Origin: Paludibacter sp. 221
GTDB lineage: Bacteria > Bacteroidota > Bacteroidia > Bacteroidales > Paludibacteraceae
Direction: 5' to 3'
Length of the DNA: 55,594 nucleotides
Assembly: GCF_010501035.1 (NCBI RefSeq)
Contig: NZ_QVMH01000006.1
Location: forward strand, 1-55,594
Below are positions 1 to 55,594 of the stretch, piece after piece; within the stretch, counting starts at the first letter, position 1, and every line of letters begins with the position of its first letter. The position numbers and the translations under genes are program-made. The notes under the pieces were generated by a model. It was not told where the DNA came from and made no database searches. It saw only the letters and a program-made list of their open reading frames with translations.

Positions 1-135
1 GCTCCAACTTCCCGGCTTTTCCCTTACGTACAAAACTGGTGGCTATTTTACGGGAAGAACAAAACTTGCGATTCTTGTTGGTGGCATATATGCAGGCGGC
101 TCCAATCTGTTTTACCTTGCGATGAAATAATCTTT
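1..135 (-). pseudogene. Fragment of an IS transposase (partial, runs off the window edge)
   Basis: Reading leftward, a frame different from that of the neighbouring integrase stays open from about base 140 to the window edge. It contains IYATNKNRKFC and SFVRKGKAGK, which resemble the block 'IYRTxENRxFC...GPKLGRP' of IS5/IS1182-type DDE transposases. The integrase reading frame loses its family resemblance at the same place (about 130), so this looks like a junction where IS DNA replaced the integrase 3' end. The family call comes from memory of the motif and is uncertain. The fragment has no start codon of its own, and the rest lies outside the window. Confidence 0.35.
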
Positions 136-1071
136 GCTGCTGTCTGTCTTTTGACGTTTCGTAATTATCCAACTGGAACCATCATGCTGTTTCTGGATAT
201 TATTTACAGTCAGATTCTTAACATCCACATAAGAGAGTCCTGTAAATACGCTGAACAAGAAGATGTCCCGGACGATATCCAATCTTTTGATAGTGATCTT
301 TTTGTTGATTATCTTTTTAATTTCTTGTTTGGTCAAATACTCAATCTTCACTTTCTCCCACTTGGTGTGATGCAGATGAAACGGATTGAAGTGAATGATT
401 CCCAAATCTCTGGCAAGGTTAACGACTTTTTTTAAGAATTGAATCATCTTTGCAGTCATGTTGACTCCCAACTTACAGTTTACTCGAAGATATATCTCGA
501 AGTCGTTTACGAATTGGAGATTTAAATTATCCAAATAGATGTCATTCTTGGAATATTGATGAAGCATAAAGTTTTGAACCCGTCGATAGGCAAGTTCGTA
601 CTTCTTATAAGTATCTATTACCCTACCGTGACCGACTAACTTTAATTCATCGTCATTGTGTTTTCTAAATAAAGTGAGCAGTGTTTGAGGGTACGTCTCG
701 GTTTGCGTATACATTTTTCGAAGTTTGTCTGCAGTTATTACTTCACACTTCTCACTTAGGTTCCGATAATACGTATAGAGGGTCATTCGAATTGAACTTA
801 GGTCGTTATTAAGAGTTACAGCCTCGTAACTATTTCCCTTTGCTTCTCCAATATCAGTATTCCATTGGGAAGCAGCAATGCCTAACTTGGTACTAAACTC
901 CACTTTTTCTCCATTTAAAGTGATTCTTGCAATAATCGGTGACTTACCATTTTTCCGTACTGTACTCTTCTTCAGGAAAAATGAGATTCTAAAGGTGTAC
1001 TTCATTGATTTTAATGTTACATGATTAAACTTAGACCTAACGAAAGTAGTTGGGAATGTGTGATTTATCAT
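112..1071 (-). pseudogene. Truncated tyrosine recombinase / integrase (Bacteroides conjugative-element type)
   Basis: The protein has the usual N-terminal arm-binding domain (MKYTFRISFFLKKS, start probably at 1005; an upstream ATG at 1071 adds 22 residues), an SAM-like core-binding domain, and the first part of the catalytic domain (SVFTGLSYVDVKNLT). In this family the first catalytic arginine is often replaced, as in IntDOT, so the Ser in FTGLS is not itself a defect. The frame stops after about 319 residues, just past KRQKT. The Arg-II (HxxR), His and nucleophilic Tyr motifs of a full protein of about 400 residues are therefore missing. The gene is almost certainly inactive. It is divergent from the ATPase gene at 1137 and probably marks the mobile origin of this accessory region. 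Confidence 0.8.
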
Positions 1072-1136
1072 GAATTATTTGTAAAACCCAAAATGTTGAG
1101 TAAATTTGCTATCTGTATTGAGTAAAATTGAAGTTT

Positions 1137-2321
1137 ATGTTTGAACGTCCTTATCTGAAGTCGGTTAAATCAAGAATTGAAGAGCCCAGAAAGTTTATTC
1201 AGGTTATTCTGGGACCTCGCCAAGTGGGGAAAACCACTATGGTGACACAACTTGTTGAACAGTTGTTAATCCCAAACTTATTCGAATCAGCAGATGCCAT
1301 TTCAGCTACAAACTCAGCTTGGATCACACAAATTTGGGAATCAACTCGCCTGCGGATGAAAGCGTCGAATGCTTCAGAGTTCTTGCTTATAATTGATGAA
1401 GTTCAGAAAATAGACAATTGGAGTGAAGTCGTGAAACAACAATGGGATAAAGACACTCGTGAGAAAATCAATATAAAGGTGATTTTACTTGGTTCTTCTC
1501 GATTGTTAATTCAGAAAGGATTGACCGAATCCTTAGCTGGGCGATTTGAAACTTTATATTTAGGACACTGGTCTTATCCTGAAATGCAGGAGGCATTTGG
1601 GTGGAGCATCGAACAGTATGTTTACTTTGGTGGTTATCCGGGATCGGCAACGTTGATTAATGATGAAGAACGTTGGAAGAATTACATAAAGGATTCGCTT
1701 ATAGAAACGAGTATTTCCAAAGATATTTTGATGCTGACACGTGTTGATAAGCCTGCTTTGTTAAAACGAGTATTTGAGTTGGGCTGTCTTTATTCAGGTC
1801 AGATACTCTCTTACACGAAGATATTGGGCCAGCTTCAGGATGCCGGAAATACAACAACATTGGCTAACTATCTAAAACTGTTATCCGATTGTGGATTATT
1901 AGGCGGATTAGATAAGTATGCCGGAGATATAATTCGCAAACGTGGCTCAAGTCCCAAATTCCAAGTATATAACAATGCATTAATTACAGCACAAAGCGAT
2001 GATACCTACGAAAAAGCAATTGTCGATCCAAAGCTATGGGGGCGATTAGTTGAATCTTCAATTGGAACTCATTTGATAAATCATGCTATTTCCGAAAGAT
2101 ATAATCTTTATTACTGGCGTGATGGAAATTATGAAGTTGACTTTGTCTTAGAAAAAGGCGATAAGGTAATTGGACTTGAAATAAAAAGTGGAATGAAAGC
2201 AGAAAATGCAGGTATGGGAATTTTTGCAGAGAGATTTCATCCAGAGAAGGTACTGCTCGTTGGAACAGGTGGACTCCCTTATGATGAGTTTTTGAAGATT
2301 AACCCGAAAGAGTTGTTTTAA
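1137..2321 (+). CDS. ATP-binding protein, AAA_14/DUF4143 family
   Basis: AAA+ ATPase followed by a DUF4143 domain. Walker A is GPRQVGKTT (about residues 26-34), Walker B is FLLIIDEVQ (about 82-90), and a sensor-like GSSRLL follows. The C-terminus carries a restriction-endonuclease-like signature, EVDFVLEKG then GLEIKSG, typical of DUF4143 proteins. The length (about 394 residues) is normal for the family. The ATG at 1137 is preferred to a TTG nine bases upstream. Only 6 nt separate the stop from the next gene, so it may be the first gene of the defence-like operon. Family members are widespread and not functionally defined. Their frequent presence in accessory DNA is known, but a role in this operon is inference. 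Confidence 0.88.
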   Translation: MFERPYLKSVKSRIEEPRKFIQVILGPRQVGKTTMVTQLVEQLLIPNLFESADAISATNSAWITQIWESTRLRMKASNASEFLLIIDEVQKIDNWSEVVKQQWDKDTREKINIKVILLGSSRLLIQKGLTESLAGRFETLYLGHWSYPEMQEAFGWSIEQYVYFGGYPGSATLINDEERWKNYIKDSLIETSISKDILMLTRVDKPALLKRVFELGCLYSGQILSYTKILGQLQDAGNTTTLANYLKLLSDCGLLGGLDKYAGDIIRKRGSSPKFQVYNNALITAQSDDTYEKAIVDPKLWGRLVESSIGTHLINHAISERYNLYYWRDGNYEVDFVLEKGDKVIGLEIKSGMKAENAGMGIFAERFHPEKVLLVGTGGLPYDEFLKINPKELF

Positions 2322-2327
2322 TAAGTT

Positions 2328-3386
2328 ATGAAAATAAAATTTTTTAAAGCATTCAATGGTGATTCTATATGGATTTCATTGCTAGAAAATAAAACTCCTC
2401 GAAATATAATTATTGATGGTGGAATTGGAGACACCTATCAGAATAATGTTGGGAGAAAGGGAGAATTATTTGATGCAGTCGAAAGTATTAGAGCTTTGAA
2501 GCAAAATATTGATTTGCTTGTTTTGACTCACTTTGATGATGATCATATTGGTGGAATCTTAAGATGGCTGAATAAGGATAAGGACGCATCAAAACTTATC
2601 AGAAAAGTTTGGTTTAACTCGGGAAAGGAAATAGCTAATAAACTTGAGAGTGATGAAAACAAAGATTTGGATATTGAAATAGTTGATGGAGCCGACGATT
2701 TTCACACAAGTCCCAAACAAGGAATTAAATTTGAAAAGTATCTTCGAGATAACAATTTATGGGAAGGGGAAATTATTGAACAAGGTAAGGTACACGATTT
2801 GTTTGGACTGAAATTTAAAATTTTGTCTCCGAACCCAGAAAAGCTGGATAATCTTTTGAAATTATATGAAAAACAAAAGGATTATTTTACAAGTGGTGCT
2901 GAATATGACTTTCAAACTTCCTTAAAAGATTTTATTGATGAGGAAAACCAACCTATATTCAAATTTAAAAAAGATACAAGTGTTGCTAATGGAAGCTCTA
3001 TAGCTTTTATAATGGACTACGAGAGTAAATGTTTTTTGTTTTTAGCTGATGCTCATCCTTCGATCGTGATAGAAGGGTTGAATAGATTTGGTTATGATAA
3101 AAATAATCCACTAAATGCAGAATTAGTAAAAATTGCACACCACGGAAGTATGTACAATACTAATAAAGAGTTTTTAGAAATTGTAAAAACGGACAATTAT
3201 CTAATAAGTTCAAATGCAACTAAACACGGATTGCCAAACAAGAGAACAATAGCTAGAATTATCAATAATAATCCGAATGCTATAATACACTTTAACTATG
3301 ATTTAAGAGATCAAATTTTCTTAGAAGAAGATTGGAATGATTGCTTACTATTTAAAGCTAAAGTAACTGATGAATTTACTTATTAA
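2328..3386 (+). CDS. MBL-fold metallohydrolase, component of a defence-like operon
   Basis: Metallo-beta-lactamase-fold protein of 352 residues related to the ComEC/Rec2 hydrolase domain. Metal-binding motifs are THFDDDH (His68, Asp70, Asp72, His73), an Asp in FLADAHP, a His in AHHGS and a late His in TKHGLPNK. There is no signal peptide or membrane segment, so it should be cytoplasmic, unlike ComEC. The usual second His of HxHxDH is Asp, a substitution also seen in ComEC-type proteins. The gene starts 6 nt after the ATPase gene, and its TAA shares one base with the next ATG (TAATG), so the two are translationally coupled. The substrate is unknown: a nuclease, phosphodiesterase or hydrolase of a signalling nucleotide are all possible. 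Confidence 0.88.
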   Translation: MKIKFFKAFNGDSIWISLLENKTPRNIIIDGGIGDTYQNNVGRKGELFDAVESIRALKQNIDLLVLTHFDDDHIGGILRWLNKDKDASKLIRKVWFNSGKEIANKLESDENKDLDIEIVDGADDFHTSPKQGIKFEKYLRDNNLWEGEIIEQGKVHDLFGLKFKILSPNPEKLDNLLKLYEKQKDYFTSGAEYDFQTSLKDFIDEENQPIFKFKKDTSVANGSSIAFIMDYESKCFLFLADAHPSIVIEGLNRFGYDKNNPLNAELVKIAHHGSMYNTNKEFLEIVKTDNYLISSNATKHGLPNKRTIARIINNNPNAIIHFNYDLRDQIFLEEDWNDCLLFKAKVTDEFTY

Positions 3387-4687
3387 TGGACGAAAACGAT
3401 TTAAAAAGATATACAGTCATTTTAGGTGGAGGTAGTGGTGTTTTGTTTCAACCTTTGGACGAGACAAAAACCTATATACTTACAGCTAAACATGTTTTAT
3501 ATAAAGACATTGAAGACGAAAGAGGTCGAAAGACAAAAGAGTTGATTTCGAAAATTAACTTCAGTTATTCCAATGATCAAAGTAATTTAATAGAATTTGA
3601 AATAGCGAAAGGCCAAAATTATTTTGAACACGATAGTGCTGATGCTGCAATATTAGTTTTAGAAGAGAATTTAGGTTTTAATCAAATTTTCATTGACGAA
3701 AGAACAACTGGTTTTGATAGTTTTAACTTAACAGGCTATCCTAATTGTAAACGTAACGCTGATGATAAGTATGATAAATTAATAATAAGTGACTTGAATA
3801 GCTATAACGATAGTTTAATCACATTAAGGTTAGTTGTTAATCATTTAGAACATGAACAAATAACGGGATTTTCAGGTGGAGGAATCATTAAAATTAATGG
3901 TGATAGTTTGTTATTAGCCGGAATTCAAAGTGAGACACCCAATGGTCCATGTAATGGGGAAATACAAGTTGTGCCAATAAAAAGATTTGAAGAAATAGTT
4001 GATAGCAATAATTTATCTCAATTATTGCCGGGTTATTTATCGAAAATTGCAGAATTGATAGATGTTATTATTAGATTAGATGATACAAATGTTGAGTTGA
4101 AGCCAAAACTTAAAACAATTATAAAACGACAACTAAATCAAGTAAAACTAAATCTGATAAATATTTATCAAAGCAATTATATAGAAAAGTCATGTGTTTC
4201 AAAACTCAACAAAAAAACAAAGCATTTTTGGACGTCCTTTTTAGAATATGCGCTAATTATAAGTTTAATTGAAGATAACGCTTTAGATGAAGATTCTTTA
4301 ATGAGAATTATTAAAGAAAAGAAATTTGTATTTTCGGATTCTGACAAAGGAATATATGAAATGTTTTCAGATATTTTGTTATTTGCTTCAGATGATACTG
4401 AAGGTGAATGTCTGGTATTAGTAGGTTCTTTGAAAGTTCCAAGTACGAAAAAAACTAGAAGAATATCAACAAAAGACATTACAAAAAATATAGGATCGGT
4501 TAATGAAGCGGATTATATAGACAGAGTTGATAATGTAAATAGAATAAAAGAATTGATTCATTTAAAAGCAATTGAATTAGATTGTGTAAATGAAAATGAA
4601 GATAGTTTGAATATGTTCAACATAGGGCAATTAGACGAATTACTTAACGAATTAAAAAGAATAGTAAATGAATTTTTCGGAAAATAA
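3386..4687 (+). CDS. Trypsin-like serine protease with ABC-3C-type C-terminal domain (predicted effector)
   Basis: The N-terminal ~210 residues form a chymotrypsin-fold protease. The visible triad is His36 in TAKHVLY, Asp86 in DSADAAIL and Ser163 in GFSGGG. No signal peptide is present, so the protease acts inside the cell. The remaining ~220 residues are mostly helical, contain no motif I recognise, and fit the position of the C-terminal domain that tethers effectors to the ATPase in ABC-three-component systems (known family architecture; assignment here is inference). The gene overlaps its upstream neighbour by 1 nt and its downstream neighbour by 20 nt. An intracellular protease gated by an SMC-like ATPase would fit abortive infection, by analogy with other defence proteases. 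Confidence 0.82.
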   Translation: MDENDLKRYTVILGGGSGVLFQPLDETKTYILTAKHVLYKDIEDERGRKTKELISKINFSYSNDQSNLIEFEIAKGQNYFEHDSADAAILVLEENLGFNQIFIDERTTGFDSFNLTGYPNCKRNADDKYDKLIISDLNSYNDSLITLRLVVNHLEHEQITGFSGGGIIKINGDSLLLAGIQSETPNGPCNGEIQVVPIKRFEEIVDSNNLSQLLPGYLSKIAELIDVIIRLDDTNVELKPKLKTIIKRQLNQVKLNLINIYQSNYIEKSCVSKLNKKTKHFWTSFLEYALIISLIEDNALDEDSLMRIIKEKKFVFSDSDKGIYEMFSDILLFASDDTEGECLVLVGSLKVPSTKKTRRISTKDITKNIGSVNEADYIDRVDNVNRIKELIHLKAIELDCVNENEDSLNMFNIGQLDELLNELKRIVNEFFGK

Positions 4688-5213
4688 ATTAGAAATTCAG
4701 GAATTCGACCTTGAAAATAGTCAAGTATTTCATTATAAAAATGATGAAAATCTGATTATCAACGTATTTTTCTTATTTGCAAATAAGAAAAATATCGAAA
4801 ATCAATGGAAAGTCTTTTCCAATATTATAGCTGCCAAGTTTCAAAACTCAGACTATATGTCTGAAAACAAGGATTTTGAAAAATGGAATTTCTATATTAT
4901 CTATATTTCCAAAGAAAAATTGCCCAAAGAATTAAAAAACAGAATTGAAAACGATAGATTTTCAAGCAGAAAAATTGTTGAAGATAATTATTCTAACGAT
5001 TTTAATAGCGATGAGGCAAACAAACTTATCATTAAACATATCACCAACACTGATCTAAAAGACATTATAGATCAAACTCAAGATAAAATACAGGTTGAAT
5101 ATAAACCTATAGATGCTGAGCTATGGAAATTGATTCATAAGGATGTGTCATTAGTAAGAGATGTTGATTCACAAAAACAAATTGTTGAACAAATAAGCCA
5201 GCAAAAACAATGA
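4668..5213 (+). CDS. Small ABC-3C middle-component-like protein
   Basis: A 181-residue soluble protein with no catalytic motif that I can see. Alternating beta and helix segments include IINVFFLFANK and WNFYIIYISKEKL. The last ~60 residues are charged. It lies between the protease and the SMC-like ATPase and overlaps both: 20 nt with the protease gene, and an ATGA overlap with the ATPase gene. Size, position and lack of enzymatic motifs match the 'middle component' of ABC-three-component systems, thought to bridge the ATPase and effector. Sequence alone does not let me name the exact subfamily. Confidence 0.7.
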   Translation: MNFSENKLEIQEFDLENSQVFHYKNDENLIINVFFLFANKKNIENQWKVFSNIIAAKFQNSDYMSENKDFEKWNFYIIYISKEKLPKELKNRIENDRFSSRKIVEDNYSNDFNSDEANKLIIKHITNTDLKDIIDQTQDKIQVEYKPIDAELWKLIHKDVSLVRDVDSQKQIVEQISQQKQ

Positions 5214-8200
5214 AAATTAAGGAAGTGCAAATCTCGAACTTTAGAGCTTTTAATGACATTAAAAACTCTACATTCAAGTTCTTTAATGATAAGGATGAAA
5301 TATCAGATTTAATATCAATCTATGCTCCGAACGGATTCGGGAAAACATCTTTCTATGATGCCGTGGAATGGGGTGTTACAGGGAAGATTGAACGATTTGA
5401 CTTGATTGGTGATTTTGATAAAACTAGAAAGGAGAATAAAAAAGGAGGAAATAAGAATATTCTTCAACATATCGGGGCTACTGAAGATGGCTTTGTCAAT
5501 GTTATTACTGAAAAAGCTAACTTTGAAAGACAAATTCCAAAGACAGAATATGACCCCAAAAAAGAACCTAAAAACAAATTCTTCAGAGATGTTGTATTAT
5601 CCCAAGAAATGATTGACAATTTTCTGAAAGAACAAACAGCCGAGGACAGGTATAATAAATTTGTCGAATCTTATCCCGAAGTTACCAAATACAATAACAC
5701 ATATAAGAATATTGGGATTCTATTGAATTATATCCAGCAGGAGACCAAAAGAATAGAAAAAGAGAAAAATAGCAGGGAAAATAAACAGTTGAAAATTGAT
5801 TTTGATTTGGAGTTTAAGAAATTCGACCAAATCAATGAAGCCATTCAATTTCTCAAAATAAATAAAGAATCAATTGATTTAATAGAGAGAGAAACTTTTA
5901 ATGCAACTTTGTATGATATTTTGACTAGTCAAGTTAAATCAAGGTTAGTTTCATTGCAGATAGAATCAGATGCAAAGAAATTAAGAATCGAAAACATATC
6001 TATTGCTCGAAATGGAGAAGAAAACAACAGTGATAGCAATGGCGGTGTTATTACTTATATCGAGAATAGAAAGAAATTAGAAGATTTAGATTTAAAAATC
6101 AAAGAAGTGAAAAATATCATTTCTTTGATTGAAAATAAAGAGAAAACTCAAGCAGAAGAAAATAATTTAAAACAGAAATTATCTAAAGAACAAAGCACTC
6201 AAAGCATTTTTCTTTCTATTGAGAAGAAAATAGATGCCTACCTTCTTATTCATAAAGAAATAATCGAACAAGAAAAACGAATTGCAGACTTTAATGAAGC
6301 TATAATAATAATTGAAAAAGAAAACACTACGATTAAAGAAAGTATTAATAGCTCTCTAAATGTAATATCTCAACAGCAAGAAACACTAAAGCAGTATCAA
6401 AGTAAAACAAATGAACTTCCTCAACAAAAAAACAAATTAGAATTAACCCACAAGAATATAGAACTTTTGCAAAAATCGATTACAGAAATAATCGCTTCTA
6501 TAACAGAAAAGCAAGATATATCAAAAATATTACAGAAAAAACTAAATCAATTAAAATATTATGAAGATTGCATAAATAATAATATTGAGCTTCTATTGGA
6601 AATAGATGAGTTTCAAAACCAAAAATTGATAGTTGAAGAACAAGTTAAATCAGCAAATAGGATTAATATTCAAAAAGAAAATTTAGCAAAACTTGAAACT
6701 AAAATCGAATCTCAAAATCTGTTCAATAGCGAACTGAAAGAATATATTACTCGCGGATTAGAAATTATTTCAAAAAATAATTCCTCTGATTGTCCTCTGT
6801 GTAGTCAAAAATATGAATCTTTTGAAGAACTATCAAGTCGTATTGTTGGGAATAAAATTCTTGATGAACAGCTAAAAGATAGTTTAGAAAATAAACTCAA
6901 TATTGAAAACGAAATCGACAAGCTAAATAAGGAAATAAATCTAATAAAAGACAAACTAAGAAAGCACCTTAATGAACTAAGAGAACCTGTCGAAACAGAA
7001 TGTGCAAAAATTAAAAAAGATATTGAGGGATTATCTTTACAAAAAAATGAAAAGAACGAAGAATTAAAAAATGCCCAAGTAAATTATAATGAAGTTATTC
7101 TATTTTTCAACAATGAGTCTGATATTGAAGCGTTTGAAAAGAATATAAAAGAACAAATAGAAGCGTTAGTAATTCAGATAAATGAATTGAATAAAACTAT
7201 TGATTCAAACAATCTTAAATTAGACAAAAACAACTCTCAATTAAAAAGCAATTATACCAATATTGAAATTCTGAAAAATACCATAGATAAATTAAAAAAA
7301 TCCAATGATGTTTATTCAGAGGTCTTTCTATTTTTCAATCAAACATTTAATTTAAATGAAGTTGATAAAACATTTTTTGATTGTGAAAAACTAAAATTAG
7401 AACAAGTAATTATCAACTTAAAGCAAGATATCGACGAAAAGCAAAAATATTCCGATGAATTAGGGAGTAAACTGTCAAGCTATAGTCTCTCGAAAGAAGA
7501 ATATATTGAGAAACTAAGGGAACTGAACGATATAAAAATTATAATATTAAAAGCCTATGAAAGTTTTGAAAACTTTATTAGGACAGAATTTGGTATTGAA
7601 GTAAGAGGTCGAAGTAAAGACGAAATAAATATTGAATTCGACACATTGATTGATCGGGAAAAGAACAATCAAAAAAACATTGAAAATAAAATTGAACGAT
7701 ATACAATTGTTGAAACTCTGAAAGAAAATTGTTTAAAAGCAACCGTTTCACAGAAAATACAAATAGAAATCGATGAAATAAAAAGGGATCTGCAAAGATT
7801 AGAAGTAGCAAAAGGAAAGTTAGAAACGGAAAAGGATAATCTTGAACAGTATTTAGGGAAAACAATTGATGAGTTTTTTTATACTGACTTGATTAACTCC
7901 ATATACAAGAAAATAGATCCTCACCCTGATTATGAATCCATAGAATTTAAGTGTGAATTTGGAGATAGCAAGCCAAGATTGCAAATATTTACAATAAAAA
8001 GAGAGGATGATGGAAAAGAAACAAAGTCTGTTCCTGCATTATATTTCAGTACTGCCCAAATCAACATTTTAAGTCTAAGCATTTTTTTAGCAAGGGCATT
8101 AAAAACAAAAAATCCAGAAACAGGAGAATCCATTGATTGTATTTTTATAGATGACCCTATCCAATCGATGGATAGTATAAATATTTTGTCATTCATAGAT

Positions 8201-8353
8201 TTGTTTCGAGGGATAATAAGTTCACTAGGAAAGCAACTGATTGTGTCAACTCACGAAGAAAACTTTCATTTACTATTACAAAAGAAAATCCCAGAAAATT
8301 TGTTCAAATCTAAATTTATTAAGTTTGAAACTTTTGGAAAATTGGAAAGTTGA
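5210..8353 (+). CDS. Rad50/SMC-like ATPase with zinc-hook motif
   Basis: A 1047-residue ATPase of the RecN/Rad50 class. Walker A is APNGFGKTS (Lys45). About 870 residues follow that are rich in Glu, Lys, Asn and Gln with heptad-like spacing, i.e. two coiled-coil arms. They are broken near the middle by CPLC (Cys528, Cys531), a Rad50-type zinc hook. The C-terminal half-site has a degenerate signature (STAQINILSLSIFLARA), Walker B and D-loop (FIDDPIQSMD, Asp981) and a switch His in STHEE (His1015). It is the last gene of the operon, starting inside the previous stop (ATGA). In ABC-3C systems the ATPase is thought to sense nucleic acid or nucleoprotein and control the effector. Base composition is clearly AT-richer than the core genes to the right. 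Confidence 0.88.
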   Translation: MKIKEVQISNFRAFNDIKNSTFKFFNDKDEISDLISIYAPNGFGKTSFYDAVEWGVTGKIERFDLIGDFDKTRKENKKGGNKNILQHIGATEDGFVNVITEKANFERQIPKTEYDPKKEPKNKFFRDVVLSQEMIDNFLKEQTAEDRYNKFVESYPEVTKYNNTYKNIGILLNYIQQETKRIEKEKNSRENKQLKIDFDLEFKKFDQINEAIQFLKINKESIDLIERETFNATLYDILTSQVKSRLVSLQIESDAKKLRIENISIARNGEENNSDSNGGVITYIENRKKLEDLDLKIKEVKNIISLIENKEKTQAEENNLKQKLSKEQSTQSIFLSIEKKIDAYLLIHKEIIEQEKRIADFNEAIIIIEKENTTIKESINSSLNVISQQQETLKQYQSKTNELPQQKNKLELTHKNIELLQKSITEIIASITEKQDISKILQKKLNQLKYYEDCINNNIELLLEIDEFQNQKLIVEEQVKSANRINIQKENLAKLETKIESQNLFNSELKEYITRGLEIISKNNSSDCPLCSQKYESFEELSSRIVGNKILDEQLKDSLENKLNIENEIDKLNKEINLIKDKLRKHLNELREPVETECAKIKKDIEGLSLQKNEKNEELKNAQVNYNEVILFFNNESDIEAFEKNIKEQIEALVIQINELNKTIDSNNLKLDKNNSQLKSNYTNIEILKNTIDKLKKSNDVYSEVFLFFNQTFNLNEVDKTFFDCEKLKLEQVIINLKQDIDEKQKYSDELGSKLSSYSLSKEEYIEKLRELNDIKIIILKAYESFENFIRTEFGIEVRGRSKDEINIEFDTLIDREKNNQKNIENKIERYTIVETLKENCLKATVSQKIQIEIDEIKRDLQRLEVAKGKLETEKDNLEQYLGKTIDEFFYTDLINSIYKKIDPHPDYESIEFKCEFGDSKPRLQIFTIKREDDGKETKSVPALYFSTAQINILSLSIFLARALKTKNPETGESIDCIFIDDPIQSMDSINILSFIDLFRGIISSLGKQLIVSTHEENFHLLLQKKIPENLFKSKFIKFETFGKLES

Positions 8354-8378
8354 TTCTGTTTGAATAAGTAATTCAATA

Positions 8379-8412
8379 GTGTCCCTTTACTAAATCCTCA
8401 AAAAAGAGACAC
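8379..8412 (+). terminator. Inverted repeat downstream of the defence-like operon, possible terminator
   Basis: GTGTCCCTTT is followed 14 nt later by AAAGAGACAC, which can pair with one mismatch. GGACACT a little further on can also pair with AGTGTCC. It lies 25 nt after the last stop codon, where an operon terminator would be expected, but it has no clean run of T. It could instead be an end of an old insertion. Confidence 0.3.
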
Positions 8413-8510
8413 GATTTGGACACTTTACAAGTGGAAATTGAGGAAAAAATAGACTAAATTTGAATAGGGGTACGGTTTAAGCTATTGATTCATAGTAGGA
8501 TATAGATTTA

Positions 8511-9805
8511 GGTTCATCCGACAAATGCGTAGTTTTTATATAAAAAAAGCTGACAAATCATTATATTTGATTACCCCTAATCGAATAATTAATGAGAGTC
8601 AGCTTTCTATACCACGCCTTAGGCGTTCGCGAACAGGAGTGTTCGGGAATACGCTACGAAGATAAGCGTATAATTTTACAGTTGCAAACTCGCGAAGAAA
8701 AGCTCCGCTGTCCTTGCTGTAAGAGTAAAGATATAATTTGTTCAGGAAGTCATATTCGCACTATTCGCAGCGTTCCAATAGGAAGTAAAGAGATTCTATT
8801 GGAACTAAAATTTCAACGGATTTGCTGTAAGACTTGCGGGTGTATACGTCAAGAGAATGTTCATTTTGTAACCGGAAAACAACGTTACAGCAGCAAATTC
8901 AAAAAGTTAGTTGTAGAGCTTTCTCGTATCGGTACGATAAAAGATGTAGCCAATCATCTTCACGTATCTTGGGATACGGTAAAATAGATTCAGAAAAACT
9001 ATCTTTACCGGCACTATAACAATCCTGATTTCAGCGGAGTTCGCTATATCGGCATAGATGAATTTGCAGTGGCTAAAGGTCATGTTTACAAAACTATTGT
9101 TGTGGATTTGGAAACAAGCCGTGTTATTTATATTGGCGATGGGAAAGGTATGGATGCGTTGGATGATTTTTGGAAGAAAGTTCAGAAGGCAGGCATACAA
9201 ATAGAGGCGGTCGCTACCGATTTATCTCCTGCATTTGTGGCCTCGGTTATGAGCAACGCACCTGATGCGGTACTGGTTTTTGACCACTTCCATGTGGTAA
9301 AACTCATGAACGATTCTTTGGATGAATTACGCCGAAGTCTTTATCGGGAAGAAAAAGATTTGAATAAACGCAAAGTTCTCAAAGGTACACGCTGGCTACT
9401 GCTGTGTAACGGTAAAGAAATGAATGATGAAAAAGCAAGAATAGATTAGAAAACGCCTTAGAACTGAATGAGCCGTTAATGAAGGCATATTATCTAAAAG
9501 AGAGTTTGAGAGAAATATGGAGGCAGACAGATAAGAAAAAGGGTGAGGAAGTACTTGACAAATGGCTTGAACAAGCCTATCAAGCCAAAATACCAATACT
9601 CACTAAGTTTGCAAACACGCTCAAAGCACACCGTTGGGGAATCTTGAATTGGTATGACCATCGTATCTCAACGGCTAAACTCGAAGGAATTAACAATAAA
9701 ATTAAAACGATGAAAAGACAAGCGTATGGATATAGAGACCAAAAGTTCTTCGAACTAAAAATTCTTGGATTGCATGATAAAAACTACGCATTTGTCGGAT
9801 GAACC
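8511..9805 (+). mobile_element. ISL3-family insertion sequence
   Basis: The element is bounded by perfect 29-bp terminal inverted repeats beginning GGTTCATCCGACAAATG (8511-8539 and the reverse complement at 9777-9805). The flanking octamers TAGATTTA and GAAATTTA agree at 6 of 8 positions, a decayed form of the 8-bp target duplication typical of ISL3. Total length is 1295 bp, and it carries one transposase gene, now broken. The insertion lies 75 bp from the 3' end of tRNA-Asp and downstream of the defence-like operon. Confidence 0.9.
8592..9802 (+). pseudogene. ISL3-family transposase, broken by a stop codon and a frameshift
   Basis: The N-terminus has the ISL3 zinc-finger pattern (CPCCKSKDI, then CCKTCGC) followed by a helix-turn-helix. 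The DDE domain starts YIGIDEFAVAKGH and continues ATDLSPAF, VFDHFHVVKL and the late STAKLEGINNKIK block. Two lesions separate these parts. An in-frame TAG at 8985-8987 follows HVSWDTV-K, where relatives probably have a sense codon such as Trp. A frameshift of about -1 near 9440-9447 falls between NDEKAR and LENALELNEP. All other frame sections are intact, so inactivation is recent. The final stop lies within the right inverted repeat. Confidence 0.88.
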
Positions 9806-9839
9806 GAAATTTAGACCGAGGGTTCGAAAAAAGAAAAAC

Positions 9840-9865
9840 CTCTTATAATCGATTGATTATAAGAG
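9840..9865 (-). terminator. Intrinsic terminator of tRNA-Asp
   Basis: Perfect 11-bp stem CTCTTATAATC / GATTATAAGAG with a 4-nt loop. On the minus strand it is followed by GTTTTTC, so it ends the tRNA-Asp transcript. An AAAAC/GTTTT flank on both sides makes it potentially bidirectional. Confidence 0.7.
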
Positions 9866-9879
9866 TTTTACGTTTTCTG

Positions 9880-9953
9880 CGGTATGGACGGGACTCGAAC
9901 CCGCGACCCCCTGCGTGACAGGCAGGTATTCTAACCAACTGAACTACCACACC
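9880..9953 (-). tRNA. tRNA-Asp (GTC)
   Basis: Complete cloverleaf on the minus strand: acceptor GGTGTGG/CCATACC (one G-U pair), D-loop TAGTTCAGTTGGTTAGA, anticodon stem-loop CCTGC-CTGTCAC-GCAGG with anticodon GTC, and T-arm CGGGTTCGAGTCCCG. The discriminator base is G. The terminal CCA is not encoded. The 3' end points toward the accessory island, the usual orientation for a tRNA used as an integration site, but I found no second copy of the 3' end. Confidence 0.95.
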
Positions 9954-9989
9954 ATTTTTTGTTGGTCGCAATATCTCTTAATTGCGGTG

Positions 9990-10020
9990 CAAAGATAAGA
10001 GCAAAATTTGATACTTGCAA
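9990..10020 (-). promoter_or_regulatory. Promoter of tRNA-Asp
   Basis: On the minus strand TTG and TATCTTTG are separated by 20 nt, matching the Bacteroidetes sigma-ABfr promoter (-33 TTG, -7 TAnnTTTG). The -7 box is 36 nt upstream of the mature tRNA 5' end. Confidence 0.7.
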
Positions 10021-10251
10021 TAGTTTTGAAAAATATTTAACGATAAATTTAGGTAGTAATTGATGAACAGTACTTTAAAAGCTAGATGAAGTTTAGGAAA
10101 AGTATATGAAAAAATCAACTATTGAGTAAAATAAGACAAAATGAGCAGTAGTCTGAAGTTGATTAGAAAAAGTGATGGAAGTAGCTTGAATAGAGGGTTT
10201 GAGAGGATTTGTTTAAACTGATGTTTAAACCAAGATGTAAACTAAAAGCAA

Positions 10252-11214
10252 ATGGATGCAACAGTTAACATCATATGTTATAAATCAAAAACATTAAAAA
10301 ACGGGGAACATCCCTTGATGATTCGTATTATTAAGAACAGAAAAACTAAACAACCACACGCCTAAAGAGGCGGTGGGTTATGTAACGGACTAAAAGTCCT
10401 ATGAGGCTAAAGCCTCCTAAAGAAAAAACTAAAGATATCCATTACAGAAACTTATTTATAAAACTTTACATCCAAATAATGAGTATTCCTTTATATATGA
10501 GAAATTTATTCGAAAAACAGAAAAGTGCTCCGCCTAAAGGCGGGGGATTTCACCCATCCCAGAATTATAAATTAAATATAAAAGTTTAGGAATATCGGTT
10601 AGCCCTAATCATTGGGATTTTGAAAGGAATAAACCTAAATCAAATTGTCCAAATAGAGATTTGATTAATAAAATTATTCTTGCAAAGGAACTTGAATATC
10701 AGAAACAGATTTTGGAGTTAAAATCAGAGGATAAAGAATTTGCCGCTTCTGCCCTAATAGTATCGAAAGTCAAAATCAACATTAAAACAGTGTACGAGTT
10801 TTATAATGAATTAATAAAAGAGTTGGAACAGGCAGGTAAGATTGGTAATTCCAGAGTGTACAAGGATTCTTTAAGGTCTCTTGAAATGTATTACAATGGA
10901 AAACTTGATATTCCCTTTTCCTATGTTGATATGGATTTCCTGAATGGGCATGAGAAACATTTACGACAGAAAAACTGTAAAGAAAGTTCAATGAATCTAT
11001 TTTTTAGAACATTGAGAAGTGCTTATAATAAAGCTACTGAAGCTAAACATGCCAAGAAAACAAATTATCCCTTTGATGATTTCAAGATTTCTAAATTCAG
11101 TATTAAGGCAGAAAAAGAGCCATCTCAAAGGATAATCTCAAATTGATTATGGAAGTTGATTTGTCAGGAGAAAGTGAATATATTCAGCTTAGTAGAGATA
11201 TATTCATATTTAAG
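10252..11214 (+). pseudogene. Disrupted tyrosine recombinase (integrase)
   Basis: The start MDATVNIICYKSKTLKNG is the arm-binding domain of a Bacteroides-type integrase. After 33 codons a 226-bp insertion (10351-10576) interrupts it. Removing the insertion rejoins the frame exactly (KTK then YKSLGISVSPNHWDF). The core-binding domain follows (SYVDMDFLNGHEKHL). A one-base loss near 11123 shifts the frame before LIMEVDLSGESEYIQLSRD. Finally the gene is cut at about 11214 by the IS630 element, before the catalytic Arg, His and Tyr. Three independent lesions mean it is dead. The 298 bp between tRNA-Asp and this gene contain no other gene, only short GTTTAAAC-type repeats near 10208-10230. Confidence 0.82.
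10351..10576 (+). mobile_element. 226-bp palindrome-rich element (IS200/IS605-like non-autonomous element)
   Basis: It is inserted within the integrase pseudogene, and precise excision would restore that frame. The left end has three hairpins in a row: CCACACGCCT/AGGCGGTGG, GGACTAAAAGTCC and GAGGCTAAAGCCTC. The right end has CCGCCTAAAGGCGG followed by GGGATTTCACCCATCCC. Such end hairpins, and the GGGGGATTTCACCC motif, are typical of IS200/IS605-family ends. The inside (about 100 bp) is AT-rich and codes for nothing convincing. TAAA occurs at both borders. The family call is inference, since no transposase or TnpB is present. Confidence 0.6.
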
Positions 11215-12314
11215 TAACTTTTCAAAATCAAGCAGCATTATGATTGTAGTTAATTCTCAGATTCTTTCCTATATCCGCCAATGCTCTATTAGTAGCATAT
11301 AACAGGGTATCCGCAGAAGCATAATCCTGTGGTCTGAGCCATTTTCCTTTCATAATCCGCCAAAGCGTCTCTGCAATGTTCAAATGCGGAGAATATAGTG
11401 GAATATAAAAAAGAAAAAGTCCTCGCTTTTCCCAGACAGGTCGCATCTGTCTGATTTTTGCATTCCTATGCACGCTGGCATTGTCAAGCACCACAAATGT
11501 CTTTTTGGTTACTTTGAAAGAATATTGGTCGAGGAAGCAGACAACCTTTTGAGCATCAATAGATTCACAGGAGCAGAAACCCTCAAAATGATTGTCACGG
11601 CTGATCATCCCAAAGATATTGAGCCTTTTAGCTCTTTCCGAGGGTATATACAAGTTCTCTCCAGGGAACTGCCATACGGATGGCACATAACCTTCGGTAC
11701 AAACATGCGATTCATCACCATAAAAGAGTTTGATTTCTCCTTGGGCATACAATGTTTCAAGTTCTTGCAACTTAGCGGTCTTATACTCATAAAGCTGCGG
11801 CGAGGGAACTCCCTTTGGACGTTTTCTTATACGTCTATATCTTGCGCCAAGGCGGATAAAAAACGTCTGAACGTCAACTCGCTCGCCTTTTTGCCTGAAG
11901 AATTCTGCCAGGCTTCCTTGGCTAAACGTACACTCTGTCTGTCTGATTCGATGGCTCTGCGAACCGCTTCCTCGTCCGAACAGTTCATGATAGGCTTGCG
12001 GCCTTGCCCTGGACGTGTATGCAAGCCTTTGATACCCTCGGATTCGAATCGTTTTACCCAGCCGTTGACGCTTTGGGCAGTCATTTGGGTCTGTTCGCCG
12101 ACTTGTATGGAGCTTAAACCTTCCGATTTGAGCAATACTGCGCGACAGCGCATGCGAAAACAATGGCTCTCGCCCAAACGGAAACCTTGTGTTAGTGAAT
12201 TTAGTTCGGATTCGCTTAATGTCAATATCTTGATCTTCATTAGTATATACAGTTGGTATGCTGCGAAGATACGACTGTTTTATTATGTGTGAAATAATTA
12301 TGACACTTACTTAA
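11210..12314 (-). mobile_element. IS630-family insertion sequence
   Basis: About 1.1 kb carrying a two-frame IS630 transposase. Imperfect inverted ends both begin TTAAGTAA (left from about 11210, right ending about 12314) and continue with TTTTCAAAAT and GTGTCATAAT. Insertion at a TA-rich site fits the family, but I cannot fix the TA duplication exactly. The element truncates the integrase pseudogene on its left. Confidence 0.75.
11228..12240 (-). CDS. IS630-family transposase, expressed through -1 frameshifting
   Basis: The first frame (from ATG at 12240, 137 residues) holds the helix-turn-helix domains (SESELNSLTQGF, QTQMTAQSVNGWVKRF) and stops at 11827. The second frame covers the DDE catalytic domain: FYGDESHV, FVVLDNASVH and LNIAETLW, ending at 11228. 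The frames overlap at T_TTT_TTA (11857-11863 on the minus strand), a classic -1 slippery heptamer. Slipping there joins ...LTFRR-F to FIRLGARYRRIRKRPKG and gives a protein of about 338 residues, the normal IS630 size. The two parts look intact, so the element may be active. A random frameshift mutation is the less likely alternative. Confidence 0.85.
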
Positions 12315-12322
12315 GAAAACCT

Positions 12323-12339
12323 ATGGACTTTTAGTCCAT
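12323..12339. repeat. Hairpin sharing its core with the 226-bp element
   Basis: ATGGACTTTTAGTCCAT is a perfect palindrome with a 3-4 nt loop. Its core is the reverse complement of GGACTAAAAGTCC at 10387-10399 in the 226-bp element, in opposite orientation. It lies 10 bp outside the IS630 right end and may be an end of a second copy of that element. The following 190 bp up to the peptidase gene are AT-rich and hold only a possible -7 box (TAGATTTG, 12481-12488). Confidence 0.5.
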
Positions 12340-12528
12340 GAGTCATTTAGTTATCAAATATATTAAATTCTTGTTTTTTAACCTTATTCATAAATAGGGC
12401 GTAAATGTAAAGCTGTAGACATTGATGTATATTTTGTAAATAAAACACATCTATATTCTAATCATTTCCCTATAAATGTGTAGATTTGTGGTTTGAAAAA
12501 TAAACTGGACAGATAAAAACAGCATATT

Positions 12529-14520
12529 ATGAGAAAACTTTTCTTATCATTACTATTCTTACCCATTATGAATATTTATGCCGCCGTTCAGCCTCAAACT
12601 GTAAACAAAGTAATATCATCGCTCACAGATACTAATCCGGAGAATAAAGTCCTGATAGAAAAAGGGGTAAAGCAAACTGCAAAATTATGGCTGGAAAAAG
12701 ACGGGGACGATGAAAGTTTCATTCAATTCTGTTTTAACAATTATATTGTCAATCCGGAAGAAAAAGAGAAAACATTCTTGAAAATAAGTGATTATCTCGA
12801 AGCTATTTACGGACACTTCAACGAGATGTCGCTACAACTTCAACGAAATGTACACGAATCAACGGGCGATTTAATGCAAACAGATGAAATGTTCGCTGCC
12901 TACAATCCTCAAACCCATTTAACAGACGATTTCTACAACAACAAAATAGCATTTATCATCTCGCTGAATTTCCCTGAACTATCACTCCAAGAAAAAGAGC
13001 AGCTTGGCAACAACCGCTTGGCGTGGGCTTATGCCCGCATGGGCGATATATTTACAGCCCGCATTCCGGCCGATGTATTACAAGGCTACTCTACAGCAAA
13101 CAGCGACGCTGATGTATATATCTCAAAATACAACATCTATGCAGGACATTTGTTAAGCAAAAAAGGGAAAAAATTATTTCCTGAAGATATGGTATTGTTA
13201 TCGCACTGGAACTTAAGAGATGAAATAAAAGCTAATTACAACAATGGGAAAACCGGACTTGAAAAGCAACAAATCATCTATGAAGTGATGAAAAAAATCG
13301 TCGCACAAGATATTCCGAACGAAGTAATCAATTCCGGAAAATATGATTGGAGCCCCTACAACAATCACATTCTTGACAAAGACGGACATATTGTTTACAC
13401 CACAGAAGACAGTGTACGCTATGTGAAATTTTTAAATAATTTCAAAGCGTTGCAAGCTATCGACAAATATACAGGCGATACGTACATCGACCGGAATTTT
13501 TCGAAAGAAATGGAAATTTCGGTAGAAGATGCCGAAGCATTATTTCACAATTTCCTATCTGCACCCGAACTGAAACAAGTAGGCAAACAGGTTTCGACAC
13601 GGTTGGGACGCAAACTCGAAGCTTTCGACATATGGTACGACGGCTTTAAAGCCCGTAGCAACCTGAACGAAGAAAAGCTAAGCGAGCAAACGCGCGCATT
13701 GTACCCTGATGCAAAAACAATGGAAAGTGAGCTTCCCGTAATACTGCAACAATTAGGATTTGCGCCTGAGCGGGCAAACTATTTAGCCGAGAAAATAACA
13801 GTAGATGCCGCCCGAGGTTCGGGACATGCGTGGGGTGCCGCTATGAAAGGACAAAAATCGCACCTACGCACAAGGATTCCTGCAACCGGAATGGACTACA
13901 AAGGATACAACATAGCCATCCATGAGTTTGGACATAATGTGGAACAAACTATCTCGATGTACGACACAGACTATTACATGCTGGCATCCGTCCCCAACAC
14001 TGCATTCACCGAAGCATTGGCTTTTGTATTCCAGAAGCGCGATTTAGAATTGCTTGGTATTACCAACAATGACCCCGAAAAAGAGAAAATGGACATTTTG
14101 GATAAGGTATGGAATATGTACGAGATATGCGGTGTTTCGATGCTCGACATTAAAGTATGGAAATGGCTCTACGCAAATCCCAATGCCACCGCTACAGAAT
14201 TGCGGGATGCCGTAATGCGACTATCCAAAGAAGTTTGGAACCAATACTTCGCCCCCGTATTTGGCAGAAAAGACGAAACCGTACTCGCTATTTATTCCCA
14301 CATGATTAGCTATCCGCTTTATTTATCGGCCTACGCTTTTGGGCAAATCATAGAATTTCAGTTAGAGCAATACCTCAGCGGAAAAGATTTCGCAGCCGAA
14401 GTAGACCGTATTTTCAGGTTAGGGCAGCTTACACCCAACCAATGGATGACACAGGCTACAGGCAGCACTCTATCGGCAGAGCCTATGCTGAAAACAGCAA
14501 GAGAAGCATTAAAAAAATAA
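12529..14520 (+). CDS. Secreted zinc metallopeptidase (M3-like gluzincin)
   Basis: A 663-residue protein with an N-terminal signal peptide (MRKLFLSLLFLPIMNIYA) and a zinc site IAIHEFGHNVEQ (His465, Glu466, His469). A probable third ligand is Glu495 in NTAFTEALAF, the spacing of gluzincins such as families M3 and M2. The upstream region is helical. It should be exported to the periplasm or outer membrane; there is no lipobox. It stands alone: the IS630 element is upstream and rlmB downstream on its own. It is the first gene with core-like base composition right of the island. The substrate is unknown, with oligopeptides likely. Confidence 0.8.
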   Translation: MRKLFLSLLFLPIMNIYAAVQPQTVNKVISSLTDTNPENKVLIEKGVKQTAKLWLEKDGDDESFIQFCFNNYIVNPEEKEKTFLKISDYLEAIYGHFNEMSLQLQRNVHESTGDLMQTDEMFAAYNPQTHLTDDFYNNKIAFIISLNFPELSLQEKEQLGNNRLAWAYARMGDIFTARIPADVLQGYSTANSDADVYISKYNIYAGHLLSKKGKKLFPEDMVLLSHWNLRDEIKANYNNGKTGLEKQQIIYEVMKKIVAQDIPNEVINSGKYDWSPYNNHILDKDGHIVYTTEDSVRYVKFLNNFKALQAIDKYTGDTYIDRNFSKEMEISVEDAEALFHNFLSAPELKQVGKQVSTRLGRKLEAFDIWYDGFKARSNLNEEKLSEQTRALYPDAKTMESELPVILQQLGFAPERANYLAEKITVDAARGSGHAWGAAMKGQKSHLRTRIPATGMDYKGYNIAIHEFGHNVEQTISMYDTDYYMLASVPNTAFTEALAFVFQKRDLELLGITNNDPEKEKMDILDKVWNMYEICGVSMLDIKVWKWLYANPNATATELRDAVMRLSKEVWNQYFAPVFGRKDETVLAIYSHMISYPLYLSAYAFGQIIEFQLEQYLSGKDFAAEVDRIFRLGQLTPNQWMTQATGSTLSAEPMLKTAREALKK

Positions 14521-14524
14521 AACG

Positions 14525-14677
14525 ATGCCAAAAGAAGATTATTTGATAAAATAAAAAGCGCTCGAATCGTACAAAAAAGGTTTGAGATTATACCAAATAC
14601 TCAACGAAAAAGACAAAACCTTTTCGTTCGAACGCGAAAACAAAATAAACGAATTAATAAAAATAATAAACGAGTAG
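14525..14677 (+). pseudogene. Small reading frame broken by one stop codon
   Basis: Starting four bases after the peptidase stop, 51 codons read MPKEDYLIK, a TAA, then KALESYKKGLRLYQILNEKD and a helical charged tail ending IIKIINE-like at TAG 14675. Without the single TAA (a likely CAA-to-TAA change) it would be a 50-residue helical protein. It could be a decayed small gene or chance. I recognise no family. Confidence 0.3.
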
Positions 14678-14742
14678 ACAAGAATTTTAGGAAAAGGAGA
14701 AAGAAGAAAGTACTTTTGCCTTTATACTTTCAACTTTTACCT
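14672..14742 (+). repeat. Dispersed intergenic repeat, copy 1
   Basis: GAGTAGACAAGAATTTTAGG... AGAAAGTACTTTTGCC... ACTTTTACCT recurs at 19351-19408 with about 85% identity and a few small indels. It lies just upstream of rlmB, and the second copy lies upstream of the ABC permease gene. Confidence 0.55.
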
Positions 14743-14777
14743 AAAAAATCTTGGCTCTTTATTCCAAACAAAACAAC

Positions 14778-15539
14778 ATGGCTTATTATAAAACAAAACA
14801 ACGCCCTGAAAAGGAAATGATTTTTGGCATCCGCGCAGTTATCGAAGCCATTCAGGCCGGAAAAGACATAGATAAGATATTCATTCGCCGTGATATGACA
14901 AACGAATTGTCGCGCGAGCTTTTCACGGTAATAAGAGAAACGGTTATTCCTGTACAGAAAGTTCCGGTTGAAAAACTCAACCGCCTTACCATGAAAAACC
15001 ATCAAGGCGTTATAGCATTCATTTCGCCCGTAACCTATCAGCGTATCGAAGATATTATTCCCGGGATATACGAATCAGGGCGCAATCCTTTCTTTGTCGT
15101 ATTGGATGGAATTACAGATGTCCGCAATTTTGGCGCAATAGCCCGTACCTGCGAATGTGCCGGTATCGATGCCATTATAATCCCCGCTAAAGGAGGAGCA
15201 CCTATCAATGCCGATGCAGTAAAAACATCAGCAGGAGCTTTGCTGTCTATCCCTGTATGCAGGGAAGAAAATCTTGTTGAAACACTGAAGTTTTTATCAG
15301 CTTCGGGCATAAAACTGGTAGCTGCAACTGAGAAAGCAACCGAGAACTACACTAAAACAAACTTTACCGACCCCGTAGCAATAGTAATGGGCTCAGAAGA
15401 AGATGGTGTAGCACCCGAACACTTACAACTGTGCGACGAGATGGTACGGATACCATTATTAGGCAACATCGGCTCTCTCAATGTATCGGTAGCCGCAGGT
15501 GTAATGCTGTACGAAGTAATAAGGCAGCGAGAAAATTAA
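14778..15539 (+). CDS. rlmB: 23S rRNA (guanosine-2'-O-)-methyltransferase RlmB (TrmH/SpoU family)
   Basis: SPOUT-class methyltransferase that 2'-O-methylates a guanosine of 23S rRNA (G2251 in E. coli). The N-terminal substrate-binding domain begins MIFGIRAVIEAI. The SpoU domain has the three knot motifs: LDGITDVRNFGAIARTCEC, VMGSEEDGV and IPLLGNIGSLNVSVAAGVMLYE. The ATG at 14778 is preferred to a TTG at 14751, because homologues start shortly before FGIRAV. The length (253 residues) is normal. Other TrmH-family targets cannot be excluded; a second TrmH-like protein is encoded at 47894. Confidence 0.88.
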   Translation: MAYYKTKQRPEKEMIFGIRAVIEAIQAGKDIDKIFIRRDMTNELSRELFTVIRETVIPVQKVPVEKLNRLTMKNHQGVIAFISPVTYQRIEDIIPGIYESGRNPFFVVLDGITDVRNFGAIARTCECAGIDAIIIPAKGGAPINADAVKTSAGALLSIPVCREENLVETLKFLSASGIKLVAATEKATENYTKTNFTDPVAIVMGSEEDGVAPEHLQLCDEMVRIPLLGNIGSLNVSVAAGVMLYEVIRQREN

Positions 15540-15637
15540 TATAATTCTTTGTTTATCGCATCTAGCTGAAAACAAAATAGATAGAACAAAGGCAACCCGA
15601 ACAAAACCGCCAAAACACAAGAAAAAGAAAAATAATT

Positions 15638-15667
15638 TTGCTCATTAAGACAAAATCACTATCTTTG
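15638..15667 (+). promoter_or_regulatory. Promoter of the initiator tRNA gene
   Basis: TTG (15638-15640), 19 nt, then TATCTTTG (15660-15667) is a full match to the Bacteroidetes -33/-7 consensus. It sits 14 nt upstream of the tRNA 5' end. Confidence 0.75.
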
Positions 15668-15681
15668 CACTCACAAAACAT

Positions 15682-15753
15682 CGCGGGATGGAGCAGTGGT
15701 AGCTCGCCAGGCTCATAACCTGGAGGTCATCGGTTCGAATCCGGTTCCCGCAA
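15682..15753 (+). tRNA. tRNA-Met (CAT), probably initiator tRNA-fMet
   Basis: Cloverleaf with acceptor CGCGGGA/TCCCGCA, D-arm GAGCAGTGGTAGCTC, anticodon stem-loop CCAGG-CTCATAA-CCTGG and T-arm CGGTTCGAATCCG. The first pair is a C1 x A72 mismatch, the hallmark of bacterial initiator tRNAs. The anticodon stem ends in two rather than three G-C pairs. CCA is not encoded. Confidence 0.92.
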
Positions 15754-15760
15754 CTAAAGA

Positions 15761-15792
15761 GAGAATCAGCAAAAGTTGATTCTCTTTCTTTT
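15761..15792 (+). terminator. Intrinsic terminator after tRNA-fMet
   Basis: Stem GAGAATCA / TGATTCTC with a loop of about 8 nt, followed by TTTCTTTTTTTT. It sits 7 nt after the tRNA. Confidence 0.85.
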
Positions 15793-15819
15793 TTTTATAT
15801 AAACCCATTTACTTCGACC

Positions 15820-15940
15820 CTACTTCTTCATCGCCCTGTCCATCGAGCGTTTATCCTCTTTCTCCTTAAGGCTTTGGCGTTTATCATAGGTCTTTTTATT
15901 TGCTCCTCCCAAAATATTTCGCTCCTCTGTAGCTCTGTTT
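15820..15940 (-). pseudogene. smpB: 3' remnant of smpB (SsrA-binding protein)
   Basis: On the minus strand a frame ends ...KKTYDKRQSLKEKEDKRS then MDRAMKK and stop (TAG at 15820-15822). This matches the conserved SmpB C-terminal tail (KGKKxYDKRxxLKEKxDxRxMDR), which inserts into the ribosomal mRNA channel with tmRNA. Only about 25-40 residues are recognisable. The OB-fold body (about 110 residues) is absent: upstream the frame enters a palindromic repeat (15955-16014). Since SmpB is generally important, an intact copy is expected elsewhere. This may be a scar from rearrangement or insertion into smpB. Confidence 0.55.
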
Positions 15941-15954
15941 TTGCTTGTCGCTTT

Positions 15955-16014
15955 GGCTACAAATATTACGGTGCTCCACACCTTAAGGCACAGCGTGCCG
16001 TAATATTTGTAGCC
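15955..16014. repeat. Inverted repeat with 17-bp perfect arms
   Basis: GGCTACAAATATTACGG (15955-15971) is exactly reversed at 15998-16014, with a 26-nt loop. The motif GCACCGTAATA recurs at 16044-16054 next to a GGTGCAGAGCACC hairpin. It borders the smpB remnant and could be the end of a small mobile element. Confidence 0.75.
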
Positions 16015-16074
16015 TGTAAATGAGTGAAATAAACAAGGTGCAGAGCACCGTAATACTAAGTTAAATAAAATCTC

Positions 16075-16624
16075 CTGTCCCTCGTTTGCAACGAGGGATT
16101 AAATGGGAATCACGTTTTAAACGTAAAACCATTAACCTCTGGTTGCAAACGAGAGGTAGGTGTAATTTATTTTCGGCACAAGTTGCGCTTCGCTAAACTT
16201 GCGCCAATAGGTGAAGCAGGTAACAAATCCGATGAGACAGGTTTAACGATGGAACCTTATTTTCGGAAGCCAACCTTAGTAACATCAATGCTTTATGAAG
16301 TTCAACCTTATTACCTTATTTTTCAGATGATTTAATAAGCTAATAAGGTTGTTGGGTTTGCAACTCTGTTATTATTACTAAGGTTCAATATAAAATAAGA
16401 TTTTTGCATTGTTAACCAGATGCTTATAATGGTATATTGTTTTAAAAGCACATTCTGAAAACAACCCATATTTGGCGCAAGTTTAGCGAAGTGCAACTTG
16501 TGCCAATAGGTTTAATACCTGATATTTTTAGCTTATATATTTTAGTCCTGAAAACAACAAATAAAGCGCATGAATCACTCACACGCTTTATTATTTTTAT
16601 CCAAATGTATAATGAAAGAAAAAA
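16075..16624. repeat. 550-bp direct repeat, copy A
   Basis: Nearly identical to 16662-17211 (period 587), with only a handful of differences. It contains CCCTCGTTTGCAACGAGGG, a second palindrome around GTTGCAAACGAGAGG (imperfect in this copy), and a hairpin-forming segment GGCACAAGTTGC...AACTTGCGCC at 16175-16204. That segment recurs in inverse orientation at 16473-16505. No convincing gene lies inside, and function is unknown. Confidence 0.85.
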
Positions 16625-16661
16625 ATAAAACTCTTGGGTTAGAAGTTTATTGTTGCCGGGT

Positions 16662-17211
16662 CTGTCCCTCGTTTGCAACGAGGGACTAAATGGGAATCAC
16701 GTTTTAAACGTAAAACCATTAACCTCTCGTTGCAAACGAGAGGTAGGTATAATTTATTTTCGGCACAAGTTGCGCTTCGCTAAACTTGCGCCAATAGGTG
16801 AAGCAGGTAACAAATCCGATGAGACAGGTTTAACGATGGAACCTTATTTTCGGAAGCCAACCTTAGTAACATCAATGCTTTATGAAGTTCAACCTTATTA
16901 CCTTATTTTTCAGATGATTTAATAAGCTAATAAGGTTGTTGGGTTTGCAACTCTGTTATTATTACTAAGGTTCAATATAAAATAAGATTTTTGCATTGTT
17001 AACCAGATGCTTATAATGGTATATTGTTTTAAAAGCACATTCTGAAAACAACCCATATTTGGCGCAAGTTTAGCGAAGTGCAACTTGTGCCAATAGGTTT
17101 AATACCTGATATTTTTAGCTTATATATTTTAGTCCTGAAAACAACAAATAAAGCGCATGAATCACTCATACGCTTTATCTTTTTTGTCCAAATGTATAAT
17201 GAAAGAAAAAA
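16662..17211. repeat. 550-bp direct repeat, copy B
   Basis: Second copy of the 16075-16624 unit, separated from it by about 37 bp. Here both flanking palindromes are perfect (CCCTCGTTTGCAACGAGGG and CCTCTCGTTGCAAACGAGAGG). The end holds AAAGCGCATGA/TCATACGCTTT with a T-rich tail near 17151-17190, which could act as a terminator for the minus-strand operon ending at 17227. An open stretch of about 90 codons inside is not supported as a gene. Confidence 0.85.
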
Positions 17212-17226
17212 TGACTTTCTTAAGGC

Positions 17227-18054
17227 TTAAAAAACAACTGTGGCCGAATCGCCAAACAAGGTCACTTGCAAGCGCGCTTCTTTGTTTTTAGGCTTCCAGT
17301 TTGCTCTTTTTATTTCGCTTTTGCGTAATTGTATTTCGTTTTTATTGCTTCCGGTAAGATTCAGAGTTGTTATCTCGCTGTTTTCCACATTCCATGTTTT
17401 AGTGTAATCGAGGTCAATATTCAGTTCATTCACTTTGCTGTTTTTTACAATGAATCCCTGACGGCCGCCGTTCATCATCGGGCTTAAAATGTTAATGTTG
17501 CATGAGTCTATCAGAACTTTCCCGTTGGTGCTGATTTTTACATTGTTGGTTTTAATGTCTTTTATTTCGGTAGCTATTTCATTCATCCTACACACTACAT
17601 CGATATTAGAAGATGTCGGTATGTGAAAATTTAAGCCCGAAACGCTGTAGAATGTACGTTCGCTGCTATCTGTATTATAATTGCTGTAGACATCCTTTAC
17701 TTTTATCATTATGCGTAGTGTATCGCCCAACGATTTTATATCGCTGTATTGCAGTACTTCTTCGGGAAGAGAAATAGTGTTCGGAGTACTTGCATCAGTA
17801 ACGGGATGTAGATGAACAGTGCCTCCTATATACATGTTGAAATGTTTTGTCTCCGGTTCTTTTTCTATTAATATCGTTTTGAAAGGTTGTACCTCTACTT
17901 CGGTTATTTTGATTTGTGGTATATTTATCTGATTGTCGCTATAGGTGTTTTTATAATCTTTCCTGTCGGTGAATGAGAAGCCTATAATAAAGCCTATCGA
18001 CAAAATGAATATAGCCAGTATAATGCTTAATACTATTTTGGTTGTAAGTCTCAT
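17227..18054 (-). CDS. Membrane-anchored hypothetical protein
   Basis: A 275-residue protein with one N-terminal membrane segment (about residues 6-28, IVLSIILAIFILSIGFIIGF); the rest faces outward. The C-terminal half is rich in short beta strands with Asn, Thr and Val (KVLIDSCNINIL, NELNIDLDY, EITTLNLTGSNKNEI). This resembles DUF2807-type beta-helix 'adhesin head' domains, a weak resemblance. Its start overlaps the GntR stop by 4 nt (ATGA), so it is the last gene of the ABC transporter operon. Function is unknown. Confidence 0.75.
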   Translation of the reverse strand: MRLTTKIVLSIILAIFILSIGFIIGFSFTDRKDYKNTYSDNQINIPQIKITEVEVQPFKTILIEKEPETKHFNMYIGGTVHLHPVTDASTPNTISLPEEVLQYSDIKSLGDTLRIMIKVKDVYSNYNTDSSERTFYSVSGLNFHIPTSSNIDVVCRMNEIATEIKDIKTNNVKISTNGKVLIDSCNINILSPMMNGGRQGFIVKNSKVNELNIDLDYTKTWNVENSEITTLNLTGSNKNEIQLRKSEIKRANWKPKNKEARLQVTLFGDSATVVF

Positions 18055-18431
18055 ATTTGCTTATTTTTTTGTTGTTTTACATATTGATTGTACATTTCAA
18101 CTATTTTCTCCATAGGTATATCAAGCATTTGTACTTGTTTGAAAAAATCGTTGATTTCGTTTTGGAGAAAGTCGTTTTTCCTTATCGAAAGTATTTTCGC
18201 TTTAGCTCCGTTGGCTACGAAATATCCTATTCCCCGTTTGTTGTAAACAATATCCGAAGATTGCAAGTGCTCAAACGAGCGCATCACGGTGTTGAAATTT
18301 ACTTCTACCATCGAGGCATACTCTCTTACCGATGGTATTCGTTCATCTTCCTTATATGTGCCAAGCAGTATTTCGTCGCATATCCGTTCGGCTATTTGCA
18401 AGTATATTGCTTTGTTGTCTTTAAAATTCAT
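18051..18431 (-). CDS. GntR-family transcriptional regulator (YtrA-like)
   Basis: A 126-residue regulator. The winged helix-turn-helix domain begins IYLQIAERICDEILLGTYKEDERIPSVREYA-like and includes VNFNTVMRSFEHL and the wing GIGYFVANGA. A short helical tail follows and no large effector domain, which is the YtrA subfamily architecture. Such regulators usually repress the ABC transporter operon they belong to. Here the gene is third in the operon, 2 nt after the permease stop and overlapping the next gene by 4 nt. Autoregulation through the promoter at about 20330 is likely but inferred. Confidence 0.88.
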   Translation of the reverse strand: MNFKDNKAIYLQIAERICDEILLGTYKEDERIPSVREYASMVEVNFNTVMRSFEHLQSSDIVYNKRGIGYFVANGAKAKILSIRKNDFLQNEINDFFKQVQMLDIPMEKIVEMYNQYVKQQKNKQI

Positions 18432-18433
18432 AG

Positions 18434-19276
18434 TTATAAGCGTTTAATTATTTCCGATTCCCTGAATCTGAAAAATGAGATAGTCCAGTTTGCCAAGGTA
18501 AAAAACAAGAGTATACAGGTAATTATTGTAAAGCCGGTACTTTCTTCTATCCTATTCATCGAAAATGAGTCTAAAACATTTCCGAATTGTGAAAAATCAC
18601 CGTTGTAAAAAGCCATAATTGTCCATCTGCAAAGCATGATGAGTGCTCCCCAAATGATAATGCCCGCTGAGAATGTTTTTACAAATGTCGCCTTTTCCCA
18701 AAATGTAGCGCCAAGGATAAATAATGACTGGGTTAACGTGTATACACCTACCCACATAGAGAAGAAACTCCTGCTGAAAAAGACAAATGAGATATTGTTT
18801 TTACCCTCTGTAGGCATCATTCTGCCGAAATCCAACATAGGTATGTCGAACTGCGGGAACCGTATGGAAAGTATAGCCACCCGCAGCATATCGGCGAGCC
18901 ATAAGCATACAAAAAACATAATTACATATCCTACAGATACGATGAGCCAGCGTGAAAGGAATTTTTCGAGATTGGACGAAGGGTTAATCAGGTATGCGAT
19001 ACGTTTTGTCTTGTTTCTCATTGGTTCCATAAAAGTGGAGGCAGTAAAGATGCCAAAAATGAGAAACAAAATAGAAGACCACGCTAATAGCAGTATCTCC
19101 GTATCATGGGCGTAACCCTGTTCGAGGTCTTTGTAATGGTCGAAAGAGATGGAAAGGAAGATGACAAACATAATTCCAAACATGGTTAGTGCTTGTACCG
19201 AATATTGTTTCCAGTTTTCCAAAAAGTTTTTTTTGGTAACAAACCAAAAACGTTTTATACTAAATATATTATTCAT
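18434..19276 (-). CDS. ABC transporter permease-like membrane protein
   Basis: A 280-residue protein with about six hydrophobic segments (e.g. ALTMFGIMFVIFLSI, WSSILFLIFGIFTA, GYVIMFFVCLWLADML, FTIITCILLFFTLANW). It has no catalytic motif, fitting an ABC-2-type permease. It lies between the ATPase and GntR genes. The 145-bp gap before it, holding a dispersed repeat, is the only break in the operon. The exported substrate is unknown; peptide antibiotics or lipid stress signals are typical for YtrA-regulated transporters. Confidence 0.78.
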   Translation of the reverse strand: MNNIFSIKRFWFVTKKNFLENWKQYSVQALTMFGIMFVIFLSISFDHYKDLEQGYAHDTEILLLAWSSILFLIFGIFTASTFMEPMRNKTKRIAYLINPSSNLEKFLSRWLIVSVGYVIMFFVCLWLADMLRVAILSIRFPQFDIPMLDFGRMMPTEGKNNISFVFFSRSFFSMWVGVYTLTQSLFILGATFWEKATFVKTFSAGIIIWGALIMLCRWTIMAFYNGDFSQFGNVLDSFSMNRIEESTGFTIITCILLFFTLANWTISFFRFRESEIIKRL

Positions 19277-19350
19277 AATGTCTTGTTTTTGTGTTCAATA
19301 AGGTTTTATTTAAGTATTTGATAAAAAAATAATGTCGTATTTTAGCAGAC

Positions 19351-19408
19351 GAGTAAACAAGAATTTAAGGAGAAAGTACTTTTGCCTTTAAACTTTTACC
19401 TTTTACCT
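19351..19408 (+). repeat. Dispersed intergenic repeat, copy 2
   Basis: GAGTAAACAAGAATTTAAGG, then AGAAAGTACTTTTGCC and ACTTTTACC repeats, closely matching 14672-14742. It sits between the ATPase and permease genes of the operon. Confidence 0.55.
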
Positions 19409-19421
19409 CAGTAATTCGTAA

Positions 19422-20252
19422 CTAACTAAATAAAATATTGATTTTGTCCGGATTACTTAGTACGCCGTTGAAGAGTGTCTCCAGATTCAAAATACTTTCG
19501 GCGTTTTCTTTGTTTGGCAATAGCGCATTATAACCCTGAATCGAAGGCGAAATATAAATAGCCTCTTCCAGATTGATATTATTGCCTCCGTTTACAAAAT
19601 AAAGCCTTTCGCCTATTTCGGTAGCCGAAGCGTTGAGCAATACCTTGTTGTCTTCCAAGATAATAACCTGTTCTATCAGTTTCTCAACATCCTGTACCTG
19701 ATGTGTCGAGATGATGATAGTGCGCTCGTCGGTCATGTTGGAGGCAATGAACTTTTTGAACTGGCTTTTGCCCGGTATATCCAACCCGTTGGTGGGCTCG
19801 TCCATGATTAACAATGAAGTGTTGGTAGCCAAAGCAAAGCTCATGAATACCTTCTTTTTTTGTCCCATCGAAAGCGCACCCAGATTAATATCCCCATCCA
19901 GTTCAAAATGGTTCAGGTTGTCATGTAATTGTTCTTTGCTGAATTTCGGATAAAAAGGCTGGTTTAGCGCAATGTACTTTTTCAGTGAAATATTGGGCAG
20001 CGAAAATTCTTCGGGTACAATGAATATATCGCTGAGGGTGGAGGGCAAGCGCTTCGATACATTTTCACCATTATATTGTATCAGTCCGCTGCGAGGTTGC
20101 AGCAAGCCTGTCATCAGATAGAGCAAGGTAGACTTGCCCGCTCCGTTTTTACCCAAAAGGCCGCAAACTTTTCCCTGTTCTATGCTTAAGGAGAAGTTTT
20201 TGAATACCTCTTTCTTTTTGTACTTAAAGCTAATGTTATCTACTGTAATCAT
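19422..20252 (-). CDS. ABC transporter ATP-binding protein
   Basis: A 276-residue ATPase: Walker A GLLGKNGAGKSTLL, signature LSMGQKKKV, Walker B LLIMDEPTNGLD and switch STHQVQ. The start is taken at MITVDNISFKYKK (20252); the longer upstream open stretch crosses the promoter region and is not family-like. It is the first gene of the operon ATPase-permease-GntR-membrane protein and presumably energises the permease encoded at 18434-19276. The C-terminal ~70 residues are a weakly conserved extension. Confidence 0.9.
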   Translation of the reverse strand: MITVDNISFKYKKKEVFKNFSLSIEQGKVCGLLGKNGAGKSTLLYLMTGLLQPRSGLIQYNGENVSKRLPSTLSDIFIVPEEFSLPNISLKKYIALNQPFYPKFSKEQLHDNLNHFELDGDINLGALSMGQKKKVFMSFALATNTSLLIMDEPTNGLDIPGKSQFKKFIASNMTDERTIIISTHQVQDVEKLIEQVIILEDNKVLLNASATEIGERLYFVNGGNNINLEEAIYISPSIQGYNALLPNKENAESILNLETLFNGVLSNPDKINILFS

Positions 20253-20326
20253 GTTTAAATAAGGTTTAAATAATTTATTGATAGTAGTTTTTTGTGTTAA
20301 TGGTGTAATAGTATAATAGTATACCG

Positions 20327-20356
20327 CAAATATATGAATAGATTTTATATATCCAA
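20327..20356 (-). promoter_or_regulatory. Promoter of the GntR/ABC transporter operon
   Basis: On the minus strand TTG (20356-20354), 19 nt, then TATATTTG (20334-20327) fits the Bacteroidetes consensus exactly. It leaves a leader of about 70 nt before the ATPase ATG. An AT-rich GTATAATAGTATAC-like palindrome at about 20311-20324 lies at the expected start point and could be the GntR operator (inference). Confidence 0.7.
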
Positions 20357-20473
20357 ACAAATACAGAAAAAAATAAAAAAACTATTTTACAAGTGAAAAA
20401 GGTATATGCTAAATGTTGGGTTTACGTTTCAAAATAAGTTTAGTATTTTTGTGCCTTACATCAGATGTAAAAA

Positions 20474-21493
20474 ATGAATATGAATAACATGTCGGTAATA
20501 CTCCCTCCCGAATGGGCTGAACAACGCTTTGTGCAATTAACGTGGCCTCACGAAGATACTGATTGGGCATATATGCTCGATGAGGTAAATACTTGTTTTA
20601 CGGATATAGCCCGCCAAGTATCTGAACGGGAGGATTTGTTGATAGTTTGCCGTTCGGAAAAGAGGACGCGGGAGTTGTTGAAGGAGATAAACCAATCACG
20701 CATAAAGTACGTAGAGTTGCCAAGCAATGATACATGGGCGCGCGACCATGGTGGAATCACTGTTTTTAAGCATGGAAAGAGAACGGTTTTAGACTTTACG
20801 TTTAATGGTTGGGGCATGAAGTTTGCAGCCAATTTCGACAATATGCTTACCCGTCAATTGCTCGAAGAAAGCATTTTTGGTGAGGCGAGCTATGAAAACT
20901 GCCTCGATTTTGTGCTTGAAGGCGGGAGTGTCGAATCGGACGGTGAAGGTACTTTGCTTACTACGGCCGAATGTTTGCTGTCCGATAATCGTAACAACAG
21001 GTCGAAAGAAGAAATAAAGCTTATCCTGAAAGAAAGGTTGGGAGCAGAACGGATTCTTTGGCTGCATCACGGCTATTTGGCAGGCGATGATACCGATAGC
21101 CATGTAGATACTTTAGCCCGCTTTTGTACGCCTGATATTATAGCGTATGTACAATGTACTGACGAAGATGATGAGCATTATGAGGAGTTGAAAAAAATGG
21201 AGGGTGAATTGAAAGCTTTCCGGATGTCAGATGGAAAGCCCTATAATCTTTTACCACTACCCATGGCTGATGTCGTATATGATGAAGACGGTGAGCGATT
21301 GCCTGCTACTTATGCAAACTTTCTTATTATGAACGGGGCTGTATTGCTTCCTTTTTATAATTCCGAGAAAGATGAAATAGCCAGGGAACAACTGCAAAAG
21401 GCGTTTCCCGACAGGGAGATAGTAGGTGTAAACTGCCTTCCTCTGATAAAACAGCATGGTTCATTGCATTGCGTTACTATGCAGTATCCGTAA
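20474..21493 (+). CDS. aguA: Agmatine deiminase
   Basis: Converts agmatine to N-carbamoylputrescine and ammonia, the first step of the agmatine route to putrescine. Guanidino-group-modifying fold: TWPHEDTDW, NDTWARDHGG, VLEGGSVE, GDDTDSHVDTLARF, and the nucleophile Cys333 in HGSLHCVTM. The length (339 residues) is normal for the peptidyl-arginine deiminase/AguA family. A -7 box TATTTTTG lies at 20444-20451, 22 nt before the start. The partner aguB follows at 21960, with a GxxExxY gene wedged between. Confidence 0.93.
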   Translation: MNMNNMSVILPPEWAEQRFVQLTWPHEDTDWAYMLDEVNTCFTDIARQVSEREDLLIVCRSEKRTRELLKEINQSRIKYVELPSNDTWARDHGGITVFKHGKRTVLDFTFNGWGMKFAANFDNMLTRQLLEESIFGEASYENCLDFVLEGGSVESDGEGTLLTTAECLLSDNRNNRSKEEIKLILKERLGAERILWLHHGYLAGDDTDSHVDTLARFCTPDIIAYVQCTDEDDEHYEELKKMEGELKAFRMSDGKPYNLLPLPMADVVYDEDGERLPATYANFLIMNGAVLLPFYNSEKDEIAREQLQKAFPDREIVGVNCLPLIKQHGSLHCVTMQYP

Positions 21494-21494
21494 A

Positions 21495-21536
21495 TTACAC
21501 AGAGTTGAGCAGAGAATAACACGGAGGAACACAGAG
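21495..21536 (+). repeat. Left flanking repeat of the GxxExxY cassette
   Basis: TTACACAGAGTTGAGCAGAG... ACACGGAGGAACACAGAG, composed of CACAGAG/CACGGAG units. Its outer part is the inverse of the sequence at 21921-21951 (ending CTCTGTGTAA). Together they bracket the GxxExxY gene. Confidence 0.7.
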
Positions 21537-21538
21537 AT

Positions 21539-21910
21539 ATGGATTATAATAAGATTACAGAAATAATTATCGGGTGTGCTATTGAAGTACATCGCAATTT
21601 AGGTCCGGGCTTATTGGAGTCTACATACGAAGAATGTTTGGTGTATGAATTGAACAAAACAGGATTGAATGTTGTCCGTCAGGTTCCACTACCTGTTGTA
21701 TATAAGGAAATTAAACTTGAGTGTGGTTATAGGATTGATATATTGGTAGAAGATAGTGTCATTATTGAATTAAAATCTGTTGAAAATTTTACGTCTGTTC
21801 ATGAAGCACAAATCTTGACATATATGAAAATTGCAAATAAGCCGATAGGTTTACTGATAAATTTTAATGTAGCATTATTGAAAAACGGAATAAAAAGATA
21901 TAAATTTTAA
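21539..21910 (+). CDS. GxxExxY protein
   Basis: A 123-residue protein with the family-defining motif [13 protein letters not shown] and downstream [34 protein letters not shown]. The latter is a PD-(D/E)XK-like nuclease core (D...ELK). The C-terminus [19 protein letters not shown] is also characteristic. Function is unknown for the whole family. It is flanked by inverted CACAGAG-rich repeats and interrupts the aguA-aguB pair, so it appears to be an inserted cassette. Codon use is more AT-rich than aguA or aguB. Confidence 0.92.
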
Positions 21911-21951
21911 TCTCGGGTAACTCTGTGTATTCTCAGTGTTACTCTGTGTAA
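21911..21951 (+). repeat. Right flanking repeat of the GxxExxY cassette
   Basis: CTCTGTGTATTCTCAGTG then TTACTCTGTGTAA; its reverse complement starts TTACACAGAGTAACACTGAG, matching the left flank with some divergence. It ends 8 nt before the aguB start and so forms its leader. Confidence 0.7.
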
Positions 21952-21959
21952 CAAACAAT

Positions 21960-22835
21960 ATGAAAGTAGCATTAATACAACAGTCGAATACGGCGGATAT
22001 AAAAAGTAATATTCAGAAACTTGAAAACAATATCCGTTCTTGTGCTATGCAGGGGGCAGAATTAATTGTTCTACAGGAGTTGCACAATGGGCTTTATTTC
22101 TGTCAGACAGAGAATCCCGATGTGTTTGATCAGGCAGAAACCATTCCCGGCCCCTCTACCGATGCTTTTGGCAAAATAGCTAAGGAACTGGAGGTGGTTC
22201 TGGTTCTTTCTTTGTTCGAGAAAAGGGCGGCGGGACTATACCACAATACCGCTGTGGTAATAGAAAAGGATGGGACAATTGCAGGCAAATACCGTAAAAT
22301 GCACATTCCTGACGATCCGGCTTATTACGAAAAGTTTTATTTCACCCCCGGCGATTTAGGATTCGAGCCGGTTGAAACCTCTGTAGGCAAATTGGGTGTC
22401 TTGGTTTGTTGGGATCAGTGGTACCCTGAGGCTGCACGGCTCATGGCGTTGGCCGGAGCCGATGTGCTTATATACCCCACGGCCATAGGCTGGGAAAGTA
22501 CTGATGCCGATGAGGAGAAACAACGCCAGCTGGATGCATGGATTATTTCGCAACGGGCACATGCGGTGGCTAATGGCTTACATGTGTTGTCGTGCAACAG
22601 GGTGGGGTATGAGCAAGACCCTTCGGGTGTGACCAACGGTATTGAGTTTTGGGGTAATAGTTTTGTGGCAGGTCCTCAAGGTGAAATACTGATAGAAGCC
22701 GCTAATGATAAAGAAGAAAATGTAATAATAGATGTTGATTTGAAAAGAACGGAGGAAGTACGGAGGATGTGGCCGTTTTTCCGCGACAGGAGGATTGATG
22801 CTTTCGGAGATTTGACAAAACGTTGGAGAAAATAG
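21960..22835 (+). CDS. aguB: N-carbamoylputrescine amidase
   Basis: Nitrilase-superfamily enzyme that hydrolyses N-carbamoylputrescine to putrescine, CO2 and ammonia. The catalytic Glu-Lys-Cys triad is visible: Glu40 in VLQELHNG, Lys113 in YRKMHIP and Cys150 in VCWDQWYPEAAR. The ATG at 21960 (MKVALIQQS) is preferred over an in-frame codon at 21936 that lies inside the flanking repeat. The length of 291 residues is typical. It completes the pathway begun by aguA, from which it is now separated by the GxxExxY cassette. Confidence 0.93.
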   Translation: MKVALIQQSNTADIKSNIQKLENNIRSCAMQGAELIVLQELHNGLYFCQTENPDVFDQAETIPGPSTDAFGKIAKELEVVLVLSLFEKRAAGLYHNTAVVIEKDGTIAGKYRKMHIPDDPAYYEKFYFTPGDLGFEPVETSVGKLGVLVCWDQWYPEAARLMALAGADVLIYPTAIGWESTDADEEKQRQLDAWIISQRAHAVANGLHVLSCNRVGYEQDPSGVTNGIEFWGNSFVAGPQGEILIEAANDKEENVIIDVDLKRTEEVRRMWPFFRDRRIDAFGDLTKRWRK

Positions 22836-22856
22836 TGTGTTTACATAAAATTATTG

Positions 22857-22864
22857 TAAATTTG
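22857..22864 (+). promoter_or_regulatory. -7 promoter box of folA
   Basis: TAAATTTG, matching TAnnTTTG, 31 nt upstream of the folA start. No clear -33 TTG is seen at the right distance. Confidence 0.4.
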
Positions 22865-22895
22865 TAGTTCGTCCGAAATAAAAAATAAAACAATT

Positions 22896-23390
22896 ATGCC
22901 GAAAATATCTATCATTGTAGCGGTTGCAGATAATTATGCAATTGGAAAAGACAACAAATTGTTATGGCATTTGCCGGCAGATTTGAAACATTTTAAAAAT
23001 TTGACTACGGGACATACCATTGTGATGGGGCGGCGCACTTTTGAAAGCCTGCCTAATGGCCCGCTTCCCAACAGGAAGAATATAGTTTTAAGCACGGTTG
23101 TATCCGAAGGAGTGGCCGAAGGTTATTTTGAAGCAGACTCTCTTGAAGATGCTTTTGAGCTTGCCGAAAACGAATCTGAGATTTTTGTTATAGGCGGTAG
23201 CTCTATCTATAAGCAGTGTATGGATACAGCCGACTATATGTATGTGACATGGGTGCGTGCCGATTTTCAGGCAGACGCCTATTTCCCTGAAATAGATTTC
23301 GATGTATGGAAAGAAGTGTCGAGAGAAGACCACAAAGCAGACGAAAAAAATCCCTATGATTATTCTTTTGTAGAATACAGACGGATATAG
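22896..23390 (+). CDS. folA: Dihydrofolate reductase
   Basis: Reduces dihydrofolate to tetrahydrofolate with NADPH. The 164-residue sequence has the family landmarks: IIVAVADNYAIGKDNKLLWHLPADLKHF (substrate loop, catalytic acidic residue Asp in PADLK), TIVMGRRTFESL, FVIGGSSIYKQ (cofactor glycines) and a C-terminal YSFVEYRR. It has its own -7 box and terminator. Another folate gene, folB, lies at 31484. Confidence 0.96.
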   Translation: MPKISIIVAVADNYAIGKDNKLLWHLPADLKHFKNLTTGHTIVMGRRTFESLPNGPLPNRKNIVLSTVVSEGVAEGYFEADSLEDAFELAENESEIFVIGGSSIYKQCMDTADYMYVTWVRADFQADAYFPEIDFDVWKEVSREDHKADEKNPYDYSFVEYRRI

Positions 23391-23437
23391 TAGCGTTAAA
23401 AAATAAAGCTTATAGTATTATAAAACTCTTATAAATG

Positions 23438-23470
23438 AGCCTTTTGAATAAAAATTCAAAAGGCTTTTTC
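23438..23470 (+). terminator. Intrinsic terminator of folA
   Basis: Perfect 12-bp stem AGCCTTTTGAAT / ATTCAAAAGGCT with a 4-nt A loop, followed by TTTTCTTG. Confidence 0.88.
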
Positions 23471-23489
23471 TTGTTCGCCCAACATGTAT

Positions 23490-23695
23490 TTACTCTACCG
23501 GGTGTAAGTCCCTAACATGCCCTGATAGCGGGAAATGTCCAGCCGAAGGCAAGGGTGTCCATTGTGTAATCAGAATGAAGCCGTAGGTAAATTTTCCATA
23601 AAATTTACCGGAATTAATGGTTCGATGAACCGGTTAAACAAAAAAAAGAAAGGTAACAATTTGTGCTTAAAGCACCGTACGGTAAGCTGCTAAAG
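23490..23695 (+). ncRNA. Group II intron remnant (domain I portion)
   Basis: The order TACCGGGTGTAAGTCCC, CCGAAGGCAAGGGTGTCC, then CAGAATGAAGCCGTAGG reproduces the conserved 5' half of bacterial group II introns (ACCGGGTGxAAGTCCC ... AAGGCAAGGGTGTC ... AATCTGAAGGAAGCCGGAGG). A short GCACCGTACGGT near 23670 may be a scrap of domain V. There is no reverse transcriptase gene, no clear GUGYG start and no complete domain V, so it cannot splice. It occupies the 525-bp gap between folA and dtd. The rest (23700-23883) is AT-rich with nothing evident. Confidence 0.6.
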
Positions 23696-23883
23696 TTCAT
23701 GTGGTCTTGATTTTTATCTTCATGCGCTTGGAAAAAACGCCTTATTCATGTAATTTTACTTAACTAATCTTGAGCCTCTGAAAATATAATTTCGAAGCCC
23801 TACTTTAATGTAAGTTTGTCTTATTTTCTGTGAAAATTTCCCCAACTTTATACTCTTGAAAATAAAGCTCCGATATTTATTTG

Positions 23884-23891
23884 TATTTTTG
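23884..23891 (+). promoter_or_regulatory. -7 promoter box of the dtd-pssA-gldA operon
   Basis: TATTTTTG, matching TAnnTTTG, 23 nt upstream of the dtd start. No properly spaced -33 element is seen. Confidence 0.4.
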
Positions 23892-23914
23892 TCCTGTTTA
23901 TTAGTCGAAAACAT

Positions 23915-24367
23915 ATGCGTACATTAATTCAGCGGGTAAGTAAATCGAGTGTAACGGTCGAAGGGGTAGTGAAAGGAGAGGTAGGAACCGGGCTGTTGAT
24001 TCTGGTGGGCGTAGAAGATGCCGATACCGATGATGATATTGACTGGCTCACGGGTAAAATAGTGAATCTACGGATTTTTGATGACGAGGGCGGTGTGATG
24101 AACCGTTCTATACTTGACGTAGAGGGAGACGTTCTTGTGGTAAGCCAGTTTACTCTCCACGCTTCTACCAAAAAGGGCAATCGCCCGTCCTATATCAAGG
24201 CTTCGAAGCCGGATTTTGCAATTCCGATGTACGATAAATTTTGCGACGAATTGAGTCTGAAGTTGAACAAAAGGGTTCAGACAGGTGTTTTTGGAGCAGA
24301 TATGCAGGTGTCGTTAGTCAACGATGGCCCGGTTACAATTTGGATTGATAGTAAAAACAAAGAATAA
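23915..24367 (+). CDS. dtd: D-aminoacyl-tRNA deacylase
   Basis: Removes D-amino acids mischarged on tRNA. The 150-residue protein carries both active-site signatures: SQFTLHASTKKGNRPS (catalytic Thr region) and the cross-subunit NDGPVTIW (Gly-cisPro motif). It begins MRTLIQRVSKSSVTVEG like other DTDs. First of three close genes: 11 nt to pssA, then 38 nt to gldA. Confidence 0.96.
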   Translation: MRTLIQRVSKSSVTVEGVVKGEVGTGLLILVGVEDADTDDDIDWLTGKIVNLRIFDDEGGVMNRSILDVEGDVLVVSQFTLHASTKKGNRPSYIKASKPDFAIPMYDKFCDELSLKLNKRVQTGVFGADMQVSLVNDGPVTIWIDSKNKE

Positions 24368-24378
24368 AAAAGAAGGTT

Positions 24379-25062
24379 ATGAAACACATTCCTAATTTTA
24401 TCACATCGTTAAATCTTTTTGTGGGCTGTATTGCTGTATATCTGGGTTTTCAGGGCAATTATGGCTGGGCGTTTTTTTTCATTCTGCTTGCAGCAGTTTT
24501 CGATTTTCTTGACGGTTTTGCGGCACGTCTGCTGAAAGCATATTCAGCCATTGGTAAGGAGCTGGATTCATTGGCCGATGTTGTAAGTTTCGGGCTTGCA
24601 CCGGGGGCTATGGCTTTTTCTGTGTTACAGCAAACAGAGTTGCATTATATCCTTCCTTTTGCCGCATTCCTGATTCCGGTATTTTCAGCATTGAGATTGG
24701 CTAAGTTTAATGTTGACGAGCGTCAAACTACTTCATTTCTTGGTTTGCCGGTTCCGGCAAATGCCATTTTCTGGGGCGGGGCAATATATACTTTTTACGA
24801 TTTCTTTGTTTTTCAGCCTTGGGTATTGTGTGCCTTGATATTATTGTTCTGTGCGCTGCTTGTTAGCGAGATACCGATGTTCTCGCTCAAAATGAGCGGC
24901 TTCTCATGGAAGAAGTACAAAACGCAATATATTTTTATCTTGGGCTGCGTAGCCTTGCTTGTTTCTTTGTGGGATAATGCTTTTGCGCCTATTATTGCAT
25001 GGTATATTTTCTACTCTGTACTGATATATATAATTTACCCTAAGAAAGCACCTACGAAGTAA
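24379..25062 (+). CDS. pssA: CDP-diacylglycerol--serine O-phosphatidyltransferase
   Basis: Integral membrane enzyme making phosphatidylserine from CDP-diacylglycerol and serine. The CDP-alcohol phosphotransferase motif DG-x2-AR-x8-G-x3-D-x3-D appears as DGFAARLLK...GKELDSLAD (about residues 45-67). Several hydrophobic helices follow. The start MKHIPNFITSLNLFVGC is usual for PssA, and the length is 227 residues. Phosphatidylserine is the precursor of phosphatidylethanolamine; a decarboxylase gene is not in the window. Confidence 0.93.
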   Translation: MKHIPNFITSLNLFVGCIAVYLGFQGNYGWAFFFILLAAVFDFLDGFAARLLKAYSAIGKELDSLADVVSFGLAPGAMAFSVLQQTELHYILPFAAFLIPVFSALRLAKFNVDERQTTSFLGLPVPANAIFWGGAIYTFYDFFVFQPWVLCALILLFCALLVSEIPMFSLKMSGFSWKKYKTQYIFILGCVALLVSLWDNAFAPIIAWYIFYSVLIYIIYPKKAPTK

Positions 25063-25100
25063 AATATTTGCTTTTTGGGGCTTTTACGTCCATATAACGC

Positions 25101-26006
25101 ATGTCAATAGAAATAACAAATCTTTCGAAAAGTTACGGAAACCAACCGGTACTCCGAGATGTAAACGTGAGTATTGGCGAGGGGGAAGTTGTTGGATTTC
25201 TTGGTCCTAATGGGGCAGGGAAAACCACTACTATGAAGATATTGACAGGGGCGGTGCCTTACGATGAAGGGGCGGTGAAGGTTTGTGGCTTGGAAGTAAA
25301 AGAGCATACGCTTAAAACAAGTGCATTGATAGGTTATCTGCCGGAGCAGAATCCCCTCTATACGGATATGTATGTGAAGGAATACCTGCTTTTTGTTGCA
25401 GATGCTTATAAGTTGGGTAAAGAAAAAAAACAACGTGTAGAGAAATTGATTGGGATGGTAGGACTCACTGCCGAATGTGGTAAAAAAATAGGGCAGCTGT
25501 CAAAGGGTTATCGTCAGCGGGTAGGGCTGGCACAAGCGTTAATGCCCGACCCAAAAGTCTTGATACTTGATGAGCCTACTACCGGGCTCGACCCTAACCA
25601 ACTGGTTGAAATACGTGACCTTATTCGTGAAGTAGGCAGAGAGCGTACGGTATTGCTTAGTACGCATATTATGCAGGAGATAAAGGCAATATGCAACCGT
25701 GTGGTTATAATAAGCAAAGGGGAGATTGTAGCTGATTACCCTGACTTATCAGAGATAAACGCCATAGAAAAAGGTTGTTTCCGGTTTGAAGTAGAATTTC
25801 TTGAAAGTGCTGATATGGAGGAAATCCGGAAACTACCGAATATGCTTGCTGCTACAGCATTAAGCAATAGGCACTTTTTGCTGGTTGCGGACAAAGACAT
25901 CAGGAGTGAGGTGTTTGACTTTGCGGTGGGTAACAATAATAAACTTTTAATGATAAAGCCACAAGAGAAAACTATAGAAGATATTTTCAGACAACTGACA
26001 AACTAA
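25101..26006 (+). CDS. gldA: GldA-type ABC transporter ATP-binding protein
   Basis: A 301-residue ATPase: Walker A GFLGPNGAGKTTTMK, signature LSKGYRQRVGLAQAL, Walker B VLILDEPTTGLD and switch STHIMQE. The C-terminal extension (about 75 residues, ending EKTIEDIFRQLTN) is typical of GldA, which with GldF and GldG forms a transporter needed for gliding in Flavobacterium. The same ATPase is common in non-gliding Bacteroidales, where its role is unclear. The gldF and gldG partners are not adjacent here. Confidence 0.82.
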   Translation: MSIEITNLSKSYGNQPVLRDVNVSIGEGEVVGFLGPNGAGKTTTMKILTGAVPYDEGAVKVCGLEVKEHTLKTSALIGYLPEQNPLYTDMYVKEYLLFVADAYKLGKEKKQRVEKLIGMVGLTAECGKKIGQLSKGYRQRVGLAQALMPDPKVLILDEPTTGLDPNQLVEIRDLIREVGRERTVLLSTHIMQEIKAICNRVVIISKGEIVADYPDLSEINAIEKGCFRFEVEFLESADMEEIRKLPNMLAATALSNRHFLLVADKDIRSEVFDFAVGNNNKLLMIKPQEKTIEDIFRQLTN

Positions 26007-26043
26007 CAAAAAGGCTATCCTAAAAGTAGGATAGCCTTTTTGT
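26007..26043. terminator. Terminator after gldA
   Basis: Nearly perfect stem CAAAAAGGCTATCCTA / TAGGATAGCCTTTTTG with a 4-nt loop and flanking A and T runs. It should act in both directions. Confidence 0.9.
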
Positions 26044-26075
26044 TAGTTTGTTCTGTCTTTTTGTGGCTTAAAAGC

Positions 26076-26240
26076 CTATTTTTCGTTAGAAAAATAAATG
26101 TACCATTTAATGAAGTTTATCCTATTCTTTTGCGTTAATCCTCTGTGTAAATCCAAATGATTTTTCAAATGACTGAAATAACCTTCAATGCCATTGGTAG
26201 TTTTAACCTGAGTTCTGGATAACCAGTGCCCTCGCAGTTT
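26076..26240 (-). pseudogene. C-terminal remnant of a DDE transposase
   Basis: On the minus strand about 50 codons read RGHWLSRTQVKTTNGIEGYF, SHLKNHLDLHRGLTQ, then INFIKWYIYF and stop at 26076. The pattern TNNxxEGxFSxLKxxLxxHRGL...KxxFIxxYxxF is the conserved end of IS1595/IS256-like transposases. In-frame stops cut it off upstream of about 26245. No inverted repeats are recognisable, so it is an old relic downstream of the SusD gene. Confidence 0.55.
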
Positions 26241-26275
26241 TACCTGTTATTTTTTTTCATATATCTGCGGATGAA

Positions 26276-27862
26276 TTAACGTGTTCCACCAGCCCACCAA
26301 ACCGGTTCTGTATAAATGTACTGTCCGTTTCCGTAAGCCTCTTGAACATTAGGATTGGCTGTTGTATCCGAATTTCCGTATGGACAACGGAGTGGGAACT
26401 TTCCTTCTGCATTTTTAGGATTTGCCAATGTGATAAAGTCATCGCCCATTGCTTGTAAGCGGCGAACATCGTTGTAGCACTCTGTGGCTTCGCCCGATGC
26501 TCCAAAGAATGCTATGTATTTCTGAATCATAACTTCTTTAAGAGGATTGGCATCGAACAATGGTTTTACGCTTGTTGTAAAGTAAGTAGCGGCTTCAGCA
26601 GGAGTTATTGCAGTTGTAGTTTCTTCCAAACCTCCATAAGTAAGAATTGCAGGAGCATTCATTGCAGCCTTTACACTTTCTTCTGTATTTGCTATTGCAG
26701 CAGCAATGGCTTTTTCAAGTGCATTTTCAGCATCGGTAAGTTCGCCTTTTCTTGCATGAGCTTCGGCTTTCAGAAACAATACTTCATGATAGCTTAAGAA
26801 CAGGGTTGAAGCTATTTGAGAATAAACGAATGTTGAGGTGTTATAATAATATTGAATTTCTTGAACAGCTCCGTTCGATGCCATTCCGAAATTTTCAGCA
26901 TCCGCTCCTTCTACTTGCGACCAACCTGCATCTACAAAAACACGGCGTAAACGTGGGTCATTTCTTTCAATCAGTTTGTCCGACATACTTTCACTTGCTG
27001 CCAGTCCGTCCCGGCTCCATTGGAAGTCGAATAATGGATTCAGGTTTGTAGCATCATATACATTGAAAGCCGCTTGATCGCTTACCGATGTAAAAGAATT
27101 ATTTAAATAAGATAATACATTATCCAATTCAGTATTCATGTCAGATGTTTTGGCTAATAATCGCATGGTATAACGGGCTTTCAGGCCGTAAGCAAGTTTT
27201 AGCCATTTATTAGCGTCGCCGTTATACAGCAAATCATAGCTTCCTACGCTTCCTGTTAAGTGTTCGTCCGAACCTTGTAGGTCTGCGATTGCGGCATCCA
27301 GATAATTAATTACTCCTTTATAAATATCCTCTTGTTTGTCAATTTTAGGAGTCATATACAAAGGTCTGCCATGTTCGTCTCTAACACCGGCTTCACTCCA
27401 AGGAGCATCTCCAAACATATCTGCGATTAATGCCGAATTATAAGCAGCAAGTACTTCAGCTATACCTTTGGTTATTTGGTTGCCTTCTTGACTTCCGCCT
27501 TCGCTACATTTTTCAATGATTATTTTAGTGTTTTTTAATGCATCGTATAAGCTAAGCCATACATTATTGAATGTAGTAGCTGCGGATGGTTCTGTACTTC
27601 TCATCTCAGCTCTGTATAGTTGGTTGTGAATACCAACTTCGTGCTCAATGTATACCGAAGCATAAGTGCTAAGGTCGCCACCTATATTACGAAATGCGGT
27701 AGCGGTAATTACGTCGGCAAGAATATATTTTGCTTCCACGTCTTTTGTGTGGTCGTTATCTTGATTTACTTTATCAAGAGCATCCTCCGAACAAGAAAAT
27801 AGGAGAGAGGAAAATACTAATAACCCAAATATTTTCTTCGTTATATCTAATATTGTTTTCAT
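26276..27862 (-). CDS. SusD/RagB-family outer-membrane lipoprotein
   Basis: A 528-residue surface lipoprotein: signal peptide with lipobox LLFSC (Cys about residue 24), then the TPR-rich SusD fold (AEVLAAYNSALIADMFGDAPWSEA, LKLAYGLKARYTMRLL, YHEVLFLKAEAHARKGEL). The short-lid arrangement and QKYIAFFGASGEATECYNDVRRL resemble the SusD-like_2 subgroup. It forms the nutrient-binding lid over the SusC barrel encoded immediately upstream (20-nt gap). No glycoside hydrolase, protease or regulator flanks the pair, so the ligand cannot be guessed. Confidence 0.94.
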   Translation of the reverse strand: MKTILDITKKIFGLLVFSSLLFSCSEDALDKVNQDNDHTKDVEAKYILADVITATAFRNIGGDLSTYASVYIEHEVGIHNQLYRAEMRSTEPSAATTFNNVWLSLYDALKNTKIIIEKCSEGGSQEGNQITKGIAEVLAAYNSALIADMFGDAPWSEAGVRDEHGRPLYMTPKIDKQEDIYKGVINYLDAAIADLQGSDEHLTGSVGSYDLLYNGDANKWLKLAYGLKARYTMRLLAKTSDMNTELDNVLSYLNNSFTSVSDQAAFNVYDATNLNPLFDFQWSRDGLAASESMSDKLIERNDPRLRRVFVDAGWSQVEGADAENFGMASNGAVQEIQYYYNTSTFVYSQIASTLFLSYHEVLFLKAEAHARKGELTDAENALEKAIAAAIANTEESVKAAMNAPAILTYGGLEETTTAITPAEAATYFTTSVKPLFDANPLKEVMIQKYIAFFGASGEATECYNDVRRLQAMGDDFITLANPKNAEGKFPLRCPYGNSDTTANPNVQEAYGNGQYIYTEPVWWAGGTR

Positions 27863-27882
27863 ATATATTTCTCTTTTTTTAA

Positions 27883-30800
27883 TTAAAATTTAACACTTAT
27901 ACCAAAACCAAAACTTGCAGTGCCCGGTAAAGAGAAACGCTCGAAAGCTCCGGACATGTTTGTATTTCCTTGAGATACTTCAGGGTCTAATCCCTCTAAA
28001 GTAGACCATAAAATCAGATTTCTAGCAAATGCACTCAGGTTAATTGATAAATTACTCTTGTCCCATACCGGATAGCTTAAAGCAATTTCTCTCAGTTTGA
28101 TAAATGAATTTTCAACAACCATTGATTCTGATATGTCATTCAGTCGTGAAAAATAAGCAGAAGCATCATCTCCACTTATGTAGATGTCGTTAGGAGCATA
28201 AGTTGTATTACCGTCGCCGTCAGTTCCTACAATTTTCACGGCGTCTTGTTCGAATAAGAAGCTTTCCATCTTTCTGAAATCAGCAGTTTTTTGGCTCACT
28301 CCGTAATAATCCAACAATCCGGGAGTTGCTGCATATATAACACCACCTTGTTTCCAATCGAAGACTGCAGATAGTTTGAATTTGTATATTTCGAATGAAG
28401 TGTTGAAACCTAAGCGGAAATCAGGAGAAACATCTCCCAGTACTTCTTCTTTTCCCGGCATTGGCAAACCATCATCATCGACAATAATTTGTCCCTCGTC
28501 GTTGCGTAAATAGCTAATTCCGTATATAACAGGAAATTTATAGCCAATTCCGGCACGTACCTGCGGTTCAACAAAACCTCCTAAGAAAATACTCTCTACC
28601 CCGGGAGCCAGCTCGTCCACATAGTTATCAATTTTTGTGAAATTGAATGCGAAATCCCATTTGAAATTTTTATTGTTTATAGGATTAAAACCTAAAGTAA
28701 CTTCGTGAGCATTGGTATGGATTGAACCTCCGTTTGTCACAAGGTATTCGTAACCGGTAGAACCGGCTAATGGAATATCAAAAATCTGGTCTTTAGCATT
28801 TTGGCGTGAGAAAGTATAGTTTAAATACATCAGCCCATTCCAGAAAGTTAAATCGGCTCCGATTTCGTACGAAGTGGTGTTCTGTGGTTTCAGGTTAGGG
28901 TCATATAAATATGGATATGGTGTAAATGCCTTTACGTTTCCAAAAGGATAGGTAAGCGGATAGCCTGAAGAGAAACCTCCACTATATATAGGTGTAGTGT
29001 AATAACTTTCATAATAATCTCCGGCCTGTCCTACTTGTGCATATGATGCCCGTAATTTACCAAAAGTGAGTACATTGTTGCTTAATGCGTCAAGTTCGGT
29101 GAAAATCCATCCCAGCGAAACAGAAGGGTAGGTAAAAGAGCGGTTGTTGCGTGGCATATTAGAAACAAGGTCATTACGTACAGTGGCGTTTAGATACAGC
29201 ATGTTTTTGTATGCCAAAGAAATATTTCCGAAGTTTCCGAAAGTTCGTTTATTTCTTGTAGCTTCGTCTCCTACATATACAAGCGCGTTGGACATATGAT
29301 TCCAGCCGGAGAACATGAAATTTCGTCCGGATGCTTGTGTATATAGTCTTTTACTTTGTATAAGTTCGTTACCATAAAGCAGGTCAAGAACAAGGTCATC
29401 ATTGATTATCCAGTTGTATGTTGCTACAAATAGTGAGTTCAACTCGCTTCTGGTTACAACATAGTGTTCTACTTCTCCTTGTCCACCTGAGTGTCCATAT
29501 CCAAACATGTCGCGATAATCTGTGCTATAAGAGTCTGTTCCGAGTTGATATTTCAGATTCAGTTTGCTGTTATTGCTGAATGTAGTGGCATAGTTTAAGA
29601 AAGCATTTCCAAAGAAGCGTTGAGTTTGTTCTGTGAATTTGTTGTTTTCAATAGCCCAGTAGGCCGCGTCAAAAGCACCTCCTCTGAAATTATTTTGCCT
29701 GTATGGGTCGCCCTCAATATGTGCCGGGATACCTGCCATGTCGTAACTTGCTGGTGCACCGTAAACTGTTGCAACTATACCGTCGTTTGCGCCTGTTTGT
29801 TTCGAAATGTTTGTTGATACAAAGTTACCTGTTACTCCGGTGCTAAAATGCTTAGATAATTGTAGTTCTGTAGTAAACTTAGCATTATATCTGTTCATTC
29901 CCGTGTTTGGAATGATACCTTCGGTGTTAGTGCTTCCCAAACTTAAGGAGAAACTACCTTTTTCAAGTCCTTTTGCTACATTCACCGAATTGCTCCATGT
30001 GATACCGGTTTGGAAAAAATCTTTAGCATTATTGTATGACTGAGGGAGTGCCCAACCATCCAGACCTGCAGCAGCACGTTTAGGTACATAATAATAACCC
30101 TCCTTCATACCATACTCATTGGTATAATCATTCACTGTGTTTCCGCCATAATTAGGGTCATTAGGTAGTTCAGATATTTTTGGCCCCCAGCTGAGTGACG
30201 AGTTAGGGTCGTAAACTAACTTACCATTTTTGTCTCTCGAACCTTGAGCAAATTCGGTTTGAAATTTAGGCAAGGTGGAGATTACATCAAATGAAACATT
30301 TGAATTAATGGTAACTGTAGCTTTATCTTTTCTAGCACCTTTCCCACTTTTTGTAGTTATAACTACTACACCGTTTGAAGCACGCATACCGTAAAGTGCC
30401 GAAGCTGCTTGACCTTTCAATATGTTGATGCTTTCAATGTCGCTCGGGTCGATGTCTAAAGCTCTTGTTGAATAGTCAGTACCTGTTACAGAGTTCAATG
30501 TTGAGATATCTGCAGTGGAATTAATAGGCATTCCGTCCACAATATATAGGGGAGTATTGTCGCCTGTAAATGAGCGCGAACCACGAATGGTTATTTTAGA
30601 AGAGGCACCGGGCATCCCTGATGATGGAATGATTTCAACACCCGATACTTTTCCTTGTAAGGCGCTCGACAGATTGGTGTTTCCCGCTTGATTTAGTTGT
30701 TCCGAATTTACTTCCTGTACGGCATAACCCAATGCTTTTTTCTCCTTTGAAATACCCAATGCGGTTACAACAACTTCGTCCAACACTTTTGCATCATTCT

Positions 30801-31083
30801 CCAATTTTACAACCATGTTGTTTGATGCTGGTACTTCTACTTGCTTCATACCGATGAATGAAACAACCAAAACGCTTGATGTATTTGGCACTGTAATGCT
30901 AAATTCTCCATCTACATCGGTAATAGTACCAGTGCTGGTGCCTTTTAGCAAGATTGTAGCACCGATAATCGGTTCTTCATTTTCCGCAGAAAGAATTTTT
31001 CCGGAAATCGAACGTGACTGAGCATAACTCAATCCAATGCCTACTAAGAAAAAGCAGGCTAATAACAACGTTAGTCTTCTCAT
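27883..31083 (-). CDS. SusC/RagA-family TonB-linked outer-membrane transporter
   Basis: The start is taken at MRRLTLLLACFFLVGIGLSYAQ (31083), a clear signal peptide; an upstream in-frame extension is not needed. Order: carboxypeptidase-like domain (ISGKILSAENEEPIIGATILLKG), SusC signature near KVLDEVVVTALGISKEKKALGYAVQEV, plug (SITIRGSRSF, LYIVDGMPI, ILKGQAASALYG), then the 22-strand barrel ending SFGFGISVKF. About 1066 residues, normal for SusC. It imports ligand captured by the downstream SusD with energy from TonB. A substantial promoter and leader region lies upstream. Confidence 0.95.
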   Translation of the reverse strand: MRRLTLLLACFFLVGIGLSYAQSRSISGKILSAENEEPIIGATILLKGTSTGTITDVDGEFSITVPNTSSVLVVSFIGMKQVEVPASNNMVVKLENDAKVLDEVVVTALGISKEKKALGYAVQEVNSEQLNQAGNTNLSSALQGKVSGVEIIPSSGMPGASSKITIRGSRSFTGDNTPLYIVDGMPINSTADISTLNSVTGTDYSTRALDIDPSDIESINILKGQAASALYGMRASNGVVVITTKSGKGARKDKATVTINSNVSFDVISTLPKFQTEFAQGSRDKNGKLVYDPNSSLSWGPKISELPNDPNYGGNTVNDYTNEYGMKEGYYYVPKRAAAGLDGWALPQSYNNAKDFFQTGITWSNSVNVAKGLEKGSFSLSLGSTNTEGIIPNTGMNRYNAKFTTELQLSKHFSTGVTGNFVSTNISKQTGANDGIVATVYGAPASYDMAGIPAHIEGDPYRQNNFRGGAFDAAYWAIENNKFTEQTQRFFGNAFLNYATTFSNNSKLNLKYQLGTDSYSTDYRDMFGYGHSGGQGEVEHYVVTRSELNSLFVATYNWIINDDLVLDLLYGNELIQSKRLYTQASGRNFMFSGWNHMSNALVYVGDEATRNKRTFGNFGNISLAYKNMLYLNATVRNDLVSNMPRNNRSFTYPSVSLGWIFTELDALSNNVLTFGKLRASYAQVGQAGDYYESYYTTPIYSGGFSSGYPLTYPFGNVKAFTPYPYLYDPNLKPQNTTSYEIGADLTFWNGLMYLNYTFSRQNAKDQIFDIPLAGSTGYEYLVTNGGSIHTNAHEVTLGFNPINNKNFKWDFAFNFTKIDNYVDELAPGVESIFLGGFVEPQVRAGIGYKFPVIYGISYLRNDEGQIIVDDDGLPMPGKEEVLGDVSPDFRLGFNTSFEIYKFKLSAVFDWKQGGVIYAATPGLLDYYGVSQKTADFRKMESFLFEQDAVKIVGTDGDGNTTYAPNDIYISGDDASAYFSRLNDISESMVVENSFIKLREIALSYPVWDKSNLSINLSAFARNLILWSTLEGLDPEVSQGNTNMSGAFERFSLPGTASFGFGISVKF

Positions 31084-31182
31084 AAATTTTACACTTTGTT
31101 TATTACTAATAACTAATAGTATAATAAACAAAAAAAATGATTTTTTGTTTACTTTATTTTTATTCACAAATATTAGAATTTG

Positions 31183-31211
31183 CAAATATATAAATTATTT
31201 GTAATAAACAA
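31183..31211 (-). promoter_or_regulatory. Promoter of the SusC/SusD operon
   Basis: On the minus strand TTG (31211-31209), 18 nt, then TATATTTG (31190-31183). A second TAATATTTG sits nearby. This leaves an AT-rich leader of about 95 nt. The rest of the 400-bp gap up to folB shows no gene. Confidence 0.6.
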
Positions 31212-31483
31212 GTTGAAATTTATGTTTTGTAGCTGTAAAATATGACTATTTTATGTTTCTGTGTTGTAAAATATTACTTTTTGTAAGTATGAGGGTGCAA
31301 ATTTCAAGTCGGCTTCTATAATGATAAAGCTGAATGTTATGTGGTAGGAGTATGTTGTAAGTGTTCCTTGTGTGCTAAGATAACTTGGTTTTTTATTGTG
31401 CTTTTGTAGACTGTTTTTTAGTTGTCTGAAGCTTTTTTGTGAAAATCTGTTCTGATTTTAAATACTCAATCGCTTTAATGCTG

Positions 31484-31834
31484 TTATGATTTTACTTCGA
31501 TAGATACTTTTTCTACTTTTCCTCCTAATGGGGGATTCATTTTGGATAATCTCACTTTAAATGAACTTACCTGCGGAAACAGCTCGGATAATGAGTCGAT
31601 GATTCGTTGTGCGACATGTTCAATCAGATTGGAGGGAATTTCCATTTCTTTTTTCACAATGTCGTATACACTCTGATAGTTCAGTGTGTCCTCTAGTGCA
31701 TCTGTCTTTCCTGCTTTATTTGTGTCAAGTTCGAAGTCGACGGTTACATAATAAGTGTTTCCCAATTGTTTTTCATGCTCCAGACAACCGTGGTAGGCAT
31801 GAAATTCCATATTCTCTAACGTTATAATACTCAT
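31484..31834 (-). CDS. folB: Dihydroneopterin aldolase
   Basis: Cleaves 7,8-dihydroneopterin to 6-hydroxymethyl-dihydropterin in folate synthesis. A 116-residue tunnel-fold protein with ENMEFHAYHGCLEHEKQLGN (active-site Tyr and Glu-Lys region), LNYQSVYDIV, LIEHVAQRI and VRLSKMNPPLGG (catalytic Lys). It is monocistronic and minus strand, between SusC and the OmpA-type gene. Confidence 0.94.
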   Translation of the reverse strand: MSIITLENMEFHAYHGCLEHEKQLGNTYYVTVDFELDTNKAGKTDALEDTLNYQSVYDIVKKEMEIPSNLIEHVAQRIIDSLSELFPQVSSFKVRLSKMNPPLGGKVEKVSIEVKS

Positions 31835-31858
31835 GTCGGATTTTTATGATATAAAAAT

Positions 31859-31888
31859 AAGCCTTTCTATATTGCTATAGAAAGGCTT
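31859..31888. terminator. Terminator between the OmpA-type gene and folB
   Basis: Perfect 12-bp stem AAGCCTTTCTAT / ATAGAAAGGCTT with a 6-nt loop, 23 nt after the OmpA-type stop on the minus strand. The minus-strand tail is TTATTTTTAT. Confidence 0.82.
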
Positions 31889-31910
31889 AAATCTTTATGG
31901 TGTTTTTTTC

Positions 31911-33257
31911 TTATTTGCTGAACATTAAGTCGCAACGACGGCTTGTAGAGTAATAGTCTTTGTTTGGAGCAAGGAGTTTACCTTTACCGTTTGCCAATAT
32001 GCGGCTTTCATCAATTCCCCAAGTTTTAACCAGTTCGTTCTTGATTATGTCTGCACGACGTTGGCTTAACTTTTGATTGTAAGGATCTGCACCTACCGGG
32101 TCGGTATAACCTCTTACTTCCAACAAGATTGATGTGTCTTCTTTCATTTTAGCAGCTGTGTTTGCAATGATAGCCATAGCTTCTTTGTTTAAAGTAGACT
32201 TGTCGAAGTCGAAGTAGATAGAACTGATGCTTGCAATGTCAGAACCTGTTTTGATTGTTCTTCCCCAGAAGTCAACCAATACTGTGTTACCCTGAGTATC
32301 TGGTTCTAAGTCTCTGCTATCTGGAACTCCATCACCGTCAGTGTCAGGACCTTCGTCAAACAAGCTTTCAACATATGCTAATCTATCGGCAATAGTATCT
32401 ACACGTTGTTCTACGCCATTCATTCTGTTGTTTAAGTCGCTTATTTGATCTTGAATGTTAGCGACAGAATTTTCCGGAGCATATACATCCCAGTTTACAC
32501 GACGTGAATGATATTTATCTTTGCCTGTGAAGTTCCAACGCAAACTTAAGTTCAAGTTGCTCAACTGGTCGTTAGAAACACCTGCATATGTGTAGTTTTT
32601 AACACCTGCTGTTTCTAATTTTTTTACACCACCTTCAATGTTATCATTAGTGTATATGTTGTGCTGAACTCTTAGACCTAATGCAAGGTTTCTTGCCAAA
32701 TAGAATTCTAAATGAACTCCCAATGGAATAACTCCTGTGTTTTTAGCTTCTTCGCCATCTGTCGATCCGTCTGCATACTCAAGGCTTGAAGTATAGCGTG
32801 CAAGACCTGCTCCGACGTTTAACCACAGTGCCCAGCGGCTTGATTCTTCGTAAGCATAATTTAAAACGTTGATACCTACATAAGGATAGATGTGATGAAT
32901 GCGTGAGGTAAAAGAACCTGCTGCATCTTCATTTCCTGTTGTATTGTAGAAGTATCCTAATCCAATGCTGTATGATGGATTGATAGTGTACCCCAATGTA
33001 CCTCCTACAGTTAAATGGTCAAGCGGATTTTTGAATGATTTTCCTAAATCAACTTTCATATCACCAATGAATGTGTTCAAGCCACCTTCGAGGGTCAATG
33101 TCCAATGTGAAAAATTTTCTTTCTTAAATTGACGATAAGCAATTGCTTGCTCTTTAGCCTGTTCTCTAGCTTGTTCTTTTTCTTCTTTTGTTTGAGAAGT
33201 TACCAGAACGTTAAAAGATAACAGAAATACACAAAATAACCCTAAAACTCTTTTCAT
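31911..33257 (-). CDS. OmpA-family outer-membrane protein
   Basis: The start is at MKRVLGLFCVFLLSFNVLVTSQ (33257), a signal peptide. An N-terminal beta-barrel of about 230 residues is followed by a coiled linker (ISDLNNRMNGVEQRVDTIADRL) and a calcium-type repeat DTDGDGVPDSRD. The C-terminal OmpA domain binds peptidoglycan: SIYFDFDKSTLNKEA ... LEVRGYTDPVG ... NQKLSQRRADIIKNEL. Abundant OmpA-like proteins of Bacteroidales share this plan. Its own promoter and terminator indicate a single-gene unit. Confidence 0.92.
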   Translation of the reverse strand: MKRVLGLFCVFLLSFNVLVTSQTKEEKEQAREQAKEQAIAYRQFKKENFSHWTLTLEGGLNTFIGDMKVDLGKSFKNPLDHLTVGGTLGYTINPSYSIGLGYFYNTTGNEDAAGSFTSRIHHIYPYVGINVLNYAYEESSRWALWLNVGAGLARYTSSLEYADGSTDGEEAKNTGVIPLGVHLEFYLARNLALGLRVQHNIYTNDNIEGGVKKLETAGVKNYTYAGVSNDQLSNLNLSLRWNFTGKDKYHSRRVNWDVYAPENSVANIQDQISDLNNRMNGVEQRVDTIADRLAYVESLFDEGPDTDGDGVPDSRDLEPDTQGNTVLVDFWGRTIKTGSDIASISSIYFDFDKSTLNKEAMAIIANTAAKMKEDTSILLEVRGYTDPVGADPYNQKLSQRRADIIKNELVKTWGIDESRILANGKGKLLAPNKDYYSTSRRCDLMFSK

Positions 33258-33424
33258 ACTATTATAATTTCTGAGTAAATAAAACAATTTCTTAAATTTT
33301 TATTATTTAAAACAACATTCAATTCCTAATTAACTTAAAGCGAGTGGTTTGATAACTGTGAAAATTGCTTTTAAACACCTTTGTTTTAAGAGCATAACAC
33401 TACCTTTTATTCTTAATTTGGTTG

Positions 33425-33455
33425 CAAATATATTATTAATCCCCAAATAATACAA
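33425..33455 (-). promoter_or_regulatory. Promoter of the OmpA-type gene
   Basis: On the minus strand TTG (33455-33453), 20 nt, then TATATTTG (33432-33425), a good Bacteroidetes promoter. It gives a long AT-rich leader of about 160 nt, usual for highly expressed outer-membrane protein genes. The remainder of the 410-bp gap to apbC shows no gene. Confidence 0.65.
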
Positions 33456-33669
33456 ATAAAATCAATAAATAAGCAACTTTTTTATAGTTAAATGATTAAT
33501 AAACCATTAGTACGCTTTAATAATGAAAAAGCAGGCGATAAGCAGTTTGTTTTGCAATCTTTTTTTCTCATATACTATTAAACAACTTAAATGTAAAATA
33601 GTTTTACGATTGGGCAAAAATAATGAAACTTTTTTCGAGTATGTTTATTTTAACTTGTTTTTTTTGTTT

Positions 33670-34734
33670 CTATTCGGTTTTTCCTGCAATTTTTTTTGCC
33701 AAATCCTCAAATGCCAAACTGGTGATGCTGTTATTTTTAGCTGAAACAGGGGTTCCTGAGTCACCTCCTTCGCGGATACCTTGTACCAAAGGAATTTCTC
33801 CTAAAAATGGAATGTTCATTTCTTCAGCTAAACGTTTTCCTCCCTCTTTTCCAAATATATAATACTTATTATCAGGAAGTTCGGCAGGGGTAAACCATGC
33901 CATGTTTTCGACTAATCCAAGTATGGGGACGTTAATTTTATCATTGGAAAACATGTTTATGCCTTTGCGTGCATCGGCCAGTGCCACATCCTGCGGGGTT
34001 GTTACAATGATAGTACCTGTTATTCCCAGTGTTTGTACCAAGGTTAAATGAATATCGCTGGTTCCGGGTGGCAAATCGATAATAAAATAATCCTGTTCTC
34101 CCCAATAAGCATCTTTTATTAGTTGTTTTAAGGCGTTGCTCGCCATGCCTCCCCGCCATATTAATGCGTTGTCGGGGTCGACAAAGAAACCTATAGACAG
34201 AATTTTCACACCGAATTTTTCTATCGGCATTATATATTGTTTCCCGTCTATATCCTCTCCAATGGGTTGTGCATCTTCCAATCCAAACATTTTAGGGATT
34301 GAGGGTCCGTGTATGTCGGCGTCAAGAAGTCCTGTCTTATACCCTAACTTAGCTAATGCAACAGCCAGATTTGCCGAAACGGTTGATTTTCCTACACCAC
34401 CTTTGCCCGAAAAAACAGCGATAATATTTTTCACCAGCGGAAGGGCTTTAGGTTCTTCGGCAGGAGCTTGTTCCTTATATTTTATTTGTATATTGCCTTT
34501 GATGTCAACGGATTCGTCAATATAAGTCAATATAGCCTGTTCAGCGGCTTTTACTACCGATTTGGCAAAAGGGTCATTTTTTTTATCGAAAACGATAGAG
34601 AAAGACACCTTGTTTTTATCTATCCGTATGTCATCTTCTACCATATTGGCCGACACTATATCCTGTCCTGTACCGGGATAACGGACGTGTGTGAGTGCGT
34701 CGAGAATTAGTTTTGGGTATAGTTGAATTTCCAT
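33670..34734 (-). CDS. apbC: Mrp/NBP35-family iron-sulfur carrier ATPase
   Basis: P-loop ATPase that carries or delivers Fe-S clusters. An N-terminal MIP18/DUF59 domain (about residues 1-85) precedes the deviant Walker A FSGKGGVGKSTVSANLAVAL, then LLDADIHGPSIPKMFGL, VDPDNALIWRGGMASNALKQL and DYFIIDLPPGTSDIHLTL. The CxxC found in some relatives near ENMAWF is absent (ENMAWFTPAELPDNKYYIFG), as is normal for the Bacteroidetes branch. It is the last gene of a five-gene minus-strand run; 30 nt separate it from trmB. Confidence 0.92.
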   Translation of the reverse strand: MEIQLYPKLILDALTHVRYPGTGQDIVSANMVEDDIRIDKNKVSFSIVFDKKNDPFAKSVVKAAEQAILTYIDESVDIKGNIQIKYKEQAPAEEPKALPLVKNIIAVFSGKGGVGKSTVSANLAVALAKLGYKTGLLDADIHGPSIPKMFGLEDAQPIGEDIDGKQYIMPIEKFGVKILSIGFFVDPDNALIWRGGMASNALKQLIKDAYWGEQDYFIIDLPPGTSDIHLTLVQTLGITGTIIVTTPQDVALADARKGINMFSNDKINVPILGLVENMAWFTPAELPDNKYYIFGKEGGKRLAEEMNIPFLGEIPLVQGIREGGDSGTPVSAKNNSITSLAFEDLAKKIAGKTE

Positions 34735-34764
34735 AATTCCGTCTTTTCTGTATTATTTAATGTG

Positions 34765-35514
34765 CTATTGAGGATTTGTCCGTTGATTTCTACCGAAACT
34801 GCGGTAAGAGTCTTTCTCGATTTCAACGTCAGGTTCAATAAAATGTTCACGTTTTTCTAAAACGAACTGTATGTATTTGATATCAATCCCCCGGCTAATC
34901 CACTGTTGCTCGTAAAAAGTTTGGATGCTTAATATAGGGTCGACCAAGCCGGAGTGATATAAATCGGTTGTAGAAAATGCTACCGGATAATTATTAGCTT
35001 TTACCATTTCAGACGTATAAGTAAACATAAAGTTGCTGTCAGTCTTTAAATGTATGATACCTTTGTCTTTCAGAATTTGTTGGTACAGCTTCATGAAATT
35101 TGTTGCGGTCAGGCGCTTGGTGGTCTTTTTCATCTGTGGGTCGGGAAATGTAAGCCATATTTCGCTGACCTCATTCTCGGCGAAAAAATGATTAATCATT
35201 TCTATGTTTGTACGGACAAAAGCTGCGTTTTTCATTCCGCTTTCAAATGATTCTTTTGCACCTGTCCATATCCGTGCTCCCTTTATATCTATCCCAATGA
35301 AATTTTTATCAGGAAATAGCCTTGCCAATCCTACAGTATATTCACCTTTACCGCATCCTAATTCGAGTACGATGGGGTTGTCGTTTTTGAAAAACTCGTT
35401 CCATTTCCCCTTTAGCTCAAAAGAAGAACCGCTTTGTAGAGCGGTTGATGGAATCTGAAAAACGTGTGGATATGTTTCTAAATCGGCAAATTTAGCCAGT
35501 TTGTTTTTTCCCAT
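34765..35514 (-). CDS. trmB: tRNA (guanine-N7-)-methyltransferase
   Basis: Makes m7G46 in tRNA using S-adenosylmethionine. A 249-residue protein with SAM motif [28 protein letters not shown], and the family signature [18 protein letters not shown]. The active-site Asp is in [12 protein letters not shown]. It lies 29 nt after gldH and 30 nt before apbC, in the same direction. Confidence 0.95.
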
Positions 35515-35543
35515 AAAATAGAGTAACTCTTGTTGTTCAAATG

Positions 35544-36014
35544 TTATTTTTCATCAAGTTTTTCTACACGTATACCAATATCCGTGATTCCCTTTAAATC
35601 TTCCGTTCGCATGCCGTGTGTTATGTCGAAGGTGTATTTCCCTGATTTCTGAAAATAGATGCTTTCTTTATATATTACAGGCATTTCTTTAGTCGAACCG
35701 GCTCCTGTTCCAAGCCATTTTCCGCGATGGTCGGCTAAGTAAAATTCGATAGTATCATTACTCATCGCATCATCAGGCTGTGTTTCTGAGAGGAACAGCC
35801 AAAGATTCTGGTAAGGATAATCGGGCGTGTTGCGCACATTTATATATATATTGTATGAAGCGATGGTATCGACAATGTCAAACTCAAACGTATATATACT
35901 ATCCTTGTTCCATCCATTGGGGTTCACGGCGTGATAGCTCAAATAAACGTTGTTATTCTTGCACGAGGAAAAGAGAGCTACTGCCAGCAATGTTATGAAT
36001 AAGAGTTTTTTCAT
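35544..36014 (-). CDS. gldH: Gliding motility lipoprotein GldH
   Basis: A 156-residue lipoprotein (signal peptide with FSSC, Cys about residue 18) matching GldH: a beta-rich domain with [40 protein letters not shown] and ending [14 protein letters not shown]. GldH is needed for gliding in Flavobacterium and is conserved in Bacteroidetes with or without motility. Its start overlaps the PSP1 gene stop by 4 nt. This gldH-PSP1-holB linkage is, from memory, a conserved Bacteroidetes arrangement. Confidence 0.88.
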
Positions 36015-37189
36015 TGTTTTGGAGCGTTATTGCCGTTATTAGGATTATTAGGGTTCTTCGGGTTTCTTTGGTTCCGGTTGTTCCTCTTGTTTCTCGGCTT
36101 GTTTCTTTTTTTCTTGTCATTGTCAAATCGGGTCAGGCTGTCTTGTCCCACTACGTTTTCGTAATCAACAGGAGTTGCCTTAGATGCTTTTTCCTCTTTG
36201 GGGTCGGTCAGCGATTCCGGCTTACGTCCCTTTTTGTTCATTGCTATAATTTCCTTAGCTCTTTCGGCCGAAATGGTAATAAGATTGGCTCCAAAGGTAG
36301 GCGAGGTTGAATAGGTAATTAATGCTTTGAATACGTCGGTTTTGAAATGAAAATAAACACTATCCAATGTTTCGAGTTGAATTTCTTTCGATGGCAAATC
36401 CTTTGTTGCATCCACGTATACATCCAATTCGAAATTCATGCAGCATTTTAGTTTTGCACATTGCCCTGCCAACTTCTGAGGGTTTAGCGATATGTCCTGA
36501 TAACGGGCTGCGCTGGTCGATACCGAGCAAAAGTTTTTCATCCATTTGGAGCAGCATAACTCGCGTCCGCAGGGTCCGATGCCGCCTATACGTCCGGCTT
36601 CCTGTCTTGCCCCGATTTGTTTCATCTCGATACGTATGCGGAAAGTTTCGGCAAATACTTTGATGAGTTGGCGGAAATCGACCCGCTCGTTGGCAATATA
36701 GTAAAAGATAGCTTTGTTGCCATCGCCCTGATACTCAACGTCTCCTATCTTCATGTCGAGTTTCAGATCTTCGGCAATCTGGCGCGATTTAATCATCGTG
36801 TTTTGCTCCTTGGCTTTGGCTTCGTGATATTTTTCCATATCACTATCTTTGGCCTTGCGGTAAACACGCTTGATTTCCATTTTTTCAGGATTAAACTTAC
36901 ACTTCTTCATCTGTGCCAATACCAGTCTGCCTATGAGTGTAACTTCTCCTATATCGTGTCCGGGAGATGCTTCTACAGCAACCATATCTCCTTTTTCGAG
37001 CGGAATTTTATTACTGTTCAGGAAGTAGCCTTTTCTTGTGTTTTTAAATTGTACTTCAACAAAATCAGTATCTTTTTCGGTTTCGGGCAGGTCGCACATC
37101 CAGTCGTACACACTGAGTTTTTTGCTGCTGGCATTTTTGCAGCCTTTTTTGTTCATCCCGTAACCGCCTATATCAAGTTTGTAATCCAT
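36011..37189 (-). CDS. PSP1 / RicT-like protein with Asn-rich tail
   Basis: The central PSP1 domain (about residues 60-250) has VDFRQLIKVFAETFRIRIEMKQIGARQEAGRIGGIGPCGRELCCS. The Cys-rich part GPCGRELCC with CAKLKCCMNFE corresponds to the Fe-S-ligating cysteines of Bacillus RicT (YaaT), which works with RicA and RicF in RNA maturation. The last ~40 residues are a low-complexity Lys/Arg/Asn/Pro tail (NPNNPNNGNN), perhaps RNA-binding. The gene is downstream of holB, as ricT/yaaT is in Bacillus, and overlaps gldH. Confidence 0.9.
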   Translation of the reverse strand: MDYKLDIGGYGMNKKGCKNASSKKLSVYDWMCDLPETEKDTDFVEVQFKNTRKGYFLNSNKIPLEKGDMVAVEASPGHDIGEVTLIGRLVLAQMKKCKFNPEKMEIKRVYRKAKDSDMEKYHEAKAKEQNTMIKSRQIAEDLKLDMKIGDVEYQGDGNKAIFYYIANERVDFRQLIKVFAETFRIRIEMKQIGARQEAGRIGGIGPCGRELCCSKWMKNFCSVSTSAARYQDISLNPQKLAGQCAKLKCCMNFELDVYVDATKDLPSKEIQLETLDSVYFHFKTDVFKALITYSTSPTFGANLITISAERAKEIIAMNKKGRKPESLTDPKEEKASKATPVDYENVVGQDSLTRFDNDKKKRNKPRNKRNNRNQRNPKNPNNPNNGNNAPKQ

Positions 37190-37314
37190 AAGTTATTTTA
37201 TTTTTTGTGAGCTATTCAGAAAAAAAGGCGCTTTCTTTTCGGAAGGCTATAACCATTTTTTTGAATGAATATATATTGTAGCCATTTATAATAAATGGCG
37301 GCTTGTTCTTTTTA

Positions 37315-38469
37315 CTAACGTTTTAATAACATGATGATTTTCAGAACCAAGTCGAAAAATATCATTTTTGCGTTTACATTCTGTTCTATTTGCCTTTCGG
37401 CTAATGCAAACTCGCTTACAAGGTCTTCCACGTTCCGTTCGTTAATGAATGGGGAAAACTTTTGAGAGAAATTATCCTCGTACGAGGTTAAATAATTCAA
37501 TTCCGGCTGATGGAGGTTCAAAATAAAGTTCTCACGAATCATTCGCTGGGCGTAAGCAAGAAATTTTTTCTGACGCTCGCGGCCTACCGAAGCGGCCGAC
37601 ATGTCGTCGGCCCACTTTTTTAGCGTTTTGAGCGAGGCGTGGTCTTTCCTGTTGCCTACCTGCCATGATAAACGCATGATGGAAACGAAGCGTTCAAAAT
37701 TTAACTTATTCTCGTTATCATCTTCCAATATGTTGCTTGCCTGCAAGTAACTGCCGTTTGCCGTACGGGCAGCGTTGTAAGCATCTTCCTCTTTTATGTC
37801 GGAGTTCTTTGTTAAAAGTGCCTGAATGATTTCCTCGTCGGTCAGCTTAGGGATATTTATCTGCTGCGTACGCGATAATATGGTGGTAATTATTTCGTCC
37901 GGAGCATTGGAAACCAACAGAAATAATGTTTTTTCATACGGCTCTTCAAGTATTTTTAGGAGTTTGTTTGCCGCGGTTGTATGCATTTTTTCGGGAAGCC
38001 AGATTATCATTATCTTATATTCGGCTTCGTACGTTTTCATGCTCAGTTTGCGTACAATCTCTTCACTCTCGTTTGTATAAATCATTCCCTGCTTGGTGGT
38101 TCCTGAAATTTTGGAATACCAGTCGTCAACGCTAAAATAAGTTTTCTCCAGTACTATATCGCGGAAATCGGCTATGAAATCGTCGCAGACAACAGAGGTT
38201 TTCCCGGCAGGCTTTATTATCGGAAATACAAAGTGCAGGTCGGGATGAACCAATTTGTTGAACTTTACGCATGAAGGACATACGCCGCATGAGTCGTTTT
38301 CTTTTCGGTTTTCGCAACAGATATATTGCGCATAGGCTATTGCCAAAGGTAGCTTACCTACTCCTTCGGTTCCAAACAGAAGTTGAGCGTGGGGTATCCG
38401 TTCTTCTTTAACCGAGCGGATAAACCTTTGCTTAATACTTGCTTGACCTATAACTTGTGAAAACAACAT
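37315..38469 (-). CDS. holB: DNA polymerase III subunit delta'
   Basis: A clamp-loader AAA+ subunit of 384 residues: QVIGQASIKQRFIRSV, a degenerate P-loop FGTEGVGKLPLAIAYA (the Thr/Ser after Lys is Leu, as expected for a delta' subunit that does not hydrolyse ATP), a zinc module CCENRKENDSCGVCPSC, and a conserved LKILEEPYEKTLFLLVSN and SRTQ (sensor). It leads the run holB-PSP1-gldH-trmB-apbC; 125 nt separate it from the PSP1 gene. Confidence 0.92.
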   Translation of the reverse strand: MLFSQVIGQASIKQRFIRSVKEERIPHAQLLFGTEGVGKLPLAIAYAQYICCENRKENDSCGVCPSCVKFNKLVHPDLHFVFPIIKPAGKTSVVCDDFIADFRDIVLEKTYFSVDDWYSKISGTTKQGMIYTNESEEIVRKLSMKTYEAEYKIMIIWLPEKMHTTAANKLLKILEEPYEKTLFLLVSNAPDEIITTILSRTQQINIPKLTDEEIIQALLTKNSDIKEEDAYNAARTANGSYLQASNILEDDNENKLNFERFVSIMRLSWQVGNRKDHASLKTLKKWADDMSAASVGRERQKKFLAYAQRMIRENFILNLHQPELNYLTSYEDNFSQKFSPFINERNVEDLVSEFALAERQIEQNVNAKMIFFDLVLKIIMLLKR

Positions 38470-38585
38470 TTGTTTGGAATAACTTTTCGTCCGAAAAAAA
38501 AACGATAATATAAAACACGCAAATTTACATAAAAAATTTGATTTATGTGCGGGCTGTTTTTATGGCGTGTTTTTGCAAAAGAGTT

Positions 38586-39596
38586 TTATCTTTTGAGAAA
38601 TCTTTTTTCGAGCAGGTGCCATGAAAGGAATCCGGTTGATATTACGACCAAGACAACTATCAGAGCTACTATGTATGGGTTGTATCGTTCGAAATATCCA
38701 AAATTAATTGCTAATTGGATTATTGGGTAATGGTATATGTATATTCCGTATGAAATGTCGCCATATTTACCAAAATTATTCAGTTTTTTGAAACTGTATG
38801 CAAATGAAAATATAATACATGAAAGTGCAAATGGGGTGAGTATTTCTATGTCCATAAACATTTCGAATATATATAGTATTATGCCTATGGATAAAAAATG
38901 AAATTTATGTTTTATGAAATAATCGAAATAATAATAGAATGCGATACCACACGAAAAATAAGATATAAAGCCCGGTAGCTGGCGTGCAAGTATCACATAA
39001 GAGTGATTGCCTGTTGAGTGGCCGAGATGGGATAGGTAGAGCCTGTAAGCAACAGAAACAATATACAGCGTAGCGAATAGTATGTATTTTTTTTTAATTC
39101 TTTTTGCGAAATATAGTATGACGGGTATTGAAAGATAGAATGCGACTTCGATTTTTATCGTCCACAATGAGCCGTTGACAAAACAGTAGGTTGACGATTC
39201 GCCGGTAAAGACACCCGGCAAGCAGGGTTGAAGAAAATTGAGAAAGCTGAGGTTGGCTGCCAGATAACGATAAAATTGCGTGCTTGTAAAATAATCGACA
39301 AAAGAGTACTCGCTGATTAGCGAAAATCCGAAAGCGCATAATAATATAATCAAAATGTAAGGGGGGAGTATTCTTGCTGCCCGTTTTTTCAGGTAATCTT
39401 TAAAAGACTTACTCCGTATGTAGCTTCCTGCGATTAAAAAACCACTGATACAAAAAAAGCCTGTTATTGATACATAAGTATTAAAATAAGGTGTATATTT
39501 CTGAAAAACCTCAAGGTCGGAAATAACTATAATATGACCAATAACAACGATGAATGCGAAAAATATTCTTAAAAAATCAAAGTTGTTTTGTCTCAT
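38586..39596 (-). CDS. Acyltransferase-3 family membrane protein
   Basis: A 336-residue protein with about ten hydrophobic segments starting RQNNFDFLRIFFAFIVVIGH (the conserved membrane His). It then shows FFCISGFLIAGSYIRSKSFKDYLKKRAARILPPY, typical of OafA/YrhL O-acyltransferases, and ends SWHLLEKRFLKR. Such enzymes acetylate or acylate surface sugars; the acceptor is unknown here. It is third in a row with rdgB and porZ (37 nt after porZ), possibly co-transcribed. Confidence 0.88.
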   Translation of the reverse strand: MRQNNFDFLRIFFAFIVVIGHIIVISDLEVFQKYTPYFNTYVSITGFFCISGFLIAGSYIRSKSFKDYLKKRAARILPPYILIILLCAFGFSLISEYSFVDYFTSTQFYRYLAANLSFLNFLQPCLPGVFTGESSTYCFVNGSLWTIKIEVAFYLSIPVILYFAKRIKKKYILFATLYIVSVAYRLYLSHLGHSTGNHSYVILARQLPGFISYFSCGIAFYYYFDYFIKHKFHFLSIGIILYIFEMFMDIEILTPFALSCIIFSFAYSFKKLNNFGKYGDISYGIYIYHYPIIQLAINFGYFERYNPYIVALIVVLVVISTGFLSWHLLEKRFLKR

Positions 39597-39633
39597 TTTA
39601 TCAGGTTCTTATTTCTTGTTTTTATGTTTTTGC

Positions 39634-41988
39634 TTAATTTATTACCATTATTTTCACAACAGTACTTTGTGAGCCATCTTCGCTTACGCAGAGAGCAAGG
39701 TAAATGCCGGTATTTACTTTTCGTCCGAATCCGTCTTTACCGTCCCACGTAGCAATACTGCCGTTTGAGATTGTCTCACAAATTAAATTTCCGTTTAGGT
39801 CTGTGATTTTTACATTGGTGTTTTCTATCAATCCGGTGATTGTAATAACTCCCGTATGATTTTCTCTTACTGGATTTGGATAAGCATAAGCATTGTCGAA
39901 TGTTTTTTCTCCTTCGGCGGCATCGCTTTGGTACGACATTAGCCCATCTCCGGTTACAACAAACACTTCTCCGGTTACAGGATTAATAGCAATGGATATG
40001 ATTTCGTCTGACAATAACGGACTGTTTGCCGTAGTGAAATGCTGGATGGTTTCCTGTCCGTTTTCAGACAGAAGATAGAGTCCTGAACTTGATGTTCCCA
40101 GCCATTTTCTGTTTGCTCCATCAATGGCAATGGCTTTAATAGCTTCATTCTCGAGTAGATAGTCGGCGGCGTTTGTGCCGTCGTTTCGGGGTATTTTCAC
40201 ACGGGAACAGGTGTAGTTGTCTTCGAAAACCTTTGATGTGCTATGAAACAATAAGGGGCCTTTATTTGTGCCAACCCAAATAACTCCGTTTTTGTCTTGT
40301 ACCATACTATGGTAGCTTTCGGGCTTTATTTTTTCGCTTGGCTTGTCGGCGTCGATAAATTCTTTAAATATTTTACTTTTGTCGTCTTGTTGCGTGTCGA
40401 AAGTTCCGTTGTCGTCAAAAACGAGTATCTTGGGTTCATATCTGTAACGAAATGCCCATTTTTGGTTTTTGTTTTGGTTTGATACAAGCAACCCGGCAAG
40501 ATTCATCTGATTGTTGAAGTCGGGGTAAGCAAATTCGTGCCAAGTGCGGTCTTTTTTGAATAGTTTTACACTTTTGGGCGAATAGGTATTCAAAAACCAC
40601 AGGTTCCCTTCATTGTCAAACGTAGCTCCGTCTATACTTTGCCATAGCCAGTTTCCCTGTTCGTGTGTGTCGATAGTGCTATTAGTGAAGTTATGATAGA
40701 CGGCAAATTTATTATCTTTAAATTCATATAGTCCGCTTCTGGCACTTCCTGCAAAAAAATGGGTATTGTCAGAAGGGTCTATGGCAATGGTTACCAAGTC
40801 CAACCATGGCAGCCCGGTTATAGCTGCTATTTCGCTATAATCTATGCTTGTCCACTCTTCGTTTTCGTATATCATTATATATCCCGGCCTGTTGTAGAAT
40901 TTATCCCACATTCTGCCGGGAATGATGAATAATTTTTCTCCGGCAAACTTCATTTCCCATTGTGTGTTTACCGCAGGGCCTTTGGGCTTGAATTGTTCCG
41001 GAGGTGTGTCTTCGTCCGGTTTGTAAAGAATGACACCTTCGTTGCTACCTGCAAACCAATATGCGTTGCTCGGCGCATCGTATTCGCCGGCTTGCGAATA
41101 CTGAACACCATTGAAATTTTGTATTACGTTGAAGTTTTCGTCTAATATATATGTATTTGCCCACTCGTTTGATGCAAACATTCTGGTTTTAGTCGCATTC
41201 ACTTTTAAAAATGCTGCTGAGTCTACTATTCTCACCCATGCGTCATTAACCATGCGGTATAGAAGAAAATTGCTGTGCATGAAAAGAGAACCGGCAAATG
41301 AGAGTATCTTGTGCGAATTATTCAATCCTCCCGGAGCCAGATTCGTAATTTCAGTCCAGTTTTCGTAATTTACCAGATTGGGATTATTTAAATTTCCCTT
41401 GTACAAATGATATTCGTTGGTTGTGCTGCTGGTTTTGAAATAACCAAGTGCATATATGTGTCCGTCGTGCACTGTAGTGTTCACAATATTTACTTCTGCA
41501 GCGTTGGGCGCTATGTAGTATGTTTCGGCTATTTCTCTTCTTTTCAGGTTCAGAACAATTATCCCGAAATTGCACGACAGATATGCTTTGTCTCCGTGTA
41601 TGTATATGTCGTTAATGTTTTTATTCACATTCATCACTTTGTTGTAAAAGTCAGGAATGTTTACAATGCCTCCGGAAGTTATCAGGTCGATATTACCGTT
41701 GTTGTATCCTATTACAAGTTGGTTGTTCGATTCGTCGTATGCAATTTGAGAAATTACACTCCCGTTCAGTCCAGTTAATCTGGTATAGATTTCTATATTT
41801 CCATCCAGCTTGTCAACCGAAAATAGTGCGCCATCGCTTATGCCGTACACTTTGTTTTGGCTTTGAGCTATTTGGCTTACACTATTATAGGCAAAATGGG
41901 TGCGCCATTTGCCCATTGCTACTTGTGCAAATGCCTGAATAGAAAACAGGGTGGACAGTAAGAGTGGTAAAAGTATCTTGTTTTTCAT
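39634..41988 (-). CDS. porZ: PorZ-like type IX secretion system protein
   Basis: About 784 residues from MKNKILLPLLLSTLFSIQAFAQ (a signal peptide; another ATG lies 12 nt upstream). Many two-component-regulator-type propeller repeats (KVYGISDGALFSVDK, GVIWVGTNKGPLLF, KWLGTSSSGLYLLSENG) build two beta-propellers. A C-terminal Ig-like domain with a T9SS sorting-like tail follows (NAYAYPNPVRENHTGVITI ... DGKDGFGRKVNTGIY). Porphyromonas PorZ, part of the attachment complex that joins A-LPS to T9SS cargo, has the same plan and size (about 776). A general T9SS cargo is the alternative. Confidence 0.82.
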   Translation of the reverse strand: MKNKILLPLLLSTLFSIQAFAQVAMGKWRTHFAYNSVSQIAQSQNKVYGISDGALFSVDKLDGNIEIYTRLTGLNGSVISQIAYDESNNQLVIGYNNGNIDLITSGGIVNIPDFYNKVMNVNKNINDIYIHGDKAYLSCNFGIIVLNLKRREIAETYYIAPNAAEVNIVNTTVHDGHIYALGYFKTSSTTNEYHLYKGNLNNPNLVNYENWTEITNLAPGGLNNSHKILSFAGSLFMHSNFLLYRMVNDAWVRIVDSAAFLKVNATKTRMFASNEWANTYILDENFNVIQNFNGVQYSQAGEYDAPSNAYWFAGSNEGVILYKPDEDTPPEQFKPKGPAVNTQWEMKFAGEKLFIIPGRMWDKFYNRPGYIMIYENEEWTSIDYSEIAAITGLPWLDLVTIAIDPSDNTHFFAGSARSGLYEFKDNKFAVYHNFTNSTIDTHEQGNWLWQSIDGATFDNEGNLWFLNTYSPKSVKLFKKDRTWHEFAYPDFNNQMNLAGLLVSNQNKNQKWAFRYRYEPKILVFDDNGTFDTQQDDKSKIFKEFIDADKPSEKIKPESYHSMVQDKNGVIWVGTNKGPLLFHSTSKVFEDNYTCSRVKIPRNDGTNAADYLLENEAIKAIAIDGANRKWLGTSSSGLYLLSENGQETIQHFTTANSPLLSDEIISIAINPVTGEVFVVTGDGLMSYQSDAAEGEKTFDNAYAYPNPVRENHTGVITITGLIENTNVKITDLNGNLICETISNGSIATWDGKDGFGRKVNTGIYLALCVSEDGSQSTVVKIMVIN

Positions 41989-42070
41989 AAAATTGTGCAA
42001 TAAGTATAGCTCAATAATAACTTGATTTTTTGAATTTTATTTTGTTTTCCGGTAGGGAAAATGGATTTTT

Positions 42071-42643
42071 TTAAATCAAAAAATCACTAAGTTTTTTTAC
42101 AGCCAATGCTCGGTGGCTTATTTTGTTTTTTATCTCCGGTGTCAATTCCGCAAAGCTCTTATCATATCCTTCGGGGATGAAAATAGGGTCGTATCCGAAA
42201 CCGGCATTTCCGCCGGGCTTTTCGGCAATAGTTCCACAGATTTTCCCTTCGAAATAATAGGTTTTTTCCTGTAAAATTAATGCGATAACAGTCTTGAAGC
42301 ACGCTTCTCTGTTCTTAATACCATCCATTAGTTTGAGAACTTTCTGCATGTTTTTTGCCGAATCGCATTCTTCTCCGGCAAAGCGCGCCGAGTAAACACC
42401 AGGGGCTCCGCCAAGGGCTTCAATCTCAAGGCCGGTATCGTCAGCAAAACAATCCAGGGCATATTTGTCAAAAACATATTTAGCTTTCAGTAAAGCATTG
42501 CCTTCAAGGGTGTCAGCGGTTTCAGGTATTTCATCAAAACAGCCAATCTCATTCAGACTTACAATTTCAAAAGTATTTCCGAGGATAGCTTGAACTTCTT
42601 CCAGCTTATGCTTGTTATTCGTGGCAAAGACCAGTTTTTTCAT
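42071..42643 (-). CDS. rdgB: XTP/dITP diphosphatase (RdgB/HAM1 family)
   Basis: Removes ITP, XTP and their deoxy forms from the nucleotide pool. Its 190 residues include the [16 protein letters not shown] start, [47 protein letters not shown] and a late [10 protein letters not shown]. All family landmarks are present. A -7 box TATATTTG (minus strand, 42682-42675) lies upstream. It is the first gene of the probable rdgB-porZ-acyltransferase unit (70 nt to porZ). Confidence 0.95.
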
Positions 42644-42674
42644 TACGGAGGATAGTTGTATAATAAATGTACTG

Positions 42675-42752
42675 CAAATATAATGACTTTCGTGGATAAA
42701 AGCTTAATGCAGCATGGCTTGATTCAGATTAAAAAATTATTCCCTATTTTTG
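42675..42752. promoter_or_regulatory. Divergent promoter region of rdgB and the sodium-dependent transporter
   Basis: Two -7 boxes face away from each other: TATATTTG on the minus strand (42682-42675), 32 nt before rdgB, and TATTTTTG on the plus strand (42745-42752), 32 nt before the transporter gene. -33 elements are not clear on either side. Confidence 0.5.
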
Positions 42753-42783
42753 TATTCAGTTTTAATTTATTCAGATATACACG

Positions 42784-44151
42784 ATGGCAGATAACAACAG
42801 AGCTAATTTTGGAAGTAAATTAGGAGTAGTGGCAGCGGCAGCGGGTTCGGCAGTAGGATTGGGCAATATATGGCGTTTCCCTTACGAATTGGGGCAATCC
42901 GGAGGAGGTGCATTCCTGTTGATATACATTGTTTGCATCGTTTTACTGGGTCTGCCAATTATGACTTCCGAGTTCCTTATAGGGCGCATGTCGCAGTCCA
43001 ACGCTGTAGGTGCGTTTCGTAAATTAGGGCCTAAAGGCAGTAAATGGTGGCTTGTGGGGGTGATGGGTGTTTTGTCGGCATTTTTCATTATGGGGTTTTA
43101 TGTGGTGGTTTCGGGATGGACCTTGGAGTATATCGTACAAGCTGTAACCAATAGTTTTGCAAATAAGGATACCGAAACCTTAACCCGCGCTTTTACTGAT
43201 TTTAGTACAGGCACATGGCGTCCCATCATTTGGATGACCTTGTTTCTTGTAATTACCTGTGTCATTATTGTTGGCGGAGTTAAGAATGGGATTGAAAAAA
43301 GTGCTAAGTTTATGATGCCTTTGCTTCTTATTATAATTGTGGCACTTGGTGTCAGGGCTGTAACGCTGCCCGGAGGAGCCGAAGGTTTACGTTTTTTGTT
43401 CAAACCTGATTTCTCCAAAATAGACTCGTCTGTGGTACTGAACGCGATGGGACAGGCTTTTTTCTCTTTGAGCTTGGGAATGGGGTGTATGATAACTTAT
43501 GGCTCGTATATAAACAAGAAAAACCACCTTGCGCATACGGTATTGGAGGTAACTTTTGTTGATACGATTATTGCCGTTTTAGCATCCATAGCTATATTTC
43601 CCGCTGTTTTTTCATTTGGTATTAATCCCGAACAGGGGCCTACTTTGGTGTTTATTACGCTTCCTAATATATTTGCCCATATGCCCGGTGGCTTAATCTG
43701 GTCGCTTCTTTTCTTTATATTGCTCTCCATTGCTGCGTTAACCTCTACTATTTCGCTGTTGGAAGTTATTGTAGCGTTTTTTACCGAAGAGTTTAAAATG
43801 TCGCGTGCTAAAGCGGCAATTATAGCGTCGGCCGGTATTTGGGTTTTAGGAGTTTGTGCTTCGTTATCGATGGGTGTGTGGAGCGATGTACATATTTTTG
43901 GATTTACCATTTTCGACTTTTTGGATAATATTACATCCAAAATAATGATGCCTTTAGGCGGGTTGCTCATAGCCTTGTTTGCCGGATGGGTGATGAAGAA
44001 AGACCAAATGCTGGGTGAGTTAAGTAATAACGGAAAATATAAAACCGCCTATTTCAGAGCCTATTATTTTATTGTCCGGTTTGTTGCTCCGGTTGCTATC
44101 CTGATGATATTTTTGAATCAGTTGGGAGTTTTCAGATGGCTAAGGCTGTAG
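42784..44151 (+). CDS. Sodium-dependent neurotransmitter-symporter (NSS/SNF) family transporter
   Basis: A 455-residue LeuT-fold transporter. The first helix has GVVAAAAGSAVGLGNIWRFPYELGQSGGGAFLLIY, the hallmark NSS motif with the sodium site. About 11-12 hydrophobic helices follow, including SLGMGCMITYGSYINK (helix 6) and LTSTISLLEVIVAF (helix 8). It probably co-transports amino acids with sodium; the substrate is not predictable. Its 3' end overlaps the convergent radical SAM gene by 12 nt. Confidence 0.93.
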   Translation: MADNNRANFGSKLGVVAAAAGSAVGLGNIWRFPYELGQSGGGAFLLIYIVCIVLLGLPIMTSEFLIGRMSQSNAVGAFRKLGPKGSKWWLVGVMGVLSAFFIMGFYVVVSGWTLEYIVQAVTNSFANKDTETLTRAFTDFSTGTWRPIIWMTLFLVITCVIIVGGVKNGIEKSAKFMMPLLLIIIVALGVRAVTLPGGAEGLRFLFKPDFSKIDSSVVLNAMGQAFFSLSLGMGCMITYGSYINKKNHLAHTVLEVTFVDTIIAVLASIAIFPAVFSFGINPEQGPTLVFITLPNIFAHMPGGLIWSLLFFILLSIAALTSTISLLEVIVAFFTEEFKMSRAKAAIIASAGIWVLGVCASLSMGVWSDVHIFGFTIFDFLDNITSKIMMPLGGLLIALFAGWVMKKDQMLGELSNNGKYKTAYFRAYYFIVRFVAPVAILMIFLNQLGVFRWLRL

Positions 44152-45204
44152 TTTCTCCAAGTGGCAGCACAATAATTCTCCTGTTTTTTCGTCACGCAGG
44201 TGCAGTCCGTTTCCTTCGCAGTATTTATACGATTTGCATTGAGCGCATTTCCCTGTTTTTGTCCACGAGCGTTCGCGCATTATTTGATAGCGTTCGTTCC
44301 ATACAGTCCAGAAATCGTCAGTGTAAATGTTGCCTTGTATATAGTCGGCTCTTAGGCTGGGACAGGCACTTATAGAGCCGTCGATTAGTACCGAGCCGAT
44401 TTTAATGCCAGCCTGACAGAAGAACGGGTTATCCCGCACCTCTAATTCATAGTCTCCCAAAAATCCTTCGCAGCCAAATGATGCTTTTATCAGACCCTCT
44501 TTACGTGTTTGTTTGATAAAATCCATCATCTGCCGGAATTCGTTGTTGGATAGTTTTAAATCAGGGTTGTTCTCAGCACGCCCTTTAGGGAATACATGGA
44601 ACAGTCTCCACGCCTTTACATTTGCACCGATGAGTATTTTCTTTATCTGATCTAATTCGTCAATGTTTTTTTTGTTTACACAACTTACCACATCGTAAAC
44701 CAGATTTTCGGTGGAAGCTACCATTTTGATGGCCTCCAATGCGTGTTTCCACGAGCTTTTCTTTCCCCTGAACCAGTCATGGTTTTGCTCTAATCCATCA
44801 AAACTGACAGTTATAGAGCGTAGTCCGGCTTGTAAGAGTTTTTCGAAACATCCGGCGGTCAGAGAATAACCATTCGTCACGATACCCCAAGGAAACCCGC
44901 GCCTGTAAAACTCCATTCCACATTGTTCAAGGTCTTTCCTCATCAGAGGCTCACCTCCTGTTATAACTATTATTGTTTTGTTTGGGTTTATGTGAGGGGT
45001 AATGCTATCTAAAACTTTCAGGAAGTCGGGTAAAGGCATATCCGGAATGGCTGACTCTTTTGTGCAATCGCTACCACAGTGCACACAGTTGAGATTGCAC
45101 CGGAGTGTACATTCCCAAAACAGATAGTTTAATTCATGAATTTGCGCCTGGTTGCGCTTATGCTGCCGAAGAAGTGAAAATATTATTTTCTTTTTTAAAT
45201 CCAT
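44140..45204 (-). CDS. Radical SAM/SPASM protein of the rSAM/lipoprotein system
   Basis: A 354-residue radical SAM enzyme with the cluster motif CNLNCVHC, SAM-binding VITGGEPLMRKDL, and a C-terminal SPASM-type region (CAQCKSYKYCEGNG ... CC) for further Fe-S clusters. Start at ATG 45204, sharing one base with the stop of the lipoprotein gene (TGATG); a TTG three bases earlier is less likely. The pair matches the TIGR04133/TIGR04134 'rSAM/lipoprotein' system of Bacteroidales (recalled from family descriptions). A peptide-modifying role on the partner lipoprotein is inferred. The product is unknown. Confidence 0.88.
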   Translation of the reverse strand: MDLKKKIIFSLLRQHKRNQAQIHELNYLFWECTLRCNLNCVHCGSDCTKESAIPDMPLPDFLKVLDSITPHINPNKTIIVITGGEPLMRKDLEQCGMEFYRRGFPWGIVTNGYSLTAGCFEKLLQAGLRSITVSFDGLEQNHDWFRGKKSSWKHALEAIKMVASTENLVYDVVSCVNKKNIDELDQIKKILIGANVKAWRLFHVFPKGRAENNPDLKLSNNEFRQMMDFIKQTRKEGLIKASFGCEGFLGDYELEVRDNPFFCQAGIKIGSVLIDGSISACPSLRADYIQGNIYTDDFWTVWNERYQIMRERSWTKTGKCAQCKSYKYCEGNGLHLRDEKTGELLCCHLEKLQP

Positions 45205-45650
45205 CAATTATTTTCTTCATCTGTTTTTTGCTCCAGTTCGATGTGTTGCTCTTTCTGATACTTGCCCTCGTACCAACCAGAGCCTTTTTCTACTTTATCT
45301 TCTTGTGTAAAGGTACATTCTATCTCTTTTTCCAGATAGTACCCGTCATTGTCTTCGCCGTCAATATCTTCAAACTTTACATACAAAGTCCGTCCTTCCT
45401 CTTTATGATTTAACTCATATTTTCCGCTTTTGTTGGTATAGACAGTATCTCGGTGGCTAACGACACGGATATTTTGTATAGGTTTCTTAGTGTCTTTGTT
45501 TACAACAGTGCCTTTTAGTTTAAAATCGGCGTAAGGCGTTCCATATTCGGCTCCCCCTATTGAAATTATATCACAACCCCAGAAAAATCCGGTTATACTA
45601 AGGATAAGAAGGACTATTTTGTCAAAAGTCTTAATCAGTATTTTTTTCAT
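45204..45650 (-). CDS. Radical SAM-associated putative lipoprotein
   Basis: About 148 residues from MKKILIKTFDKIV (45650); a longer frame begins upstream but lacks a better signal. Signal peptide with lipobox GFFWGC, then the family-like EYGTPYADFKLKGTVV. A carboxypeptidase-regulatory-like Ig domain follows (NKDTKKPIQNIRVVS, TNKSGKYELNH), then DIDGEDNDGYYLEKEIECTF and an acidic tail. The fixed pairing and translational coupling with the radical SAM gene suggest it is the substrate or partner. Modified residues are unknown; the Asp/Gly/Tyr-rich stretch or the single distal Cys are candidates. Confidence 0.82.
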   Translation of the reverse strand: MKKILIKTFDKIVLLILSITGFFWGCDIISIGGAEYGTPYADFKLKGTVVNKDTKKPIQNIRVVSHRDTVYTNKSGKYELNHKEEGRTLYVKFEDIDGEDNDGYYLEKEIECTFTQEDKVEKGSGWYEGKYQKEQHIELEQKTDEENN

Positions 45651-45762
45651 GAGACATTGTATAAAAGGTTGTTTCTTAATAGATAGGTACAAATATGATA
45701 ATATATAATCGAATATTAAAATATTTAAAGACATTATAAAAAAGTAAGATGTGGGTGTGGTT

Positions 45763-45795
45763 TTAGCATGTGCTAATTCTTTTTTTATAATTTTG
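45763..45795 (+). promoter_or_regulatory. Palindrome and -7 box upstream of the DUF3316 gene
   Basis: TTAGCATGTGCTAA (45763-45776) is a perfect 14-bp palindrome lying where a -33 element would be. TAATTTTG (45788-45795) matches the -7 consensus, 27 nt before the start. The palindrome could be an operator shared by the divergent lipoprotein and DUF3316 genes (inference). Confidence 0.45.
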
Positions 45796-45821
45796 CGTTT
45801 ATAAACTTATTCACTCTCTCT

Positions 45822-46670
45822 ATGAGGAAAATCTTCTTTTGCTTTTTTTTATTCTCGATATGTTGCTTTAGGGCAATTGCACAATCAGATTCTATAGCTG
45901 TAAAAAAGTACTCGCTTACTTCGTCTACAACCTCGTTTGCCTTGTCGGTGGTCGACCTGTTCGACCATTATTTATCGCCATTACCTTATAGCGGTATTGG
46001 CTTTAGGGTGAGTAATGAAAAGAATCATCTGTTCGACCCCGCAAAAGTTTTTCTTTCAGATGTAAGGCGTTTTACTATGGGATTGGGGATGACTGTGAAC
46101 CCTACCGCTACCTCTTCTATTATGAATTATGATTTCAATTATGGTTGGGGGGTGCATTATCATTTTCGGCCTATAGAACATCTTCAACTGCTGGCAGGGG
46201 GAATAGCCGATGTTGATTTTGGGTTTAAAATGAATGCGCGCAACGTGAACAACCCTGTGAATATTGATTTTGCAATGGGAGTCTACCTTTCGGTAAGGGC
46301 TATATACGATATCCCTACTTATAAACGGACTTACCGCTTGCAGGCTGAGTTGGAGACGCCTTTCTTAGGTTTTATGTTTGTGCCTCAGTTGGGGACTTCG
46401 TATTATGAGATGTTGATGTTAGACGGTGGCGGGGATAGTTTTCATTTTAGTTCTTTGCATAACAAACGGGGGCTTCGGCAGCGTTATTTTATAGAAGTAC
46501 CTTTCCGTAGGTCTACACGGCGTTTTGGGGTTGCGGTTAACTTGTTGAAATATACCGCTAATGACATTTATTTCAGCAAGAATGAATTTACGTTATTCTA
46601 TGCTTTAACCACTGATTTATTCAAGTTTACAAAGAAAAAACCTGCTCCTGAAAATTTTATAAAGTACTGA
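45822..46670 (+). CDS. DUF3316-like outer-membrane protein
   Basis: A 282-residue exported protein with signal peptide MRKIFFCFFLFSICCFRAIA. Beta-strand-rich sequence (GLGMTVNPTATSSIMNYDFNYGWGVHYHF, VYLSVRAIYD, RRFGVAVNLLKYTANDIYFSKNEF) resembles the DUF3316 family of Bacteroidetes outer-membrane barrels. Function is unknown. It is followed 28 nt later by an S41 peptidase lipoprotein gene, probably in one operon. Confidence 0.7.
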   Translation: MRKIFFCFFLFSICCFRAIAQSDSIAVKKYSLTSSTTSFALSVVDLFDHYLSPLPYSGIGFRVSNEKNHLFDPAKVFLSDVRRFTMGLGMTVNPTATSSIMNYDFNYGWGVHYHFRPIEHLQLLAGGIADVDFGFKMNARNVNNPVNIDFAMGVYLSVRAIYDIPTYKRTYRLQAELETPFLGFMFVPQLGTSYYEMLMLDGGGDSFHFSSLHNKRGLRQRYFIEVPFRRSTRRFGVAVNLLKYTANDIYFSKNEFTLFYALTTDLFKFTKKKPAPENFIKY

Positions 46671-46698
46671 AAAATAAGAATATCAAGAATAAATTGTT

Positions 46699-47721
46699 AT
46701 GAAAAAATATATATGTTTTGCAGCAATGTGCTCCGTCTTGTTTGTCGCTTGTATAGATGAACCAAAACAATATGAGAATACTAAGGAGGGTAATTTCCGG
46801 GCATTGTGGGAAATAATTGATACGCGCTATTGCTATCTCGATTATAAGGGTATTAACTGGGATTCTGTTTACAACGATTATAATGAGAGGCTACAATACG
46901 TGCAGGATAATAAATACGAACTGTTCGATTTGTTTGCCGAAATGCTGACCGAGCTGAAAGATGGGCATGTAAACCTCTACTCAAGCTTTGATATAAGCCG
47001 GTACGACAAGTGGTACACCGATTCGGCCACTAACTATTACTCTTCTATTGTATATTCTGACGATTATGTAGGTAAGAAAGTCCGTATTGCCGGAGGGCTG
47101 AGATATGGCCGTTTTTTAAATTACAATATAGGATATGTGTATTACGGCAGCTTTTCGGATGGTTTCAGTGAAACGAATATCCGCGAGGTGTTTGAATATT
47201 TTAAGGATTGCGATGGCTTAATCCTTGATGTGAGGAATAATGGTGGTGGGGCTTTGACTTATTCAGAGCAATTGGCATCCTATTTCTTCACAGAGAATAA
47301 AGTGACGGGCTATATACGGCACAAAAGCGGTAACGGGCATAGCGATTTTTCGAAACCTGTGAAACTTGAAACTATAGCAGCCGATGATTCGTACCGCTGG
47401 ACAAAGCCCGTAGTGGTGCTTACCAACCGTTACTCGTATAGTGCTACAAACGATTTTGTAAGCAGGATGAAGCAAGCCCCAAATGCCTATGTAGTAGGCG
47501 GCTGGACTGGTGGCGGTGGGGGGATGCCTCTTTCGAGCGAGCTACCGAATGGCTGGATGGTGCGGTTTTCGGCTTGCCCGATGTACGATGTTGATATGAA
47601 TGATACGGAATGGGGCATTGCACCGGATTATTGGGTGATGATTACAAACGATGATAAAGAAAACAACCGCGATGCTATTATTGATAAAGCGATTCAGGTT
47701 ATTTCAGCTACTAATGACTAG
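46699..47721 (+). CDS. S41-family peptidase lipoprotein
   Basis: A 340-residue lipoprotein (LFVACIDE lipobox, Cys about 18) with a tail-specific-protease domain: FAEMLTELKDGHVNLYS, CDGLILDVRNNGGGALTYS, VVLTNRYSYSATNDFV (likely nucleophile Ser in YSYSA), GGWTGGGGGMP and GIAPDYWV. The PDZ-like region is shortened compared with CtpA. It should act in the periplasm or at the cell surface. The substrate is unknown. It lies directly downstream of the DUF3316 gene. Confidence 0.88.
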   Translation: MKKYICFAAMCSVLFVACIDEPKQYENTKEGNFRALWEIIDTRYCYLDYKGINWDSVYNDYNERLQYVQDNKYELFDLFAEMLTELKDGHVNLYSSFDISRYDKWYTDSATNYYSSIVYSDDYVGKKVRIAGGLRYGRFLNYNIGYVYYGSFSDGFSETNIREVFEYFKDCDGLILDVRNNGGGALTYSEQLASYFFTENKVTGYIRHKSGNGHSDFSKPVKLETIAADDSYRWTKPVVVLTNRYSYSATNDFVSRMKQAPNAYVVGGWTGGGGGMPLSSELPNGWMVRFSACPMYDVDMNDTEWGIAPDYWVMITNDDKENNRDAIIDKAIQVISATND

Positions 47722-47830
47722 CTACTAGTGACTGGTTTTGATTGATCAAAGTGTAAAAAACTAAGTGTTTGTTTTTGATGACTCAGGAGAACAAGCTTGA
47801 ACGAAAATCCGATTAGACAAAAGAATGAGA

Positions 47831-47865
47831 CTTGTAACTTGTAACTTGTAACTTGTAACTTGTAA
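47831..47865 (+). repeat. Short tandem repeat (CTTGTAA)5
   Basis: Five perfect tandem copies of the heptamer CTTGTAA, 29 nt upstream of the RNA methyltransferase gene. Copy number may vary by slippage. Confidence 0.95.
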
Positions 47866-47893
47866 CTAAATTACTCGTAACCACTTTTATATT

Positions 47894-48421
47894 ATGCAGA
47901 AGCTAAAGATAACCGAAATGAACCGGCTTACGCCGGACGAATTTAAAAAGCAGCAGAAAACCCCGTTGATTGTGGTTTTGGATAACGTGAGGAGCTTGCA
48001 TAATGTAGGCTCGGTTTTTCGTACGTCAGATGCTTTTCTGGTGGAGGCGGTTTATTTGTGCGGGATAACAAGCACACCTCCACATGCCGAAATTCATAAG
48101 ACTGCTTTGGGTGCCGAAGATTCGGTGGACTGGCAGTACTTCGAAGATACTCATCAGGCTGTTCGGTTTTTGAAAGAACAAGGCTACTGTGTGTATGCCA
48201 TCGAGCAGGTGCAGGGGAGTACCTTATTGCCTGATTTGCACTTGTCGGGAGATGAGAAATACGCCGTAGTTTTGGGTAACGAGGTGAAAGGCGTGCAGCA
48301 AAGCGTAGTGGATGTGTGTGATGGTTGTATCGAGATACCCCAGTTTGGCACAAAACACTCGCTCAATGTGAGTGTAACGGGCGGTATTGTTATCTGGGAA
48401 TTTTTCAAGCAATTGAAGTAG
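47894..48421 (+). CDS. TrmH-family RNA methyltransferase
   Basis: A 175-residue SPOUT methyltransferase: VVLDNVRSLHNVGSVFRTSDAF (motif 1), YAVVLGNEVKGV (motif 2) and IPQFGTKHSLNVSVTGGIVIWEFF (motif 3). It lacks the N-terminal L30e-like domain of RlmB, so a tRNA ribose methylase is more likely. The exact nucleotide is unknown. The tandem CTTGTAA repeat sits in its leader. Confidence 0.88.
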   Translation: MQKLKITEMNRLTPDEFKKQQKTPLIVVLDNVRSLHNVGSVFRTSDAFLVEAVYLCGITSTPPHAEIHKTALGAEDSVDWQYFEDTHQAVRFLKEQGYCVYAIEQVQGSTLLPDLHLSGDEKYAVVLGNEVKGVQQSVVDVCDGCIEIPQFGTKHSLNVSVTGGIVIWEFFKQLK

Positions 48422-48577
48422 CAGTAATCGAATCCTTTTTTCTGTTGGGGGGAAGTTTTTTCCATCCTGTTTCGTCGAACTTTTTACGAAACTGTTTGTT
48501 AATAGATAGGTAAAACGTTATTCGGTTTTTATAAACAGTACGACTACGTATAACCTTAACTGTTAATTTATCTGAAA

Positions 48578-49135
48578 ATGGGATTCAATTTATTCAGGGC
48601 TCTGTTTCTAACAGTGTCTTTGATATGTGCAGTGCTATTAAAAGCTCAGGAACCGCAAGTTAAATTTTCTTCGGACTATAGTTTTTTGGCTAACCTGATG
48701 CCCGAAACGTCCGAAGTTCAGTCGGCACAGCCGAGAAGAAACAGAATAAAATATAACATTCCTAACTCGCCGGTTGCTTTGGAGCAGGGTATTGTAGTTG
48801 ATACCAAGAAAAAATCAAAGGAAATAATGCTTAACGTTCACGAAGCTGATTTTCAGGAAAAGAAATTGCTGAAAGGTGATAGCCGTGATAAAGAGAGTGT
48901 GTCGTATCTTGCAACAAAGGCGGCAGACGAGGAGTCACTGTCTAAAGAAAAACCGACAGGTGAGGTAAAAGCCGAAGTGAAAAAATATCCCGAAGGCATT
49001 GTTCCCGATATAGATGTTATGCCGGTGAATGATGCTTACGGTTTTATATTCATAGTTGTTTCGGCCTATTCAGGCTTTATCTTTTTCAGGATAAAGAAAA
49101 GACATTCTCAGAGCTTGTGTCAAAAAAAAGAATAG
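48578..49135 (+). CDS. Hypothetical membrane-associated protein
   Basis: A 185-residue protein with an N-terminal signal or anchor (FRALFLTVSLICAVLLKAQ), a polar Lys/Glu-rich middle, and a C-terminal hydrophobic segment FIFIVVSAYSGFIFF followed by RIKKRHSQ. It probably spans the membrane with most of the chain outside the cytoplasm. I recognise no family. The gene stands alone between two unrelated genes. Confidence 0.6.
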   Translation: MGFNLFRALFLTVSLICAVLLKAQEPQVKFSSDYSFLANLMPETSEVQSAQPRRNRIKYNIPNSPVALEQGIVVDTKKKSKEIMLNVHEADFQEKKLLKGDSRDKESVSYLATKAADEESLSKEKPTGEVKAEVKKYPEGIVPDIDVMPVNDAYGFIFIVVSAYSGFIFFRIKKRHSQSLCQKKE

Positions 49136-49209
49136 AGAACGCGAATTACGCAGATAAACACAAATTTACGCAATTTTCATTTTTTGTAATTTGCATAATT
49201 TTTTTTGAA

Positions 49210-49521
49210 ATGAAATACGAGGAAATAGAACAAAAGCTGATAATTGCGCTAAAAAGCTGGACATTTGAGGAAGAAACAGAACTCACTTTTTCAAAAACTT
49301 ATAACAGTGGTTCTCGCTATAAATTAACTTTTTCTATTCCGCCGGACGATGGCGATATGTATATGATACTGGATACCCCTGCCGGACAGGAAAAATATGC
49401 TTTATGTTACATAAAACTGCACTCCGAAGGCAAAAAATATCTTGAGCAAGTATTAAGCTATCTGTTCGAGAGAGCAGATGAGCCTGTGAACAGGGAAATA
49501 GTTTCGTTTTTCTTGGAGTAA
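49210..49521 (+). CDS. Hypothetical small cytoplasmic protein
   Basis: About 103 residues from ATG 49210 (MKYEEIEQKLIIALKSW). An upstream extension to 49117 would overlap the previous gene and is AT-rich noncoding-like. It is mixed alpha/beta and acidic, with no membrane segment or known motif. It ends 4 nt from the stop of the convergent gene at 49526. Confidence 0.6.
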   Translation: MKYEEIEQKLIIALKSWTFEEETELTFSKTYNSGSRYKLTFSIPPDDGDMYMILDTPAGQEKYALCYIKLHSEGKKYLEQVLSYLFERADEPVNREIVSFFLE

Positions 49522-49525
49522 TAAT

Positions 49526-50725
49526 TTAGAATTCGTATCCTATGTATAGCTGTGTTGTTCGGAAAAACATTGTTCTTTTACTGAAATTCTGTTCGTAGGA
49601 GAACTTTAAAAACAACATACCTTCATTTTTTAACGAATAACCAAGCCCTGCTCCCAAATTAATACAGGAATAGACCACTTCTGTCTGAAAAAAATCGTCT
49701 CTATGCTTTAATAATTCATTTGTAGTTCTGTGAAAAGAATCATATGAGCTTTTCTTGTTTAAAAAGTGATTAAAGCCTACACCCACATTCAGGATTGGTT
49801 TTATAATGCTTTTTTTAGGATATACGTATTCTATATTTATTTTTTCTTTCATTATCAGGGATTTAATATCGCATCTGTAATAGTAAAGAGTGCGGTATTG
49901 GTATCCTGAATCATATGATATTCCGGATAGACTTAAATCCAAGTTGAGATTCAACGATTTATTCCAACGTGGGTAAGAGAATTTGATATTTCCCCCTATC
50001 ATCGGACAAAATGATTCCATAGGTACCTCAGGAGTTGATGCCTTATAGTCAAGATTGATGTAGTTTAGTCCGCCATAAATGGAGAAATCAAACTTTGCCC
50101 GATCTTTTTTATAGTCATTCTCGAAAACAATACACTCCTCATCTGTTGTACATACTAAATCATGGTATTCTTTAGTCAGGTTTATCATCCCATATTTGGT
50201 GAAAGAAAGTTTTTCTATCTGGCGTTTCAGTTCTTCCTCCTGAAAAAGATTGTATAAAATATCTCTGTATATATAATCTTCAAAAACTTCTTCATTCAGC
50301 CGCATATCCCTGCGTTTGGATATAGAAGTTATTTTTCCGTTTTGGTCTTCGAAAAAATAATAGTCGAGCAGGGTAACCGGATTCACATAATAATAAAGAT
50401 TGTAAATGCCTGACAGCAAAAATTCTAAAAAAACGTGATGTTCAATATTCTTTAGCTTTATTCTGTACGAAACGTAATATTTATTTTCCGCTGTAAAGCG
50501 GTAGGCTTTTATGTCTTCGGGGTAAAGTGTCTGGATGTTGCCATCTTGTGTTTCTTTGAAAAAACATTTCTCAAAGTTTACCTTATCCATTTTAAAGTCG
50601 ATATATCCCCATATGGTATCATTTGTATTAGAAATGATATAACCTTCTTTGAAGTCGCTGTTTTGAGAAATCGCTTTAGAGAAAAATAAAATGCAGAAAC
50701 AACAAATGCAGAATGTAATTCGCAT
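49526..50725 (-). CDS. Hypothetical outer-membrane beta-barrel protein
   Basis: A 399-residue exported protein (signal peptide MRITFCICCFCILFFSKAIS). The first half begins DFKEGYIISNTNDTIWGYIDFK, a pattern common in uncharacterised Bacteroidetes proteins. The second half is a run of amphipathic strands (FDFSIYGGLNYINLDY, IKPILNVGVGFNHFL, SCINLGAGLGYSLKNEGMLFLKFSYEQ) ending TTQLYIGYEF with a terminal aromatic, typical of a barrel. Function is unknown. It is a single minus-strand gene. Confidence 0.7.
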   Translation of the reverse strand: MRITFCICCFCILFFSKAISQNSDFKEGYIISNTNDTIWGYIDFKMDKVNFEKCFFKETQDGNIQTLYPEDIKAYRFTAENKYYVSYRIKLKNIEHHVFLEFLLSGIYNLYYYVNPVTLLDYYFFEDQNGKITSISKRRDMRLNEEVFEDYIYRDILYNLFQEEELKRQIEKLSFTKYGMINLTKEYHDLVCTTDEECIVFENDYKKDRAKFDFSIYGGLNYINLDYKASTPEVPMESFCPMIGGNIKFSYPRWNKSLNLNLDLSLSGISYDSGYQYRTLYYYRCDIKSLIMKEKINIEYVYPKKSIIKPILNVGVGFNHFLNKKSSYDSFHRTTNELLKHRDDFFQTEVVYSCINLGAGLGYSLKNEGMLFLKFSYEQNFSKRTMFFRTTQLYIGYEF

Positions 50726-50767
50726 AAAGTATATTTTTATATAAATTAGTTCCTTTTTTTAGAATTA

Positions 50768-51247
50768 TCACAGAATCAGTTCGTAGCACAGATAATCGTG
50801 GTCGTACATATACACTTCGCTACGTTTAGCAAATCCATAATGCTTGTACAATGCCAGTGCTGCTGTGTTGTCAGGGCTTACCAGCATTCTGATACCGTCG
50901 AATCCTCTCTTTTTTACCGCAAATATAACTTTTTTCAGCAATAAGCCGCCTATACCCAGTCCTTGTTTCTCGGTCAGTACGCCAACCCTTGCCAAATAGC
51001 ATGGATTTTTTGATTCCCAGTCTAATTCGTCCAGTTCGTTATCTTTTCCGGCTGTTGCCACCGCTATTATCTTGTGCGACTTGTCCGTAATCATGTATAA
51101 TGATTCGGCATCAATATCCGATTCCGTTATTTCACGGTTGGGGTACTCACTGTGCCATGTACAGCCGGGTGTACCTATCAAGCTGCGATACAGTTTGAGT
51201 ATTTCGGGCGTGTCACTCCGTTTGGCAAGGGCGAAAAAATAATCCAT
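50768..51247 (-). CDS. GNAT-family N-acetyltransferase
   Basis: A 159-residue acetyltransferase with the acetyl-CoA pyrophosphate loop VLTEKQGLGIGGLLLKKVIFAVKKRG (Q/R-x-x-G-x-G/A form), preceded by ARV and followed by MLVSPDNTAALALYKHYGFAKR. The acceptor is unknown. It starts 13 nt after the S9 peptidase stop, so the two are probably co-transcribed. Confidence 0.92.
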   Translation of the reverse strand: MDYFFALAKRSDTPEILKLYRSLIGTPGCTWHSEYPNREITESDIDAESLYMITDKSHKIIAVATAGKDNELDELDWESKNPCYLARVGVLTEKQGLGIGGLLLKKVIFAVKKRGFDGIRMLVSPDNTAALALYKHYGFAKRSEVYMYDHDYLCYELIL

Positions 51248-51260
51248 TCTGTTTTATATG

Positions 51261-54029
51261 TTATTCTTCAATTCCGAAACCATAATCAATTCCTTTTTCA
51301 ATAGCCGGAACACCCGATTTCAGCCACTTGGGCATAGGTTCATTTTTCAGGTAATGGTCGAAAAACTGTTGTAAGCGTACGGTCAGGTCTTTCCTGTTTC
51401 GTCTTTCCTTCAGGTTATGGGCTTCTTTGTTGTATTGCAGCATCCAGACAGGTTTTTGCAGGCGGCGCAATGCCATAAAATACTCAATGCCCTGATACCA
51501 AGGCACAGCGCCATCTTGGTCGTTGTGCATAATGAGTAGTGGAGTTTCCACCTTGTCGGCAAAAAATATGGGCGAGTTTTCGTGATACAGTTCAGGTGCT
51601 TCCCACATGTTTTTTCCGATGCGCGATTGCCCTTGCTCATATTGATACTGGCGGCTACGTCCCGATTCCCAACGGATGCCGTTGTAAGCACTGAACATGT
51701 TTGATACAGGAGCGCCTGAGCCCGCGCATTTAAATATGTTGGTGCGTGTTATAAGATATGCCACCTGATAGCCTCCCCAGCTTTGCCCCTGCACTCCGAG
51801 ATTCTCTTTGTCTACCCAAGGGTTTTCGCATAGCTTTTCTACTCCCGAAATAACGTAGTTGTAGGCACACTGTCCCGGGTGTCCGTCGGTATAATGAATG
51901 TCGGGTACGAAAACAATATAGTCATTGCTTACATAGTATGAAATATTGATTATCGACCAGTTAGGCTGCGGCATGTAGTGGGTGTATAAATTGTCTGACG
52001 AGCGTTCGTAGAAATAAGTAAGCATCGGATATTTTTTGTTCGCATCAAAGTTTTCCGGCTTATAGAGCAAACCTTGCGCCGTTTTTCCGTCGAATGTTTT
52101 CCACTCTGTTAACTCTACGCTTCCCCATTTGTAGTTTTTAGCCTGCGGATTAATTTCGGTCAGTTTCCTTTCCGATTTCCAGTTGTTCGTTGTTGAATAC
52201 AAATCGGGAGTAGTGGCAAAGTTCGATTTAATGTACAGATAACTGTCTTTATCTTTTGCTTTCTTCACCGACGAGAATGTATAGCCATCTAAAACCAGTT
52301 TTTGCAGGTTGTTTTTTGGTCCCAGCAAATAATATCCGTTTTTCTTATTCTCATTGTTGAACGCTGAAAGCAAGAGTTGTTCTTTCGAGGTAATGAACTT
52401 CGCATCAGGATTTGTTTTTATGTGGCGGAGTGTCGTTTTATTCTTACGTCCTTCGCCTTTGGTTATGTTTTGCGGTGGCGTTTTACCGCTTGGGTCTAAT
52501 TTCCATATATCATATTGGTCGTACACCAGCAGGGCATTGTCGTTTTCATACCACATTCCCATACCATAGTTAAGAGGTATGGTGGGGGTGTCGTTTTCCT
52601 CATTCCAGAAATTGATGTTCAAGCCACAGGTCAGACATCGTTCTTCGTCCGTTTTTAGTTCGTATGCGTAATAATTGCGGGTGTTAAGGTCGTACCACAC
52701 AAGGTAATTCCCATTATACGACAGCGAGTAGTTTCCTGTAAGCCCTTTTTTTATCAGCTTCCGTTCGCCCGACGTTAAATTATAAGACCATACGTCCTGC
52801 GTATATCTGGACGAAGTGTCCCATTGAGCTTTCAGAAGGTAGGGTAATTTAGATACACCGATGGCAAACTCTCCGTTGTTTTCTTCTGATAGATATACGT
52901 TTGGTATCGTATCGTTGGCAAGTTGCGTAAAAACTTGCGGGTTATTTAAGTCGATGTAAGCCAAGTATGATTTTTTCTTGTCGGCATCCAGTGTTTTTAG
53001 TTGTACGGGCTGAATCTCAGGTTCCTGCCAATGCCAGATGTCCAGTCCGGCTTTTTCAAAATCAGGGATTGTAGTGTCTTTCTCCAGTGGCATCGGAGCT
53101 ATTCCAAACAATAGGCGTTTGCCATTTTTGCTGAACAAAGGTGTTCTGTTTTTGCTCACAATCCATTTGTCGGGCATGTTTTCGTGAGCTTTGTTGGCTA
53201 CTACAAAGGCCGAATCAGCCCCATGCTTATAGTAATAGAGTTTATACTCTTTGTTTTCTTGCTTGGTGGTATCCGCAGTTGCAAGAAAAGCAAGCTGCAT
53301 TCCATCTTCTGATAATGCCTGACTGATATACTCTGTTTTTCCACTCGAAATCAGATTTTTACTGTACTTTTCCAAGTTCAGAAGGAAAACCGATGGCTCG
53401 TTTACCGAATCCTTTTTTTCGGGCTTTGTAGTGACGGCAAGTGCTTTCCCGTTTTTACTGAAAGAGTAAGCCGAAACATTTTTGATAGTATCTTCGGTTG
53501 AGCTTTCAATGTTGCGGATGACAAGCGTCGATGTTTTTTCTTTAGATTTTATACTGTCGCTGAGTGTGTAAGCTACGTATGCCGAAAAATCTTTTCCTGT
53601 TTTAAAATCCTTTACCGATGGAATTTTTACCACAGACAGGTCGTCCAGTCTGATAACGGCTAAAGAGTCCTTCGGCATTTTTTCGGCAGCTTTTTTCTTT
53701 ATCTTGGCTTCGCGTATATCTGCGTGAGAGGCCTTTATTTTTGCTATTACGTATTTGTTGTCGGGCACAAGCTCATAACTATATCCGCGCGGTACGGTCA
53801 ATTCTTTCCGGTTGCTTAAGTTCTGAATGTAGAGATAATCATCGCCCTCCTGTTCGGCTACGACAGCAATGGCAAATTTTCCATCGTTGGTTATCGAGGT
53901 GTTTTTCAGACTTTTCCACGAATCATATACATCGTGGTTCAAAGGTGATTTTTGAGCAATAGTATTCAGAGTACAAAGCAGTAGGAGTAATGTAAGGAAA
54001 GTGTTTTTTTTAAGCATTGTGTGTTTCAT
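51261..54029 (-). CDS. Exported S9-family prolyl oligopeptidase
   Basis: A 922-residue protein (start at 54029, or MLKKNTF at 54017). Signal peptide FLTLLLLLCTLNTIAQ, a long beta-propeller (about residues 30-640), then an alpha/beta-hydrolase domain. The catalytic triad: Ser750 in GVQGQSWGGYQ, Asp in HNDQDGAVPWYQ and His in NKEAHNL. It presumably degrades peptides in the periplasm, as related dipeptidyl-peptidases do in asaccharolytic Bacteroidales. It is larger than DPP4 (about 720), so specificity is uncertain. Confidence 0.92.
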   Translation of the reverse strand: MKHTMLKKNTFLTLLLLLCTLNTIAQKSPLNHDVYDSWKSLKNTSITNDGKFAIAVVAEQEGDDYLYIQNLSNRKELTVPRGYSYELVPDNKYVIAKIKASHADIREAKIKKKAAEKMPKDSLAVIRLDDLSVVKIPSVKDFKTGKDFSAYVAYTLSDSIKSKEKTSTLVIRNIESSTEDTIKNVSAYSFSKNGKALAVTTKPEKKDSVNEPSVFLLNLEKYSKNLISSGKTEYISQALSEDGMQLAFLATADTTKQENKEYKLYYYKHGADSAFVVANKAHENMPDKWIVSKNRTPLFSKNGKRLLFGIAPMPLEKDTTIPDFEKAGLDIWHWQEPEIQPVQLKTLDADKKKSYLAYIDLNNPQVFTQLANDTIPNVYLSEENNGEFAIGVSKLPYLLKAQWDTSSRYTQDVWSYNLTSGERKLIKKGLTGNYSLSYNGNYLVWYDLNTRNYYAYELKTDEERCLTCGLNINFWNEENDTPTIPLNYGMGMWYENDNALLVYDQYDIWKLDPSGKTPPQNITKGEGRKNKTTLRHIKTNPDAKFITSKEQLLLSAFNNENKKNGYYLLGPKNNLQKLVLDGYTFSSVKKAKDKDSYLYIKSNFATTPDLYSTTNNWKSERKLTEINPQAKNYKWGSVELTEWKTFDGKTAQGLLYKPENFDANKKYPMLTYFYERSSDNLYTHYMPQPNWSIINISYYVSNDYIVFVPDIHYTDGHPGQCAYNYVISGVEKLCENPWVDKENLGVQGQSWGGYQVAYLITRTNIFKCAGSGAPVSNMFSAYNGIRWESGRSRQYQYEQGQSRIGKNMWEAPELYHENSPIFFADKVETPLLIMHNDQDGAVPWYQGIEYFMALRRLQKPVWMLQYNKEAHNLKERRNRKDLTVRLQQFFDHYLKNEPMPKWLKSGVPAIEKGIDYGFGIEE

Positions 54030-54234
54030 GTCCGGTTTTACTAAAAGTGAAGTGCAAAAATAGTGAAAAACCTATAAATAAAGTAGAGTGAAATAAACTG
54101 AATAATCGAAAATATTTATATAAAAGCAGAACAATTAGTAAATAAAATTAGTTAACTTTACAGCGGAGTATAGATGCTCTGCTAAGTATTTATCGGGAAT
54201 ATTAATAAATTACCTTCAAAAAAAACGAACTACT

Positions 54235-55347
54235 ATGTCTGATAAATTAGTAACCCTTGCTATCCGTACTTATGAACGGGCGCAAATGATAAAAGCGGTA
54301 TTGGAAGAGAATGGTATTGAAACTACGATTCATAATCTGAACTTGGAACATCCAGAAATGGCTGTAGGTGTACGTGTGCGTATTAAGGAAAAAGACCTCC
54401 CCCGTGCGTTGGCAATAGTAGAAAAAATAGAGAAAGAGTGGGAGACTGAAAATGAAGGAGATAAGAAAGAGAAAAAACAAATCCTTATCCCGATTGATTT
54501 TTCGGACCAGGTAGCCAAGTCAATCGATTTTGGATTTTATTTTGCAGCCAAGCACAAGGCCGAAGTTGTATTCTTGTATGTATATTATACGCCCATGTTT
54601 ACAATATCGTCGAACAACGATGTAAGTACTTACAGCATAAGCGATGGTGAGTTGCTGCGCCGCATTATAACTTCGGCAAATGCTGATGTGGAGAATATGA
54701 CGAACCTGATTAAAAGAAGAATACAGGCAGGTGAGTTGCCCAAAGTACCTTTCTCTTTCGAACTGAAAGAGGGAGTGCCCGAAGACCAGATATTGGACTA
54801 CTGTAAAAAGCATGAACCGACATTGGTTGTGATGGGTACGCGCGGTAAAAAGGTATCGAAAACCAACGAGCTTATAGGAAGCGTAACGGCTGAGGTAATC
54901 GACTCGTGCCCTGTTCCGGTATTTGCTTTGCCTATAGAGACTCCTTACGATTCGCCGGAAGATATAAAACGGGTGGCATTCCTTACTAAATTCGACCAAA
55001 AAGACCTGATTGCGATTGATAGTATTATCTCGCTGTTTTGCTGCGAGAAGCTCGAAATGCACTTTATCCACGTGGCCGAAAAGAATGAGAAATGGGATGA
55101 AATTATGCTTAGCGGTATAAAAACCTATTTCCACGAGCATTACCCGCAACTTAGCACTAAGTATGAAATGATTGACGGGGATTTGGATAAGGTTAAACTG
55201 CTCGACGATTATCTTACTAAGCAGAAAATAGATTTGCTGTCGTTCAATGCCCGCCGCCGCAACTTGTTTGCCCGATTGTTCAATCCCGGGCTGGCTTACA
55301 AGATGGTATTGCATACCGACACCCCGTTGTTTGTAACGCATGTGTAA
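54235..55347 (+). CDS. DUF2007 - universal stress protein fusion
   Basis: 370 residues. The first ~65 form a DUF2007-like domain (VTLAIRTYERAQMIKAVLEENGIETTIHN ... VRIKEKDLPRALAIVE), usually a small stand-alone 'putative signal transducing protein'. Two Usp domains follow. The first begins ILIPIDFSDQVAKSIDFG and has the ATP-binding signature VVMGTRGKKVSKTNELIGSVTAEVI (G-x2-G-x9-G-S). The second, degenerate domain starts RVAFLTKFDQKDL and lacks the signature. Charged linker EKEWETENEGDKKEKKQ. It likely senses or binds a nucleotide in stress. It is a single gene with its own terminator. Confidence 0.88.
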   Translation: MSDKLVTLAIRTYERAQMIKAVLEENGIETTIHNLNLEHPEMAVGVRVRIKEKDLPRALAIVEKIEKEWETENEGDKKEKKQILIPIDFSDQVAKSIDFGFYFAAKHKAEVVFLYVYYTPMFTISSNNDVSTYSISDGELLRRIITSANADVENMTNLIKRRIQAGELPKVPFSFELKEGVPEDQILDYCKKHEPTLVVMGTRGKKVSKTNELIGSVTAEVIDSCPVPVFALPIETPYDSPEDIKRVAFLTKFDQKDLIAIDSIISLFCCEKLEMHFIHVAEKNEKWDEIMLSGIKTYFHEHYPQLSTKYEMIDGDLDKVKLLDDYLTKQKIDLLSFNARRRNLFARLFNPGLAYKMVLHTDTPLFVTHV

Positions 55348-55385
55348 ACTGCTGATTGTTTTTACGAATTTATTATAGCGAAGAT

Positions 55386-55415
55386 AGAGGTAATGATGAA
55401 TTACCTCTTTTTTTT
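55386..55415 (+). terminator. Terminator of the Usp gene
   Basis: Perfect 9-bp stem AGAGGTAAT / ATTACCTCT with a 5-nt loop, followed by TTTTTTT. The final ~180 bp of the window after it contain no gene that I can see. Confidence 0.88.
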
Positions 55416-55594
55416 ATCTTCTTTTTTTATCTTTTTTGATACTCTTGGCCAATGTGCGAATCTTTTGCATGATAAAGTCGATTTGTAATTAAGATAAGGT
55501 AATAAGGTTGTTTTAGCTTGACTTTTGAGGGTTACTAAGAGGTTGTTTAAATTTTACTCGCAAGATAAATTTTGGTGATTTTTTAGGGAAATTT

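Follow-up and report, generated by a model that had tools for sequence, protein, structure and literature searches.

In the window, by which we mean the whole analysed stretch of 55,594 nucleotides from Paludibacter sp. 221 (NZ_QVMH01000006.1), a radical SAM enzyme gene overlaps the gene of a small lipoprotein, which raises the question of where the enzyme acts on its neighbour and by what chemistry. A sequence-only reading had suggested that such a pair might place an undescribed crosslink on a surface lipoprotein. The analysis reported here points to a short X-Tyr-Gly tag as the site and, by analogy, to a splicing reaction that would rewrite the backbone there.

The two genes form a recurrent unit

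Both genes lie on the minus strand as that reading had placed them, and in the shared TGATG the lipoprotein stop TGA overlaps the start ATG of the enzyme (Table 1). In NCBIfam model searches, the enzyme matched TIGR04133 with 566.6 bits (cut-off 425) over positions 1-350 of 350 and the lipoprotein matched TIGR04134 with 97.8 bits (cut-off 39.8), in line with the expectation that family models recognise the pair. The description as a SPASM radical SAM enzyme was likewise correct, with Pfam matches above cut-off to Radical_SAM (67.2 bits, cut-off 29.5) and SPASM (30.6 bits, cut-off 21.5). By curated score and gene order, the window pair is a member of TIGR04133/TIGR04134, and its own genome holds one TIGR04134 match above cut-off.

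Table 1. Coordinates of the two-gene unit and its features in the window
Feature	Coordinates	Strand	Evidence or proposed role
Lipoprotein gene, 148 aa	45650..45204	minus	TIGR04134; predicted substrate
Lipoprotein signal peptide (residues 1-25) and lipobox Cys26 (putative)	45573..45650	minus	possible enzyme leader
X-Tyr-Gly-x-Pro tag E35-Y36-G37-T38-P39	45534..45548	minus	predicted modification site
Carboxypeptidase-regulatory-like/transthyretin-like beta-sandwich, residues 40-139	45234..45533	minus	Pfam (below cut-off), AF2, Foldseek
TGATG stop/start overlap of the two genes	45202..45206	minus	sequence
Radical SAM/SPASM enzyme gene, 354 aa	45204..44140	minus	TIGR04133; predicted to act on the lipoprotein X-Tyr-Gly tag
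Radical SAM cluster motif C36-x3-C40-x2-C43 (CNLNCVHC)	45076..45099	minus	sequence
SPASM domain	44233..44418	minus	Pfam SPASM 30.6 bits and alignments

Across 247 genomes of the order, TIGR04133 scored above cut-off in 52 and TIGR04134 in 33, and 32 of these 33 also carried TIGR04133 above cut-off; the pairing is not due to chance, and the genomic co-occurrence anticipated from the sequence is borne out. Among 296 sampled genomes of the phylum, either model exceeded its cut-off in two, and both did so only in the window's own genome; genome G124 has a TIGR04134 match of 42.9 bits and no enzyme, and its protein is without the tag described below. Weak TIGR04134 matches were rejected as true partners, since many fell in long proteins and, of the 46 genomes matched in this sample, only two were above cut-off. 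Relatives of 50-55% identity occurred on Parabacteroides, Phocaeicola and Treponema records that bear a plasmid label.

The S41 peptidase, DUF3316 and SNF transporter genes near the pair were rejected as parts of the unit after a comparison of 45 loci. Besides the pair, gene families of at least 100 aa in at least four of these loci were antisense frames or confined to groups of close relatives, with the one exception of a 124-residue membrane protein (L027-L029, L040, L044).

Architecture of the lipoprotein

The N-terminal part of the lipoprotein reads MKKILIK..WGC-DIISIGGAEYGTPYADFKLKG.., and the lipobox-like motif WGC with Cys26 was called by eye and by regular expression, making lipidation putative. 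This start reads as a putative signal peptide of the lipoprotein type, and the protein had no Pfam or NCBIfam match to a nif11- or nitrile-hydratase-like leader. In an 87-row alignment, the signal peptide columns were on average about as conserved as the domain (1.66 versus 1.52 bits), in figures for which rows were picked by lipobox and the linker value comes from three columns. The conservation of Cys26 in the 87-row alignment and in a 50-row partner alignment is partly by construction, because nearly all rows were selected by lipobox. Signal peptides were compared using five hand-picked within-locus pairs and ten hand-picked background signals.

Behind the anchor lies a beta-sandwich domain, which scored 27.3 bits against Pfam CarbopepD_reg_2 (under the cut-off of 32.2), was modelled by AF2 with a pLDDT of at least 90 in every ten-residue block between residues 41 and 140, and matched the transthyretin-like domain of carboxypeptidase D (5aq0) in Foldseek with an E value of 6e-4. 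The two segments picked out from the sequence, EYGTPYADFKLKG and DGEDNDGYYLEKE, are both present, the latter within the conserved D-x-D-G..N-G loop of the domain. The tag is a low-confidence linker in the AF2 model. In the 50-row alignment, which follows the proposal to align partner lipoproteins for invariant residues, Y36 was invariant and G37 and P39 were conserved in at least 90% of the rows.

The X-Tyr-Gly tag follows the enzyme

When partners were picked by the domain alone, with the tag not used, the 40 residues ahead of the domain match contained XYG in 115 of 122 partners and XYGxP in 104, as compared with 1/22 and 0/22 for like domains at loci without the enzyme, a small control set of which six domains are in short proteins. 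The EYGTPYA segment had been regarded as special from the sequence, a view that is supported. Of the seven partners without YG, three start past the motif (L105, L016|6, L106|9), L095|16 matches weakly and three are real exceptions (L039|2, L177, L181); variant tags comprised CYASQ (L177), MYATPYG (L030, L031) and CYAPAPY (L181). Some signal peptides contain TYGK by chance, and masking it left these counts unchanged. Tyr and Gly were fixed, while X varied (E, C, M, K, V, A, L, Q and others) and was often the lipobox Cys itself. The tag was sometimes repeated within one protein, and in 19 of the 122 partners it was found in the C-terminal tail, leaving out a chance YG within the second domain of L079.

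YGxP was present in 77 of 92 upstream same-strand genes of 60-340 aa at most 250 nt from the enzyme (87 loci), a count that misses ten loci at which the enzyme gene was not called (L005, L036, L037, L039, L040, L041, L042, L044, L095, L121); it was found in 1/173 opposite-strand genes (79 loci) and in 3/76 genes that share the enzyme's strand but lie over 1700 nt from it. Upstream genes without YGxP included some with YG but no Pro (L108, L150), genes truncated at the contig or start (L105, L171) and unrelated genes.

Scaffolds unrelated to the domain family also stood beside the enzyme, with the tag as their sole common element. These were small lipoproteins of 62-85 aa with one to three tags (L003, L010, L015, L024, L111, L145), helical-looking proteins (L097, L100, L102, L109, L113) and spacer proteins with a C-terminal tag (L098, L106, L110, L146, L149). 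The list of 37 YG genes outside the domain family includes chance matches (e.g. L022, L023, L025, L158, L170), together with a small number of domain partners that go by another locus name (L125, L139). After tag-blind clustering of 433 small reading frames from 114 loci, the two largest clusters not resembling TIGR04134 were tagged throughout (8/8 in six loci and 5/5 in five loci), and the recurrent untagged clusters came from close relatives and look non-coding. The tag was kept even where the lipobox was lost, namely in L110, L112, L151, L224 and L236, where QYG follows what is presumed to be a signal peptidase I site. Beside the enzyme of genomes G426 (L107) and G468 (L156), no tagged partner was found.

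Among lipobox orphans away from the enzyme, counted by hand, YG was present in eight and absent in four of 12 from enzyme-bearing genomes, and was present in two of eight from enzyme-less genomes (one a chance GYG, the other CYGSP in G520). A broader count of 10/19 in enzyme-bearing versus 5/20 in enzyme-less genomes was not significant (p = 0.11), in a test of 40 stretches, four without a domain match, that mixed short lipoproteins with longer proteins.

The enzyme and its relatives

In the enzyme alignments of 19, C36 and C40 of the cluster motif were invariant and C43 nearly so; the L029 row is without C43, and the L029 partner is broken too. The SPASM set CX2CX5CX3C is incomplete, as C320-x2-C323-x5-C329 is followed by G333 where the fourth Cys is expected, and there is an extra invariant Cys245; the auxiliary clusters may therefore differ, and the invariant C245 and C347 may stand in for the missing cysteine. 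The AF2 model had a mean pLDDT of 86.9, and its nearest solved folds were peptide maturases, crosslinking ones included, and a sulfatase maturase. Sequence and fold searches returned no splicease structure, an absence that proves nothing. Against TIGR04103, to which we take PlpX to belong, the enzyme scored 118.5 bits, far under the cut-off of 725, and it did slightly better against TIGR04053 (127 bits) and TIGR04545 (122.8 bits).

In a 44-row tree, a split (97/98) separated the rows of MftC, PqqE and TIGR04053, of which PqqE and MftC formed long branches, from a group of 38 rows that holds TIGR04133 along with GDL maturases, a PlpX-like enzyme and two relatives. The clade neighbouring TIGR04133 comprised 13 rows (89/91), and several of its precursors carry XYG, namely ALYGLPPEL (L077), six KYGYP repeats (L184), PVMYGTG (L081), LYG and PYG in two of three peptides of L083, PYG in one of three of L082, and PYG and LYG in L201; other GDL peptides have LYA, MYA or MYM instead. 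No convincing XYG partner was seen at the neighbouring-clade relatives L185, L186 and L197-L200 or at the two rows sister to TIGR04133 (L182, L183). The window has no PlpY/RRE-like gene. When the 71-residue PlpY-like protein of L077 was compared with the 433 small frames lying no more than 1500 nt from the enzyme at the 114 loci, nothing matched at E values of 1 or below.

Proposed reaction and alternatives

PMC10533398 describes XYG, with X variable and Tyr and Gly fixed, as the motif where tyramine is excised by PlpXY spliceases, and PMC11002830 also describes tyramine excision at XYG. One published splice tag, GPIRPLYGLPI, fits YGxP and another, GAVAAGYGVVFPG, has no Pro at that position.

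The occurrence of the same X-Tyr-Gly tag in unlike lipoproteins, whether by the anchor or at a tail end, suggests a rewriting of the backbone there by the enzyme, in the manner of the cyanobacterial spliceases. X-Tyr-Gly is well supported as the modification site, at which the sequence comparisons predict that a modification takes place. We consider it probable, on balance, that the pair is a protein-modifying unit in which a splicease-like enzyme installs an alpha-keto-beta-amino acid in the backbone of lipoproteins. The enzyme would bind the unfolded pre-lipoprotein in the cytoplasm, perhaps via the conserved signal peptide, and act on X-Tyr-Gly (Glu35-Tyr36-Gly37 in the window) between lipid anchor and folded domain or, in other partners, at the tip of a tail. 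By analogy, splicing would excise tyramine (-135.0757 Da) and form a ketoamide, after which the protein would be exported and lipidated, displaying an electrophilic ketoamide near the membrane that could trap a protease or other nucleophile.

More tentatively, Bacteroidales may program a backbone ketoamide beside the lipid anchor (in CYG, on the lipidated Cys itself), with the signal peptide serving as RiPP leader without an RRE, and with scaffolds from tiny lipopeptides to long spacers setting the distance between electrophile and membrane, for example in trapping proteases.

The evidence on the tag fixes the site and not the chemistry, which leaves some room, in our view a minor share, for a different reaction at Tyr or X, such as epimerisation, loss or oxidation of the Tyr side chain, or a C-alpha change without splicing. 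The epimerase EpeE is among the structural neighbours of the enzyme (Z 17.6-17.8), and TIGR04133 differs from the PlpX type in its SPASM cysteines and in having no PlpY-like partner. Against this, tyramine excision is the only chemistry that we found described at XYG in this region of the tree (PMC10533398, PMC11002830).

A crosslink in the lipoprotein, as the sequence-only reading had it, here taken to join Tyr or X with a second side chain, appears improbable. Many SPASM maturases make crosslinks, and among the nearest solved folds are 5why and SuiB, which form thioether and Lys-Trp crosslinks; moreover, Pro and often Ala follow the tag. However, no second reactive residue is evident across the scaffolds, and tags sit right on the lipobox Cys, near C-termini or almost alone in small lipoproteins. 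Besides Tyr-Gly, with a variable X and mostly Pro two after Gly, the unrelated scaffolds share no side chain, and the reaction is therefore likely confined to the X-Tyr-Gly backbone. A crosslink from Tyr to a domain residue was rejected as the main reading because unrelated partners retain only XYG. Similarly, of the two segments first singled out, the EYGTPYA tag stood as a candidate and DGEDNDGYYLEKE is probably not the modified site, because its domain loop is absent from unrelated partners; the DGEDNDGYY stretch was rejected as a target on these grounds. A docking or structural role for the tag, with the true target in a domain loop, the lipid anchor or another protein, is very improbable, for although Gly76, Asp95, Trp126 and Gly129 of the domain are conserved as well in the partner alignments, unrelated partners keep XYG without such a domain and tags repeat within one protein.

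TIGR04133/TIGR04134 is an annotated but unexplained pair for which a probable modification site is now proposed, and a concrete site and mass shift make its function testable. If splicing is the chemistry, lipoproteins would be a class of splicing substrates for which we found no description, reactive ketoamides would occur at the bacterial envelope, the signal peptide may double as RiPP leader, and XYGxP would serve as a short, genetically encoded tag by which a ketone could be introduced into exported proteins. In the open-licence literature, no description of the modification was found, in agreement with the view that it is undescribed; no paper there names TIGR04133/TIGR04134 or their model names, nor does any combine lipoprotein with splicease or spliceotide. 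Such lipoproteins may already be covered by Scott et al. 2022 (Chem), the principal account of widespread spliceases, and the priority of the lipoprotein-splicing idea is uncertain.

Comparison with known systems

The models TIGR04133 (rSAM_w_lipo) and TIGR04134 (lipo_with_rSAM) are of the 'hypoth_equivalog' type, and their names give neither substrate site nor reaction; the present analysis adds a proposed site as well as partners built on other scaffolds. PqqE, MftC and the sacti/ranthipeptide maturases share the SPASM radical SAM fold, but their substrates need Glu-Tyr, C-terminal Val-Tyr or Cys, and PqqE and MftC lie across the tree split from TIGR04133. The TIGR03913 GDL-motif (DUF1843) maturases form an adjacent clade, and some precursors at L082, L083 and L201 carry LYG or PYG near the N-terminus, although GDL precursors are short, in tandem and without signal peptides, and others have YA or YM. 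In comparison with PlpX/PlpXY of the Pleurocapsa plp cluster, the predicted substrates of the window pair and its relatives are signal-peptide lipoproteins and not proteins with nif11/nitrile-hydratase leaders, and the TIGR04133 unit has no PlpY-like partner that we could find, is missing the fourth SPASM Cys and scores distantly. In both systems, however, enzymes of the same broad clade, each a SPASM radical SAM protein, adjoin small XYG proteins, at times with several tags, and the adjacent substrate presents X-Tyr-Gly, as E35-Y36-G37 does in the window.

The gene pair and its co-occurrence

The lipoprotein gene is joined by a TGATG overlap to the radical SAM gene behind it, and the source genome holds one above-cut-off match each for the lipoprotein model TIGR04134 and the enzyme model TIGR04133. 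The 3′ end of the enzyme gene (44140-45204) shares 12 bases with that of a convergent sodium symporter gene. Upstream of the pair lie genes whose kinds of family, DUF3316 and S41 peptidase, did not recur near other copies of the pair.

Genes and loci located in this analysis
Feature	Coordinates	Strand	Remarks
Lipoprotein gene, 148 residues	45650..45204	minus	TIGR04134, 97.8 bits (cut-off 39.8)
Radical SAM gene, 354 residues	45204..44140	minus	TIGR04133, 566.6 bits (cut-off 425)
Sodium symporter gene	42784-44151		convergent with the enzyme gene
DUF3316 gene and S41 peptidase with Tricorn C1 domain	45822-47721	opposite to the pair	upstream of the pair
L078, Treponema saccharophilum plasmid	4622-6098		pair outside Bacteroidota
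L029	4630-6059		altered enzyme and lipoprotein
L184	G238:C3:219900-226900		TIGR04133-like enzyme

Among the 247 genomes of the order sample, TIGR04133 was found in 52 and TIGR04134 in 33, with both in 32 (curated cut-offs; Fisher p 2e-25), and only genome G520 carried the lipoprotein without the enzyme. By hand count, a tagged secreted partner adjoined the enzyme in 18 of the 20 enzyme-alone genomes, these partners either scoring too low for TIGR04134 or being missed by it, while none was found beside the enzyme in G426 (L107) and G468 (L156). In the phylum sample (296 genomes) each model matched above its cut-off in 2; the partner in G160, where the enzyme is present, has EYG and no lipobox (L085), and the TIGR04134 match in G124 has neither enzyme nor tag.

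The L078 pair adjoins an Mpi-family invertase, and in its lipoprotein the tag sits right at the lipobox Cys (SCYGMP); the presence of the pair on a Treponema plasmid suggests horizontal transfer. At L029 one Cys of the radical SAM cluster is missing from the enzyme, while the lipoprotein is shortened and has no lipobox Cys; the two seem to be decaying together.

An X-Tyr-Gly tag ahead of the lipoprotein domain

A profile of the folded domain only, the linker being left out, served to pick partners next to the enzyme across 114 non-redundant loci. This yielded 122 partners in 98 loci, of which 115 had X-Tyr-Gly (XYG) and 104 X-Tyr-Gly-x-Pro (XYGxP) in the 40 residues ahead of the domain match; as a control, the same profile found 22 domains in 57 loci without the enzyme, with YG in 1/22 and YGxP in 0/22. 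By position, YGxP was present in 77 of 92 genes lying on the enzyme's strand no more than 250 nt upstream of it (87 loci) and in 26/87 at 250–1700 nt upstream, and the counts were 4/39 within 250 nt downstream, 1/45 at 250–1700 nt downstream, 3/76 for same-strand genes more than 1700 nt away and 1/173 for opposite-strand genes (79 loci).

Across 50 aligned rows Tyr36 was invariant and Gly37 and Pro39 stood at 90% or more. In an alignment of 87 rows picked by their lipobox, the tag averaged 2.55 bits per column versus 0.74 bits for the linker, a figure from 3 columns. Residue X among the 115 tagged partners was E (51), C (24), M (19) or one of seven others, and the C-terminal tail bore a tag in 19 of the 122. 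We predict that the tag is very probably the site of modification. Orphan lipoproteins away from the enzyme gave a mixed tag result, which counts against a splicease-like enzyme acting on it. One orphan from an enzyme-bearing genome (L232, G423:C146) reads ENKMPHADY, versus EYGMPHADF in L004, which looks like loss of the tag with its flank kept.

The tag on other scaffolds

In lipoproteins adjoining TIGR04133 enzymes but outside the TIGR04134 domain family, the tag was the sole common feature. They include small lipoproteins (62–85 residues) that bear between one and three tags (L003, L010, L015, L024, L111, L145), lipoproteins helical-looking by eye with VYGSPE-like repeats (L097, L100, L102, L109, L113) and others with Lys/Asp/Ser-rich spacers and the tag close to the C-terminus (L098, L106, L110, L146, L149). 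When 433 small reading frames near the enzyme were clustered without reference to the tag, two multi-locus clusters unlike TIGR04134 emerged, with 8/8 and 5/5 members tagged. In one subgroup X is the lipobox Cys itself, as in CYGTP (L154, L155, L157-L170, L173-L176, L179, L180), and five partners without a lipobox (L110, L112, L151, L224, L236) have what by eye is a signal peptidase I-like site, followed by the tag (QYG).

Enzyme kinship and predicted structures

In a midpoint-rooted tree of 44 rows, TIGR04133 shares a group of 38 rows with GDL maturases, enzymes of Agathobacter and genome G238, and a PlpX-like enzyme encoded on a Nostoc plasmid, and this group is split with support 97/98 from the MftC, PqqE and TIGR04053 rows; AcgM, MftC and PqqE are long branches. 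XYG recurs in small proteins adjoining enzymes of a 13-row neighbouring clade (support 89/91). ALYGLPPELF closes a nif11 precursor (L077), LYG and PYG occur in two of three DUF1843 peptides at L083 (the third has MYM), PYG in one of three peptides at L082 (the others have LYA and MYA), and PYG and LYG at L201. On an Agathobacter rectalis plasmid (L081), the enzyme at 6037 is preceded, at a distance of about 189 nt upstream, by a 35-residue ORF missing from the listed annotation; this ORF contains PVMYGTG, ends in FGPVMYGTGVRM and may be the XYG precursor of a TIGR04103-like enzyme. At L184 a 214-residue protein 35 nt downstream of the enzyme has six KYGYP repeats at its end, five reading KYGYPC and the last KYGYPGC, and is apparently a multi-core RiPP precursor sharing the XYGxP tag. 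No convincing XYG partner was found at L185, L186 and L197-L200 of the 13-row clade or at L182 and L183, rows beside TIGR04133.

In the lipoprotein model (mean pLDDT 88.0) a signal helix is followed by a linker predicted at low confidence, where Y36-G37 lies, and then, starting at residue 40, by a beta-sandwich; the carboxypeptidase D transthyretin-like domain is among the model's best structural matches. The enzyme model (pLDDT 86.9) shows a radical SAM barrel and SPASM; its top Z-score was to the sactipeptide thioether maturase 5why (25.6; 3.4 A over 314), with ChlB, SuiB and anSME tied within 1.

Proposed reaction and leader

Splicing of the PlpX type, excision of tyramine at XYG to leave a ketoamide, is described in PMC10533398 and PMC11002830, and PMC10373908, citing Scott et al. 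2022, has it widespread across bacteria and resulting in potent protease inhibition. The TIGR04133 enzyme would perform this reaction on lipoproteins at the XYG tag. Because of the shared tag, its variable X, the repeats, the scaffold independence and the enzyme kinship, we favour this as the best reading and, on these sequence features, a fairly probable one.

The lipoprotein signal peptide may serve as leader for the enzyme. It is a candidate since its columns are conserved to the same degree as those of the domain and since signal peptides of unrelated partners resemble one another: at five hand-picked loci the alignment scores were 30–93, with ordinary lipoprotein signals as background averaging 16 with a maximum of 34, and one of the five pairs falling within that range. 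This likeness could also come from duplication.

Comparison with known systems

No site or reaction for the pair was found in the open-licence literature, a scope outside which Scott et al. 2022 falls. The pair itself is already known to NCBIfam. The title of that 2022 paper speaks of peptides and proteins, and the paper may cover the pair. The enzyme differs from PlpX-type spliceases in that the fourth Cys of SPASM is missing, and it scores only 118.5 bits with TIGR04103, slightly below its scores with TIGR04053 and TIGR04545; no PlpY-like partner turned up among the 433 small reading frames near the enzyme. For these reasons, and given the mixed orphan result, we do not class the pair as a PlpX-type splicease; our proposal is that it probably works like one.
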